Source: Paraphaeosphaeria minitans (taxonomy: Eukaryota; Ascomycota; Dothideomycetes; Pleosporales; Didymosphaeriaceae). Taken from it: a stretch of DNA of 64,000 nucleotides. Within the stretch, counting starts at the first letter, position 1, and every line of letters starts with the position of its first letter. The translations under genes were made by a program, and so were the position numbers. The notes under the pieces were generated by a model. The model saw only the letters and a program-made list of their open reading frames with translations, was not told the origin of the DNA and ran no database searches. Below, in pieces: positions 1 to 64,000 of this stretch. The stretch spans positions 3,844,001-3,908,000 of the forward strand of contig WJXW01000001.1 of assembly GCA_015832175.1 (NCBI GenBank), written 5' to 3'.

Positions 1-502
1 ACAGCAGCAGCAGCAGCAACAGCCTCAATTGCATTCACAGAGCGGTGATTTCACGAACTCCTTCCAGCCGCTGCCCATCACGCCGCTAGTCCACAACTAC
101 CAAGCCACGGCGTCTCAATCCACAACAACAAGCTATGAGTCCGAATACACCTCGTCAACAGCACCGATGGGCCTCGGCATATCACAAGCTCCCGTCCTTC
201 CTAATATACCGAACGTGAGTCCGCTTGTCATCACACACCATGATTTCGAAACTGTCGGAAACTACGTGGAATGGGCGCCGATGCCGACGTTCGCACAGCA
301 GATGCAGTATCAGCTTCCAAGCACGAACACCTACGATGCGTCAGTTCCTACTACAACCATGGAGCCTGATTATACCAGCCTCAACGCGTTCGGTCTCGGC
401 CTGTACGGGAATCCGCTCGAATACCAAGGGTCGTGGGCGCAGCAACCAGCCTCGCCACAGGATCCTCAGCAGTATTCGCCGTACCAGCGGCAGCAACAGT
501 AG
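1..502 (+). CDS. 3' end of a polyglutamine-rich protein (5' partial)
   Basis: The reading frame is open from the window edge (codons from base 2) to the stop at 500-502. It starts in an uninterrupted run of seven Gln codons (CAG/CAA). The remaining ~157 residues are rich in Gln, Ser, Thr, Pro and Tyr, with no recognisable domain, and end in a Gln-rich tail. This composition is typical of the C-terminal low-complexity region of fungal transcription factors, but the DNA-binding part, if any, lies outside the window. The first Met codon is at 29, but nothing marks it as the true start, because the polyQ frame continues upstream. Function is unknown; a regulator is only an inference from composition. 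Confidence 0.6.
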   Translation, partial: QQQQQQQPQLHSQSGDFTNSFQPLPITPLVHNYQATASQSTTTSYESEYTSSTAPMGLGISQAPVLPNIPNVSPLVITHHDFETVGNYVEWAPMPTFAQQMQYQLPSTNTYDASVPTTTMEPDYTSLNAFGLGLYGNPLEYQGSWAQQPASPQDPQQYSPYQRQQQ

Positions 503-993
503 CTCAGCTGAAGCGGGCGGTAGTCGTCACGGGTGACGTGCGCTAGCTGAGGGCTCTTTCAGTGGAATTGTAGCGTGGCCCTTGGTCCTTTCGTGACCGA
601 ATTGTTCTTCTCCGTTCGCATGGGGGGTTTGGTACGGTTGTTTCCACGCGATGCTTGTGCGAGGCGCTTTATACACCCTGGGATCGGGCGTTTGGTAAGC
701 TTTCGCTTCGTTGTGTTCGCTCGGCCGCTTTCCTCTGTTGTAGGTAGACTGGTGGGATGGATTGGTCCTTTTTTTCGGCTTGGGTGCTAGAGTTCAGTTT
801 ATCGTTTCCCATTTTCGTGTCACGTCTTCCCAATTACTCTGTCCATAATTAATGTTTGCTGACCACACTACTCTTCCTTTTGCACTTGATTGTAGCGCAG
901 GTCGCTGCCGGTACAAGTCCATCTCAAAAACGGCACGGTAATAGCGTATCGGGAATCGGGTATCAGAGCTTCGTTTCCTTACGAAGTTACGAG

Positions 994-1107
994 GGCATGA
1001 GAACCGACGGTGGTATGAGAACCGACGGTGGTATGAGAGTCGACGGTGGTATGAGAGTCGACGGTGGTATGAGAGTCGACGGTGGTATGAGAGTCAACGG
1101 TGGTATG
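994..1107. repeat. 18-bp tandem repeat, about 6 copies
   Basis: The unit is GGTATGAGAGTCGACGGT. The first two copies read AACC in place of GTCG, and the last carries one substitution (GTCAAC). In the frame of the ATG at 856 the array would encode repeated MR(T/V)DGG, but no family or promoter supports that reading frame. Confidence 0.9.
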
Positions 1108-1590
1108 ACTTCCTGCGTTTGATAGCTAGTAGCCGCACCGCTCTACGGGCTGCTTTACGATGTACAATGAGACGCTATCCATATACTATGGCTTTCCACG
1201 CATACATGTTCATTCTGTGCAAACAGCCCAATTGTCTTCGTCAGTTCCCATCTGCGTCCGCCCTCCGTCACCGCCGAGCTTTGGCACCTGCCTGCCTGGA
1301 CTGCCCCCCCTTCTCAGACATAGCGACATTCCCACCTCTTTCGATATTCAAACATGATGTTCGTCGGCTCGCCAACCCACGCACAGACCCCAGCCACCGT
1401 CGCCAGTGTTTGTCGCGTCGCCCGCCGCCTTCACCTGCCGCCCAGCGCCCTCAAACGAGCGCACCCGCCTTCACTTCCACCTTCACTGCACTCCCAGCCG
1501 CCGCTGGATCACGCAACTGCCTCCAGATCACGCGCTTCACCTCGCTTAGAGAAATTAGGCGAAACAGTAGATCCGGTCGCCGCCAGAGGG

Positions 1591-1600
1591 GTATATAAAG
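1591..1600 (+). promoter_or_regulatory. TATA-like box with downstream CT-rich stretch
   Basis: GTATATAAAG at 1591-1600 is followed at 1617-1650 by a CT-rich run, the order seen at many fungal core promoters. The next ATG (1678) opens only a 24-codon frame, and the next (1754) reads into a minisatellite. No known gene is attached, so this may be a chance match or the promoter of a short or non-coding transcript. Confidence 0.35.
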
Positions 1601-1785
1601 CGCGCCTCACCCGCCGCTCTCCCTCTCTCTTTCCATCACTTCTTCACTTCTTGGGGCTGTGGCGGCCCGTGCGCAACATGTGCTCGACTTCTACCTTTCT
1701 GCATTGGTGGTGGGGCTTGTGCCTTCCTTCTTCGGCACTCACCTTCACTTGACATGGGTTCGACTTCTACCTCTACCTTTGGTTC

Positions 1786-1985
1786 ACCTTGTCGACTTCA
1801 TCACACTGTGTTGACTTCATCACACCTTGTCGACTTATCACACCTTGTCGACTTATCACACCTTGTCGACTTATCACACCTTGTCGACTTCATTATACCA
1901 TGTCAACACCTTGTCGACTTCACTATAGCATGTCAACATCTTGTCGACTTCACTACACCATGTCAACACCTTGTCGACCCTTCTC
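1786..1985. repeat. Compound minisatellite (18-bp then 30-bp units)
   Basis: The 5' half repeats CTTGTCGACTTATCACAC (18 bp, about four copies including degenerate ones). The 3' half repeats a 30-bp unit, CTTGTCGACTTC + ATTATACC + ATGTCAACAC, about three times. Both unit types share the core TTGTCGACTT. The array is open in the frame of the ATG at 1754 and would give LVDLSH and PCQHLVDF repeats. Translation is unsupported. Confidence 0.85.
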
Positions 1986-2342
1986 ACACAACATCGACTC
2001 CAAACACACCACCAATACCACTCCCACTCGCCGCCACAACCCCGCATCGAACCGAACCGAACCGAACAGTGGAAAACACTGGGCACCGGACATGGCACCA
2101 AGCCATGGGCGCTCTCCATCTGCGGATGGTCCAGCGTTGAGCTCGATCGGCCTGAACATCATGGACACACCAGAACAGAACACAACAGAACAGAACAGAT
2201 CAGGGTGTGGTTCGAGGCCACAGGGTCCCTTGCGCATGGATGTTGGTGGATGGACACATGGGGTTGGCGGATAAAAGAGGAGGATGCCATCATGGCAAGT
2301 CGACAGTCCAAAAACCAAGGGTTGTCTTCCAGTTCAAGTTGC

Positions 2343-2482
2343 GGGCCGTGTGGAATCTGAGGGCTTCGTGCCTGGCCTACCCGCAACCTCTCACCTGAGC
2401 CCCCTAAGAGTTTGCTGTTCGACGGGGAGTCTTGTGTTTGTGGGCCGTGTGGAATCTGAGGGCTTCGTGCCTGGCCTAACCA
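2343..2482. repeat. Direct repeat of about 40 bp
   Basis: A near-identical 40-bp segment starting GGGCCGTGTGGAATCTGAGG occurs at 2343-2382 and 2442-2481, separated by about 60 bp. It lies in non-coding DNA and looks like a local duplication. Confidence 0.85.
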
Positions 2483-2878
2483 CTTCACAACTCCTCGCTT
2501 GATGTGCTGTGGTGCATGTTGGTGGTTTGTGGAGCAGAAGTCAAGGATGAATGATGTTTGGTGTGAACATGGATGGTATCTTGGTGGGTGGAACATCAAT
2601 GATATCTTGGTTTGATGGAACATGGTCATGGTGTTTGACTTGGACAAGTAGTACACGTGTCGCTGTTGGTGTTGTCTATTAGAAAGGTGTCATGCGTGCA
2701 AATCAATCAAAGCCTCTCTATCCATCTGCGTCGCAATGTGTGAATGCTGTCTCTAATAGTAGGTCATTACTATTTCATGACGTGGTACCACACAACCCTC
2801 GCCCAAGTACATCCAAGCGCATGCAAACCCTTTCCATGCCAATACTCCACCCCACCCATACTTTTGACCCTCCACACT

Positions 2879-4602
2879 CTACACCTGCACATGAAACCTC
2901 ACCCTCTCCTTCCACTTCCCCGCAAACGTATCCTTCAACGTGCCCTCCTCGCCGTCCATCGACCACGCGATCACCTCTTCAATCGCATTGCTCCCCAACT
3001 CCTCAAGCGGCAGCCAATGTCCTGAATCCTCCAACACTACAACCTGGCTATCCTTAGCGAGATAATCACCCACGCCGTCGAGCACCAGTCGGCTCTCAAA
3101 AGCTGGGTCGTCAGCGCCGTACATGATCGTCGCGGGCGCCTTGAGCGCACCCGGCGGGCCGTCATCAAATAGACCTGCGCCTGAGCCGCCTGAGCCGCGC
3201 TTGCCCAAGGACTGGATCTCCGAGAGCGCAACGATGGTCTCGATGGACTTCTCCCAAGGGCTGCGGAAGAGGCCTTCGCGGTAGATGCGGACCTTTTCAA
3301 GCATGCCGTTGTTGGGGAGACGACTCTTGAGGGATGCGGCGTAGCCGTTGGGCTCGTCGAGCTGGGCAAGGTCGGGTCCTGCGGAGGACGCCATGGCGTT
3401 GCCCGCCTCCTTGGAGGTGAGTTTGCGGTACTTGTTGGGGGCGAGGCGGCCGTGGCCGGCTTTGTGGAGGAGGCGGAGGAACCAGTAGTTGCCGAAGGTG
3501 GGCAAGATGGGTGCGAGGGGATAGGGCAGGTTGAAGATGACTGTGCGTTGTTGTGTCAGAATTAACGAAGCGATATCAACGCAGTAAATCTTGCAACAGG
3601 CCGCAGTAGCACTTACAGATGTAGAAAGAGCGCCTGCACTGGCTCAAAATAGGTTTCATCGTGTTGTATGCATTCTTCAAAAGCGAAATGCGAGTGGGCT
3701 GGCGCATGTATGTGTGAAGCATTTGCTTCGCAGACGCAGCCTTGGCCGTGGTGTTGGAGTATGCATGTTCTGGCTTTCAAATTGTCAGCAAACTTTAGAC
3801 GTGCAAGAAAACTCAGCCAAACGTACGATCAACACACTCGCAATCACCCAACGATCGGCAAGCTGAGATGCCTCCGCCGCAAGCCTTGCCCCAATGATGG
3901 CTCCCCAGTCATGGGTGACAAGCACCATCTTCGCCTCCTCCGCCAGGTACCTCTCTCGCATGCCTAGAATGAACTCTGCCATGGTCTCCAAGACATCGGT
4001 GGCACTGTACGTGCTGATACCCTCACTCCCACCGTAGCCGGGTAGATCGACCGCGATGAGGATATGAGAATCGAGTGACGAAGCGCCAAGTATCTTTTTC
4101 CACAGCAGAAAGGAATCAGGAAAGCCTCCACCGCATCAGCAAACATTAGAACTTCTGGGAAGCAATGCCCTTACCATGAATGAAAACAGCAACGTTCTGC
4201 GGCTTGACAGCACCATCCTGCGAAGAACGAGGGCCATCTTTCCTCAACAGCGAATTTGTTTTAACGACCTGCACCAAGTACGGTCAGCCCAACTCAGACA
4301 CTCTGTTGACTCCCTCTTACATAGTGCAGCTTGACTCCATTCCGCAGCGTGAAGAACCGATGCGAGAAGCCCGGCAGAGGATTCAGGCCAACACTCCAGT
4401 ACTGTTTCTGCGCTGCAACGACTTAGATATAGGAACATGCATTAGAGGATCCAAACATACCAGTCTGCACCTCCTTCACCGCCTCCTTGCTCGGCCGCTT
4501 GAAGAAGGCCCCGTCGCGCAGGCCCGCAAGCACAAGCACACCGAGCAGGTTCGCAGCCGCATACACGAATGCGAAGCTCTTCCACACGAGCTGTGCGAGC
4601 AT
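2879..4602 (-). CDS. Membrane-anchored epoxide hydrolase-like alpha/beta hydrolase
   Basis: I model six exons on the minus strand: 4461-4602, 4321-4412, 4175-4268, 3827-4125, 3617-3773 and 2879-3540 (481 aa). Introns of 48-76 bp with GT-AG borders restore one frame. The N-terminus (about residues 10-28) is a hydrophobic signal anchor. Then come the strand FFTLRNGVKLHY, the oxyanion motif HGFPDS (about 109-114), the nucleophile elbow HDWGA with Asp near 182, an acid in GADDP and the catalytic His in DSGHW (about 436). Asp in the elbow, instead of Ser, is what separates epoxide hydrolases from lipases, so hydrolysis of an epoxide to a diol at a membrane is the likely reaction. The natural substrate is unknown. 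A haloalkane dehalogenase-like activity is possible within the same fold. An MFS transporter lies next to it on the same strand. Confidence 0.85.
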
Positions 4603-5423
4603 GGTTTCGTGTGGTCGGCAACAAGCCTGGAATCGTCGAGAGATGTGCACAACAGCCTCGCTCGACTGCGTGGTCAATGTAGTAGGTAGGTATGTAACAA
4701 CGAGCAAGTAGGTACGAAGTCTTCCGCGCGGAAGAGTTGTCTGGGCGGGACTGGATAGGTAGGTATCGGTCGCAGGGTTCAAAGATCAATCGAACACCTC
4801 ACATCAAGTCAAGTGGAGTGAGGTGGGAAGTAGAACAGCGCTGTATGCTTGGAACACTAGCACTGGGCAGATGATTGCTCCCGCCGCAGGGTCCACGACG
4901 CAGGGCAATGACGCTGGTTAGCTCGCCCGTCCTTGCCGCTTCTGGATAGCCGCATCTGCGATCGACAGCGCACATAACTCTGCAAGCCTCCTGTCCTCTG
5001 GATTTGTGCGGAGCGAGCGCGCATTGGAAATGTGGTGCCAGAGAAGTGTGTTGGCTGGACGTCTATGATGGCGACGTTTCGCACCGTATGGGGTACCTAG
5101 GTAGGTAGGTACCTGCGTAAGTTCTATCCAGAGGCTGACCTGGGCTGCATTGTAGGCAGTGGTACGCTCCGAATTGACATGGTGTGTTTTGTTTCGGTTG
5201 AGATGCTCATGTATATGTATCAAGTGAGCTGGACGTCGACAAAAGGAAAAATACCACATCGCTGGAAGAATCGGAAACGTCTTTTGCGGAAGGAAACAAG
5301 GCGGAAAAAGCTCAATCGACGTGACCGCTGGAACAGAGCAGGAGGGAACGAGTGTAGCTTCCAAGTCAGAACCGCCGCCCTTTTTGCCAAATCACCTCAA
5401 CAGAGAAACATCTCACCTCACCA
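4603..5423. other. Intergenic, holds the epoxide hydrolase promoter region
   Basis: No gene was found. The interval is the 5' flank of the minus-strand hydrolase and the 3' flank of the minus-strand MFS gene. It contains several copies of the dispersed TAGGTAGGTA motif (around 4680, 4757 and 5092-5112). Confidence 0.6.
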
Positions 5424-7075
5424 CTACTCAACATCCAACTCGTCTTTCCGCCCTATGGCCCTGATCTTCGCCCCCCGGAACCACAGCACCGCTGCCATCG
5501 GCGACCCCACGAGAATCATGGCCAGCGCCACCAGGCTATTCCCCCACCCATACCCCAGAGCCTCATACATCTTCGGAGCCCAGATGGGCATCAAGAACCC
5601 CAGTACATTCTGCAACAAGAACGTCGCCGCCAGCGCGCTCGCACTAAAGTCCTTGAACTCATCCACCTGATACGCATTCACCGCTTGCGCCGTCGTGAAG
5701 CTGCCGAGCGTGAACACGCCGACGCCGAAGTCGACCATGACCCACGAAAGGCCGTGCTGCGCGGACCAGCCAAGCCAAAGGAGGCCGGCGGGCATGATAA
5801 GAAGGCCTGGGACGAGATACGGGACGCGGAACTCGGGCTGGCCGACGCCCTTGTTGCGGCGCTTGAGAACGGCGAAGATGCGGTCCATGATCTTGCTACC
5901 GAGCTGTCCGTTGATGGTGGCACCAATGGCGACAGCAATGTAATGCAGGCTGCCGGTGAACTCAGAGGTATGATATTCCTCGGTATAGAGTTTTGAGATG
6001 GAAGACAGTATTATGCAATATACGGCCATATCGAGAGCGAGAACTCCGGTGATGAGGTAGACAATAGGTCGTGTCACAAAGAGCCGGAAGGGGCGGAAGA
6101 AATGTTCGCTAAGGCCCGTCTCCTGTTGAGCAGCTCTCATGGATGACCATAGCTTCCATAGTGGCGACGTCGATGTAGGAGCAGCTTGTGCTGCGCATTC
6201 CTGACGGAGCAGAGATGGGGCGTAGGTCTCTTCAAGAAAGAAATATCCCATGAAAAAGACGGAAGTGTTGCCGATACTCAAAATCCAGAAGATCCAATGC
6301 CAGCGAAGTTTCTGCATGACGAGCCCTCCTAGAATAGGTCCTAGTGCTGGGCCGAAATACGTCAAAGACGATACGACGGCTATGGACTTGCCGCGATCAT
6401 CTTCGCTAAATAGGTCCTGCATTATAGGGACGGCGAGCTAGTGAGTACGCCATGTCAGCCACGTGGCCATGGACATGGAGACTTCAAAGAGACGACTCAC
6501 TAGTATGTTGACGCTGGCCCCTATGCCTGCCATCAATCGAGCAAAAATCAACAACTCTGTCGATTTCCCCACCGGGGCAATGGCGTTCCAAAAGACAAAC
6601 CACACGTTGCCCGCTATCCATGCCGGCCGGCGTCCCAAAACCTCTCCTAGAGCAGCAAAGATGAACTGGCCTATCCCGAACCCCAGGAATGTTATCAACA
6701 TGATCAGCTGTGAAACAGTATCGTCGACGCGTAGTTCGTGTTCGATGTCAAACAGTGCCGGTGCGATCATGCTCGCAGACATGTAGGCGACGAGCTGTCC
6801 GAACGAGGCGATGGTACCGATTCTAAGTTTGCGTGAGAATCGCCAGTTGTAAGGGTTGTGTGGATCATTTGGTCCGTCCCATGTAGCCTAAAGAGGTCAG
6901 TGATGAGATACCGTAGTGGGACGGCATGGTTCCATACTCCATATTTTTGAGAATACCTCTTTAAAGTGGCATCCCCACTGTCAATTGCACTCTCAATGTC
7001 GTGACGAGGGCGAGCTGGGGGTGCCACAGTAGCAGTTGATACTGAAGATAGTGAAATTCGTGCTTGTGAGGCCAT
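5424..7075 (-). CDS. MFS multidrug/polyamine-type transporter (DHA1 class)
   Basis: I model three exons: 6938-7075, 6501-6887 and 5424-6437 (512 aa). Introns are 50 and 63 bp. After a polar N-terminus comes WDGPNDPHNPYNW, the hallmark preceding TM1 in fungal DHA1 drug:H+ antiporters. The loop motif GEVLGRRP matches MFS motif A. The remainder shows the hydrophobic pattern of a 12-TM protein, with a long charged central loop. The first intron is placed with donor GTATGG so that YSQKYG joins ATWDGPNDP in frame. Family members export toxic compounds or polyamines across the plasma membrane; the substrate here cannot be read from sequence. It lies beside an epoxide hydrolase on the same strand, so a joint role in detoxification is possible but unproven. 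Confidence 0.88.
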
Positions 7076-8937
7076 GGCTGATGATCTTGGAAGACAGCTT
7101 CAATGGAAATTTTAGATAAAACCAAGATGAGACTTGGAGTCGTATCCGCCCAGATATAGAGAGAAGACTACGCACTCGTTTGCTGTACTCTTTATATGAT
7201 TTTGTCTACTTCAACGACCATGATCAGCAGTCACATGGCGAGCGATCGGCACAAACACCCACGCCGCGACCTTTCGGTAGGGCAGACAGCCTTCTCTTTT
7301 GGGACTGGCTAGCTGCGCCGCAACAGCGTGGGATTCTTATCAACCATGACACCTGAGGTCCTATGCATCATCGTACTCCTTCACCCAGTTACGCCTTCAT
7401 CTTGAAGGAGGGATGTCAGGCTGGGAACCCCCCACTATGCGCGTTTGCGGCAAAATTCAAGAGCTGGAGTTTTCTGCTGCCGGAGTAAGTACCTAGATTG
7501 AGATATCTGAGCTGTACGGCTGCATCGTGGCTTGCTCTTCAATATAATCCCTTGCAGTCTTCCCATGTCCATTTTGCGCCTCATCGTGCACAGCGACAAA
7601 CACTGCGGCAGACGCGAATTGTATCTCATGCGCGCGGTAAGGTAAGTGCTGTATACCTATGCCAGTGAATATGCCAGAAAACACGAAAATTCTTATTTGC
7701 CACGGCCTTCTTTCACGAGGGTCCAATCAAAACTCGCGTTGCAACCACTGTGCAACCACCGATGCGTCTACCAGCACGCGTATATGCAGCCCATTTCCCA
7801 CAGCGATCGAATTAATGGAAAGTGTATGTTAGAGAGCCGCACGGTGCCCGATCGGTGGTACCTGGTAATCTGAAGAGGGAAATTGTAGGTCGAGCCGACG
7901 TGTCTTAAGCTCTTAGGAGGGAGTTTTCTTGAGAGTATTGATAGTATCGGATTGACCTGTGCTTTACAGTCCCAAGTATATGAGAACTAGCAGAAGAGCC
8001 AGCTGCTGAGAGGCTGCCACCGGCTTGGAAAGCACCCCAAGGGTTACATCTTGCGAAGTATGTGATAGGCTTGGTGGTGAAAAAGGTACGCGCCCCTACA
8101 TAGATTATTGGGGTGAGAGTTCCTCGGGCTTTGCAAGCCAGAAACCTAATGCACTGAATCATCGTGCGTATCATTGAATCAGAAGAGGTAAACGTTGCTA
8201 CCGCGGCCTCAATGTGAGTCCTTACGCATGTTGAATGTCATTCGCTAGTGAGCCACATGTCGTACAATGAGGCGAAATGGACCTATGGTCGCTTGTTCCT
8301 GACCACCGCATGCTGATACATACTTGAGTCTTGACTAAGCGCGGCATCTGCATAGGTCTCTGAGCTCCGAGTGTCTGGCTCCATGCCGTGCAGTTGGTCC
8401 TTCGTCTCTTCGTCTATGGTTGCACAGGCTGGGTCCGTCAGCGCGGACGACTCTCGATCTCGGACGATGTCCCACGCACCCCGGACGGGGTGAGTTTGGC
8501 CAGGATCGGACGCCATCTGGCTCGTCAACATGTTGAGCCCTGGACAAGTCGACACTGCCGCGACCATGGCCCATTTTCCCTTGACAACTCAGATGCCTTG
8601 ACGGCCACCGCTTTTTCAACTGCGCCGTACATGGATGCGGACGCGAGCGGTGTGACCATGAGGACAGGGTTTTCGATTCCGCCTTGGAGACGAGAGGGAG
8701 TTACGCGATCTCGAGACTGCACATGCCGCATTGAAGTAGCTTTGTGCTGTTTTTTTTTTGGAGATAATCTGCGGCTAGTACTGGAAGACGCTCAAGTTAC
8801 AATGGTGAGAATAGCATACAAGACGTATGGCTGTAATGGTCGCAGGAGCTATACCGTTAGCGTCTCAGGTACTCAAGGGCTGCGAAGACTGACAGAAAGC
8901 GTCATCGATTGTAGACAGCTTCAACCTTTGGGGCCTT

Positions 8938-9226
8938 TTAGCCGTGCCGTCTGCGGCGTTTCCAGAATCGAGTACAGAATCGAGCAGAGGAGCCCGGGGT
9001 GGACCCGATGCAGGCAGTCATACCATCCGCGGACTATATGTACGATGTCGGCGGTTGGCTCGCGCGGCTGTTGTTAGCCGTGCCGTCTGTGTCGTTTCCA
9101 GAACCGAGTACATAATTGAGCAGAGGAGCCCGAGGGGAACCCGATACAGCTCCCGACTCTTGGTCGGCAGTCATACCATCCGTGGATTATATGTACGATG
9201 TCAGTGGCTGGACCGCGCGGCTGTGG
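8938..9226. repeat. Degenerate tandem duplication (about 136 and 153 bp units)
   Basis: Unit 1 is 8938-9073 and unit 2 is 9074-9226. Both start TTAGCCGTGCCGTCTG, share CAGTCATACCATCCG and TATATGTACGATGTC, and end at a CGCGGCTGT(T/G)G boundary. Unit 2 has about 20 extra bases around 9155-9172. Most of the differences I can align are C/T or G/A transitions. Confidence 0.85.
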
Positions 9227-9670
9227 TTAGCGCTGCCGGGCGGGACAATTTGACAAGGCCGGGTGGGGGGGAAGAAGCTCAGATTCCCAGCAGGTATTGC
9301 TGTTTCAGGTTAGAAGACGATAACCGCGTGGACGAGGACGATGTCCCAGCCGCTCCCCCTCGGTTCGGTGAGAGCTGCACGAAAGACACGCGATGGTGGT
9401 CGGTTCATCAGCGTTCCCGTGGCGTATAGCCTGCCAGCAGCTTTCCATCGGGGCGGTAAGCGCTTCCCCGTGCCGCTTCTGTTGTACAACACGCCTTGTT
9501 CGTGCTCACCGAGGCAGCACTGTCGAACATGGGTTTCTCGTCAGACACAATGCTGACTCCAATGCTGTCCAATTGCCGACTCTTGCTGCGGGCTAGACGA
9601 CTAGATCAGCTTGGAAAAACTCAACCGCATACCCAACGACCTATCACTTCAGTATCGCATCTTCTGGGCG

Positions 9671-9756
9671 ACGCACACGAGAGACGCACACGAGAGACGC
9701 ACACGAGGGACACACACGAGGGACGCACACGAGAGACGCACACGAGGGGCGTCCAC
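9671..9756. repeat. 13-bp minisatellite
   Basis: The unit GAGACGCACACGA is repeated about six times, with GAG/GGG and CGC/CAC variants. It is non-coding as far as can be seen. Confidence 0.85.
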
Positions 9757-10265
9757 GTCAACTGCTCACCGTCTCCCCTAGCGGGATCCGCATCAGGTTG
9801 AGCTTCGTGAAGCCCTGCTCTTGCAGGCTTTGATGCATGTACATCACTTTGTTCTATTGTCCTCGTGTGACACACGAGAAGTTTTGAGCCTACGGTGTTT
9901 CCCCGTTTTCAAGGTCTGGAGTTGGAGCCTCCGCCCGTCCCTTTCGTGACCTTGAGTCTAAGCCTAGTGCTGTTTCTCTCTTCTTTTGACTGAGTCCAAG
10001 ATAGCCGCTGGTATCCCCCTCTTTGTGATCTGGGCCTGACCAAGCCGAGCTATGTTCTGACCCCTGAAGTCATGTGAACGACGGCTCGGTGCTTGTTCTG
10101 TATCCCGGAGGTCGGCGAGGTTCCCCCCACAAAACATTTGTGCCAAACGGAGTGGGACTGAACGGATTGCGCTCTTTCGGAAAGTTGCGCCCGCACCACA
10201 AGCACCCTTCTTGTCCCCAGAAAAGTCTCTGCATCTTTGTTATCATCTTCAGACTCTAGTCCTTT

Positions 10266-10856
10266 TCATCTCTTCAACTTCAACTTCTCTTGCACACTAA
10301 CCTCCGCCGCCCTCTGCACCCTTAAATCCTCCAAACCCCTTTCGACCCCCTTATTCCTCCTCACCGCCTCCTCCCTCTTCTCCATCCTCTTCCGCACAAT
10401 ACCCATCCTGTCTTCAATCGCCCTCCTCACCGCGCTCTCCAACCCCTCTCGATCCACAATACCCTCGTCCGCAATGAACTTGCGCGCGAACTCCACTATG
10501 CTTGTTGGAATGGGCCCGGGCCCGCCTGTATGATATCCATTTTCGTGCGTGAGGAAGACCCCTGGGATGGGCGAGGCGTATGTTCGTAGCGCACTGTCGA
10601 GGGGGACAGGCAGCGTTGTGGGATTTATGACAGGAATAGAGGGAAGTGGTGTTCGCGGGGCGGAGTGGTCGTTTTCTAGGATGGCGGACATGAGGGCGTT
10701 TTCGAAGGCTTCCGAGTAGGGTATTGCTGCGGGGGAGTAGTCGATTACGGGGGAGGTAGGCTCGGCGCGAGGTGATTCGGGGGAGCCTTCGGCGTCGTTG
10801 TCGGCGTCTGGGGTGAGGGGCGCGTTGGGCATGGGCGTGTCTTCTTGGTGCGCCAT
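10266..10856 (-). CDS. Conserved fungal protein of unknown function, coiled C-terminus
   Basis: This is a single exon of 196 aa from the ATG at 10856 (MAHQEDTPMPNAPLTP). The frame stays open upstream, but that sequence belongs to the shared promoter with SF3B5. The first ~60 residues are acidic, Ser/Pro-rich and probably disordered. A globular part follows, with PIPGVFLTHENGYHTGGP (about residues 115-132). The C-terminal third is a highly charged helix rich in Arg, Glu and Lys (RRAIEDRMGIVRKRMEKREE), probably a coiled coil. It is divergently transcribed from SF3B5 with 244 bp between start codons. I do not recognise the family beyond its general look as a conserved ascomycete protein, and I assign no function. 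Confidence 0.7.
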   Translation of the reverse strand: MAHQEDTPMPNAPLTPDADNDAEGSPESPRAEPTSPVIDYSPAAIPYSEAFENALMSAILENDHSAPRTPLPSIPVINPTTLPVPLDSALRTYASPIPGVFLTHENGYHTGGPGPIPTSIVEFARKFIADEGIVDREGLESAVRRAIEDRMGIVRKRMEKREEAVRRNKGVERGLEDLRVQRAAEVSVQEKLKLKR

Positions 10857-11100
10857 GCTGGCTGGGGGCTGGCTTTTAGTCTGGCCTTGGAATAGAAACA
10901 TGTGTGATGGCGACGGTGGTGTTAGTGCATGGTGTTGAGCTTGAGCTTCGTTGTGGGGACGGACGCATGTGCGCACAGGCCTCCCGTTCGCGCCTATTCC
11001 ATCTTCATCGCCAACTGCAGATCCCACTTGCACCTTCACGCCACCACCACAAACTTCGCCCGACTTTTATTCCCGTACGTCTTGCACCCCGTACACAGCC
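10857..11100. promoter_or_regulatory. Bidirectional promoter interval
   Basis: The start codons of the minus-strand unknown gene (10856) and of SF3B5 (11101) are only 244 bp apart, so both promoters must lie here. No clear TATA box is present. The part next to SF3B5 is C- and T-rich on the plus strand (about 10990-11090), as expected for a housekeeping gene leader. Confidence 0.6.
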
Positions 11101-11423
11101 ATGGCCGACAAACTCCGCGCTCAGCAGCAACTGGAGGCGCTCCAGGCGCGTTACATCGGTATCGGATCCGCCGACACGTCCAAGCACGAGTGGACCTCCA
11201 ACATGGCGCGCGACTCTCTTGCCTCGTACATCGGACATCCGCCGCTGCTGCAGTATATGAGCATTGGCATGGGACAGCCGCGAGAGAAGACGAGGGTCCA
11301 ACTGCTGGAGCGCATGATCCAGCCCGTGGGACCGCCGCCGAAGGTACGTCTTGAATCATGGGAGGCAATGCAGTAGGGGTTCTTGTGAAGCTTTTGCTGA
11401 CTGCCATGTAGCAAGACGACTGA
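11101..11423 (+). CDS. SF3B5: Splicing factor 3B subunit 5 (SF3b10)
   Basis: Two exons, 11101-11343 and 11412-11423, give 84 aa. The sequence begins MADKLRAQQQLEALQARY and carries HEWTSNMARDSLASY, YIGHPPLLQYMSIGM and MIQPVGPPPK, the line-up of the SF3b10/Ysf3 family at its normal length of about 85 aa. The 68-bp intron (donor GTACGT, acceptor TAG) leaves a last exon of only four codons, Q-D-D-stop, which matches the acidic end of the family. Without that mini-exon the frame would run on into intron sequence. The protein is a small core component of the SF3b complex of U2 snRNP, helping to hold SF3B1 at the branch site. This is one of the surest assignments in the window. Confidence 0.96.
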
Positions 11424-11787
11424 TCACGGTATACCGCGATGGCGATTCGACAAGTGGTGTAAACATGACGTGCATATGAGGCAGAGGCTATGGGGGGCCA
11501 ATCACATATGCGGATATAAATGTGTGCAGAAGTCGAAGAGAAGGACGCCCATGCGCGGAAGAGCTACAGGCGAAAGGCACATAACTACAAGCGGACGGGC
11601 AGCGCTGTTCGGCCGCTTATGTTTTGAAAAGTTGATCTCGATTCATGTCCAGATATCCAGATAGTACCTGCCCTGTCTCTAAGCGTCCGCATGCCCCGGG
11701 AAGGGAATACCAAATGCCAATGCCGCAGCCACGTTTTGGCTGGAAAGCCGACCATGTTTCCTCTGCATTTCCTGAAACTTTGCCAGC
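11424..11787. other. Convergent 3' intergenic interval
   Basis: This is the space between the stop codons of SF3B5 (plus) and the ankyrin gene (minus). No gene or distinct repeat was seen. Confidence 0.6.
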
Positions 11788-12466
11788 CTAGTCGCTGTCA
11801 CTCGCACTCCCCGTTGGCCCATCGTCGTCGTCCGCAACCACATCGCCACCTGCATTCATTGCATACTCCGCTTTCTGCAGTTCCGCTCTCAGCACGGTAT
11901 TCCTGGGGTCGACCAGCTCCAGCGGCTTCAGCTTGGCCTTGTTCCGTATCCTGGGGTCGCAACCGGCGTCGAGGAGGATGTCGACAATGGGGTGGCCCGC
12001 GGACTCCCAGTCGGACTTGTCCAGCGAGTTGACGTAGCGCACAGCTTTGTGGAGGGGGGTGTCGTGTTCCATGCGGTCGACGTTGTCGATCTCGACGCCT
12101 TCTTGGTCGAGGAGCACGTCCAGGATGTCGTCTGCAAAAAATCAGCTTTGTGTGCTGCTGCTGTAGCAGAGAGCAATGTCCCATCTTTCTCACGTACAGC
12201 TTCCGTATGTCGCGGCGATGTGTAGACAGCCATTGCCCACGCCGTCAGCGGCCTTGTTCAGCGTCTGCGCGACATGCTCCTTCTCTTTCTTCCCGGTCGT
12301 CTTCGCTTCCTTGGCTAGGTCGGCCAGGGCCTCTTCGAGGAGAGAGGTGTTGTCGCGACGGCATGCTTCGAGGATCACCTCACGAGGGGAAGCGCCCTGT
12401 GTTTCTAGTCAGAAGTCGTTCACAAGGCTCTGGTGGCGTGTTGTTGCGGACCTCCTCGTCGGCCAT
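11788..12466 (-). CDS. Yar1-like ankyrin-repeat protein
   Basis: I model three exons: 12452-12466 (only MADEE), 12198-12396 and 11788-12131 (185 aa). Introns are 55 and 66 bp. An N-terminal helical segment, EVILEACRRDNTSLLEEAL, leads into ankyrin repeats with the hallmarks GCLHIAATYGSYDILDVLL, DNVDRMEHDTPLHKAVRY and HPIVDILLDAGCDPRIRNK. An acidic, Asp/Ser-rich tail closes the protein. Length, repeat number and acidic tail fit the Yar1 family, which in yeast chaperones ribosomal protein Rps3 during 40S assembly; that function is inferred. The join at the second intron (AGCT to ACGAC) recreates the Tyr of TYGSY and is well supported. The first donor, GAG/GTCCGC, is weak but keeps phase. It shares a 392-bp divergent promoter with Rpc11. 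Confidence 0.85.
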
Positions 12467-12858
12467 ACTGAACAGTTTCTAGAGTCTGGAGATGTTCGAG
12501 AAACAGCTCAGTACTGCGACCCAGGTGGAGGGTGCGATGCGGTGAAGATGCGCTGGGGCGGGTTGGGTCGGTTGCAAAAGCGGCAGCGACAGGATGACGC
12601 CGTGTCTCGAGTGGAAATCACGCTCCTCGGTTGCCTATAGAAGATTCACAGAAAGAGTAGAATAAGTCGAGGGCGCATACGCACTCTGTCAAACATCAAC
12701 GCGATCTCCGTACTCCTGTGGCTGAAGCATCCGCGGCCACAGCCCCGCGCTATCCCTTTCTCGTCGCTAGCGCCTGGATGTCCCGCCATAGCTGGTGCTT
12801 TTTGGCTTGCATTCACTCGCGCGTCCCGTCGCATCCGCCGCTGCAGGTGTTGCCCGCC
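12467..12858. promoter_or_regulatory. Bidirectional promoter of Yar1-like gene and Rpc11
   Basis: The interval holds 392 bp between two divergent start codons. No TATA box is evident. Pairing a ribosome-assembly chaperone with a Pol III subunit suggests shared growth-linked control, which is an inference from position only. Confidence 0.55.
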
Positions 12859-13376
12859 ATGTTGATCTGTGAGTCTCCTACTGCCCAAGTCATGCCTGCA
12901 GTATATCAATACCTGACGTAGTCTGCCCAAACTGCCACAACATGCTCCGCATATCCCAAGTCTCGCCGGGCGACCCCTCAACCGCCGCCCTCGAAGGTCG
13001 CTCCCGTCTCGAGTGCCTGACCTGCCCGTACCAACACATCCTCACCAAGCAGCTCTTTGAGCGCAAGGAGATTACGCCCAAGCAGCCCGACGACGCGCTG
13101 GGTGGGGAGGGAGCTTGGGACAACGTTGACAAGACGAATGGTATGCGGCACGACTGTGGGAGTGATGATGGGACCGACGCTGATTTGGAACAGTGCAATG
13201 CCCCAACGACAAGTGCAGGAATTTCGAGGCGTATTGGTACCAATTGCAGATCCGGTCTGCTGATGAGCCTATGACGGCGTTCTACAAGGTACGTCTGAAA
13301 GCATATTCGGCATGGAGAACGTGCTGAGCTCACGATTCCACAGTGTACCAAGTGCACCAAGGAATGGCGCGAGTGA
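12859..13376 (+). CDS. RPC11: DNA-directed RNA polymerase III subunit Rpc11 (RPC10)
   Basis: I model four exons: 12859-12868, 12922-13140, 13194-13288 and 13344-13376 (118 aa). The first exon is ten bases, encoding MLI plus one base, and the join gives MLIFCPNCHNM. The N-terminal zinc ribbon has Cys5, Cys8, Cys35 and Cys38. The TFIIS-like C-terminal ribbon has Cys79, Cys84, Cys109 and Cys112. Between them lies QIRSADEPMTAFYKC, containing the acidic Asp-Glu pair (100-101) needed for RNA cleavage in TFIIS-type factors. The linker GGEGAWDNVDKTN is also typical. The subunit provides 3'-end RNA cleavage and helps termination and reinitiation by Pol III. Length matches the family (about 110 aa). 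Confidence 0.95.
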
Positions 13377-13946
13377 TATCTGAACGTTTCTTGGTTGTTC
13401 GATTCTGCATTGCGATCTGGAGTCTGGGGGAAGGCATGTGCTTTAACAGTATACCCGGCAGTATTTCCTTTTTATGTCTACCTTGACAATAGCATTCCGA
13501 TTGTTAAACCGCCTGTCCGGTCCAGTTCTTACAATGAGTCACGCAACTGCTCTGTCTTCCAGCAACGTTTTCGACCCACGGTGTCTGCACTCGGACTACA
13601 CGTCCAGCGGTATTCTGGTCGATTTGTGACCGACGAGTATACGCAGGCTGGAAGTTCTAATAACGATAATGTATAGTGCAGGTATCGTCCAATGGAAAAC
13701 TCCACCCATTTCGATGGCTGAACGCACATTTGTGCGCTCGCCCGTCAGCCTTGTGCGAGCACACTGACGCCTACTGATGATGCGCCTCTTCCCCACTCTA
13801 TTACCCCCTTCATCCTGTCGCAACAACTTCAGAAGCCAACCCCTTACATCACCGGCAATGTTTTAGATACAACAAGATGGACCAACTTTCCAGACCAAAG
13901 TACATCAGTCTCCTTACAAAGGTAGTTCCACCAGGTAGCTGACAAT
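13377..13946. other. Intergenic, nothing seen
   Basis: This is 3' flank of Rpc11. No repeat, RNA gene or coding signal is visible. Confidence 0.5.
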
Positions 13947-14183
13947 GTGGCCAGGCAACACTTTATTAGAGTCCACCAAGTGCCCTTCTATGGTCTTCGC
14001 TGCTCGCAGACATTTAGCTCGAAAGACGAAAGAGACGCGCATCCCCACAGTGTCCCCGGCTGCACTATCCAACCGAATCTAGTTTACCGTAGAATCACTG
14101 AGACCCAAAAAGCTCGACTAGCTCCGCGTGTCTCCGCGAAAAGGTCAAAGGAAGATAACTGGTACCTGATATATGTGCCTTGA
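13947..14183 (+). pseudogene. Relic of a fungal C2H2-type zinc-finger protein
   Basis: The 78-codon frame contains FYGLRCSQTFSSKDERDAH, PHSVPGCTIQP and ITETQKARL, then KEDNWYLIYVP before a stop. The spacing of hydrophobic, Cys and His residues, and the ITxxQxxRL...KEExW..IY segment, resemble the finger and following linker of a large family of ascomycete C2H2/HET-associated proteins, where an aspartate- and proline-rich segment normally follows. Here the first Cys of the pair is missing, the frame stops immediately after the IY motif, and no other part of the protein is found on either side. I read it as a decayed fragment. The family match is by memory of the pattern and should be treated as tentative. 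Confidence 0.4.
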
Positions 14184-15123
14184 GGAGCCTTCGCGCCTGG
14201 GCTTGTTCTCCATGATCCACAGGCCTAACGCAGAATACCGGACTTCTGGAGCACACTTTATCCCGTAAGAACACACTGTATATTATGTTATAGAATCGTA
14301 GCTTGAAAGTTTATCCTGATATTGAATAGCTACAAAAAGGCTAACTTACTGTTAGCCATTGTGGTCACTGATCTTATTGCGCAATCATGGGACGATTGGT
14401 TGAAGTGTCTCTTGGATCGCATTCTGCTACAAGAAAAAAGCAGAAATACGGTCGCGCATGCGACCTTTAGCTTCAGAGTAATCTACTCAGCATTTCCTTT
14501 GACTCAGCTGCATCGGCCAGCTGCCCCCTAAAGATGGTTCTGACCAATGGGCACGGCAAGTCGAACAACAATGTTACCAACGTCCTGTTCGAGAACAGCA
14601 AGATGCTTAACAACCATAACGATGCACGTATCATGACCAACTATAAGACCACGAGCTAGATCGCTGGCGTCACGTACCGCAACATTGAGCTGCCGAACAT
14701 CACCTCATGGGGTATCGATTTCCAGCAGGATTACCTGAACGGTAGACCAGCAGGCGAACAGACCAACGGAGTCATTACCATAAAACATCACGATGGACAA
14801 CATACACGGCAGAGTGACAGGCAAGGCGAAGGAATACTATATACTTTGCGGCGACGGGTCGTACTTGGGCTTCACTTCAACGATATCAACATTTACTGAA
14901 GGAAAGAACAGTAGTGGCAACTTCCACCCCGACGGCTACTCAAATGCTGAGAGGAGAGGAGGAGAGGGGAAGAGAGGAGCGTAGAAGGCAGGTAACAAAC
15001 ACTAGATTCTTGTCGTAAAACCATACAGCATTAGATCCCCTTTAAATCACACAGTGAAAAACCGTGCCATTACCCAAAGAACGCCACCGCCTTCTAACAC
15101 GTCTATTCCAACCTCATAATCAT
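14184..15123. other. Intergenic around the GH28 relic
   Basis: Outside the relic at 14534-14945, I find no gene between 14184 and 15123. A GA-rich run lies at about 14950-14980 (GAGAGGAGAGGAGGAG-type). Confidence 0.5.
14534..14945 (+). pseudogene. GH28 polygalacturonase relic (3' end)
   Basis: Translated in pieces, this stretch is the C-terminal part of a glycoside hydrolase family 28 pectinase. It contains NNNVTNVLFENSKMLNN, then VTYRNIELPNITSWGIDFQQ, DYLNGRPAGEQTNGV, MDNIHGRV, YYILCGDGS and NFHPDGYSN. The order and spacing fit the last third of the parallel beta-helix. It is broken by an in-frame TAG at 14657-14659 and a frameshift near 14780 (between the NGV and MDN blocks). A pair of compensating shifts around 14870-14905 also disturbs the sequence. 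Cysteines expected in the last disulfides are lost (SSG where SSC is usual). No N-terminal half, signal peptide or catalytic NTD/DD region is present upstream. It is a dead remnant of an endopolygalacturonase gene. Confidence 0.8.
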
Positions 15124-17274
15124 CTATAATTCATTATGCTTCGGCGCAACGCCAGTGTCCACAGCATCGCCAACCGCTTTAGAAGAATGATATCTCTGCA
15201 CATGCTCCGTCTCTATGCTGACTTCGAACAACCCGCTCCCCACCAGACCGCCCCCCTCCACATGCGAAACCTCCAGCTCAAACCACGCATCCGTCCTCGG
15301 CACGTCCCCGATTCCGAGTTCAGCCCTAAACGTCGCGTTCCCATCGAGCCCGATGTCCAGTTCCTTGAGCACCACGTTCCTGCGCACATGCCGCATGCAC
15401 ACGTGCAGCGAAAGCTTGGGCGTGATGGGGTGCACCGAGATGATCGCGTTGTCAAGCTCCGAAGCGTCGAAGGAGAAGCGGCGCGGCTCGGACTCGGGCG
15501 TCACGTAGTCGCTGATGGAGAGGCCCGCGGGGAGTAGCGTCGCCGTGTCCCGAGCGTTGTCGTACTGCGTGAGGCCGCGCGAGACGACGTGATCGAGGAA
15601 GCTGGGTACGGCGTCTTCATCGTGCAGAATACTGTAGGTGCCACCTGTGCGCAGAACGCCTGTGATGAGGTCCTGCTCTTTGGCTTTGGTCAGGGCTGCG
15701 TCTTCGTCGGTGGCGTCGGGTTCGTCCGAGGGAGAGCGTGGGGGTGGGAGGAGGCCGAAGTGGACGCGGATGCCTTCATCGCCGGCGTGCCATACGTGCG
15801 CTATTTGCTCGTCGAGGTTCTTATTGCGCGTCTTGGTCAGCGCGATGATGGCGGTCTTGTTGGTGGGGAAGATAGTCGCGTTGTGGCGGAGGGCTTTCAA
15901 TGCAACACCGACATCGAGGCCTTCGTGCGGGGGATGTTGCAATGTCTTCACAAGATGTCCCTTATCGTCAGCCTTCTCGTCTCCCAGCTCACCGCTCGAT
16001 CCGATGCTCTTCGTGGAGTTCTCAGCTGTCAGACCTTCTCCGGGTCCCTCGTCGTGTGCGGTTCCTTCGATCTCCTGTAAAAGCCAGGCATGTATGGGTA
16101 TCTGCATCTCTGCGATTCTGCTCGTGTTTCGAAGTGCATCTTGAAGCATTGCGACTCTGCGTCCATAGCAATCGTGTATTGGATCATCACGGACCAATGC
16201 GCAGATGATGATGTTGCCCCTCTCCTTTCCGTATGTCCTGCGAATCTGCTCGCGGAAGTAGCGCCACTGCCGCCTGGAGTCCTTGATGGCGGCACTGACC
16301 GCTCGCTCAAAGTTGCCCGGTATGTCGCTCCGTGGAGTATTGGGGCCGGGCTTCGTGGTCTTTCCAGTGGTGTAGTCGATTATCCCGTTGTCTTTGTTGA
16401 GCGTGTGGTGAGTGACACGTCCCGTGCAATCGAGGGAGCCAGGCTCTAGAGGGTGTCCAGCCTTGCCTTCTGGACCGTCGGTCATGATGCCGCCGAAGCA
16501 GCCTGTGGAGAGTTCGTGAGGCACTTGATCAGTGATGTTGTTCTCGGCGCGTAGATCAAGAAACACAGGATTATCGTTCCTCTCCAGACCCGGTGGGTTG
16601 GACAGTCCATATGGCGGCTTCGCCTTGTCTGCCCAGTTGCTATGCGCATAGAAATCTTGAATACCGTGCAAAGCTCGCCCAAAGCCCTCAATGGCGGAGC
16701 ACTTTCCCCTAGAGAACCAATGCATCTGGAGCTCCGGGAACGAGAACCGGCAATCACTGCCTGATATATCGACTTCGGGCACGACGATTCGCGCGTGGTG
16801 ATCCACGATCTTGTCCGCAGCATCGACACCCTCGAGGAATCTCAGGCGCATATGGTTTGTGCAAACTTGAAGTTGTGCGGTGGCTTCCTCCCGTGTGCGT
16901 GGATACTCAACGTTCAGGTCATATGCCTCCGTATCAAGAAAGTCGGCGTTGTCACAATGGGCCTCAGGCCCCTCCGGCGTGGGGTCCAGCATATCGGGAG
17001 CACCAACAGCTCCATTAGTGCCCCAGCCTACGTGTCCCTCCGGCCCTGACCTTCCGGCCAGCTGGTGGAGGCTCAGCTCTTCGAAGCATCGTCCATCTGA
17101 TATCGTGACTCCTGGCGGACAAGCGAATGCTGCCCGAGTGATCCGCTCATGTTCGCAGTGTTGGCCGACTACTTCCGGCTCATTGATAGTTCCAAATCCT
17201 AGAGCGAGATCACTGCGAATGACACAGCTCAAAAGGAGGGCGAAAAGGGAGGTGGGATTGCGTCCTCTTTTCAT
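15124..17274 (-). CDS. Large secreted protein with PLC/P1-nuclease-like helix motif
   Basis: This is an intronless frame of 716 aa starting MKRGRNPTSLFALLLSC. Residues 1-25 form a signal peptide. The N-terminal 230 residues are Cys- and His-rich: HCEHERITRAAFACP (39-53), GHVGWGTNGAVGAPDM, an HH pair (159-160), and GFGRALHGIQDFYAHSNW (197-214). His203-x3-Asp207-x3-His211 in that last helix resembles the zinc-binding helix of zinc-dependent phospholipase C, P1 nuclease and Het-C-type proteins. The middle (about 310-400 and 440-530) has alternating hydrophobic strands, with TIFPTNKTAIIALTKTRN suggestive of a von Willebrand A-like fold. The C-terminal 170 residues look beta-rich. Some database entries call relatives CinY protein; I cannot verify that here. 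Enzymatic activity is not established. It is secreted and probably metal-binding. Confidence 0.75.
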   Translation of the reverse strand: MKRGRNPTSLFALLLSCVIRSDLALGFGTINEPEVVGQHCEHERITRAAFACPPGVTISDGRCFEELSLHQLAGRSGPEGHVGWGTNGAVGAPDMLDPTPEGPEAHCDNADFLDTEAYDLNVEYPRTREEATAQLQVCTNHMRLRFLEGVDAADKIVDHHARIVVPEVDISGSDCRFSFPELQMHWFSRGKCSAIEGFGRALHGIQDFYAHSNWADKAKPPYGLSNPPGLERNDNPVFLDLRAENNITDQVPHELSTGCFGGIMTDGPEGKAGHPLEPGSLDCTGRVTHHTLNKDNGIIDYTTGKTTKPGPNTPRSDIPGNFERAVSAAIKDSRRQWRYFREQIRRTYGKERGNIIICALVRDDPIHDCYGRRVAMLQDALRNTSRIAEMQIPIHAWLLQEIEGTAHDEGPGEGLTAENSTKSIGSSGELGDEKADDKGHLVKTLQHPPHEGLDVGVALKALRHNATIFPTNKTAIIALTKTRNKNLDEQIAHVWHAGDEGIRVHFGLLPPPRSPSDEPDATDEDAALTKAKEQDLITGVLRTGGTYSILHDEDAVPSFLDHVVSRGLTQYDNARDTATLLPAGLSISDYVTPESEPRRFSFDASELDNAIISVHPITPKLSLHVCMRHVRRNVVLKELDIGLDGNATFRAELGIGDVPRTDAWFELEVSHVEGGGLVGSGLFEVSIETEHVQRYHSSKAVGDAVDTGVAPKHNEL

Positions 17275-17992
17275 TTTCGTATCGATAAGCCGCCCGGCGC
17301 TAGGGACAATGTGAATAGGTATCTATGTCCCCAGATTCGGAAGGCGTACCTAGTCCAACGCTCGCTGTTATTGTTCTGTCGAGCTGTTCATGTGATTATG
17401 CGCAGTGGCTTCTGTGAGCCGGTGTCGTATTATGGTTGCGCTAGCTTGGAGGTTCTGTTTTGCTTGACGAAAAGTTGGTGTCATTGCGCCACACCAGTGT
17501 GGCTGGTGCCTCTTCTCACGCTTGATCGCATCTGCAGCCACGGTCACTCGCAAAGTTCATCTCAACACTGTGACTCCTCAGGCTGATCACACCCAACCTG
17601 AAGTGACTTCTGGTTTTTCGTGATCCTTACCCCTGAGTCTCTGTACAAATACGCGAGACCCTTGCGGTCTCATGCAAACTTATACCTAGCTGCTAGCTAT
17701 CATGGGTAGGTACTTAGGGGCCTCCACCTCGGCTAAAGTGCCTCGAGCATCTGGAGCGAATTGCCCCGAGCCGCTTGAGGCAGATCTCATAGAGATGCAG
17801 TTCCTCCAATCAATGCAAACGCCAATCCTCGTACATAGAGATCGGCCATTTGTCCGAAAACACCTGGCGCCACTATAAAATGCACTATCCCGAAGTCGGC
17901 AGCTTGGGCATCAACCGACTTGAAGTTGTTCTCGAATGTCGTGTGATAACGCGTGGCTCTGGAATTCTGGAATGTTCGTCCCCTTTAAAATT
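17275..17992. promoter_or_regulatory. Divergent intergenic interval with TATA box at 17873
   Basis: No gene was seen in these 718 bp between the divergent large secreted protein and the esterase gene. CTATAAAA at 17873-17880 sits about 112 bp before the esterase ATG at 17993 and is a good TATA candidate for it. A short inverted repeat (GAGACCCTTGCGGTCTC) lies near 17652-17668. Confidence 0.5.
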
Positions 17993-18824
17993 ATGAAGGC
18001 CCTCGTCCCGCTGCTTAGCATAGCGTCTGTCGCGTCGGCAATGGGCGAACAAGCTCAAAACTCTCCGGTGCTTAGACGCCAATCGTATGCAGATTCTCTG
18101 GTCAAACTTTACAACATACTGACCATACTTCAGAGTGAACGGAGCTATCTTAACTTATCAACCTGCCAATGTATCCAACGGCGTGGGTGTGCTCATCTTG
18201 CCAGGGGGTGGCTATTCGTACACGTCAACGGACAAGGAAGGCTACCAACCAGCCGCATGGCTGAATCAGCGTGGCTACGATGCATGGATTCTGCTAGACT
18301 ATGCGACGGCGAATAACTCGAAAACGCCTCTCTATCCGCTGCCCCAGGACCAGGCGTTGGAAGCGGTCAAGCAGATCCGGGCAAAGAGCATCGTGACCAA
18401 GTTGGGTATCTGGGGCTTTTCGGCCGGTGGTCACTTAGCAGCGACGACTGTAACAAATACCTCCGCAGACCTAGACTTTGGCATTCTCGCGTATCCCGTC
18501 ATCACCATGGACCCAAAGTACACGCACAACGGATCGCGGACCAACCTAATTGGGAACAACCCTTCGCCTGAACTACAGGATCGGCTGTCGGCCGAGAACC
18601 GCGTCACGAATTCCACTCCACCCATATTCTTGTTCCACACCGCCAACGATGGAACTGTTCCTGTACAGAACACATATCTATTCGCAAACGCGATGGCGAG
18701 TCACGAAAGACCTGCGCATGTGTTGGTTCTGCCAGATGGAGGACATGGGCTGGGTTTAGCGTTGAGTGACCCGGTGAGGACGTGGACTGGCGAGTTGGAG
18801 AGGTTCTTGAAATACTCTATCTGA
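17993..18824 (+). CDS. Secreted alpha/beta-hydrolase esterase (acetylxylan esterase-like)
   Basis: Two exons, 17993-18084 and 18134-18824, give 260 aa. The N-terminus MKALVPLLSIASVASA is a signal peptide. The 49-bp intron uses donor GTATGC and acceptor CAG; the join RRQ-S-VNGAIL keeps frame. The oxyanion segment LPGGGYS (53-59), nucleophile elbow GFSAGGHL with Ser127, acid in ANDGTVP (Asp203) and GGHGLG with His235 make a complete catalytic triad. The layout resembles carbohydrate esterases and endo-xylanase-associated esterases of the dienelactone hydrolase/BD-FAE type, so removal of acetyl groups from plant polysaccharide is the best guess; a feruloyl or other short-chain esterase is also possible. 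Potential N-glycosylation sites (NVS, NTS, NGS) fit secretion. A dead polygalacturonase gene lies 3 kb upstream. Confidence 0.85.
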
Positions 18825-18966
18825 GCGCATGAGAAAAATGATTTCTTTTATGTGAAGATATAGAGATGAAAAAACAACGATCTAGTCTTCCTATCGCTCT
18901 ATCCATGTATTTGGTGGGTATTTCATTCCGATGGTCGCCGTGTTGTATGATTTCGGCACCACTAGT

Positions 18967-19990
18967 TCAGGTTTCAGAAGGTGAAGTGGCCACAGGCAGC
19001 TTGCGGTGCAGACGCGTCAGAATATCAAGGTAGTCCTTCTCGGTCTCGGCTGTGATGATCCCGTGTCTGATGAAGAAGTCGATCATGACAGCAGCGCAAT
19101 TTGTCTTGAACTCTCGATTTACCATTGCTTGCTTGACTTGCTCTAAATCATACAGATAGAAGTCTTCCACCTCATCGTCCTGCGGTCGGGGTACGATACA
19201 TTCAGGAAGTTCAATGTCGTAGTTGTAGAGGATGACTGGGGTCATCAGGTCGGAACCATCGCCGTAGGCATCACTACTCTTTGCCACATATGTGATTGCA
19301 CCACAAGCCTTGGCGTTGGCACGAACAAAGTCAGTCGGTATAGACGCTTCTTCAGAGGCTTCATGGACGATGCATTCGAAAGGTGACTCTTCCGCGCGTA
19401 CTCCGCCAGCAACGGTCGTGTCCAGTTTTCCTGGGTAGGTGAAGAGATGAGCAGCCCTTCTTGCTACCCAGAACTTTATCCCGTCATTGCTCCGTACATA
19501 TGCAGTCATGTGGGCACCGCGGGAGCAGATGCCAAACAGACGCGCTGCACTGCGTAGTATTTGCACTGTCGAGTATCTGGCGCCAACAATTCTGTAATTC
19601 TCCCATTGCATCGTCTTGAGGAAAGGGTAGAGCTTAGAATCGACTGCTTTATCCAACACCTCGTAGAAGGCTCGGCTGCATGCAGCGGCAGTACCTTTTC
19701 CGTCCGAGTCATCCAGCAGTTGAACCGTTCTCGGGATAGTGTGGCTAACTTGAAATGAGGCTGTCCATTCAAGCTTCTGTATTACTGACGGATGGATATA
19801 TCCATGGCTCCGAGGGTCGTTAGGGAGGAGAAGTTGGTAGAATGAAGAGCTCTCGTCCTCACTGTAAGGTGTCTTCGATATGTCAATATGTGGGAAGCTA
19901 AACCAATCAGTAAGCTGCAGTTACAAAGGCCAGGCAGACTCGCCTGTCCACAGCTTTCAACAGCTCGAGATATGGAGGTTCCACCGCCAT
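18967..19990 (-). CDS. Nudix hydrolase of the DUF4743/thiamine-pyrophosphokinase-like type
   Basis: Two exons, 19944-19990 and 18967-19897, give 325 aa. An N-terminal DUF4743-like part starts MAVEPPYLELLKAVDSFPH and includes the conserved-looking WTASFQVSH and WENYRIVGARYS. A Nudix fold follows with FWVARRAAHLFTYPGKLD, then VAGGVRAEE and the Nudix box at about 180-202 (G-x5-E-x7-H-E-x2-E-E). The usual Arg of REUXEE is His here, while the metal-binding glutamates are kept. The family hydrolyses nucleotide- or thiamine-type diphosphates; in plants and yeast related proteins act on damaged thiamine diphosphate forms. The gene needs a GC-AG intron (19898-19943) to join VDS with FPH; the GT alternatives run into a stop. 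Confidence 0.88.
19898..19943 (-). other. GC-AG intron in the Nudix gene
   Basis: On the coding strand the exon ends ...GTGGACAG and the 46-bp intron starts GCGAGT and ends GGTTTAG, with a CTTACTGA-like branch site. AG plus C makes Ser, giving AVDSFPHID. The nearest GT donor four bases later gives the frame CTT CCC ACA TAT TGA, a stop. Confidence 0.8.
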
Positions 19991-20380
19991 GTTTTAGATG
20001 TACGTAGTAGCGTTGCGTTGTCGCTCTGTGGGTAGTCTACTGTAAGCAACCGGTAGATATGACGAGGCACCTAGGTAGGTACGCACTAGCCGGGCCGAAG
20101 TCGGCTGGGCTTGCAATTCATGGAAGACGGCCCGTTCGCACCGCCTAGGTAGCTGGACTCGGTATCCCTGAAACAAAGGTACAGATCGACTGATAGATAT
20201 ATTTTCAGGCCATAAACTCGGGAGCATATAGATTGGTACTGTAAATTTTTTCATGGTCTTTTGAGCTTGTGCATCTTCTTCATCTGTCCATTCTTAGACT
20301 AGTGCCTTGGCGCTCTACCCCCGAGATCCAGCATCAATGACCAACCATCCAACGAACATGATCCGAGTACCTGAAAGCTC
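19991..20380. other. Divergent promoter interval
   Basis: The interval separates the start of the Nudix gene and the start of the 2EXR-like gene. It contains CTAGGTAGGTACG-type motifs at about 20071-20085 and 20140-20150. No gene was seen. Confidence 0.55.
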
Positions 20381-21673
20381 ATGGCATCTAAAGCAAGTAG
20401 AGCCGAGCGAAAGGCAGCTCGCTATTGGGTGCCAGTGGTGGGGAAGAATGTACCGCGGAAAGGACCCCAGGGTGGCGACGAAGGCGATTCTCGGTCTGAA
20501 GAACACGCTCAGTCAGCAGCATCACCCCCAGACGCAAAAGCTCGCGGGTGTAACAGCATGCGTACTACTTCATCTCAGTCAGTCAGTTTTGATTGCTCCA
20601 ACGATGATGAGATGGGAGAGCCATGCACTGGTCATAGCGAAGAGGGCATTACACGCCGAATGAAAGGAAATATCCCTACGAGTCATGAAGCCACTCTTGC
20701 AGACCGCGACGCTATGTATGTCGAATCGTCTATTTTTTATTCCCTGCTAATTTTTAGAAGCACATACCGCAATAGCAAGGAGTCAGTACTGTTGCAGCTC
20801 CCGGCCGAAATCAGACGACAGATATGGGAAATGGCTTTCGGCTATCGTACCGTGCATCCCAGGGCTATGCGTGGTAAAATGAACTGGCAAGCGCAGCGAA
20901 TGCGGCTCCAGGCTTCGAAATGGGGTGTCTCATATGACCCGTGCTTGGAGAAGTTGTCGAATTATGAGCTATATGATCTGAGCTTGCAAGATCCGGAGGC
21001 CGACCGTTGGCCCGACGGCATGTATCCCGAGTTAGGATCACCTGGCTGGCATGACTGCGGTTCTCAGGAAAACCCGAGGAGACACCACTACCTGGTTCCA
21101 CCAGTGTGTAAGCAGCTATGGACTGAAGCCTCGGAAAGCGCTTGGGAGACGGTAACTTTTGCCTTCACCACTTCCGGCGACTTTCAGCATTTCGCACGCT
21201 TCTCGGGCGCTCGACTAGATAAGATTCGCCAAATCTGCCTCATCAGCCCTGGAATGGACTTCTTCGGTGGGCACGAGATGTCCGAAAAGAGCAAATTTGA
21301 AAGAGGTTGGGAAAGAGTTTTGAGGTCGGGTGTCCTGGACGAATTTACTTCGCTGGTCGGTCTGGATTTGATCCTCCGTTCGTTCTGGGGTACCTCTCGC
21401 TGGGGCACAAGTACTGTCGAGCGGCTTGAATTTCCTCCAGACGAGTGCTTGTATCTTCCGGAAATTATACAGGTCTTTCGGCAAATCCGACTTCGTCCGG
21501 AACGAGTCACTGTGCTGGTCACCAACGACCGGGCAGATGAGCCTTATGGGTACGAGGATTTCACGGTTCCTAAGAGACGATTTATGGCGCAAACCATTCG
21601 AAATTTCATCCTGGAGGAAAATCCGATTCGCGACTGGACCGGCCCGGGACAGATGATGATGAATTGGTCTTGA
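20381..21673 (+). CDS. 2EXR/DUF7730-type fungal protein
   Basis: The frame runs from ATG 20381 (430 aa unspliced). Residues 1-110 are polar and disordered. The signature VLLQLPAEIRRQIWEMAFGY, followed by a long region with LVPPVCKQLWTEASESAWET, is the F-box-like 2EXR/DUF7730 layout of expanded families in Pezizomycotina. The short helical motif may act as a protein-protein adaptor; no function has been shown for most members. A likely 42-bp intron (20716-20757, donor GTATGT, branch TGCTAAT, acceptor TTTTTAG) lies just upstream of the motif. Because its length is a multiple of three, both spliced (416 aa) and unspliced forms stay in frame. Confidence 0.8.
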   Translation: MASKASRAERKAARYWVPVVGKNVPRKGPQGGDEGDSRSEEHAQSAASPPDAKARGCNSMRTTSSQSVSFDCSNDDEMGEPCTGHSEEGITRRMKGNIPTSHEATLADRDAMYVESSIFYSLLIFRSTYRNSKESVLLQLPAEIRRQIWEMAFGYRTVHPRAMRGKMNWQAQRMRLQASKWGVSYDPCLEKLSNYELYDLSLQDPEADRWPDGMYPELGSPGWHDCGSQENPRRHHYLVPPVCKQLWTEASESAWETVTFAFTTSGDFQHFARFSGARLDKIRQICLISPGMDFFGGHEMSEKSKFERGWERVLRSGVLDEFTSLVGLDLILRSFWGTSRWGTSTVERLEFPPDECLYLPEIIQVFRQIRLRPERVTVLVTNDRADEPYGYEDFTVPKRRFMAQTIRNFILEENPIRDWTGPGQMMMNWS

Positions 21674-22639
21674 GACTAGGCCTGCACTCAGGTTATTTTT
21701 TCACATTTTCATGCATTGACGGGGACTTCTACCGCAGAACGTTGAGACAAAACGCACCAAAATGTCGCTGTAAACACAACGAGCAACAGTAAGCTTTTGA
21801 ATGCCAGGAACATTCTTCATTCACTACCACCGACCCATACGCTTCCACGTATTTCGACTACTTTCAATGCGATATGTTATCTCTCATACCCCAAGCGTAC
21901 CGTTCACACCAAAGATTATAGACGCGCCGTAATTGAAATTCTTGTTCGACCTCTCATCATCCTCCCTGAACAGACGTCGAGTATTTAATGATACCAGCCC
22001 GTTGTTTCATCACATCGCAAACCATCGTCCCAAGCCATGATTTCTCTATCCGCTCCACCGTCGAGATTGACTGCCCGTATACGAGCAGGGCCAAAGGGTA
22101 TTCTGCATTGACAGGGCATGTTGCGTGTGGCAAGGCCCCGGAAGTAGTGATCGGTTTTGTGACACGATTGGTGTAGCGAGAGTTAACCCAAAGAGCTATT
22201 GCTGCGAGGCATCAGGTCTTGGGAAATGCCATAGGTGTCTGTGTGTAGTGAGATTCCATGCGATTGCCCAGTATTGGCAGCCTCGGTGACTATCTCCTTA
22301 CTATCTGTACGTATAGTTGATATGGATCTCGCCATGGAATTATTCCTAGGCACATCAGGCTATCCACATATGATCTCCTCCTATCAAGTTCCTGTCGCGC
22401 AAAGATGGAACGTGGAGCCTGTATTGCCGTGTGGAACACTTCAAAATTTACTGGCTGCTTTTAGGTAGTTCATCCAGGCATGGAAGGGAAATCTTATGCC
22501 GCTTCTTCTCGTGACCTCCTCACGGTGACGTTTACATACCAGCAATCCCATGGGATAAGAATTATATAAGCTAAGTAAACCCACCATCGATGCGGGAAAA
22601 CTTTTAGCAACAAATCGAAGCCTGGTTGATACTTTCAAT
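21674..22639. promoter_or_regulatory. Intergenic, with TATA box at 22563-22570
   Basis: No gene was seen in 966 bp. The sequence TTATATAA at 22563-22570 lies about 75 bp before the ATG of the small repeat protein at 22640 and is a plausible TATA box. Confidence 0.5.
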
Positions 22640-23098
22640 ATGCCACGAAGACATCGAAATGAGCGCAACCCATTCGCACGGAATCACAACATTGGCGAAC
22701 GCGAATCTTCTCGACTCACTGCTGACAATCTAGCCAGACACAATGCCGCTATGAGCGAAGCACAACTCCATGAAAAAGCCGAAGAGAAGTTTGCTCGTCA
22801 CCGTACCAACATAGAGCCTCCACGCGAACGACTGACTGCCGAAAAATTAGCGTGGAAAGCGTGGAACAACTCAGTTACCACAGTCCCGGAAGAAGAGAGA
22901 CCTGCTCCGCTTACGGCGGACAATTTGAGTCGGCATGATGCTGAAACGGACGAAGCTGATCGACCTGTACTCTCAACTGCAGATTTGGCTCGGCGCAATG
23001 CCACCGTCAACGAAGAAGCGGACCCCCAGGTCAGTGTAACTATAGAAGCATTGGTTGGCGCCGGGCAGAGCATCAAAAAGGCTGGGATGAGCTGCTAG
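22640..23098 (+). CDS. Small internally repeated protein, LTADNL repeats
   Basis: This is a frame of 152 aa beginning MPRRHRNERNPFARNHNIGE. It carries four degenerate copies of a helical-looking motif: LTADNLARHNA (27-37), LTAEKLAWKAW, LTADNLSRHDA and LSTADLARRNA, each followed by an acidic spacer. The composition is strongly charged and hydrophilic, with no signal peptide or membrane segment. The repeats drift in sequence but keep Leu, Thr-Ala, Leu, Arg/His and Ala positions, which argues that the protein is real and under selection. The stop may be reached after an unspotted intron: DPQ is followed by GTCAGT, so the last ~20 residues are uncertain. I do not recognise the family and give no function. 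Confidence 0.55.
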   Translation: MPRRHRNERNPFARNHNIGERESSRLTADNLARHNAAMSEAQLHEKAEEKFARHRTNIEPPRERLTAEKLAWKAWNNSVTTVPEEERPAPLTADNLSRHDAETDEADRPVLSTADLARRNATVNEEADPQVSVTIEALVGAGQSIKKAGMSC

Positions 23099-24965
23099 AG
23101 CCTTGGGCAGGGGGACGCCGGTGATGATGCTTACAAGGATATTTTCCACCAGCGGTAGGGTAGCTCGGTTGACAAATTCGAGTGACTCCTGCGCATGAGT
23201 CATTTCGAGATAACTGCACGCTCTTCATCTTACCTGAGAGAACTCGTGTTGTGAACTACCAGATACTAGCTCTTATTCAAGCACTTATATTACACTTGTC
23301 AAGCCATGGGATACACAGCTTCCAACAAGAGACGCTCTTATTGCCTCAATATGAGTAAAACATAATTTGGCATCAATAGTGACCACTTAGAGCTCTAGTT
23401 GTACATTGAGTTAGCTGCTGACCGTTAGCCAATCGGTAGTACCACTTTGCAGGTTATGTAAAGTGCTTTGATGCTATGAAGAAGCAGCAGTTCTTCATGT
23501 CGAAGATTGTGACCACCGCGACTTGTAACGCTGCGACTTCCAATGTGAGAGGCCCATGCCTCACATGTAGTGCCTGCATTCTCACTAATCAGCATCGAGT
23601 CGAAGTGTAACCACACCGAGGCCTACTGCCTCGATTCACGGTCTAGCATGAACATGAGGCTCTTTAGCTCTTCTAGAATGCCGACTTGGTATTTGTCAAT
23701 GGCTCACCGCAAGATCATTACATAGTCACCCCCCACTCCCCCCCCTCCGTGGGCATGTAATGCCAAGAGTTAATTGCAAGCACCAAGCCGGCCAACCAGA
23801 CAGCGTATAGAAGATACGCAGCATCGTATCTCTCCTCAAGGAAACCCGTACCCTAGCGTCGTTCCCGTCCCGCATGCAAGCAGCCTCTCTACCAATCCGA
23901 TGAAAGTATCGCCTCTATGACCCAAAGTGGACAGCTTAATTCGGACACTGCATATCCCAATTCATACCACACAGTCCCTTCATCTCCCCCAACTATGATC
24001 ACCCGCCACCCCCCGCACACCACGGCGGCCCGCAATCTGCACATCATAGCGCATCCCTTCACATCACTTCTTACTCACATATGGTCTTCAATGCACCGAC
24101 CACATCATGCACGACGTACCCCACTACATCCCTGCTCATTCAAGTCCTTGGTGGCTGTGTCCGCGATCGCCTCTTGTGACAAGGTCCCGTTTCAAGGTCC
24201 CCTCCTGTGTCTGAGAACAGTGCGTGATCCGTGCTGGGCTGGCGCCGTGCCGGTTTGAGGCCTGCGAGCATCGTTTGAGGCCCCGAAAGTCAGAAACGGT
24301 CGGAGTGGCTGTGAAAAGCGGTGAGGGGCGATGAATGAGAGGAGCCACAAAGGACGCGATTGCGAAAGTTGTGAAGGACGCGTGCGTGTAGCAAAGGAGT
24401 GGTGTTGGTGGCCTTGTGGTACGAAGGCTCACCGATCACTGCGCTGCTACCGTGGTATGTAGCCTATGTCCGATCGAAAATTGCAAACAAGCTTTTGAGT
24501 AAGATCCTCAAAAAGCGTATAAGACGTCTATCTACGTGGTCGGGTGGTACGTGGTGGTAGGGTGGTAGTGACATGGAGTGAAGAGGACGGACATCTACCT
24601 ACGTAATCATGGCTTCGTACGGCCGCACCGCCGAGGGGAGGTAGTGTGCGAGCCTAGAAACAGAATCGCTCAAAGATAAGACAGGAAAGAAAAGATGCCA
24701 ATTTTATATCCCGTGGCCCAGCGATGGCCGTTCGCCGAAAGTGAAGTTCGCTCGCCAGTCCATGCATCGCTCCATAACAGGAAAATGATAACCTCAGTTC
24801 GCCAGTCACAACCCATCTGTGGCAGCTGTCCCAACGATCTAGCATAAACTCCTACTAAGCTTCAAAAAACATCATTGTGAGCGAAGGAGAGGAAATCGCA
24901 CTATCAAACGGAAACAGGCTAATTGGTGGAAGCAAGCGAATTGCCTTTAACGATAGCAACAAATC
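23099..24965. other. Gene-poor interval
   Basis: No convincing gene was found in 1.9 kb. It holds a C-run (23729-23755) and GTGGTAGG-type runs near 24535-24570. The right end is the 3' flank of the Rua1-type gene. Confidence 0.5.
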
Positions 24966-27294
24966 TTAAATCATATTTGCGATTGAGCTGAGAGCTGTCG
25001 CCGTTGGAACGCCAACCAGCTCCGGCTCACTGACCCGATGCATGGGGTGGAATGTGCTGCCTGGCTGTAGTGGTGACGTGAATAGACCGACGACAGGAGT
25101 TTTGGGCTGGAAATCGGCTGCAGATGCCGGCGGATGCATAGCCGTCGTCGATGTCGGTGTCGGGTATGCCGATGCTGCCGGGTAGGACATAATTGTAGTA
25201 CTCGGCTGCGATGTCGATGTCGGTACGGCAGCGGTCGACGTCGGTATGCCAAGGGCCTTCAGGGAGGACGTGGGGATCGGTGCGGAATGTCGGTGCGCGG
25301 TGGTATCTTGTTGCGACGACGTCTCTGTCTTAATTGGGTAGCTGGAGGTGGCTGATGCCGAGGATACTGCACGAGCTCGAACTGTATGGGTTTCACGACG
25401 TCTCTTAGGCCCGTCTTTGACCTTCGGGTGCGTGTGGCACTGTCAACGTTAGCGTACGCCTTGTGGAATGTTCCTAAGTTTTCGTTCCGATAGGTAGATA
25501 GCACTCTCAGGCAGTATGCAGGGAAAAACGAATAGGGCGTACCTTGTATGCATGCCTGAACCATGTGGTGCCCTTCTTCTTGCTACTCACGAGTGCGATC
25601 CACTCCCCACAGCTTCCACATAGACCTTCCCACACATCGAGATTGCCTTCGGTGCGACGAGTGTCTTGCGGTCCTTGGAAGGCAGCACCAGTAGCTGCAC
25701 TCACCCCATGCGTGAATGATTTGTCGTACCAGAAGGCGCTGTTCTTAAGCACGAGCCAACGACCTGACTTGCACAGTCCGCACCAGCCCTCTCGCTTATT
25801 GCCGTGTCCACGGACCCAACGCGGAGTATACAGATCTCCGTTGAAGCGCAGATCCTGTTCATGCGGGATGAGATCGGGGTCGGAAGGGTTCATATCAGAC
25901 TCGGGAGGATCGGAGGCTTCCTCTTGAAGTGATGAATACAGGTCTGGTGGATCAGAAAGATCAGCAAAATGCGATGCGCAGCCACCATGCCTGTCGGCGT
26001 TGCTTTGCAATAATCGGAAAAGACCTTGGGATGGTAGCGGTCGAGGCACTGCAAGTTGAAACGGTTGGTCCTGGGATGCAAACATCGTAGGATTGCTCGA
26101 TTGCAATGGATGGGGCTGAGAGTACAGTACGTTTTGAGTCTGGAGTCCGAAATTGTGTATTGTGCTGGTGGGGTATGCGGGCATGGAATGGTGAGGGTTT
26201 AATCGGGAACCATAAGGCGCGAAACGATCCTGAGCCTGAGATAGAGGACGTTGTGTTGGAGTGGAGGTGGGCGCATGGCCTGTTGACCATCTCTTAAATC
26301 GACTGCTCTCCAATGTGTATGGAGAAGATCGTACATTCGTGTGCGGTGCTGGCGAAGCGCGATTCCGACTACCGCTACGTACGACGTTGTCATGCTGTGG
26401 CCGACGTGGAGAGGCCAGGGGCGATAGTAGGTTGGGTGTCGGCTCCAGGGATGGCCAGTTGTCGCAGTCGGATGGATATACGACGGCCTCGGATGTTCCC
26501 AGCTCTTCGTAGGTAGTCGCCTCTGGAAGGCCTCCGCCGGTGCTGGATATTGAGAACGAGGATTCCGATAAACGTCGAGTAGAGTTGGGGTTGTAAGTCG
26601 GCATGTTGTCAACTTCATGCTGGTCCATGCCATGGTATTGTCCGAGGTGGATGACTGGGGCATTCTCGTCGTGGCCCATGAAGCCATGGTTGAACTCGTG
26701 CAGTTCCGGGTCCATGGATGGGAATGACTCCAACTCTTCGCAAACTTTTGCTCCCCAAGGACCTATACCCATTAGCACCATGTCTTGATATAAGTGCGAA
26801 GACCTACTCGTATCAATGACACCAGGGAAGTAGTCCGTAGTCTCAAGGTTATCAGGTCGATAGTTTGCGGTGCTCAGGGCCGGTGAGTGCGTGGAAGTGA
26901 CGTCTGGTCTTGATACGTATCGCTGCTGCTCTTCTCTGGTAGTTGCTACGGGAGCCTTTCGAGGCCCACTCGCCATTGGGTAGTACTGGCTGTGAGAGTG
27001 GGACTGTGGCACCGCCCACGTGGGTTGGGGAGGCGACGGTCTTGACACATGTTGTATGTGGTGGGGTTGTTGGCGTTGCTGATGCTGCGGCTGTTGGTGG
27101 TGCTGTGGATGTTGAAGAGTAACACCGCCGTAGGAATACATCATCTGCGTTGGGTGGCCTGGCTGTTGATTGACCGCGTATGATCTATTAGGTGATGACC
27201 GGTATCTATATATGAGATGAGCCTGCGTCTGGACCAAGTCTGGTGGCAGACGAGGATACGGGAGATCTTACTGCTGTACCGCATTAAATTCCAT
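24966..27294 (-). CDS. Rua1-type zinc-binding transcription regulator
   Basis: I model three exons: 27272-27294 (MEFNAVQ plus two bases), 25543-27184 and 24966-25439 (712 aa). The first intron (donor GTAAGA, acceptor CTAATAG) provides a real ATG; the long second exon has none at its start. The N-terminal ~470 residues are low-complexity, with a His/Gln-rich stretch (PQHHQQPQHQQRQQPHH), many Ser, Pro and Asp. Residues 474-555 form the conserved block: EGWCGLCKSGRWLVLKNSAFWYDK, SFTHGVSAATG, VWEGLCGSCGEWIALVSSKK and TTWFRHAYK. It continues across the second intron into CHTHPK, so the Cys/His set is completed only after splicing. This is the Rua1 C-terminal zinc-finger domain, named after the Ustilago regulator of ustilagic acid synthesis. 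A nuclear DNA-binding role is likely; target genes are unknown. Confidence 0.85.
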
Positions 27295-30200
27295 CTTTAT
27301 TCTCTCCCCGTATTGGAATGGTCTTTGGAAGCTGGTGTGTATGTGAACTAGATTGGCGCCACTGTCAGCAACCTGAACAGGCAGTTCACTCTAGCCCAGC
27401 GCTAGGAGCAACAACGTGCATCGGGCGGCGCACAGCGTGGGGCCTCGCAGGTAACGCAAGGGAGCACAGATGCGCACGGGGGACGTACTCTTGGTGAAAG
27501 CGAAAGAATTATGTCTGATCCAAGGAATGTAGCTAGTCGGTACTGTCGTGTGACTATGAAGTGATGATGATGGCGTGGCGAGATAAGAAAGCCTGCGCCC
27601 GATCAAAAGAGTGTACGGAGAACAATGTCTCCCTCGCTGCCAGCGCGGTAAGGAGCCCGCTCCAAATAGAAATGAATGAATAGTAAAAATAGGGCGTGAT
27701 TCCGAAAGAGTGACGAGGCCAAAGTAACAACAAACGTAGCTCGAGGGTGTATGCGTATATAGTGAGAGGCGGGTTGGAAGCTTCCGAGGGTGACGACGGG
27801 CAGGATAGACATGTGCGAAGCGGGCGCAGAGGAACCAGTTCGGGGAAGAGAGTTTGAGAACAGCACCGGGAGGCGCCTTGGCCGCCAGAGATCTGGAACG
27901 ACGCCAACCTGGAGGAGAGGCGTTCGCCCCAAGAAGGACATCGTGCGGTGGAGCTGGTGGGTGTAGGGCTGTCGGGGATTAGCGCTCATGCCACGGGACG
28001 GCCTAAGAAGAGTGCCCGGGGTGCCGGAGCTGCATCTGGAGGGCGAGCAGTGTGAGTTCCTGACAAACTGAGGCCACTCTGTCTTGGTGGAGCCAATTGC
28101 TGGGCCGCCGGAGGAACCTCAGCCGGGATCCCTCGTACCCATTTGCGAACTCGAGACCAGTTCGCGAGAGCCGTTTCAGGATTCCCCCCCGTCACCGCGG
28201 CATCTCGGCGAAGAGGGCTAGCTGAGGTGCTCGATTGAAGCTGGTAAGGGTCGGGTAGATGTCGAAGGATGCTGGTCGTCACAGATGTGAGACGTATTCT
28301 GAAACGTCGACTTCGCGCCGCCCACAGTACGGCCGCCGTGCACTACAGAGGCCGCTGTCAGCAACACCCTCATTGGTACAACAGTTATCCAATATTCGAC
28401 GCAGCTAGCCAGTTATGTCTCGAGGCAGTGAATGGAGGCGTCACGTTGCGATTGGGATGATGACTTTGCACCGTTTAGAAACGGCTAGCGCGGCCCGCTA
28501 GGTACCTAAACCCGCTTAGCTACCTACCTCCCCTGTGTCAGAGCCTCGACGTCTCCTCCACCTTCACAACGTCCATTCGATAGCCGCTCCCAGCCGGATG
28601 GCGGAGACAGCACTCGGCTGCCAGCCGAACGTACTCGATCACTGTCAGGATATGTAACCACCTGGTCCGAGCTGCGACCCTCCAGGCCATCTACTCGCCA
28701 TGGCGTGTAACATGAAGGCATACCCTTTGGGACGACCGCGCTTCCCGCGAGTGCTGACGTTCAACAGCTCCATTACATCTAGAAGTCGTGTATCTCTGGC
28801 CACGTGAGCACCCTCACTGCTTCAGGCAGTTGTTTGATCCGCTTCCCGGCTTTGCATCGTAAACCGCCCGTGTCCAGCCGAGACTTGCAAAGCCACCTTG
28901 TTCAACAACAAATGAATCGCGTCATAAAACCGGATCTTAATGCTTCAGCTGTTGTGCTCGGGCCGGAGTACTGCGTTTGCCCCGACATGCCTCAGGCATT
29001 TGTCAGTGGACAAGCATACTGAGGGATCTCAACTACTTAGCAGCCACCTCTGCCGCAATGCGCGCCTGCAGCATGACATCTCATTAGAATGGCCCCAGAA
29101 TATCATTCAAGGTTCAGCCACCATCATGGTGCTACACGTAAACACACCATCATGTCGCTATACGCAAACACTGCAACATCAGAGCTCAGGAATATCGGCG
29201 GCTCTCCATGACGCTCTCTGCAGACCGCTACTTGCGTATCGGCCAGCCCGATACACATGCGCCCCCATCTGTGCTGTCTACGCAGCTGCTCCTTACAGCG
29301 TATTTGCCCAGGCGCCTAGGCGTTCAAATGGCAGCTGGATAGGCGCCTTAGCCGGCTCGGCTTGCACATCACTATGGGGCCCCGGATATAGCACGGTCCG
29401 CGCGTTGTGAAATTGGCAGCGCTGTGGCTGACAACGACAGTTCTGGAAGAAGGGACCGGCGATTGAGGTTGTTCGCAGTTCTCCCTTGCTTCCTAATATG
29501 CAGGCCACATCGAACAAGGACTAGGCCGGTCGCTATTCCACGTCACGACATCTGTTTATTTGAAGTAAACTCCACTTCTGTGCGCCCTTCTCATTCCTCC
29601 ACGTGCGGGTCGCACGGTGCGAGCCCCTCCGGCCGCGTAGACATCTGCACTGCCCTCTGTATGTGGAAAGGCTACAATCTACCGACTGTCTATCGATGTC
29701 TCGGATGAGAAGGCGTTCATTCCCCGCATCACCAGAAGGCTGATATGTCCTGAGCAAGTACGCGGCTGACCATCGAAGCCCCCTGAATCTGGAGAGGTCA
29801 TCGGATATTGATCTTCACTGGGAGGTTGTACCACCAACTTGCCGCCTGGACCGCGTTCCTGGCGGGCGAACAGCTATCGGTGATCACCGCAGATACCTAG
29901 ATCAACTCAGGCCGCGTTGGCGACCAGAACGTGTAAGACAGGACATCCCGCGCTCTATTGTAGGGCAGTGCGAGGCGAGGTATCCTTAAGGAACGATCCT
30001 TCCGCATACTGGCGGATCACCCCGTGGGGAAGTCGCGGACATGATAGGTCGCACAGAAACGGTCGGAATGGCAAACATTGTTGAATTACCCACGGGCATG
30101 ACTAAGTTCAACTCTCATCTCGACAACAGTTCAAACAGGTGGGTCGAGTGTATGGAAAGATGCCTTGTAGGTATACCCTTCATCACATACCATGCAGCAT

Positions 30201-30744
30201 TGAACAGCCATCACCACCAGCTGACCATGGTGTTTCCAGACCAAGGTGCTCACTCAGCTCCATCCCTCGGCCACTTCTCCCACGCGGTAGCTAATGATCA
30301 CCACCAATGGGTAGCTCTGAGTGTGCGTGGAAGGCCTCGTGTACAGCGAGAAATGGCGATGCTTGAGTGCGTGAATGTCATCGCAGAGGGAAGCCCACGC
30401 ACAAGGTGTGTACCATGCGCTGTCAGCCTCGGCCTGGGTTCAAACATTGAAGTACAAGCACAGCTCATTGTCATAGATGAACGAACTCTTATACAGCGAG
30501 AGATGACTAGAGCTTGAGTCCAGCAAGGTCACCGCAGAAACAAGCCATCACATATTGTGCAATGTCGATTTCAACATGAATACCTAAGCACAAGCACATA
30601 CACAGCTCGGGGTTATGAAGAAACGAAACTTGGAATGTACAACTACATGGTATCATGCCCAAAGCAGCGCAGCCGCGCACATGGCCCGCTCAAACACCCC
30701 AACCCAACGCCATCATGAAAATCGTTGACCGCAGCTTCCATTAC
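27295..30744. other. Gene-poor 3.4 kb block
   Basis: The first kilobase is the 5' flank of the Rua1-type gene; open minus-strand frames there (for example 27603-27989 and 27986-28282) have no domain and I do not call them. TAGGTACCTA and TACCTACCT motifs occur at 28500-28530. A degenerate direct duplication of about 150 bp lies near 30350-30620. No other gene is supported. Confidence 0.5.
30345..30630. repeat. Degenerate direct duplication of about 150 bp
   Basis: The first copy begins CAGCGAGAAATGGCGATGCT (about 30345) and the second CAGCGAGAGATGACTAGAGC (about 30494). Both continue with a CTTGAGT block, a TCATCGCAGA/TCACCGCAGA block and an AAGCACA...CACAGCTC block in the same order. The copies are well diverged. 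Confidence 0.6.
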
Positions 30745-32572
30745 CTACCTCTTCTCTCCGACCAGGACATCGCAGCCTCCATTGAGCGTCTTGAAGACCA
30801 TCGTGCTCCCGCCACTCCCCTTCTTCGCCTCGACGCGGTTCAAGCCAGGCCTCTCCTCTTGCCGAATCAGCTCCAAGTCTTTGCCCTGCACGTGTAGCAC
30901 ACCCGTCACGCTCTGGCCCTCTAGATGACCCTCCCATTCTTGCGGGTACGTGAGGTTGATCGAGCTGCTCACACTCGTGTGCGTGCTGGCAAGCTTGCTC
31001 ATCGCGGTCGCAGGGGCCTTGTACGGCGTCCGGAGGTTGATCCTGGTCTCGCCGTCTGTCGTCTTCGTGGTGAGGACGGAGCCGCCATCAGCGGAGTACG
31101 GCATCAGGTCGACATTGATGCCGCCGGCGACGGAAGACATGTCTGTCTTGGAGCCGTGGATGAAGGAGCCGTGGATGGAGCCAGCGGTGCTGTTGATGCT
31201 GACGACGTAGTCGCGCGCGGGTATCTTCTTGCGCTCGGTGTCGACGCGGATGCTGCCGGACATGGTGCTCGCGTAGAAGAGTGCGGTGCTGGGGCCGTCT
31301 ACGGCCTTCTCTTTGGGATCGACGTTGACGTTGACGGAGCCAGATTTGGTGACGATGGAGAGCAGGTCGAGAAGAGAGTACTTTCCGCTGATGGAGCCGG
31401 AGATGGTCTCCAGGCGTGTCTCGCGGGAGTTGAAGGACGACGCATCGAGGGTGCCGGTCGTGAGGGTGATGGAGCTGCCATTCGTGACGGAGAAATTGAC
31501 GCCTTCGTGGATCTGCATGCCCATGTGTATGGCCTTGACATTGAAGTTTTCGAGAGTGGCCCCCGCAGCCATGTAGATAACAACGGAAATGCCCAGGCAC
31601 GATTCACCCCTGTGAAGTCCGTTGAAACCATCCGGGAAGGAGGGGTCGCCGATGGTGATTCCGGTCGGAGTCCATGAATACTTGATGCTGTCCACATCGA
31701 CTGTCTGAGATGCGGCATACGACATTCTGGCCTCAATGGTACCTGCGGCTTGCTCTGCTGGTGCTTGGACCACGTGGATCCAGCCGGATACTCGCTTCCA
31801 GGGGCCGTCGAGCTGATGCACAGCTTCTATTATCTCCAATTGACTGGGCTTTCCAAAAAGCCTTTCCTCGGTCTTGACGGTGTAGCTTTTCTTTCCACAT
31901 GCGGCGGGCCACCGGACGGGGAAGCTCTCCTTGCCCTGTGTTGGTTTTGATATTGGGAAACCCGACTGAACGGGCTGTGCGGGTGGAGTTACGATTGTTG
32001 ACTACAGCAAGTCAGCGTCAATTGCCTCCAATCGAGCCCAAGCCACGCACCTTCGTTTCTCCATGTGCCAGTGCCGCGATGATGACAATCAGCAATAAGG
32101 CCGCCAGCAACGACCCCAACCACTTCACTCTCTTCCTCGAAAAGATGTCCCTCCAACCCCGCCGCTGATACCGTCCATCCTTGTGTCCCTCCTCCCTCAT
32201 GGGCGCCAGCACCGGCCTCTCCTCGTTCAGCAACCCAACACCTTCCTCTCGCCACCCCATGGGCGTAGTCGCCTCCAGATAACTCGGCGGCGCATCCTTT
32301 CCCACAAAAGTTTCCAGCAGCGGCGTCCTCTCCTCAAGATACCGCGCCGGACTACTAATCGTGACCTGCGGCTTCTTCGCGCCCTGGTTCGCAGCCTCGG
32401 TGTCGATGTACATGACGTCGGTCGACACGCTGTCACTGCCTCTCGAATTCGAATCTCTACAGTATCCGTCCGTTGGACTGGAAAGCGGGTCGGTGATGCT
32501 GGAATAGAAAGAAGCGTCGTCGTCGTCGTCGTCCCGTGGCGAGCGTGTGTGGTTGTACCCCATGGGACTCAT
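30745..32572 (-). CDS. Type II membrane protein with DUF4097-like beta domain
   Basis: Two exons, 32051-32572 and 30745-32001, give 592 aa. The start MSPMGYNHTRSPRDDDDDD contains six Asp in a row from a GTC/GAC microsatellite. Residues 1-155 are a polar, presumably cytoplasmic tail (ERTPLLETF, PPSYLEA). A basic stretch, RDIFSRKRVKW, precedes a single transmembrane helix (about 153-172, LGSLLAALLLIVIIAALAHG), so the C-terminus should face the lumen or outside. The large C-terminal part is a run of short strands such as TLENFNVKAIHMGMQI, SITLTTGTLDASS, SGSISGKYSLLDLL and SGSVNVNV, the pattern of DUF4097-type adhesin-like beta-helices. Several N-x-S/T sites fit a luminal location. Function is unknown. 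Confidence 0.8.
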
Positions 32573-33389
32573 GCCGATCAGCTGTACTAAATATCACTTT
32601 GACCACGGCCAAGGGATGTGAATGATCTGCGGGTTCTGGGGAGGTTGGGAGCTTGGCTGGAAGGGGGGGATGTCACAATTGGTTTCGGGGAGTGGAAACG
32701 CGGACGGTTTGGGCATGGCTTGGCTGCCGAGCTGTGGACAGGATGGCATTTTAACATTCTTCGCCATCGCAAAGCTATCGAGCATGCATGAGGGACTGGG
32801 TAGGCAGAGGCTACGCGTCGCTGCAGGTCGTCGCAAGGCAGCAACTATGTGCAGAGGGGCAATTGGCTGGGACACAAGATGTGTGCGGCAGTGCAGCTGC
32901 AGGTTGCGATGCCTCAGGCTGTTTCTGGTGTAGGGACGTCAGACGCTAGGGGCGGTTGGGAAGGTCGGCCTGCGACCTGTGCAGCAACAACGACGTGTGC
33001 ACTGTGCAGCGAGTCCGCTAGCATTGCTGAGGCAGTGATCGTCCGTATATGCTCTGGGGAAGAAATGGAGTAGACGTCTGGGAACTGGTGCTCTGCTAAG
33101 GGACATGGCATGAAGTTGATACTTGGCAGGACAGTTTCCTTGCAACCTGCCCACCTACGCACAGGCGCCGCAACAGCAGTCATGAAGGCAGTTACGAGGT
33201 ACTGTAAATACTTGCTCAACAAAAATCGGAATGTCAGGGCATCGTTCAGCTTAAAGAAGCATCGTATACCAAGATTGGAATCGAGGTTCTGTGAAACCAC
33301 CACTCGAAGTGGAATTCCATGAGTTCCTTCGCAAAGAGTTTGGTATATCTAAGCTTTTCTAGTCAGTTCTTCAATTCCTTACTGAAGAT
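32573..33389. other. Intergenic
   Basis: 5' flank of the type II membrane protein gene plus about 600 bp with no gene or repeat that I can support. Confidence 0.5.
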
Positions 33390-33735
33390 GATTATGAAGT
33401 CTTCTATGTGTTGCAAATATCTTGTCGACATATCCTAGAATTGGAGAGTGAACCGATCTTGTCTCCTGCGGAGGTGCGCAGAGACCGCAAATTAATGTGG
33501 GGACTATACCCTGCGCTTGTGGATGGGGAAGAGGGTGACATCGTCCGGGGGTGGGCATATCTGGTTGAAAGCCGTGAGCATGAAGACAGGCTGAGATTCT
33601 ATGAGACGAATAAGTATGAGGTAGTCAGATGCGAAATTTGGATTGAGGGTAGCAGAATCTCCGGTTTAGCGTTTAGATTCTGCGGCAAGAGAGGACTTGA
33701 CGTGAAACTTTGGTTGTGCTGTCTAAATTGATGCT
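33390..33735 (+). pseudogene. AIG2-like/gamma-glutamylcyclotransferase-fold relic
   Basis: The frame carries HILELESEPILSPAEV, LMWGLYPALVDGEEGDI, VRGWAYLVESREHEDRL, FYETNKYEVVRCEIW and SGLAFRFCG. These match the order of the AIG2-like fungal family, whose usual start is FFYGTL. Here the start is reduced to FYVLQ, with the YGTL loop deleted, and no clear start codon fits. After FRFCGKR the sequence leaves the expected frame: the adjacent frame reads REDLT and then a stop. I therefore call it a decayed copy. A short functional paralogue is not excluded, because the central 90 codons have no stop. Confidence 0.6.
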
Positions 33736-35004
33736 GTGTTGGTTGGTGGTGTTGTCAAGCTGCGTGACTATCAAACTACCCTGTTGTGTTTTACAGTCTG
33801 GATGACCGGCCATTCGTGACTCATACCTCTCTGATGGGATCAGCATGACCAACAAGAATCAGTGATGAGTATCGTGATGTCCGGCGGATGGACGGGAATA
33901 GCGATACCATTACGGCCGCAGTGCGGACATCGCCGGCGGATAACGGCTAATGGGACTACGTAGTACCCCTGACCCACTTGGTGCGAAGGTAGAACGCTGC
34001 GATCTGGGCTCTTGAAAGACAGCCGCGGTTTTCGGCACGTGGGTATCGACGGCCCTTTGCGACACGAGGATATCCGGCGCCTGAGAACTTCGTCAAGTTT
34101 CGTACCTTCAACAACTGTTTTGTTGAATTGGGATTGGTCATAGTGGGTGAATGTTCCTTATGAAACCGGTATCAAGGTCCTGCGATCGATTTTTGCCAAA
34201 TTTACCTGGGCACACCATACCAAGTCGGATAGCCACGTGATTTTATGAATTTCTACCGTATAACGCAATTCGTAAACGGGTCAGGTCATGTCATTCAACA
34301 CCCGGATGAAATCAAACGCGAGTAATTCGGCAAGGCGCGCAGACGTGGGTCTCGCCGTCATGCCGCACAGCTCGCGCTAAACAGATAGTCGGGCCTTGAG
34401 CGATCCGCGCAACGACGAGCTAGGAAGTTGGCGGTAGAGGATGAGGCCGGCTAAGCATCAGAACATTGTGCAGCTGTCGTGGAGCGAGCGTCCATCTTCC
34501 GACGACCATGATCTTGCTTTTCGTATAGTGCGATCTTGGTGAAGCTCCGGCTGACTGTCAGGGCCTATCGGAGGGTATCCTCGCCGATTGCCATGTTCGA
34601 GCTAGGCAAAAGGAAACATGCTGCTCGATTCATGTTTGCCTTGCTCGTAACGACCAATCGCTGCAGTGTGGGTATTTGCAGCCGCAGACACTAGAGAATA
34701 TAATAGAACAGCACCTCCTAGGTACGATCACAAATGCTCCAAATGTGGACATTAGCCTATGGCGTGTTGTATACATACCGTACAACAGGAAACCGGAAAG
34801 CGCACCAACACTAGTTTTTCCACGAAGGATGGTAGGGAAAGGTGAGGAAGAACAGGCTCGCAAAGATCGAGGACTCGGTGAAAGCAAATGATAATGGGTA
34901 ACGTCGCAATCCGGAGATTCATGATCCGGAGCATGCTATGAATTCTTGACAACGCCAGCAATGCAATTCTGGACAAAGGAGATTCGTGATCGCTGATGAA
35001 GTCA
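33736..35004. other. Intergenic
   Basis: No gene, RNA or repeat is supported in 1.27 kb. The right end is the 3' flank of the CoA-transferase gene. Confidence 0.5.
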
Positions 35005-36911
35005 TCAGATCTTCAGCATGTCGTTGTCCACCTCCCAATCGTCCCACGTCGGCTTATCGAAGCCGTTCGGGCGGGAGCTACGCAGGAAGCCGTTCCATAC
35101 GCCTTCGATCTCGACCACAGGCCTTATAGTACGGACATTGGCATCGAAGCCCCGACTGAAACATTCTTGCATGTGCTTCTCGTCAAAAAGCTCGGGATGC
35201 GTTCTTCTCATTGTTTTCAAAGCACGCTTGCCAACCTCGTCAACTGAATCGTTGTGGCGTAGCTGAAAAAATTCGTCATCGTGCTGTTCTCTTAGCTGAG
35301 CCATCATGGTATCGTCATAAAGTCCTAATTGAAGAAGGAAAATGTCGTACTGGCACAGTGACGTTGTGCCAAGATAACTCCCGCCGTGTTTTGCTCGCTT
35401 GTACAGACCGGTAAGCGCTGCAATCGTGCCCATGCAGCCAGTGCCGTAATCGCTCATGGGGAATGGTGGCACGACAGGTTCATCGAGGCCCATCCCGAGA
35501 CCTTGCGCCCAAGCAACGCCTGATACGCAATCCGCAATCTGTTGCCATCCCGGTCGCGATGACCAGGGCCCGACATGACCGAAGCAGTCTTCAGCCACGT
35601 ACACAATGCCACGTTTACGATCCTTTACAAGCTGGATGATCTGGTTGGGGCCATATCCGAGACGCTTCAGACTGCCTGGCCGGTACCCGTCGAGTATCAC
35701 ATCGGCAGATTGCAGCAGATGCTCGAAAACTTTGCGATCGGTCGGTTCGCGCAAGTTCAACTCGGCGGCATGTTTGCCAAGGTTGCCGTCCACTTGGAAA
35801 AAGGGTACGTCGGAAAGGTTGGGCGATGTGATTTTGATGACTTCAGCTCCGTATTCAGCCAATCCACGTCCCATTGCAGGGCCTGCAACTATCCGGCACA
35901 GTTCGATAACGCGAATTCCTGCCAGAATCTGGGGAACTGGCGCAGCCGACTTAGCGAACGGAAACGGAGCAGGAGGTGAGTCGGACTCGAGCAAATCGAC
36001 CCTCCACGGTGGTTCGTACAATAGAGCCTGCCCGTGTTCAGTAATCTGGAAGTCTTCCCACTTCAAGCAGGTCACACCTGTAGTATACATGTCAGCCAGG
36101 CGGAACATGGTGAGGTGGACCAGGACATGCTGTTATGCGAAAGGAGAACGGAGTACCTACCGGCCTGTTTGATTTTCCAATTCATCTCTTCTAGCTCGTC
36201 CACCGTATACTTCTTGACATGATCCTCGATGACTTTGATACATTCGTGGTAATCAGTGAGGTCTGGTCGGTGCCCCTCCAAGCCGACCATGTTCAGCGCT
36301 TTGGTAGCCTCCAAGGAGCCATGCAGATGGAAATACTCCCCAGGAATCTTGGTTGCGTAGAGGTTTGCGGAGAGTCTGCGATAGAGAATGGACTGGGCTT
36401 GGAGAAGGTCGGAATCTGGTGAAGATTAGCTTCATGGGGATGTCTTGACGTCAAGATGCGCAGCAGCATGGTCAAACGCTGTAAATGAATAAAGATCGGT
36501 TCACGCACCTTTCAAGTACTTGTTCACTTTGGGATGCGCTTTATCCATTCCTCCAACAGTGGCAAGATAGGTGGAGAAGAGAAACGCAGACGCTCGCTCA
36601 AGGTCGACTTTGATAGCTCGTTCGGGGAGCTCTGCGTCCAAGTCTGCTATGGATGCTGCAAGTCCAGCTTCAACGGCCTTGAGTGCCGAGATGGCTTCTG
36701 TTTGTTTCAATGGGCTCGGAAAGTAGGGGCTTCCGGTGTTGGCCGTTGAAAAATGCGCCCGTGCCACATGGGGTAGGCATTCTCTGGGGAGCTGGGCTGC
36801 GACCACTCCTAGAAGATAGTCCAAGGCAACGTATGTGCCGTCGACGAGTGTGTTGGGGCGCTGGTCCGAGGCACTCCGGCCTACAAACCCGCGTGTAAGG
36901 TAGGGCGTCAT
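35005..36911 (-). CDS. Class III CoA-transferase (CaiB/BaiF family)
   Basis: I model three exons: 36509-36911, 36161-36415 and 35005-36077 (576 aa). Introns are 93 and 83 bp. The N-terminal half ends with a conserved segment, YATKIPGEYFHLHGSLEATK. The C-terminal half starts with PVPQILAGIRVIELCRIVAGP, the classic entry of CaiB/BaiF domains, and continues with GRGLAEYGAEVIKI, ADVILDGYRPGSLKRLGY and GIVYVAEDCFGHVGPW. Length and the two-part organisation match fungal members. Class III enzymes move CoA between organic acids, or act as alpha-methylacyl-CoA racemases, using an Asp thioester or anhydride intermediate; the substrate here is not deducible. It is divergent from a Zn2Cys6 regulator with 691 bp between starts, an arrangement often seen for a pathway gene and its regulator. 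Confidence 0.9.
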
Positions 36912-37602
36912 CCTGAAAGCCTAACAGCCCAGGCAAGTGGTGGGGAAAGGGACGGGACAAAGAAGGGACGCTGGTCGACGACATGTGAGCGGGCCGAGCG
37001 TACAAGTACGGCATCTGGTGCCGCTCGGAACGCCGTTGCGGCTTCGCGCTGCTAGCGACATGCTGCTCGTCAGGCACTCGGGACAAGGTGGAAGAGGCTA
37101 GGCCAACTTGAAAAAAGGTAGGGCCGCGGAGGACGACTGCTGGTGCCGACGGCGGCGGCTGCATGCAAGCGTGTGGTGGTGGTAGGGCTGGCGTGGGTCA
37201 AGACGGAAGTCCGCAGTGGCTTGTCGTTGTCAGCAGGTGAGCAGCGCTGAGGGAAGCGTGCTCTAGCGCGGCAGATGGCTTGGCGGCCGTGGGAGCCCCG
37301 AGCCGGAACGCGATGGGCGATGGGCGGCGCATCTAACAAGGAAAAACGCGCGATCCAACCACCAGCTATCGAGATCTCTGCAGCCATTTGCGATTCCCAT
37401 CCTTCGCTACTCGGGCGCGTCTGTTACGTCGGTCGTGAGCTTGCATCTCCCCGCAACGGATCCCACCTGATGAGCGCGACCCGCCGCCCGCATCCGACAC
37501 ATGGTCCGAAGACATCCTCCACAGCGGATAGGCACCAACCCTGTCTATCCGACGAGCCTTTGAGCACCCTCTCGTGTTGCTTCTCGCCGAAAAAGGCCTG
37601 AC
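36912..37602. promoter_or_regulatory. Divergent promoter of CoA-transferase and Zn2Cys6 regulator
   Basis: These 691 bp hold both 5' regions. CGG and CCG triplets, the half-sites of Zn2Cys6 proteins, are frequent here, but I cannot single out one operator. Open frames on both strands have no domain and are ignored. Confidence 0.5.
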
Positions 37603-40600
37603 ATGACTCGGCCCAAGGTACCGCCTGGCAAGTTCGCCATGTGTCCGCGTCGACCCACCTCCGTCTAACATCCCACGCCTAGACCAGCGACAGCGCACCG
37701 CACAGGCATGCGAAAGCTGCAAGCGCCGAAAGCAAAAGGTCCGTCTCTTGCTCAAATCCCATATTGCCGTCATACGCGAGCAATCCCCACCCTGTCGGCT
37801 TTCGCCGACCCCCCTGTCGACCACTGTATTGTTCAACCCACCGTCGTACAAGCTGCTACTCTGCTGTACTGCGTCTGTCTGGGCCACGGAAATCACCTCC
37901 CACCCTGGCTCCATCATCCTTCTCCACTTAATCGTCTGCGCCTTCGTTTGGATCTAATTCCCCTCCGCCCGTTGACTGCAGATCATAATGCTTCATCCCC
38001 ACCCAGCCTGTACGACGGCCTGAATCCTTCTCTTGTACACTGCAACTTGGTCCTGCGTTCCGATCATTCCCATTTCCTTTCCCATTGGCTTTGTTCTTCT
38101 GTCCTCTTTTCACGTTGAACCCGCCGCGGCCCGTGGCGTTGATGTTGAGAAACTGATTGGGAAAAGTGCAACGGCCTCTGCCCCTGCAACACATGCGATA
38201 AGGTAATGGAAATTCCTTCTGTACCGCACGCCCGTTAACAAGTCGTCTACAGAGAAAGTTCACGTGTGTATACAATGAGCGGGACGCGTCTTCGCCCTCT
38301 AGCAACGAACGACCACCTAAGCGGCAGGCTCTTGATGGCGAGCAAGAAAGTCCAGTCGTGAACGACAATTCCTCAGCAAACACTCCCACCAATGAATTGT
38401 GTACCGCGAGCCTATCTCCAATCGCCCATTTCTTACCACACGCGTCCCCATCTATTCCACGGTCGGAGCCTGTCTCGCCAGAACTGAGATTTGCACCATC
38501 AAGTGTAAGTAACATCGACCTACTCGGAGCGCACATGAACCATACCCTTCCATCCGTGCGCTACACAAACTACCTTAGCATGCAGAATTTACAGCCGTAT
38601 TGCACGTTGCTTGCTGCCCGAGGAACGCATAGCTTCTCACATCAAGTACATGTTGACTGGTCTTTGAGAGCAGCGTTGGCCTGCTATAATTGCCTTCATG
38701 TGTACCTGTTCTTTTCTCACTTTGCTCACTTTAGCACTGCCATGCACTAACGCTCCTTCCGCTAAGAATATTTACTGATCTGGTCGAACCCTTAGGCCAT
38801 CAAGCGCGAAGACAATGCGAATAAAGTACCTGACGAGCGACCATCTGTTGAAGCCGGAGCGACTTCGTTGCCACTAGCATCCGGGTATGCCACTGCAAGC
38901 CTTTGACTGTCGCAGTGAGTCCTGCTTACATGTCACCCAACATTCAGGCCGCCACCCGACGAACCGCCGCCGCTCATATCACGCGGCTCTACCATTCAAA
39001 GTGGCCAGGACGAGGAGGCCGTAGTCTACTCTCAAACTCGAATGTTGCAAGATCCAACGGGCCGATTGCGTATGTTTGATTTCATCGTTTACTCATAGAC
39101 TATCATTCCGCTAATCTGGAATAGTTTACGTTGGAGATTCTGCAACATTGTCGTTCCTGCAGCTTCTGCGGATGATGGTTGAGAATGCTGCCGGACAGTC
39201 ACCCTTCACCAACGACCCTAGGCGACATAAGATCGTTGAAGGTCAATTCTCGCTCCCCGCTGGTTCTCGGTAAGCCATTTGTGCATCGGTTATCCTTGGA
39301 CACTTTGCTGACTCCGCATATCAGACACACACATCTTCTACCTGATCAAAGAACCGCTCGTGTGCTCGTCGACGCCTTCTTCATCAACACGCATGGGCTG
39401 CTGCAGATCTTTGAGCGCCCGAAGTTTTTGGAGAGGCTCGAAAGCTGTTATTCCGACCCGCTGTCTACCGATCCGTCCTGGTTGTGCATCCTCAACTTGG
39501 TCTTCGCCATTGGCTTGACCATGGCAACTCCGCTTTCTGGGAGCTCAGAGGCGATTATCGTTGACAAGTTAAGGACCGAGCATCTGGACCAAGCCGAGGT
39601 CTTCTACCTGAATGCTAAAAGCTTGAACGATCCAATGACCGGACTCGAAGACCAGGACTTTTGGTCAGTTCAAGCCTTGCTCTTGATGTCTGTGTACATG
39701 CTCGCCAAGTCAAAACGAAACACTGCCTTTGCCCTTTTAGGAATGGCGGCCAGGTCAGCGCAAGCACTTGGTCTACACCGCGAGGAAACCTTGGTCATAT
39801 TTGGGCCTGAGGAGCAGAAAGCACGGAAGAATCTTTGGCGTTCACTTTTTGTCATTGATCGCCTTCTTGCTTGCTTATTAGGTCGCCCGGCAGCAATATC
39901 GGAGAGCGATTGCTCAGGCGACAGCTTGCGACCTGCCGAAGCAGCCCTCGACGCGTCAAGCCTAAAAGCCAACTTCAACGAAACCGGAGCATTCGCCCTT
40001 GAGGCTGCTGTACGAAGCTGCTCTGTCATCGGCTTGATATTGAAGAAGGTTTACCAGCAACGCAGGATCAGTACGCGGCTGGCCCAGGAGATTGCTGACA
40101 TTTGCAAGACTTGGCCGCGAGCATTACCAGCTGTTCTGCATTGGCGACAAGCGTCCACTGCCACTGCCAGTCAAGGCGTAGCCATTTTGCACGTCAATCT
40201 TTTCTACTGCCATTCTATAATCTTGCTAACCCGTCCCTTTTTCCTGTACGTCCTCAACATGGAGACTCAGCGACAGGTCACTCAAGCTTCGACTGGTAAC
40301 CGCGCACCACGGCCTTACCTTCGTATGGAAAAGTTCAGCGAAGCATGCGTCATCGCCTCGACGCATACCCTCCTCCTGGTACATAATGCCTTGGAGGCTG
40401 GATTTCTCTCACGACGAAACCCCGCTGTGATATATTTCCTCTTTGCCGCTGCACTTGTGGTCCTCGCCAACGAGTTCGCCGGCCTATACCGCGTAGATTC
40501 TCCTGATGCCTGCATTGCAAACTCAATCACCATCATGAGTTATTGCGCAGAAAGCGACCAACAAGCCAGCCGCTTGGTATACATCTTGAGCACTTTCCGG

Positions 40601-41237
40601 GATGTCGTCGCCCAGCAGCGGGTACGCAGAAAGCAAGCACAAAGCGACAATATGCATCTGCCAAGCATCTCTTCGCAGTTGTATGGGGTGTCTGCAACCA
40701 ATCAGCAGTCGTTCGCTCCAGGTCAGAGTGAGGATGCGCCGAGGCTTCATCAGGTTCCGATCCACATCTATCCTGGAATGCAGACCCTCCCGCATAGCGA
40801 TCCGTCAGGGGGTTTGCAGTCGCGTCATCAGCAACCTGGTGCGCCTGATTTGTCGGTACATCTAACGCCAATCCAAGTAAGCGCATCCAAGTGATGATGC
40901 ACGTAATCTCACTAACCTACTTTGACAGGACTATCAAGCAGCCGGAGCCGGTCGAGACGTGCACTCATTAGACGGTCAATCAAAGCCACCGAGCCTCTCA
41001 AACGTTCTCGACCTCTCCGGTCTCGATGCTACCCGCGTTCCCAGCCTCTATTCAGAAGAGAGCGGTGCGGATGAACAGATCGACTTCGACGCGCTCTGGG
41101 CCTGGCAGAGCAACACACCCGCGATTGCGTCACCCAGAAATACAGGCGACGCTGCTGTAAATGGAGCGCCGCAGATGCAAGGAATGAGCGACAACTCAGT
41201 TCCGTTGTTTGGAGTGGTTTCGCATGATGGAGATTGA
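37603..41237 (+). CDS. Zn2Cys6 transcription factor with fungal middle homology region
   Basis: I model nine exons: 37603-37627, 37683-37738, 38167-38202, 38253-38504, 38796-38884, 38948-39069, 39125-39269, 39325-40876 and 40929-41237 (861 aa). The binuclear cluster is assembled from exons 2-4: C18-x2-C21-x6-C28-x5-C34-x2-C37-x6-C44, with ACESCKRRKQK in front. A linker rich in Ser and Pro follows, then YVGDSATLSFLQLLR, the marker that precedes the fungal-specific domain, and a large helical domain (VLVDAFFINTHGLLQIF, LLLMSVYMLAKSKRNTAFAL, WRSLFVIDRLLACLLGRP). The first intron uses a GC donor. Introns 2 (428 bp) and 4 (291 bp) are unusually long. It probably binds CGG-type sites as a homodimer; a role in controlling the divergent CoA-transferase and the downstream transporter is inferred only from position. 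Confidence 0.88.
37628..37682 (+). other. GC-AG intron in the Zn2Cys6 gene
   Basis: Exon 1 ends CCGCCTG and the 55-bp intron starts GCAAGT, the textbook GC-donor context, with branch TCTAACA and acceptor CCTAG. G plus AC makes Asp, giving KVPPDQRQRTAQACESC. The GT at 37617 would shift the zinc cluster out of frame. Confidence 0.82.
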
Positions 41238-42491
41238 GTGGCAGGGATCCCAAAGGCCTGTCGTGCGGCATATGAGCGCGAATTGTGTGAAGATGTGTGA
41301 GAGGACAAGAGATGTGACGGATCTAATAGGATAATTCAAGGACCTGCAGGAGAATACAAAGGGCGCTGATTTCTGTACTTGTATGAGCGCACTGGAAGTT
41401 TTGGGCTCAGCAATGCTTGTGGTTTTTTTTGGGTTTTATTTTTCGAATTCATCGCAAATGAAACGCATATACATTGGCTGGACTCATACAATATGCTCTC
41501 TCGCGCGACTTACAGGGTGAAAAATACGAAAATGTTCAGTCGTTCTGAACGAAAGAACTTCCCGACAGTGTCGTTGCTTCGTTTCCGTCAGTGTCAAGTC
41601 TTGTCACCTCTGACACCGAGTTGCATTCCTTCTTCACACATCACCGTCATTGGCCAAACCTGGCATATGGGAAAAGCTCTCCAGAATACGATGATCCTTT
41701 GACATCCATGCGCTGAACAACACCAAGTCGACTGCAGCCCATGATTCGCCTTGACCCACCGGTTCATTTGAAACCTCTACCTCGCGGCCACTATCCTTCG
41801 AGTATACAACAAAACGAGGCGTAGATCCACAACAATGCGCAGACCGTGAGTTGCTGTCAGATATGGCGTGCTCGCCATGGTTTCCCCAGACCGGGGTCGC
41901 AACTTTTTTCGAGCGCGGAGTGACCCTCTCCGTTCGAGATGCGAGGACAAAGAAGGTTAGCTCCTAGGTACCCCACACGAACGGAACTGCAGAGGGATCG
42001 TCCCATGATTTGATCATCAGCCGGTCAAGTTGAGGTTTGAAATGGTTGTAAAACGACAGGTATGCCTCCTATGTATGCATCCATCAAAGTAAGCTTTTAG
42101 GATTGCATGTATTCATACCGTGTCAGAGAGGCATACTTGGATACGTGCGACCATGGGCCTGTCTCGCGGCGTCGCTAAATTCCGAAGGAAATATACCAGC
42201 TTACACTTGCATCTGAGCCGCATGCCGAGACCGTGGGGTGGTCGAAGCATTCGCGGAAAAACTCCCACCACCAAGGCCATCCATCACACAGTCTTTCGAG
42301 CCAAGCCTGGGCAACAGGTATGCCCAGTATGCCTCCTCGCGATATTGTAAACCGACCTATTGGTGGCTCATGCCACTTCACGCTGGGGTATATAGGCCGT
42401 GCTTTGCGCTTCTACGACGAGCATCGGAGTCGGTCCTGTCTTTGACACATTGTAGAAACTATACAGCGGCAAAGGCGTCTTCTTCCCCATC
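41238..42491. other. Intergenic, transporter promoter region
   Basis: 1.25 kb without a gene. A poly-T run lies at 41424-41444 and a CCTAGGTACCCC motif at 41964-41975. Confidence 0.5.
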
Positions 42492-44196
42492 ATGGCGCCT
42501 GCGGTGATTGAAGAAGGTATCATTCAGCAGTTGATCAAAACTGACAAGGTGCGATGGTGGAACAAGCCCAACCTACGGTCGTTATACCTCCTGCTGGTCC
42601 CGTTTTGTCTTTTCATCGAGTCGACGTCGGGTTTTGATTCGTCGATGATGAACGGTATGCAGGCATTAGAACACTGGAAAGTGTACTTCAACCATCCCAA
42701 GGGCGGTCAACTCGGCCTGCTCGTCGCTTGCTACAATCTGGGCGCCTTGACATCGATCCCGTTCGTCTCTATCGTTTCAGATCACGTTGGCAGAAGATGG
42801 AGTATCATCTTCGGATCAGTTATCATGATCATCGGCTCGATCATGCAGGGACTGTCTCGCAACCGTAAGTGAAGTTGTCGACGTTTGGGCTTCAGATAGT
42901 GACAGGTCGCAGTCGCCATGTTTGTGTTCTCTCGCATCTTCCTCGGCCACGGGATCGTTTATGCCATCATTGCTGGAGCGGCTCTCCTTGGCGAGCTGGG
43001 CCACCCCAAGGAACGCGCTTTTCTAGGCTCCATGTTCAACGCCTTTTATGGAGTGGGGGCGGTTCTCGGCGCCGGCATCGTTGTCCGCACGATCAACATA
43101 CCGAACGACTGGTCGTGGCGTCTTCCCTCGATGCTGCAAGCACTTCCTTCCTTAGTCCAGATTGGCTTTGCGTTCACAGTACCGGAAAGTCCGCGTTGGC
43201 TCGTGTCCAAGGATCGTTCCGAGGAGGCGCTCGAGATCTTGATCAAGTACCACGCGGAAGGCGATGCCTCGAACGAGCTGCCGCATATTGAACTGGCCGA
43301 AATTCGGAAGGCACTGGAGATTGAAAACATATCCCGTAAGCGCGGGTGGGTCGAGCTGTTCCAGACGCCTGGTATGCGAAGACGCTCCTTGGTGTCTGGC
43401 GCTCTCGGTCTGTTCGTACAGTTCTCGGGTTAGTATCGATACCCTGGCGTACGGGTTTCCGACTAACGATCACCAGGCAACTCTTTGATTTCCCAATACC
43501 TGGTCCCTATCCTCGAGATGATTGGTATTAACGACAGGCAGCAGCAGGTGCGTTACAACGTCGGCAAGGAGGCGTGGGGTCTCATCGTGGGAATTGTGCT
43601 GGCTGGCATCACGCCTAGATTCCCACGCAGGCGTATGTACTTGCTTTGCGCATCCTGTCTGCTGTTATGCTACACGGGTTGGACCGTGGCACAGGCTCGC
43701 AACCGCATTACTGGATCAGTCGAGTCTGGCTACGCAGTTCTGGTGTTCATCTTTTTGTACAGCCCGGCATATTGCCTGGGATACAACGCGCTTACGTACG
43801 TGTACATGGTGGAGATATTCCCGTACTATGTGCGTACAAAGGGGTTGAGTTGGTTCCAGTTCTGGAGCAGGTCTGCGGTCATGTTCAGTGAGTCTTGGCA
43901 GCCACGTGCACGTGCACGTGACCACATCCTAACAAAGCACAGGCAGCTTCGTCAATCCGATCGGGCTGGAAAACATTGGGTGGAAGTACCTGCTGGTGTA
44001 CGTGTGCTGGCTTTGCTTTGAGGTCGTGTTCATCTACTTCTTCTTCCCGGAAACGTTCGGCAAGACACTGGAAGAATTGACGTTCTTGTTCGACGACGAG
44101 ACGGAAAACAAGGAGGCGCTTGCAGCCACGGCTCAGAAAGTGCTGCAAGATCCGACAGTCACGGAGATTCACGAGTCGGCCGAGAAGAAGGCTTAG
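42492..44196 (+). CDS. Sugar-type MFS transporter (lactose permease/hexose transporter-like)
   Basis: I model four exons: 42492-42864, 42913-43428, 43477-43887 and 43943-44196 (517 aa). TM1 contains STSGFDSSMMNG. The motif-A loop reads SDHVGRRWSII. After TM6 comes PESPRWLVSKDR, and at the end of TM12 the signature FFPETFGKTLEEL. These are diagnostic of the sugar transporter family. The third acceptor is chosen as GTCGCAG so that RNLAMFVFSR is continuous. It imports sugars or related polyols by proton symport at the plasma membrane; the specific substrate is unknown. It follows the Zn2Cys6 regulator by 1.25 kb in the same direction. Intron 3 contains three CACGTG copies in a row. Confidence 0.92.
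43903..43920. repeat. (CACGTG)3 palindrome within an intron
   Basis: Three back-to-back CACGTG hexamers form a perfect 18-bp palindrome inside intron 3 (43888-43942) of the sugar transporter. CACGTG is the E-box bound by bHLH factors; use here is speculative. Confidence 0.9.
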
Positions 44197-44681
44197 CTGG
44201 GTAGGTCAGCATCTGGAATACGGCGTGGAATCTGGGGTAGATGCAGCTTCGGTGGCGTGTCGAGGAGGCTTGGGCAGATGGTACCGTAGTCTGGTGCATG
44301 GGTATAGGTATAGCTGCAGTCACAATGGCAGGAGAGCAGGACATACATGGACGAACAATGGACATGCATGGACGAACAAAGTAGGTAACGATACGATTGA
44401 TGTTTTCTTGCTGAGCCCACGCCGAAGTTCCATTACCTAGACAGAATACCTCTCCAGTCGCCTTCCCGTTGCAACGATGGGTTCGCCGGCTGAAAGGCGA
44501 ACCGAACGCCTACCTAGGCAGCGTACGGTAAGGTACCTGCCTACCCCGCTAGCGCTCAAGCCGCCTTGCGATATCCCATCAACGGAATATCACAGAGTCC
44601 ACCGTCTCTCGCATCTTGCATTCTGCATTTCGCACCTGCGTCCTAGATACCACAGGAATATACATAGCCCGCGGCCGTACA
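44197..44681. other. Intergenic
   Basis: 485 bp between the transporter and the EXPERA gene. CCTACCTAGG and AAGGTACCTGCCTACC motifs lie at 44510-44548. No gene was seen. Confidence 0.55.
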
Positions 44682-45716
44682 ATGGTGACCACGCGCAACC
44701 ACCCCACTACGTTTCCGCCGCCCGAGGCCTCACCCACAAAGTCGCCGCGTAAGTCGCGCACCTCGACGCCCGCGCCCACGGCCTCGGCCTCCGCCTCCGC
44801 ATCGTCGCCCAGTCGCACGAGTCCGAGTGTGGTTGTGGGCAAGAGCGTTCGGGAGCGCGTGGCGGAAAAAGCGCAGAATGGGTACACAGCCATCAGTGGC
44901 GACGGGGGCCGGGGAAAAGGCGGATGGAGCCACACCGCGAGCAATGTGACGCTGGCGTGGATCGCTGTGTCAATTCCGCTTGTCATCTGTACGTCGTATC
45001 CAATTCCTCTTCCAAGACCGGACTCGATGGGAAAGATGAGTGCTGATACCTACCAGGGGACTCCCTCTACATCCTCCTCCGCCCGCACACCATGGCCGGC
45101 GGCTTTCTCCAGTGGCCGTTCTGGAAGCCCTACGAGATCTACGCCGCCATCGACTACGTCTACGGGCACCCGGGCTGGGACCTGAAAGACGGCTTCGGCG
45201 GCGGGCAGGGCGCCGTCAATGTCATTGAAACTATCCTATACGGGCTGTACATCATGATCGTGTACAACCACGGCGTCAAGGCCGCTGGTGGCAGCGGCAT
45301 GCAGATTGGGAGTGGGATCAAGGGGTGGGCGAGCGGTGGTGTGAGGGTCAGGGGCAGCAAGGGGAATACCGCGCTTGTCATTGGGTTTACGGCGAGTGTG
45401 ATGACGTTGAGCAAGACGATACTGTACTGTGAGTCACCATTTCAATACTGTGTCAAGACTGGAATACTGACAGGACAGATTTGGTCGAGTACTATGCGGG
45501 GTTCAAGAACACGGCACACAACGACTGGTTCACGCTGTTTCTGTTCTACGGCGTCATGAAGTTAGTATTATACATTGCGCATTAACGTGTGCGAGATTAC
45601 TAACACGCGATAGCGGCCTCTGGGTAATTTTTCCAGCCTACATGACCGTAACCTTTGGCTCCGATATTCTCGCGGGCCTTGACGCCGCGGTCCAGGAAGA
45701 CGGGAAGCGAGACTAA
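44682..45716 (+). CDS. EXPERA/EBP-like multispanning membrane protein
   Basis: I model four exons: 44682-44988, 45057-45428, 45479-45560 and 45614-45716 (287 aa). Residues 1-85 are a Ser/Pro/Ala-rich cytosolic tail. Hydrophobic spans then include VTLAWIAVSIPLVIWDSLYI, the loop HTMAGGFLQWPFWKPYEIYA, VNVIETILYGLYIMIVYNH, ALVIGFTASVMTLSKTILYY and HNDWFTLFLFYGVMNGLWVI. This arrangement fits the EXPERA domain of emopamil-binding protein (sterol isomerase) and TM6SF relatives. Conserved sterol-isomerase residues cannot be confirmed by eye, so I do not claim isomerase activity. Location is probably the ER. The third acceptor is the second CAG in GACAGGACAG, giving TILYYLVEYY in frame. Confidence 0.82.
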
Positions 45717-45898
45717 ACAAAACCAACCTTACAGATCTTGACATCTAATCAATCATCTTTTTCCCGTTGCCTCTTTCCCAAACTCAAACTCCCAATTTCC
45801 AAACTCCAATCTTTCCATAATTCTCAGAGTCAGGTCAATCCCTAATCACTTCCTCCTTCTACAGCATCTCCACCTCCACCACCCTGCCCTCTCCTCCT

Positions 45899-46501
45899 CT
45901 ACCGGTCCAGACAACTCATACACCGCGTGAGGTAATCCCGCGGCGACAATACGATCTCGCTGTCGCCTTCTCCAGGCATTGACACACTGCGCAGCGGGCT
46001 TGGTCGGTGCATCCCATTCGGATGGGGCAAGCTCCTCGGAGTAGGACTCAGCAGCTGTTGCCTGCTGGAACAGAGAGCGACCCTGGGGATCGGGCGTGCT
46101 GGTGTCATAGCATCTCCGGTCCAGTCGGGCGTCGGGCTTGGGACGGTCCTGGGTAGACTTGGTGCCGGACACGGGGAGTCCTGCATCGCTTCACGCGGGG
46201 ACGAAGGCACACTTGCTGGCTCCGGTATTGGGGGCTGCACGGCCAGACTTGTTGACGTCGTGGCAGGGCTTGGCGTCAATTCCTTGGACTGGTAGGGTTG
46301 CGCTTCATGGTTTTTGTCTTGACTTGGAGCCGTTGCTGGCGCACTGGCCACGCGCCGAGTTGAAGGGCGTCGGACTGCACTCAGTGCCAGTGTGCCGCTC
46401 TTGCGGCGTTGGATGGCGGGCGGTGGTGTCGCGTCGTCCCAGCCATCAGGTGGTAGGCTGGCGGACATGCGTCGACAATCGTTGATCAAGTTCCTGAGCA
46501 T
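45899..46501 (-). CDS. Ser/Pro-rich protein of unknown function
   Basis: An intronless frame of 200 aa starts MLRNLINDCRRMSASLPPDGW and ends in YLTRCMSCLDR. The first ~30 residues may be helical; the rest is disordered, rich in Pro, Ser, Thr and Arg, with several SP/TP sites. There is no signal peptide, membrane segment or recognised domain. It is convergent with the EXPERA gene (182 bp between stops). An additional upstream exon cannot be excluded because the frame starts abruptly after a conserved-looking splice-poor region. Length and a composition unlike its flanks support it as a gene, but not strongly. Confidence 0.5.
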   Translation of the reverse strand: MLRNLINDCRRMSASLPPDGWDDATPPPAIQRRKSGTLALSAVRRPSTRRVASAPATAPSQDKNHEAQPYQSKELTPSPATTSTSLAVQPPIPEPASVPSSPREAMQDSPCPAPSLPRTVPSPTPDWTGDAMTPARPIPRVALCSSRQQLLSPTPRSLPHPNGMHRPSPLRSVSMPGEGDSEIVLSPRDYLTRCMSCLDR

Positions 46502-47186
46502 TACGGGCGGGACGGTGGAGAGGCAGTCGGTAATCGCCGGTGCTGATGGCTAGTTTTGGTAGTCCGGAGATGGATGTTGGAACGGCTAGACGGTGGTGGT
46601 CGCTCGCAATTGGGGTGGTGTGCGGTTCGATTGTGGAGCCTGGAGCGTGTGGACGCGGACACACTGACGACTGTGTTTACGTCGAGCGTTTGCGCGGGAC
46701 TGTTTGGTAGGACCGGAAGCTCACCGCGGGGCTATGTGGGCATGGTGCTTGGGCGAGGTGAATGCCAAAATGCGAAGAGTCGTCATTCGCTGTTTTGCAG
46801 AAATTGATCTGGGTGTTTGGTATATAAACTTTGTCCAAGGGGGTGGAGACAGGTGTAACAGGTGAGAGTGCCAAACTATTGTTCAGGTCTTTGCTGTACG
46901 GTACTCGTTGTAGAGGAAATGAAGACATTGATGTACCAAAGGCGGTGGGTGATTGCGTCGGGCATGGCATGCGAGCAAAAGAGTTCATCGACTCAATTGC
47001 TAACACGAATGACTCGACCTCTTCTAATTGTCGACCAGATGCCCTTCCTTCAGCATACATTTCATGCTATGATTTGCAGCCAAACTCAGGGCCCGGCACC
47101 AGCCTCGAATCCAAACTCCATTCGCAATGCCGCAACTGCCAATCCGGCGTCCTCAACCGCACTTCGAAACCTCCCAAAAGCCGGCA
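46502..47186. other. Intergenic
   Basis: 685 bp, 3' to the CaaX gene at 47187. A TATA-like GGTATATAAA lies at about 46818-46827, facing no supported gene. Confidence 0.5.
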
Positions 47187-48492
47187 TCACATGACAACGC
47201 ACCTGCACATCCCTCCTTTTTCATCCTCCGCCTTCCTCTTTTTCTTCCCACCCTCCTCAACCCTAATCACGCCGCCCTTACCCTCACTGACCATCCTCCT
47301 CCTCTCCTCCAACTCCTTTACCCCCATCGCATTCATAAACGGCCCCTCTTCCACGATCCCCCTCTTCCGCTCCATCTCGTCCCGCCCTGGCGTCGAAAAC
47401 GTGCTCGCCACGCTCCTGGCCGAGCCCTGCCGCGGCAGATGCGGCTCGACCGGGCTCGTCGTCCTCGTCCTCGTAGTCAGTGGACGCAAAGGGGGAGGCA
47501 CGTCCGAGCCGATATGCTGGGGTTGCTTCCTCCACGGTGACTGAGACGGGCTGGTGGGTAGGGGCGCTATGGAGTCGACGTCGGGCTCGTGCTCGTAGTA
47601 GGTTTCCCCGTGCTGGAAGCAGTTGCTGCCACGCCGGGCGGCGGGTCCCGTGGGGTCCATGGCGACAGCTGCGACGGGCTGCGGGACGGGCGAGCGTGGC
47701 TGGCTCGGGACATGCGGCGCGAACGGGTCTTCGGTCGGGAAAAGCGTAAACTCGCGCAGTCGCTGTCTGTCGTCCTCTGGCGCTGGGGCCGGCGGTCGGG
47801 TGGGGGCCGCTGGCATCGCGAGACCTGCCGACGCAGCGTGGCTCCCGCTTGCTGCTGCGACGACCTGCGCGCCTGGAGTCGCGGGGCTGGAGGACAGCAA
47901 CGTGCGGTGCTGGCGTGGAGCGCCCAGCTTCGAGGGTGAAATTCGGCCGGCCTTGCTGCGCTTGAGATGGCCAACGGCTTTGCTGCGTCCAGGTGCTGGG
48001 ACGGGGATGCGCGATGGTGTTGTGCGTCTGCTACGACTTTTGTTGGGACGATGATAGCTGGGCGAGTTCACGGAGCGCGCGCGAGACACGTAGCCTTGAG
48101 CGTCGTCGTCATGCTCAGCTTGTTCTTCTTGCAGTGATGTGTTAGCTTCGGGACATTTATGGTGTTGTTATGCATCTGAAGCGGTGGTCATGCGTTCCAT
48201 GTAGGTCGTCCGCGCAACTGCCTAATCGGGTGCATCGCGGGGTGCATTCGGTCTTGGACTTACCACCTGACACCAACCTTCTCTCGCCTCTGCTTGTAGG
48301 TCGCCGATCGTTGAGGGACTGCGTGTGTGCGCGGTGGCGGGGCGTCGAGTGCGTGGCGTAACCTCGTGAGAGGGCTTCGGAGAGGGAATCGGGCGAGGGA
48401 GTTACCTGCCGGATGGTCGAGCTCATGCTGTATGAGCTTACTGGGCGTTTTGGCGTTTGCGAGGCCGTGTGTGGTCGGATGTGGGTTGTCAT
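47187..48492 (-). CDS. Disordered protein with C-terminal CaaX box (CVVM)
   Basis: Two exons, 48264-48492 and 47187-48127, give 389 aa. The long exon has no ATG at its start; the 136-bp intron (donor GTAAGT, acceptor CAAG) joins LVSG to EEQAEHDDDAQGY and supplies the start MTTHIRPHTASQTP. The protein is basic, Pro/Ser-rich and mostly disordered, with a block REFTLFPTEDPFAPH and a C-terminal charged helix, GVKELEERRRMVSEGKGG. It ends with a polybasic stretch (GGKKKRKAEDEK) and MCRCVVM. The last four residues are a perfect CaaX box, with Met favouring farnesylation, and a neighbouring Cys that could be palmitoylated. Together with the basic run this is a classic plasma-membrane targeting tail. 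The body gives no enzyme signature. It is the first of three CaaX proteins on this strand. Confidence 0.75.
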
Positions 48493-48896
48493 GGCTTGGA
48501 TGCTCTGGCTTGCTGCGGCCAGAAGACGAGCGGGGGCAATTCCAGATACTGTTGGTTGTCGAGTCTGCGTGTAGAGTGCTCAATTAACAGGCACCCAACG
48601 CCTCGTGTTAGACGTTTTGTAGGGACAGAAAAGAGTTCGAGAGGCGCAGAAGCTGCACGGGTGGTTGGGTGGTTGGGGTACCAGTGAAGATAGAACCCTC
48701 GAGTGACCCGCCCCGTTGCTATGGCAAGTCAGTTTTTCAGGCTCACTCCGTGAAGCTGCACGGGCGCCACCATCCGCAAGGGCCATGATGTAGTAAACAG
48801 CATGATAAAAGCTAAGCCTGCGCAAAAGAGTCTTGTTCGGTGCGTGTGTAAACCACGTCAAACTCAACATCGATTTAACATAGATCCAACAAGCCT

Positions 48897-49181
48897 TCAT
48901 TCGCTGTATCCCGCTCCATAGCTACTACCTCTGGTGGCTCCACTTGACCTCCCCTTCGCTGAATCCGTCGTCCCAGTCCATAAGTCGTTCGTTAGCTTCT
49001 CGATGGGTGCTCCCATCTGCAGGATTGTAACCAGATATGTATCCGCGGGTGTCGCCCTGGGATCGATTGGGTCGCGCTCTGCGATGGTTACGCTGATCAT
49101 GTGCTGGACTGGCGCGCTGATGGGCATGTACATGGGAATGTACTCTGGCTCTTTACGCCTACGAGGTATTGGAAGGCACAT
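48897..49181 (-). CDS. Possible small protein or gene fragment
   Basis: A 94-codon frame contains APVQHMISVTIAERDPIDPR and ATPADTYLVTILQMGAPIEK, which read like a folded protein, then a Gly/Ser-rich tail. The N-terminal 18 residues look random, so the true 5' end may be an unrecognised exon or may be lost. There is no family assignment. The plus strand of the same stretch also has an open frame, but with a less protein-like composition. Confidence 0.35.
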   Translation of the reverse strand: MCLPIPRRRKEPEYIPMYMPISAPVQHMISVTIAERDPIDPRATPADTYLVTILQMGAPIEKLTNDLWTGTTDSAKGRSSGATRGSSYGAGYSE

Positions 49182-49626
49182 CGTTGGTACTTACTGCCCG
49201 AGGCGAATATCCTATCTGAGTAATGGCATTTGATAATAGTGGCTATGGAGGACAGGAGCAGTGTGCGAGCAGGGGCGAGAGGTCATATCGATGGACGTGG
49301 AATCATATGAATATTCATGCGTAGGCGCATGAACCAGCGTGGCAGTGATGTCACCTAGATGCTTTGCTGGAGTGTCGTGGCGGTAGCACTGTCCATCTGT
49401 TTTACGTTGTCATGTCATTGAACGTTGGTGTGATGGACGACCAAGACGTTTATTGCAAAATAGCGAAACAACGATAAGTTGTAAGAAGTTGGACCTCCCC
49501 ATCTTCAGTTTGCATAAGGATTATAGTAAGCTCCTGAAAGTCACGTTAGCAAGTGCAATGACTCTGGGTACTCCCCAGAAGACTAGCAACTGACTGTGAC
49601 TCTATATATGGCAGCGCTGAGGAAAC

Positions 49627-49656
49627 CTTTGATGATCTGGGCACAGATCATCAAAG
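49627..49656. other. Perfect 13-bp hairpin
   Basis: CTTTGATGATCTG, a four-base loop GGCA, then CAGATCATCAAAG. The stem has no mismatch. It lies in non-coding DNA, not beside any supported gene end. Confidence 0.85.
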
Positions 49657-50205
49657 ACTCGGTGGCGCTTACTTGAACTGTACAGGAAGAGGTAACGAGG
49701 GTGTATAGAATGGCCTCACTTCCAGCTTACAGCAATACAATCCAACCCGCGGCGGGTGATGCAGCTCGAGAAGGGCTCATTGCGTGTCGCGTTTCCAATG
49801 TCACCGTTGCACGGGACGGTGAACTTTCGAGAGGTAGTTCCAACTTTGTAAGTGCAGTTGCCCGATTTTACGAGTGCAAGGAGTAGGATAGACGATTGAT
49901 TACGGAAGCCACGTTTACCTCGTTTTGGAAGGCACTACATGAAGGCATGAAACGTTTCCGTGCAGTTTGCGCAGCAACCGGGTTGGAAGTAGCGTTTTGC
50001 GATGCGGTAATAACCGATTGTCTGAGTTACATCAATCCGATGGTCCAGCAAATCGAGGGGTCGAGAAACACTTCTTCGTGGGAATGTTCAATGCTTTCTT
50101 CATGGAGCACTCCATTCCCTCGTAGGATAGGTACGCCAACACAACCTTGAGACTTGGCACAACCTGTCAAGCACGATGTGAAGGTTTTAGTCTTCTGTTC
50201 TCAGC

Positions 50206-50460
50206 TCAGCTAATGCCGACACTGATTGCCTGCTTCATAGGACTCGTCTGTGCGAGCTGTATATCCTCACCGAAGAAGTATGATTGGCAGGTAATGAGCA
50301 AAGGGCGTTCATTGGCATAATCTACTTGACCGCCGTTATTCATGCACACGAATTTTTCATAGCAGTAGCCCCGGTTGCACAGTTCTTCCACTCGCGGCGC
50401 GGTGAAGACATAACCATTCAGCATCGACTCTATCATGAGCAGGGTGGCGTTCAACGTCAT
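50206..50460 (-). CDS. Possible small cysteine-containing protein or exon
   Basis: An 84-codon frame with four cysteines in 42 residues: ELCNRGYCYEKFVCMNNGG and LLITCQSYF. It lacks a signal peptide of its own, so it could be an internal exon of a secreted protein, or a relic. No family is recognised. Confidence 0.3.
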   Translation of the reverse strand: MTLNATLLMIESMLNGYVFTAPRVEELCNRGYCYEKFVCMNNGGQVDYANERPLLITCQSYFFGEDIQLAQTSPMKQAISVGIS

Positions 50461-51035
50461 CAACTACCGATCAGGAGCAACGTAGTGTGAAGAGGCAGAA
50501 ATGCAATAGTATTTGCAACCTTGATATGAAATGTACTGTAGTTTAAAGAAACAAATAACATTCTGAATATTTTCTCGTTTCTGAGTGTTCGACAACCACT
50601 AATGCCAACGATGTGGTCTTACTCACTGTGAAGAGCGTCCATAGTTCGAGGATCGATCATGCCTTCTGCGAGGATCATTCTCGAGGCCACGGTCATCCCC
50701 TACTACGCGATTTTGTGTACGCTGCAAATTTCCACAGCTTGAAACTCTATAGGTAACCGAACACGATGTACGATTCATGGAGCACACGATCTTAGACTTC
50801 AATATATATCCTCGACACTATCGACGCCATCGATGTTAGCCTACCGTTCGTCTCATGCAGGCTGCTCAACATTCCAGCCCACTCTAGATCGTGCATTAGG
50901 TAGAGCCAGCTACCGCTAGTGAAAGCCACCACCTACTACTGCAGGTACCGAAACTAGACTACCTACCTACCGGCCGCGAGCTAGGTACCTACCTGGGGCG
51001 GGCTTGCGATCTGCAAACTACCTCGAGTGACAAAT

Positions 51036-51947
51036 TCACATCACGATGCAGCACCCAGCCACCTCCTTTTCAGCCATGCTCTTCTGCAGCTTCTTCGAGT
51101 CGAGGTACTTGGGCTCGACCGGCGGGGGCTGAGGCAGCTTTGCGCGGAGGTTGACGGTTTGCTTGGCTCGCAGCGCCATCATGTCCGCTCTGAACTGACC
51201 ATCCCGCTTCGAGACCCGTTCCTGCGGGAAGAGTGAGTACATTTCTTGTGCACGTGGACGCGGAGCCAGCGGAGGACCACGGCGCTTCCCTGGCTCTGCC
51301 CGGCGCAGATGCGATGGGTCGGGGAGCTTGACCGTCTGATGGGGCCCATATGCAATCACCCCTAGTACTCTAGATCCATTGTCCTGCTGGGGTGGTGCTT
51401 CGTGTTGCGTCTGAGCGCGCAAATGCGTACGCGAAGGCTTCCGTGGATGTTGTTGCACACGCTGCGAATGCGAGAAGTTCCTAGGTGCACGCTGTGGACG
51501 CGAGAAGTTCCTAGGCGCACGCACGCTCCTGTCAGAGTTGTGGGTCATCAGATCGTCTTGCTCATGCAACACTTGCTGTGGGGTTACTACTAGGTACTGC
51601 AAAGATCGCTGGGAAGATTTTATACACATCGTGAACTGGATTGCATGCATTGTTGGAGCATTGTCTACGGCACAGGGAGAAAAGGTCATGCATTCTTTCC
51701 GCAACAATGCGAAGGCAACTACTGAACAAAGACGCCTTGTACACTCTCTCACATGACTGTACACTTGGGACCCCAGTCTTTGGCGCTCTTCATAGTAACG
51801 TTTTTTTTTTGGCCACGGATGCTGATGGTGTTCTCGTGGGGTATTTGTGGATGGTAATCGTCTGAAAGGGTCCTCCTTCACCGATCGTCCTAAATAATCA
51901 CGGTAGTGTAGTTCTAGATACTGGGTTATTTTCGGTGATGAAGCCAT
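51036..51947 (-). CDS. Basic disordered protein with C-terminal CaaX box (CIVM)
   Basis: The frame of 303 aa ends KSMAEKEVAGCCIVM. The last four residues are a CaaX box preceded by a second Cys, a prenylation plus palmitoylation layout as in Ras. The C-terminal ~170 residues look authentic: two tandem copies of QRAPRNFS-type repeats, VLGVIAYGPHQTVKLPDP, AQEMYSLFPQERVSKRDGQF, RADMMALRAKQTVNLRAKLPQ. The N-terminal part (MASSPKITQYLELHYRDYLG to the Met at MTHNSDRS) contains a stretch with splice-like TTTGCAG and irregular composition, so the true start may be the internal Met near 51549 or an upstream exon. It is the second in the CaaX series; no catalytic domain is present. Confidence 0.65.
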   Translation of the reverse strand: MASSPKITQYLELHYRDYLGRSVKEDPFRRLPSTNTPREHHQHPWPKKKRYYEERQRLGSQVYSHVRECTRRLCSVVAFALLRKECMTFSPCAVDNAPTMHAIQFTMCIKSSQRSLQYLVVTPQQVLHEQDDLMTHNSDRSVRAPRNFSRPQRAPRNFSHSQRVQQHPRKPSRTHLRAQTQHEAPPQQDNGSRVLGVIAYGPHQTVKLPDPSHLRRAEPGKRRGPPLAPRPRAQEMYSLFPQERVSKRDGQFRADMMALRAKQTVNLRAKLPQPPPVEPKYLDSKKLQKSMAEKEVAGCCIVM

Positions 51948-52220
51948 CGGACGACAGACATGCGTGTGTCGAGAATTCTAACGCTAGGTCGCGAAACCGA
52001 TGGGCGACGACTATGGTAGGAGAAACTGTGGATTCTATCCAGAGCTTGGAGAATCTAGTACGGAAGTAGCGAGTACCTATAAACAATGTGCGTGGGGTAG
52101 ATCATTGCACTGTTGTCATCGTCCGTGTGAACCCAGAACCTTGTGACTCGCGAATATAGTGAACAGAACTCGATCAACCCATTCACCGTCTTAAAGAGGC
52201 TTGAACATTAATAAGAGTAA

Positions 52221-52760
52221 TCACATGAAGCAACAACTCTTGCTCGGCTTCCTGTCATCCTCTTTTGTCGAATCATTACTAAAATGACTCTGGGGCTGTT
52301 CAACCGTCTCCTCCTTCGAGATCTCAAGCACTTCTTCGTGTCGCCTTCGCGCTGGTCTCTCCCAGTGAGCCACGTAAACAGAGTCTTGCTTCTGCGGCGG
52401 CGTGAAGTACTCAGCTTCCACGTGCAGAGACGTATGGGGTCGAGTGTGTGACACAGCAGCATTTCTCTCGCGTCCCGGTCCCTCGACCCACACGGCTTTC
52501 TGATTCTGCATTGCTGGCAAAAGCGTCGCAGGCAACGGTTTCTCGGGCAACGGCTTGGTAAATCGGCGATCGAAATTTCTTCGATTTATGTTCAGGGTCC
52601 GTACGAGACCTGTTAAAAGTTTCGTCTCGCCGTCAGGGTAGTGCCGGGGCTCTTCAGTGATGGAGGAGAGTGGGCGTCTGGGGACCAGCCTATGTCTAGG
52701 GCTGTTGGCATGTTTGTGCGAAAAATGCTTTCTAGTGAGGCGAGTTTTGTTAAGAGGCAT
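52221..52760 (-). CDS. Small basic protein with C-terminal CaaX box (CCFM)
   Basis: An intronless frame of 179 aa starts MPLNKTRLTRKHFSHKH. It is rich in Arg, His, Lys and Pro, with PLPEKPLPATLLPAMQNQ, QDSVYVAHWERPARRRHEE and a C-terminal acidic-to-basic transition KEDDRKPSKSCCFM. The final CCFM fits CaaX, with Met at X and a Cys at the next position. There is no signal peptide or transmembrane segment, so the tail would be the only membrane anchor. It lies 273 bp upstream of the start of the preceding CaaX frame, same strand. Sequence similarity to the other two CaaX proteins is not visible beyond composition and the tail. Confidence 0.65.
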   Translation of the reverse strand: MPLNKTRLTRKHFSHKHANSPRHRLVPRRPLSSITEEPRHYPDGETKLLTGLVRTLNINRRNFDRRFTKPLPEKPLPATLLPAMQNQKAVWVEGPGRERNAAVSHTRPHTSLHVEAEYFTPPQKQDSVYVAHWERPARRRHEEVLEISKEETVEQPQSHFSNDSTKEDDRKPSKSCCFM

Positions 52761-54122
52761 TGCTATACGTAGTGATGTGGCTTTGTTCCGAGAACAATTA
52801 AGTGAGACAAAGAATGGGACATTGGCAGAGGCGAGACAACAGGCCGCCTAAACCTGCTTGTTGTCTGACAGTCTCATACCATAGTTTACTGAAGGTAAAT
52901 AGACATGTGGCGCAACTCAACCTGCATCGTTTGCACCCAGGGACTGATGTGGAACGTTTATCGTTTAACTCGGTGTTCACAAATGGTATCTTTAGTGCAC
53001 CCTCGATCCTGCCGTAACTCATCTTTTTGTACAGCTTCAAAACTACAATGAAAAATTCATCCGGAGTGTGCACACCTACTAGCCTGCTAGATATCAACTA
53101 TTCTCACAAGGCCCTGTGATCCGAGTGGTGAACGGAAACGAGTTCAGTCAATGGTGCATGAATGTATTTGTCACTGAACCAAGCATTGCTAGTAACACAC
53201 ACATTGTAAAAAATACAGACAAAAAGTGTCCAAGGAAAAGTTTTTCAGTGTTCCAATTCACACGCACATCGTATCCCACAAGGGTGAGACATCTATTCAA
53301 GTTCGAACTTCACGTTGGCCTTCCTAGGATCGTTCTTTTGTTTGGTAACATGGAGTTCACAATCGACTCCACATACCAAACTAGTCTCCCGTCCATGGTC
53401 TGAGGATGGGACGATGAATTCAACCAGGGTCGTCCAAGGGTTGGGAGATGCCAATCCAATGAGCACCATCAGCGGTCCCAAAACCGGGACATGCGCTACA
53501 AATTCAACCACGAGGATTCGTATTTACGGACCGCATGCGGAGAGCTGGAATGAGCCGAAACGGCGTGGGCACACGGCGCAAGGAGGCGGTTTTGAGAAGC
53601 GCATACCAGCCTTGTGGGTATATCCAGTTCTGCCCTGATGGGTACAGCCCCGTGTTCAAAAGATAAAAAAATGAACGGAGAAGAGTGCTGCAGAAGATCT
53701 AGTCATCGCTCGTGTTCGTTTCTCCTGTCTACAACGTAAAGTCCACTATATTCCAAATTTGCGCTAGCTTGGCGGAGCGATGCACTGACAACTCCAGCTC
53801 CAGCTCCAGCTCCAGCTCAAGGAGCATGCAAAGACGCTGTATCCAATGCCGTACCTCCATATAGCCATCCAATATTTTCCAATACAATATGCATCGTACA
53901 ATAGTAGGAGCAGTTGGTGTCCATTTGAGTGTCTTGCGTGTGCGCAGCCTTGAATGCGGTGTATGCTTGTAAGAGGTAGGCACTGTAGGTCCGGAGAAGA
54001 AGTCGCAGAAAGATAGAGTCGCAACAGCCAAAGGTTCTATATCCAAAACGCGCCAATGCGATGCAGCCAACGCCAATCAAGAAATTAAAGACAAGTCTGG
54101 GTATCTCAGTCGCAGTTTTTGG
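52761..54122. other. Intergenic, with CTCCAG microsatellite
   Basis: 1.36 kb without a supported gene. A (CTCCAG)n run lies at 53792-53818, in the 3' flank of the glycosyltransferase. Confidence 0.55.
53792..53818. repeat. (CTCCAG)n microsatellite
   Basis: About 4.5 copies of a 6-bp unit. Read on the minus strand it encodes Glu-Leu repeats, but the enclosing frame is not a gene. Confidence 0.9.
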
Positions 54123-55404
54123 TTACCAGCCCTCGTCCTTCTGGTTCTTGCCCTCGTCGTTTTTCAGCGCCTGCTTCTCTTCGTCGGACAGCTCGATCAT
54201 TTCAGCGCCTTGCAGTCGGTAGCTGCCCTTGGCATTGACTATGTGATCTCCGCCGGACTTGTGATAGAGCTGGTGCAGTCTCGGTACGAAGTACTGCATG
54301 ACTTGGTCGCTGAGCGCCTTCGAGACGAGGCCCTTGTTCACCCAGTAGTGGCGCACAAAGGTTCCTTTGCAGCCACCTCGATTCTCGGCTTCTGGTGCGC
54401 CATTCGCCTCTACGCAAGGCAGCACTTTGACGTCCTCGGGGCGGTCAAAGTTGTAGCGGATGTAGTTGCCGAACGCGGCCTGCTCGTGGAACATCTCGAG
54501 CTTCCACTTCTCGCAGCCTGGGTAGCGTCCTTCGTCAGGACACTCGGCCCACACTTTGAACATGTCCTGCGTGCGTTCGCTCTGCTGCGCAATGACGAAG
54601 CCGGTGTTGAGATAGCGGTTTCCTCGTGAATCGTAGTTTTGCGGCTCGTCGGGGTCGAGCGACATCATGATGAGGGTTTCCTTGGTCATATTCCAGTAGT
54701 TGAGCAGCCACTCGAGCGGAAGGTGCGGAAAGTGGAGCATAACGTCCGAGTCCATAAAAAGGACGTAGTCGTGAGTCTTGAGGGCCTCTTTCATCACGGG
54801 CACCTTGACCCAGGTGCCCCAGCGGTCTTCGTAGTCGGGAGCGCGTACGAACTTGTAGTCGTAACCGTGGATCATAGCATAGGTATAGTGACTCAGCATG
54901 CCGGCCGACAAGGCTCGAATGCCGTCACCACCCTTCCACACAAGTTCGTCGTCCATGAGCTGCCCCGGCTTGTTCAAAGGCCGGCTATCAATGTCCAAGA
55001 CCAAGACCTTCTTCCCCAGCTTTTGCTTGAAGCGCGGTTCGCCGTGCAGGCGGTACACCTGTCCTTCGTCGTCGGTAAAATTTGCGGCGGTGACCGGGTG
55101 TAGTATCGGCTCGTAGAGGGCTTTGACAACGGCGGCCATGGAGGTATCGCCTTCGGGGATGGATACGTTGTGCTGATAAGGGTATCTGGTGCGTACTTAG
55201 ATTCGGAGCTGTTCAGGACACAGAGCTGTGGGAAACGTACTGCGAGCCCTTGTACAAAGGCATCGCACTCGGTTCAAATGCAATGTAGACGAAGGCGCAT
55301 AGCATCGGGATCAGGGCGATCAGAAGGATGCGTCGCCATCGCGCGTGAGGCCCGGAGGCCATGTTGGCTAGCGAGGTGTAGGCATAGTTGGTGTTCGCAG
55401 ACAT
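54123..55404 (-). CDS. GMA12/MNN10-family galactosyl/mannosyltransferase
   Basis: Two exons, 55241-55404 and 54123-55185, give 408 aa. The N-terminus MSANTNYAYTSL is followed by a signal-anchor helix (about residues 26-44, ILLIALIPMLCAFVYIAF), the type II topology of Golgi glycosyltransferases. The luminal part contains KVLVLDIDSRP, MIHGYDYKFVRA, RWGTWVKVPVM and the metal-binding DxD in LFMDSDVMLHF (Asp200-Ser-Asp202), then YLNTGFVIAQ, HEQAAFGNY and FVRHYWVNKG. The acceptor at 55185 gives KGSQYPYQHNVSIPEGD in frame; the more obvious TCAG two codons later shifts the frame. It transfers galactose or mannose from a nucleotide sugar to glycans in the secretory pathway, for the cell wall or glycoproteins; the sugar is not certain. 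Confidence 0.9.
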
Positions 55405-56137
55405 GGCATGCGTAAAGGAATGATGGCGCGGGCTTGGAGGGTCAGGGAGCGGTTCGGTTCGGTTCGTAGGGGACGGAGAGGGTTGTATTCTGGTGGTTTG
55501 GCCTGAAGTAAACGTGGCCCGGTGAATGTGCCCTGGCAGCGAGGAAGGAGCTGCAGACGAGGGCGGAACGTGCGATGGATACCCAACGATGCGATAGGTA
55601 GCAGCAGAAGAAGAAGAAGAACAAAAAGAAGAAGCAGAAGCAGAAGAAGCAGAAGAGAAACGACACAAGGAGAGAATGAGGCTGGTGCGAGTGCGGGTGC
55701 TGGAGAGTCAGCGGTTTGGGTTCCTAGGGCGGAGCCGCGTCGGCAGGCTCAGCTAAGCTCATGGCGCGTCAGACGGCGATGGCCAGACGCCCTTCGAAGG
55801 ACTAGACTTGAGCCACAGCCGCACTGCGCAACGGGTCTTCGTATGCCAGCGACCCCTTGCGGCAGAGTGCGCACCGCATTGAACAACTTCGCGCAACATA
55901 GAGGGACACTGGCGACTGTGTGCCATGTAGAGTCGATGAAATGGGATCGATCGCCCTGCACCTGCCATTTGCGGCAGTTGTTGCATCTCACCTCGTACGT
56001 AAGCGAGCGATCCTACCTACGCCATCGAATCCTCCGTTCTCATCCCGGTGCTGCCACCAGGGCGTCTCTCACCGCGCCCATAGTCAGGTAGGTACCTGAT
56101 ATACGGCCTAAGTAGTGCGTGGAATGCGAGCCACGTA
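55405..56137. other. Intergenic, with purine-rich stretch
   Basis: 5' flank of the glycosyltransferase. A GGTTC-type pentamer run lies at 55450-55470 and a GAAGAAGAA/AGCAGAAGC purine tract at 55602-55668. AGGTAGGTACCTG lies at 56088-56100. No gene was seen. Confidence 0.55.
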
Positions 56138-58439
56138 TCACAGTAAGCGCAACAATTCATGGTCCTTCGCAATCCCCGGACTCTCCCGCGCGCAGCTTTC
56201 GATCAACCCCATCATGATGCGCACCCACTCCTCCCATCCTTCAGGCAGCGTTGCTCGCAGGTCAGCATCCGGCGATCGCGCGACTGCAGTGAAGAGCAGG
56301 ATCTGTCCAAAACACTGCGAACACCAGCCAAACTTGATGGGCAAGGCGGCCTTCATCTGAACGCATAGACCCATCGTGGTTGGCCAGTACATCGCACCCT
56401 CCAGTCCTTTTCGAACCTCGTCGTACTCGCTACGGTTCGTGTATTCTGGCGCGTGGAGGGCCTTGTACAAGAAAGGCCGTCCAATGTGGAATTTTGCGAC
56501 GCGGTAGCGACTGCGCAGCATGGCTTTCGCAATGACATGCGCAGGGCTGGGAGAATCATCAGCACTCTCACTGTCGGTGAATTGCAGCGATGGCGGCAGG
56601 TTCGACCGCCACTGCTCGAGCTGATGGTGCATCTCAGCTGTCAGGTTCGGGCTAGGATACCCGTCTTTCTCGGCAAACGTGTATAGGTTGTGTCTAGACG
56701 TTCATTAGCAATGCCAATCAGTCCCCAGCAAAGGATACATGCCTAACGCGCGTGAGTATGATGCGGTGGGCTGCCTGTGCGAGGAAATGGAAGTTGAAGA
56801 ACGAGTCTTCCTCGTCAGAAAGCAGTCCCGAGATGGACGTCTTGGGCCGGGGGCAGCATGTGAACTTGGGGATCGGTACATCTGCTTCATAGTCCAGTAG
56901 GCCACTCAGAGGGAGACTGAGCTCCTGCGTGATGATGGTTTCGTACATGAGTGTATTCCAGAACAATCTTGAAAGCATGTCGCCCTCCCAGTCATCAAAG
57001 TCGATCGATTCTTCTCGCGACAGCACGCTTATGCAGCACAGCGCCGCGCGGTTGACCATCGTCCATGAATCGATCGGACGTAGGGTCTGTGCGTAGTACA
57101 GTGTGCAAAGCATGTAAAACTGGCCAATAGGCAAGTCATTCTGATTCATGAGGAATCCAATTCGTTGTCGGCCTTCGTTGAAGAATTTTAGACCCGACGG
57201 ATCATCGATTACCACTTCATACCACTCGGGTCGAATGAAGCCAGAGGTTGGTGACAATGTGCGTGAAGGCAAGGCAAAGTCTCCTTCTTCGTACGCTCTG
57301 ACTGCCAGACAGCCAAGCGCAAGAACTACCAGCACGAGGCATGTCTCAACATCGTATCCGAAATTGCTCTCCAGCGCGCCATTGAGCGTGGTGGAGAAGA
57401 ACTGGAATCTATCAAGGACAGGAGTGTTGCGATGGAAGACCGCAAAATACGCATCGGCTAGACCTTTGATGACCGATAATGGGAGTCTTGTTAGCCAGAA
57501 GTTGCTACTGTACTCTGCTGGAATGTCGATATGAATAGGCAGCGGTGGTCTGTGAGTCTCGATGTTTACGATGTAATCCCGGGGCAATGCATTCCGAGCA
57601 GCAAGGAATTCTGTTGGAAGCAGCTCCGCAACAGCGGGCCACAAAGCCACGCCGTGCTGACTGAACGACAACTTGGTCGCACCATGTGCCTCGGTCGCAG
57701 CGTTCGAGGCTTTTCCGGGGGTCTCAGTGGAAAGTGGAGAGGAGACGTCCACTGGTCTCCGTTCATGGTGCGATAATTGGTAAGATATAAGATTTGATCC
57801 AGGGCTTGGCTGGGAGTTGACGAATGGGGACCGGTAGTCCTGTGGGACTGGAGGAGGCGCCGGCGCAGCGTTGCTGGAATTGATGGCTGTAGTGAGATCT
57901 TCGACTTTTGCCTCAAGCCTTCTGATCGCATTTATGGCAACTGTCATAGACTGGTCTTTCCTGTGAACTGATGTAAGAATACTGCATCACATGTTGGACA
58001 GGACAAATCTTTGGGTGCAATGCTCTTCACGCTGTCCGTGAATATGGACAGCGTCGAAGTACATGAGCACTCACAGTCTGGTTCTAGGAAACATACTTGG
58101 TAGGGCGAGGTGCTTGGTATATGCATTCGATGTTCATGACCCTGCAGTAACCACATTTGGGGCGATCTTCGTCGCACCGTGTTTTTCGTGCTCTACAAAT
58201 GTCGCAAGCCTGATCTTGTTAGCTATGCAATCTTGTGCCAAGTGTGCAAACATAGGTTGTTCCTTTGGACACTTTTATCTTGGATGGTTGACACCTACCA
58301 AAGTGGCCATGAAAGTTCGTGGCTTCTTTGTGGCCGAGCCATCACCGTCGTCGTCGCCGTGACTCGAATCAGCCCGCTGTGCGCGTCCAGGCGAGTGAAG
58401 ACTGAATGGAGCCGACGCGTCGTTTGATCGCTTGGTCAT
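56138..58439 (-). CDS. Zn2Cys6 transcription factor, AcuM/lipid-regulator-like layout
   Basis: I model four exons: 58299-58439, 58097-58209, 56743-57960 and 56138-56693 (675 aa; the total closes in frame). The N-terminus MTKRSNDASAPFSLHSPG and the acidic GDDDGDG precede a cluster C49-x2-C52-x6-C59-x6-C66-x2-C69-x6-C76 (ACDICRARKTRCDEDRPKC). A heptad-like linker, MTVAINAIRRLEAKVEDLTT, suggests a coiled-coil dimerisation helix. The middle homology region follows, with LADAYFAVFHRNTPVLDRF, LVVLALGCLAVRAYEEGDF and IGQFYMLCTLYYAQTLRPID, and the C-terminus ends CARESPGIAKDHELLRLL. The last intron uses a GC donor; GT alternatives destroy the frame. It is a nuclear regulator; its targets are unknown. 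The AcuM-like label is only a resemblance of general layout. Confidence 0.88.
56694..56742 (-). other. GC-AG intron in the second Zn2Cys6 gene
   Basis: The exon ends CGCGTTAG and the 49-bp intron begins GCATGT, has branch site TTGCTAATGAAC and ends GTCTAG. AG plus A makes Arg, giving ILTRVRHNLYTFAEK. Nearby GT donors (GTTAGG, GTATCC) are in the wrong phase for the downstream exon, which has only one open frame. Confidence 0.78.
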
Positions 58440-59838
58440 GACATGTTAGTGTATTAACAGACACAGGCGGTTGCAAGAAAGATGTCGTGAGCGATGACTG
58501 GGTTTGATGTTGAGGCTCGCCGGCTTCGGGAGGGAAGCGCAAACGGCACACTAGGCGAATTTGGGAATGGCGTTCTCTCAAATCACCAATGCTGTACGAG
58601 CTTTTTGATACTACATCCATTCCTCGTTCGTGAAGAGGGTTTGCCTATGTTCCAACTATCGATGAAGAACTAAAGGAGTGTAAGGAAGAAGCTAATGAAG
58701 CGGCTCCCTTCTGTGAGGTTTGGCAGATCGAAAGCTGATACGCATGCATTATGCCCTTCAGCGTACTTTCACTTCAAGCTTTGACCCCGCAAAGCAGCTT
58801 TTCGAACATTAATCCTTAGCGAACTGAATTCCTTTAAGCTTGGGTCCAGACGATGTGAGTTAATGCAGTCACCCTGTTCCAGATACCAAGATGTGGGAGA
58901 ATGGTCCCCATAAACGCACAGCAGGTGCGACTGGGCAGTCTTATTGGCAAGGGTAGATGAACAATTGGACCAGTTGAATTTTGGCGTCCTAATGCGTTCA
59001 GTCTTACAATCTGCCGCGGTTTGTCAACGCACACGAAGAGCAAAGAAGGAAAAACTGCTACAGGTCTGCGTATGGTGCTGATGCTTCGAAACTTATACGA
59101 CTAGGTCTTTCATCAAAGCTAGAGCGATCGAACATGACGCAATTATTCTTCTGAGCAATAATATGGAGCGTGACTTCAGAATGGGAAGGTGGGCTAGTGT
59201 CATGATACACGGACGATGCGATGTGGGGTATATCGTAATTAACCGTGTCCTCGTCCCGCGGATGTGTTTGATCTTCGTTGAGGCTCTATAATGCACAGAT
59301 GCATGTGGCCAAAGAGCTTCACGCCTGAGGAGCTGGCGGGAAATGCCTAGCGAGATCTACGGACACTCGATTCATTGGAGCCTCGATGTCATCGGAATAT
59401 TAATAAGTTATCAATATTGGCTTTCTAATTTTAGTTCATCTGCTCCGATTGACCTGGGGCTAATCGCCTAGGCACCCTAGAATGGAGAGCACCGGGGCTA
59501 TACATGTGTACGTTAAGCGAGAAACCAATGTGAAGCAACAGTGTTGCTTTCTTGCCACTAAGTTAGTGGGTCTAGAGCAAAGATTGCTAGCTAGGGTATA
59601 CGTGTTGGAAGCAAAATGACCGTGCAGATAGATTATCTGAACAAAAACGCAAAAGAAAGAATAATGAAGGTAAGTATGTCATATGCACCTTCCCTGGCTG
59701 TACTAACTGACAAGACTCGAGGAGATTTGTTTTTTTTTATCAGCACAAGGAAATACTACATAGACAACGTCCTCGGCGTTTTCGCTCTGTGAAGTTCAAT
59801 TTAACAAAGAGTGCACTGGAAGCAAAAAGTGAAATGCA

Positions 59839-60090
59839 GCACTGGCGCTTGTCCCATAGCATCACAGCCTCGTACATTCTAACTGTAAACAGGAGCGCCT
59901 TAATGAGGCGTGGAAGAAGAATGTGCTGCCTCGCGTGAAGGCAGGGTTAAGTCGACACCCAAAAGCTACCTTAGATAAGGTGGTGAGGGAATACAAAACT
60001 GGCGCGTGTGCCTTAGCATAGCAGCCTCGTGCAGGGTTTGAATTCAATGAGAGCGTTGCCTTCATGAGGCAAGCAAGAAGAGAACTACCC
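59839..60090. repeat. Degenerate direct repeat, unit about 160 bp
   Basis: Copy 1 (about 59840) reads CTGGCGCTTGTCCCATAGCA, then CAGCCTCGT, GAGCGCCTTAATGAGGC and AAGAAGAA. Copy 2 (about 59999) reads CTGGCGCGTGTGCCTTAGCA, then CAGCCTCGT, GAGCGTTGCCTTCATGAGGC and AAGAAGAG. Order and spacing are the same. Confidence 0.75.
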
Positions 60091-62254
60091 TATACCAAAG
60101 GGCAGCGTACAGCTGTAGCCCAAGGGCCTGTTTGATTCGAGCGTGATTAGTGATAGGCTACTAAAACTTACTATATCAGTTATTAGTCTAACATTATTGA
60201 TTAAGCAATAATTATATTGTTTTGCTATTAGGAACTAGTGTCAAAACAAAATCCATCAGTGCTTGCTTTAATTCCTAATTTTATATTACCTCCTTACCTT
60301 CATTAAGCTGTAATTGCGTTACCTATCGGACCGGGATATAAACAGGTCAAGAAGAGCTTACTTATAGCTCATATATAGTGCTCCTACAGTCTCCACTAAC
60401 GAGCTATAAGTAATCTACTGGATCACAAGCTCAGATTACCAGTACGACAAAACCAAACAGTTCATGAAGCCGGCCTTGAACCAGAACAGCAAGGCTTTGA
60501 GATACGTGCAAGAAAGCAAATGCTGGAGTGAGCACTCTCGACCAGGCGATTTCAAAGGTGATTTCAAAATACTTGCGAAAATAAATAGCGTACGTAGCGC
60601 CAGGTCATTCCGAGGTACCCTCCAAAATAGGCTTGCGCGAATGAGTATCTGGCAGTCCGAGCGAATATCCCAATTGTGGGACAGACAAATGAAATGCAGT
60701 GGTAAGTAAATGCGTCCCTACGTGGTCCTTTCCTACCCCGAGTAGACTACCCCGAGTAAACAACTTAACTGGACCACCCCACATGACTGCATGCGCAAGT
60801 AATTGCGCACCTGCGTTGTGAGATTTAAAATGGGGATGATACCCTGCCAGGACCGTCCCCCGGCGTGATTCCTCGCAGGGGTTTCCGAAGTTGGAACTTT
60901 ATCGTTCGATTGAGGAAGTCTCCACGAAGAAGCGTCCTCGTCGTTTGTCGTGGGGGCGGATGCCATGCCTGTGATTTGTGGAACATCTTCCTGGGATCTT
61001 CGTCCTTCGCAGCGCATCGGTTTCATGGGGCAGGGATCAGCAGAGGAATGCACTAAAACCGTCTTGCCCATTGTGTAGGCCGCACGTTGCATGGTGGCGA
61101 CGATGGCATGTCGACATCTGTATGCACATTTACGTCTTGCTTAAGAGAGCCACCGGCTGAAGGTATCGGGTGACAGTGTCAACATATCAATGCGCGTCCC
61201 CGATCGTTTACACGTCTGCGCAACCTTCTGCGCTTAAGTTGTGAGCTCTCGGATGCATCGGCAATATTCAGGATGTCCCGGTTCCAGAGGACAAAGATGG
61301 GAATTAAGTGACCAGGCGCAGTTGCTTCCCTGTAATGAATTGTTCCAGAAACCTGTATTTCAGGTTAGATGAGCGCAGCGTGCATACCGTATCTGCCGTG
61401 ACCTCTTAGTCTACGTGCGAAAGTTCGAAGAGACCCAGTCAATCTTGCTGCATTCGTGCTACAATCATGCGTGTTTTCGACAACGTGCACCGGAAACCGG
61501 GTAACATCAGTCGCCAACGTTTTCGATTTCGACTCGCCCCAATAGTGTCGGCGATAATCGATTGAAGTGGCGGGCGCTTGGCGCCGGCTCCAGCGGACAT
61601 CAATATTTCTCTCTGCATGCGTTGTGCACCGGAGTTCGTCTCCTCAGGCCCGGGGTCATCGCCAGAGCGAGCAGAGTTGGAAGATCCAATCAATCCATTG
61701 CCATGCGGCCAAAAGCTGCATGCACTCTGTTCGCGATTCGACTCGCCTCAGAGCCCTTGTCCCGCAGCGCATAGTCACTCATCGTAAGTGCGCCGACTCC
61801 CGCCCACCAAAGGAGCTCTGAGGATGTGGTATAGTTGTTGTTTGGTTGTGTGATGAGGAACTCGAATGTGCAGACTCAGTAGCCTTAAAAGTGCGGTGTG
61901 GTAGTTGTGCATATCTGCTTCACAACGCAGCTGTGATGGATGCTCCATGCGCCTGAAGATTGTCTCATACGTTCAATAACATGGGTTCTTTGAGTAAACG
62001 CCATGAGACTATTGTCTTCATGTTTTGAAGTTGCATTGTTGCCTAACAATGCCTTTCAGGTCCAATAATAGTGCAGTGGCGCCACCTCCGCCAATGGCCT
62101 GAATGATGCAAAGCGCGTGGGATAGTGAGGGCGGGTCGACCCTGGAAAGCATGTACTGTGTAAGTTGCTCATTGGTGCGTATAGCGGGGTGGTCCAGATC
62201 CAGCCCACGATTCCGTGGACCAGTCACCACGTTTACTCGAGGCGTCCTTGGGCT

Positions 62255-62276
62255 GCTGCAGCCTGCAGGCTGCAGC
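62255..62276. other. Perfect 22-bp palindrome
   Basis: The sequence GCTGCAGCCTG followed directly by its reverse complement CAGGCTGCAGC, with no loop. It contains three PstI-like CTGCAG cores. It is not attached to a gene. Confidence 0.9.
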
Positions 62277-62919
62277 CCATCGCGCAAGACAGAGCCTCCG
62301 GACGGTACCTGACTTTCGCGATTTCGAAGAGCTGGCACCGGGGTGAAAATCCGCGCCGCTAGCATCTAACGGCCGAAAAGAGTCATACCTGAGGTTTCAA
62401 ACAGGCACAAACATGCTCAGTAAGCTCCTAAATATATTGACGTTATAAGTTGACTCGGGTCTCTGCTTGTTCCAAGTATATCCAAGCGACGTATTCCACG
62501 CTCACGTCGTTGCCGTCTGTTTCAACTACGACCATGTCCTGGGGATGAATGTCCACCAAAAACGTGGCATGGTTGCACTAGTGAAACAAGAATTTATCTC
62601 CCATCGAATCGCAATGGTGCGGCTGGCCAAGCTTCCTTAGGAGCTTCAGGGCCCACAAGTTCACCCGCTACCGAGCCGCTCTTGACACGAGACTGGTTTA
62701 GCGTGATCCACGTGTAAGCCGCGGTGCGCATGTGTGCTGTGAGTCCGGAGTGCGCGGAAGATGGTTATCTCAGCCCCTAATCGCTGTAAAGCCTGGAACT
62801 CGCGGTAACACCAGGTCCAGCTGGTTGAATATATTTTCGCCGTCGTGCACGCTGAAGAAGGATCTTGTACACTAGAAAATGCCGGCAGTGCTGTGGAGTT
62901 CCAAATTCGTGTGCACTCG

Positions 62920-63010
62920 GCAGGGGTTCTGCAGGGGCATCACAGGGGCACTGCAGGGGCATTGCAGGGATATTGCAGGGGTGCTGCAGGGGTGCTGCAG
63001 GGGTACTGCA
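62920..63010. repeat. 11-bp minisatellite, about 8 copies
   Basis: The unit GCAGGGGTGCT has variants GCAGGGGCATT, GCAGGGATATT, ACAGGGGCACT and others, arrayed with a strict 11-bp period. An 11-bp period makes all three frames open, which explains the long false frames here. Confidence 0.92.
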
Positions 63011-64000
63011 TGGAATACGGCTCCGGTAGCGTTCGAACATTTATATTCGTTGGTGGAGAGTTCCGGTCATACTGCTAACGACGTTCGGGATTGGGGCTGA
63101 CGGCAGGTCGCACGCAATTCGTGACATCAATTTCTGAGACTCCTCTTTTGGTGTGCTTTTGTCCAATGTGGCTAGGACTGATGATTCTATGGCATATTGC
63201 AGGCTTATTTACACGGACCCGGCCTGGGGAGCACGGCGCAAACCTTCTCCGAAGCCAATCGGCCGTCCAGGCGTTGCATACCGTATATGCCCAGGGGTGA
63301 CGTACGGTTGCCACGCGGAGACCGCCTAGTCGTTGAAAAGGACGAAATCTTCAGCGCGGTCTCCAGCCGATGAAAGATGGGTTAGGAAAAAAAAATCTGA
63401 ATTGTGTGGGGAACTCGCTGTCACTTCTCCGAGGTCCCCGTAGATAGTATGGGATCTGGGTAGACGTTCCTGACGAGAACTGAAGATTCGTGGATGCGAG
63501 TGCACCATGACGCAAAGGGGTGACGGATGAGAGCCCGAACCGTTGGTACGCTAGTAAACCGGTGCTGAGTTGGCACTAAGTTGCAGAGACTTTAAAAGGT
63601 ACTTCGATGGGCCTGAGGCGTGCTGCAGGATACGTGCCGAAAAGGCGCTGTAGCTGACCGACCAATGTCCCCCAGAACGATTCAATACTAGGTCCGGTGT
63701 TTGATGCGCAGAAGCTAGAGTCACCTTGACCTGACTTCATGCATCCAGGTGCAACGGCTCGCATCCCAACGCAGCTCTAAGCTAGTCACTGCTTCGCCGG
63801 CCCGCTCCCGGTGTTTCTTCCGGGTGGCTTGTAAAGGGTGGCATCGCCATGGACGCAACTCTGCCGATCGAAAAACGTGCATGATTTGAGGCGACTGAGC
63901 CTCCGGCTCATCGGCTAGTTGTCGGCCTGGTTGATACTCCTAAGCATGAGCCTCCGAGGAAGTAAATTTTTACCTAATTTTCATCACCCCTAGTTGCACT

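What the first reader, a model, noticed from the sequence alone, without database searches (positions are those of the whole stretch)
47187..52760. Three consecutive minus-strand genes end in CaaX prenylation boxes
The proteins starting at 48492, 51947 and 52760 end MCRCVVM, AGCCIVM and SKSCCFM. Each has Cys at position -4, Met at the last position (farnesyl preference) and a second Cys next to the box. Each stops with ATG TGA. All three are otherwise basic, disordered and without enzyme domains, so none is a Ras/Rho GTPase, Ste18-type gamma subunit or mating pheromone of known form. A CaaX terminus is rare, so three adjacent ones suggest a local family of membrane-tethered proteins or a functional cluster. 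By eye I cannot align their bodies, so they may be very diverged paralogues or unrelated.
Basis: partly seen in the sequence, partly recalled or inferred. Interest (0 to 1): 0.75.

Follow-up and report, generated by a model that had tools for sequence, protein, structure and literature searches.

The report
Fungal lipid-tail proteins, three neighbours
Three neighbouring fungal genes end in a signal for attaching a fat-like anchor; one belongs to a conserved family that keeps this signal in related fungi, one has a single known relative that also keeps it, and the third is an orphan, with no sign that the three are one family.

Summary
The window is Paraphaeosphaeria minitans DNA. The three C-termini (MCRCVVM, AGCCIVM, SKSCCFM) are present as described. 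Gene 1 (48492-47187, one intron) belongs to an apparently undescribed, single-copy family seen in seven families of Pleosporales. Of 31 database members (own species included), 28 end in CxxM; Cys -4 and Met -1 are invariant in those 28, and 27 of 28 carry a second Cys just upstream. All 31 share GRDE[ML]ERK...GPF ahead of the end. One of the three exceptions is a gene model run into its neighbour. The box is therefore conserved and most likely directs prenylation (probably farnesylation) plus a second lipidation, as in Ras tails. Gene 2 (51947-51036) has one relative found outside the species, in Karstenula, with a conserved C-terminal third and CCILM. Gene 3 (52760-52221) has a coding-like codon score but no relative found, and one public model splices it onto gene 2, removing its CaaX stop. 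No homology was detected among the three bodies. A functional cluster is possible but untested. Verdict: observation confirmed; interpretation partly supported, strongly for gene 1, fairly for gene 2, weakly for gene 3. Prenylation itself was not tested.

The parts
47187..48127 (-). Gene 1, exon 2: basic, disorder-prone body, FTLFPTEDPF motif, module FSTPGRDEMERKR...EGPF...ELEERRRMVSEG, ends MCRCVVM, stop TGA
   Evidence: 21 of 31 relatives aligned
48264..48492 (-). Gene 1, exon 1: conserved start MTTHIRPHTA...STIRxVTPSPDSLSEAL
48128..48263 (-). Gene 1 intron (136 bp, GTAAGT...CAAG)
   Evidence: same junction in P0003
51036..51530 (-). Gene 2, 3' coding part; conserved YSLFPQERVSxRxxQFRADMMALxAxQTVNLRAKL, ends AGCCIVM, stop TGA; exact exon start unresolved
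51753..51947 (-). Gene 2, possible first exon (MASSPKITQ...YYEERQRLGSQ)
   Evidence: best codon score of its six frames, though slightly negative; suggestive match to Karstenula N-terminus, 29 of 500 shuffles as good
51531..51752 (-). Probable intron inside the 303-aa frame of gene 2; boundaries not fixed
   Evidence: no coding score, no match to relative
52221..52760 (-). Gene 3: 179-aa orphan ending SKSCCFM, stop TGA; spliced onto gene 2 in one public model
   Evidence: positive codon score in both halves; P0001; no relative outside the species (only its last 96 aa were searched there)
45899..46501 (-). Downstream neighbour of gene 1 (CRRMSASLPPDGWDD...), with a counterpart next to the gene 1 relative in Didymella exigua

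Best explanation
Gene 1 encodes a member of an apparently undescribed, single-copy, largely disordered protein family of Pleosporales. It has a Ras-like lipidation tail: a CaaX Cys (mostly CVVM or CAVM) prenylated, most likely by the ordinary protein farnesyltransferase, then aaX removal and methylation, and a second Cys, usually at -8 or -6, that is palmitoylated, locking the protein on the plasma membrane or an endomembrane. The conserved segment of about 40 residues ahead of the tail (GRDE[ML]ERK...GPF...DLExRRRxVSEG) would then act as a membrane-proximal docking or regulatory module, and the S/T-P-containing body as a phosphorylation-controlled linker. Gene 2 is a second, unrelated protein of the same layout (CC-aaM tail). 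Gene 3 is a lineage-restricted reading frame with the same type of end, probably a small gene of its own but possibly part of gene 2's transcript. Shown: sequence, conservation of the box in genes 1 and 2, presence of prenyltransferase-family genes. Inferred: lipidation, location, docking role.
For: Gene 1: 31 relatives including its own species, E 2e-245 to 9e-4; 28 of 31 end CxxM, Cys -4 and Met -1 invariant in those 28, V/I/L/M at -2 in 28 of 28, second Cys within 8 residues upstream in 27 of 28, GRDE[ML]ERK then GPF in 31 of 31. Column entropy is 0, 0.81, 1.99 and 0 bits at -1 to -4, against 1.99-2.75 at -9 to -15. Members lie in seven Pleosporales families, six of them with a box-bearing member (one member placed by its genus). 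Gene 2: Karstenula relative 67% identical over 25% of the query, ending CCILM. Six PF00432 matches group into three places in the genome, as expected for the beta subunits of FTase, GGTase-I and Rab GGTase (the assignment to enzymes is recalled). Of four CC-[xTx]2-M-(TAA/TGA) sites in the genome (reversed control: 2) one is gene 2 and one ends a frame that I recognise by eye as a Rho-type GTPase. In A. fumigatus RasA palmitoylated cysteines beside the CAAX box give the second membrane signal (PMC5879109, passages seen).
Against: Three of 31 relatives lack the box: P0009, P0018, P0029; P0018 runs on into the next gene, the other two are unexplained (P0029 shows no such match). No lipidation, localisation or expression data were available. 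Met-ended boxes can also be GGTase-I targets (PMC9231725, passage seen), so farnesyl is not certain. Gene 3 has no relative found and a2 = Phe is not a classical aliphatic. One public model splices out gene 3's stop. The codon score is a weak witness: it ranks a wrong frame first for gene 1's confirmed exon 1.
Confidence: 0.7

Rival explanations
1. The three genes form a functional cluster of co-regulated, co-localised prenylated scaffold proteins, perhaps very old diverged paralogues.
For: Three adjacent real CaaX genes are improbable (about 0.0003 expected at the A. fumigatus rate, about 0.01 at a 1% rate). Genes 1 and 2 both carry [FY][ST]LFP upstream of the box: of 94 CxxM-type sites on contigs C1 and C2 only these two have it within 600 bp, against about 0.22 expected.
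Against: No homology between bodies by BLASTP (gene 3 against the rest), hhalign or shuffles. The LFP motif was noticed after the fact, is absent from gene 3, and is found in only 6 of the 31 gene 1 relatives. If gene 3 is not a gene, two adjacent CaaX genes are expected 0.1 to 1.4 times per genome. The neighbourhood of genes 1 and 2 in other species could not be examined.
Confidence: 0.2
2. Genes 3 and 2 are one gene: a transcript splices from gene 3's last codons into gene 2, so gene 3's CaaX is an accident of the exon end, leaving two CaaX genes.
For: P0001 (PMIN01_01155) is exactly this model.
Against: Its intron would be about 700 bp with a GTGATT donor (read; that this is long and weak for such a fungus is recalled); another strain's model P0034 has gene 2 without gene 3; the Karstenula relative shows no match to gene 3; a CCFM end exactly at the stop would be a coincidence.
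Confidence: 0.25
3. Gene 3 is a non-coding or recently born frame and its CaaX end is chance.
For: No relative found; Phe at a2; the codon score that favours it also errs on a confirmed exon.
Against: In-frame codon score positive in both halves and above all five other frames; part of it is annotated as coding. Its N-terminal 83 residues were not searched in the large database.
Confidence: 0.25

Closest known systems
Fungal Ras (e.g. A. fumigatus RasA) hypervariable tail
   Same: CaaX box with Cys residue(s) just upstream for a second lipidation
   Different: No GTPase domain match; body disorder-prone and unrelated
Ascomycete a-type pheromone precursors
   Same: CaaX end
   Different: 179-389 aa instead of a short precursor (precursor size recalled); gene 1 has a conserved module upstream
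G-protein gamma subunit (Ste18 type)
   Same: CaaX end with neighbouring Cys (recalled)
   Different: No G-gamma domain match
Pal1 family (a UniRef name attached to relative P0004)
   Same: Database label only
   Different: No Pfam match listed for P0004 even with the limit set to E 10

Membership tests
CaaX (farnesyl-type) proteins | C-terminal C-a-a-X conserved among orthologues | tested here: met
   gene 1: 28 of 31 including its own species; gene 2: 1 of 1 relative outside the species
CaaX (farnesyl-type) proteins | same for gene 3 | tested here: inconclusive
   no relative found; only its last 96 aa searched in the large database
CaaX (farnesyl-type) proteins | prenyl group on the Cys in vivo | not testable with these tools
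   needs labelling, mass spectrometry or localisation
Ras/Rho GTPases | G domain | tested here: not met
   no such Pfam match in the three proteins or in 21 of the 31 gene 1 relatives scanned
G-gamma (Ste18) | G-gamma domain | tested here: not met
   no such Pfam match
Short a-type pheromone precursor | very short precursor | tested here: not met
   389 aa, 303 aa as one frame and 179 aa
Pal1 | Pal1 domain | tested here: not met
   P0004 has no Pfam family listed at E up to 10; 21 relatives scanned at E up to 1 show none
One paralogous family of genes 1-3 | homologous bodies | tested here: not met

The most novel reading that the evidence does not exclude
Pleosporales carry a conserved non-GTPase, dually lipidated disordered scaffold family (gene 1), and in Paraphaeosphaeria it sits in a genomic cluster of sequence-unrelated prenylated proteins that work together at one membrane: a 'prenylated-protein gene cluster', a kind of cluster not seen in the listings of the nine literature searches made here.
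Probability: 0.15. Interest if true: 0.75.

Novelty: new member of a known kind. Interest (0 to 1): 0.42.

Why it matters
Knowledge of the fungal prenylome is described as limited and centred on Ras and Rho proteins (PMC6550545, passage seen). A conserved CaaX family without a known domain, seen in seven Pleosporales families, is a clear candidate for farnesyltransferase-dependent effects that Ras and Rho do not explain. The conservation of the box gives a simple test by tagging and Cys-to-Ser exchange.

Tried and rejected
Paralogy of the three bodies: BLASTP of gene 3 against P0003, P0002 and gene 2 (best E 0.26), hhalign (21 of 31 gene 1 relatives in the profile; best E 0.019 and probability 2.4%, over 12 columns of the tail) and shuffles, all negative for the bodies. 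A fourth box, KCTVM at 51749 in another frame of gene 2's first exon: taken as chance because the main frame there (YYEERQRLGS) resembles the Karstenula N-terminus (suggestive only, 29 of 500 shuffles). PIN_4 (E 0.13) and DUF7514 (E 0.014) hits are below the curated cut-offs; weak Pfam hits in gene 1 relatives (best DUF3563, E 0.011, 3 of 21) were taken as chance. A UBX-protein match in solved structures (E 0.0093) covers profile positions 36-144 and was taken as compositional chance. NCBIfam gave nothing for six proteins, but it is made for bacteria and archaea. Pal1 label rejected. Repeat origin of the stretch between genes 2 and 1: no second copy. A promoter scan is for bacteria and uninformative here. 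Literature: nine searches; the listings were cut (20 of 23; 15 of 33; 10 of 237), and I judged by title and start of abstract; papers opened, for passages only: PMC9231725, PMC6550545, PMC12778737, PMC5879109, PMC6715606.
Full report
Where it is. The window is contig C1:3844001-3908000 of a 47.45-Mb assembly. The annotated protein PMIN01_01155 of Paraphaeosphaeria minitans matches it at 100% over 54% of the gene 2 query and sits on a contig of the same length, 5,154,056 bases. The species is a Dothideomycete of the order Pleosporales, family Didymosphaeriaceae.

Observation. The three minus-strand frames, their last seven residues and their ATG TGA stops are as described. Gene 1 has an intron at 48263-48128 (GTAAGT...CAAG). 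The protein annotated in another strain, P0003, has the same junction and lacks four residues elsewhere. In gene 3 the second Cys is inside the box.

Gene 1 is a conserved family. A database search returned 31 proteins at E up to 1, the weakest 9e-4; only the 7992 candidates sharing most words were scored, so more may exist. One of the 31 is the own-species protein. Sixteen carry an organism name; 13 of these 16 end in the box. I looked up six of these species besides P. minitans; they lie in Pleosporales, in Pleosporaceae, Didymellaceae, Trematosphaeriaceae, Dothidotthiaceae, Massarinaceae and Lentitheciaceae. The Lentitheciaceae member (P0009) lacks the box, and in Didymellaceae the species looked up (P0018) lacks it while P0019 of the same genus has it. 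Twenty-eight of 31 end in CxxM: CVVM 12, CAVM 6, CLVM 3 and seven others once each; 27 of these 28 have another Cys within eight residues upstream. In these 28, Cys -4 and Met -1 never vary and -2 is V in 24 and otherwise I, M or L; entropy is 1.99 bits at -3 and 1.99-2.75 bits at -9 to -15. All 31 contain GRDE[ML]ERK followed by GPF, 57-76 residues from the end in the CaaX-ending members. The N-terminal THIRPHTA...PSPDSLSEAL is shared by most of the 21 members aligned. The gene is single-copy here: the only hit elsewhere is at E 0.46.

Exceptions. P0009, P0018 and P0029 lack the box. P0018 (Didymella exigua) runs on into a sequence that matches the window's next gene downstream of gene 1 (50% over 32 residues, pairwise E 2e-9). 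This indicates that the gene model skips the stop, and also that the order gene 1 - CRRxSAxLPPDGW gene is shared by Didymellaceae and Didymosphaeriaceae (one case). P0029 shows no such match.

Gene 2. One relative outside the species was found, P0002 of Karstenula rhodostoma (same family). It aligns to the C-terminal third (score 264 against a shuffle mean of 34, 0 of 500 as good) and ends CCILM. The 5' half of the frame is uncertain: aa 1-65 has the best codon score of its six frames, though slightly negative, and a suggestive match to P0002 (29 of 500 shuffles as good); aa 66-139 has neither. Two public models of the gene disagree with each other and with this frame upstream, but both keep CCIVM.

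Gene 3. Codon scores were trained on seven large frames of the window, three of which match Pfam; the other four were not checked. In frame, gene 3 scores positive in both halves and above the other five frames. The score is a weak witness: gene 1's confirmed exon 1 scores -0.075 in frame against 0.025 for a wrong frame. No relative outside the species was found, but only its last 96 residues, as part of P0001, were searched in the large database; in the own genome it is single-copy. P0001 joins it to gene 2 by splicing from within its last codons. The implied intron is about 700 bp with a GTGATT donor, so I consider separate genes more likely, but this is not shown.

Not one family. Gene 3 shows no homology to P0003, P0002 or gene 2 by BLASTP (best E 0.26). 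hhalign of the three gives at best probability 2.4% (E 0.019), over 12 columns of the tail only. Shuffles find none of the pairs above chance (131 to 396 of 500 shuffles as good). Genes 1 and 2 share [FY][ST]LFP upstream of the box; on contigs C1 and C2, 2 of 94 CxxM-type sites have this within 600 bp and these are the two, against about 0.22 expected. The pattern itself is barely above its reversed control (325 against 284), was noticed after the fact, and is present in only 6 of the 31 gene 1 relatives.

Chance. C-x-[ILMV]-M-(TRR) occurs 440 times against 364 for the reversed control, and a same-strand triple is expected about 0.1 times per genome. Of four CC-type boxes in the genome (control 2), two end short frames (32 codons, opposite a 575-codon frame, and under 30 codons), one ends a frame I recognise by eye as a Rho-type GTPase and one is gene 2. 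Conservation, not adjacency, is what makes the boxes of genes 1 and 2 credible.

Mechanism. Six PF00432 matches group into three places, fitting the usual three prenyltransferase beta subunits (recalled). Boxes ending in Met are classically farnesylated, with cross-specificity (PMC6550545, passages seen), and Met is also among GGTase-I's end residues (PMC9231725, passage seen). In RasA, palmitoylation beside the CAAX box gives the second membrane signal (PMC5879109, passages seen). The tail of gene 1 relatives such as CGMRCVVM has the same arrangement. Farnesyl plus palmitoyl anchoring of a disordered scaffold with a membrane-proximal conserved module is therefore my explanation; anchoring is inferred from conservation, the scaffold role is a guess from composition and the conserved module.

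Known or not. No Pfam match above a curated cut-off was found for the three proteins, P0001, P0002 or P0004, nothing better than E 0.011 in 21 of 31 gene 1 relatives, and no NCBIfam match in six proteins (a library for bacteria and archaea). The UniRef label Pal1 on one relative is not supported. Nine literature searches listed no paper that, by title and start of abstract, describes the family or a cluster of prenylated-protein genes (three listings were cut). The kind, CaaX-tailed protein, is well known; the gene 1 family appears undescribed.

Noticed in passing
window 48492-48264 (gene 1 exon 1): Another P. minitans strain's protein (P0003) lacks four residues (SEAL), which would be a 12-bp difference between short direct repeats.
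   Followed up: partly
window 45899-46501, minus strand: Proline-rich frame with CRRMSASLPPDGWDD; a counterpart follows the gene 1 relative in a Didymella exigua model, so this gene pair may be an old neighbourhood.
   Followed up: partly
window 51749-51877, minus strand: A second frame inside gene 2's possible first exon ends KCTVM and stop; probably chance.
   Followed up: partly
P0001, P0034, P0018: Public gene models in this neighbourhood look unreliable: P0001 fuses genes 3 and 2, P0034 lacks the conserved YSLFPQ, P0018 runs into the next gene.
   Followed up: partly
window 54123-55196, minus strand: Likely glycosyltransferase (Nucleotid_trans and GMA12/MNN10 matches), upstream neighbour of gene 3.
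   Followed up: no
window 50206-50463, minus strand: An 85-aa frame between genes 2 and 1 with a positive codon score but no Pfam match.
   Followed up: partly
G000:C1:2620387-2620547: Eight sites at 21-bp spacing whose minus strand reads FSLFP, apparently a tandem repeat.
   Followed up: no
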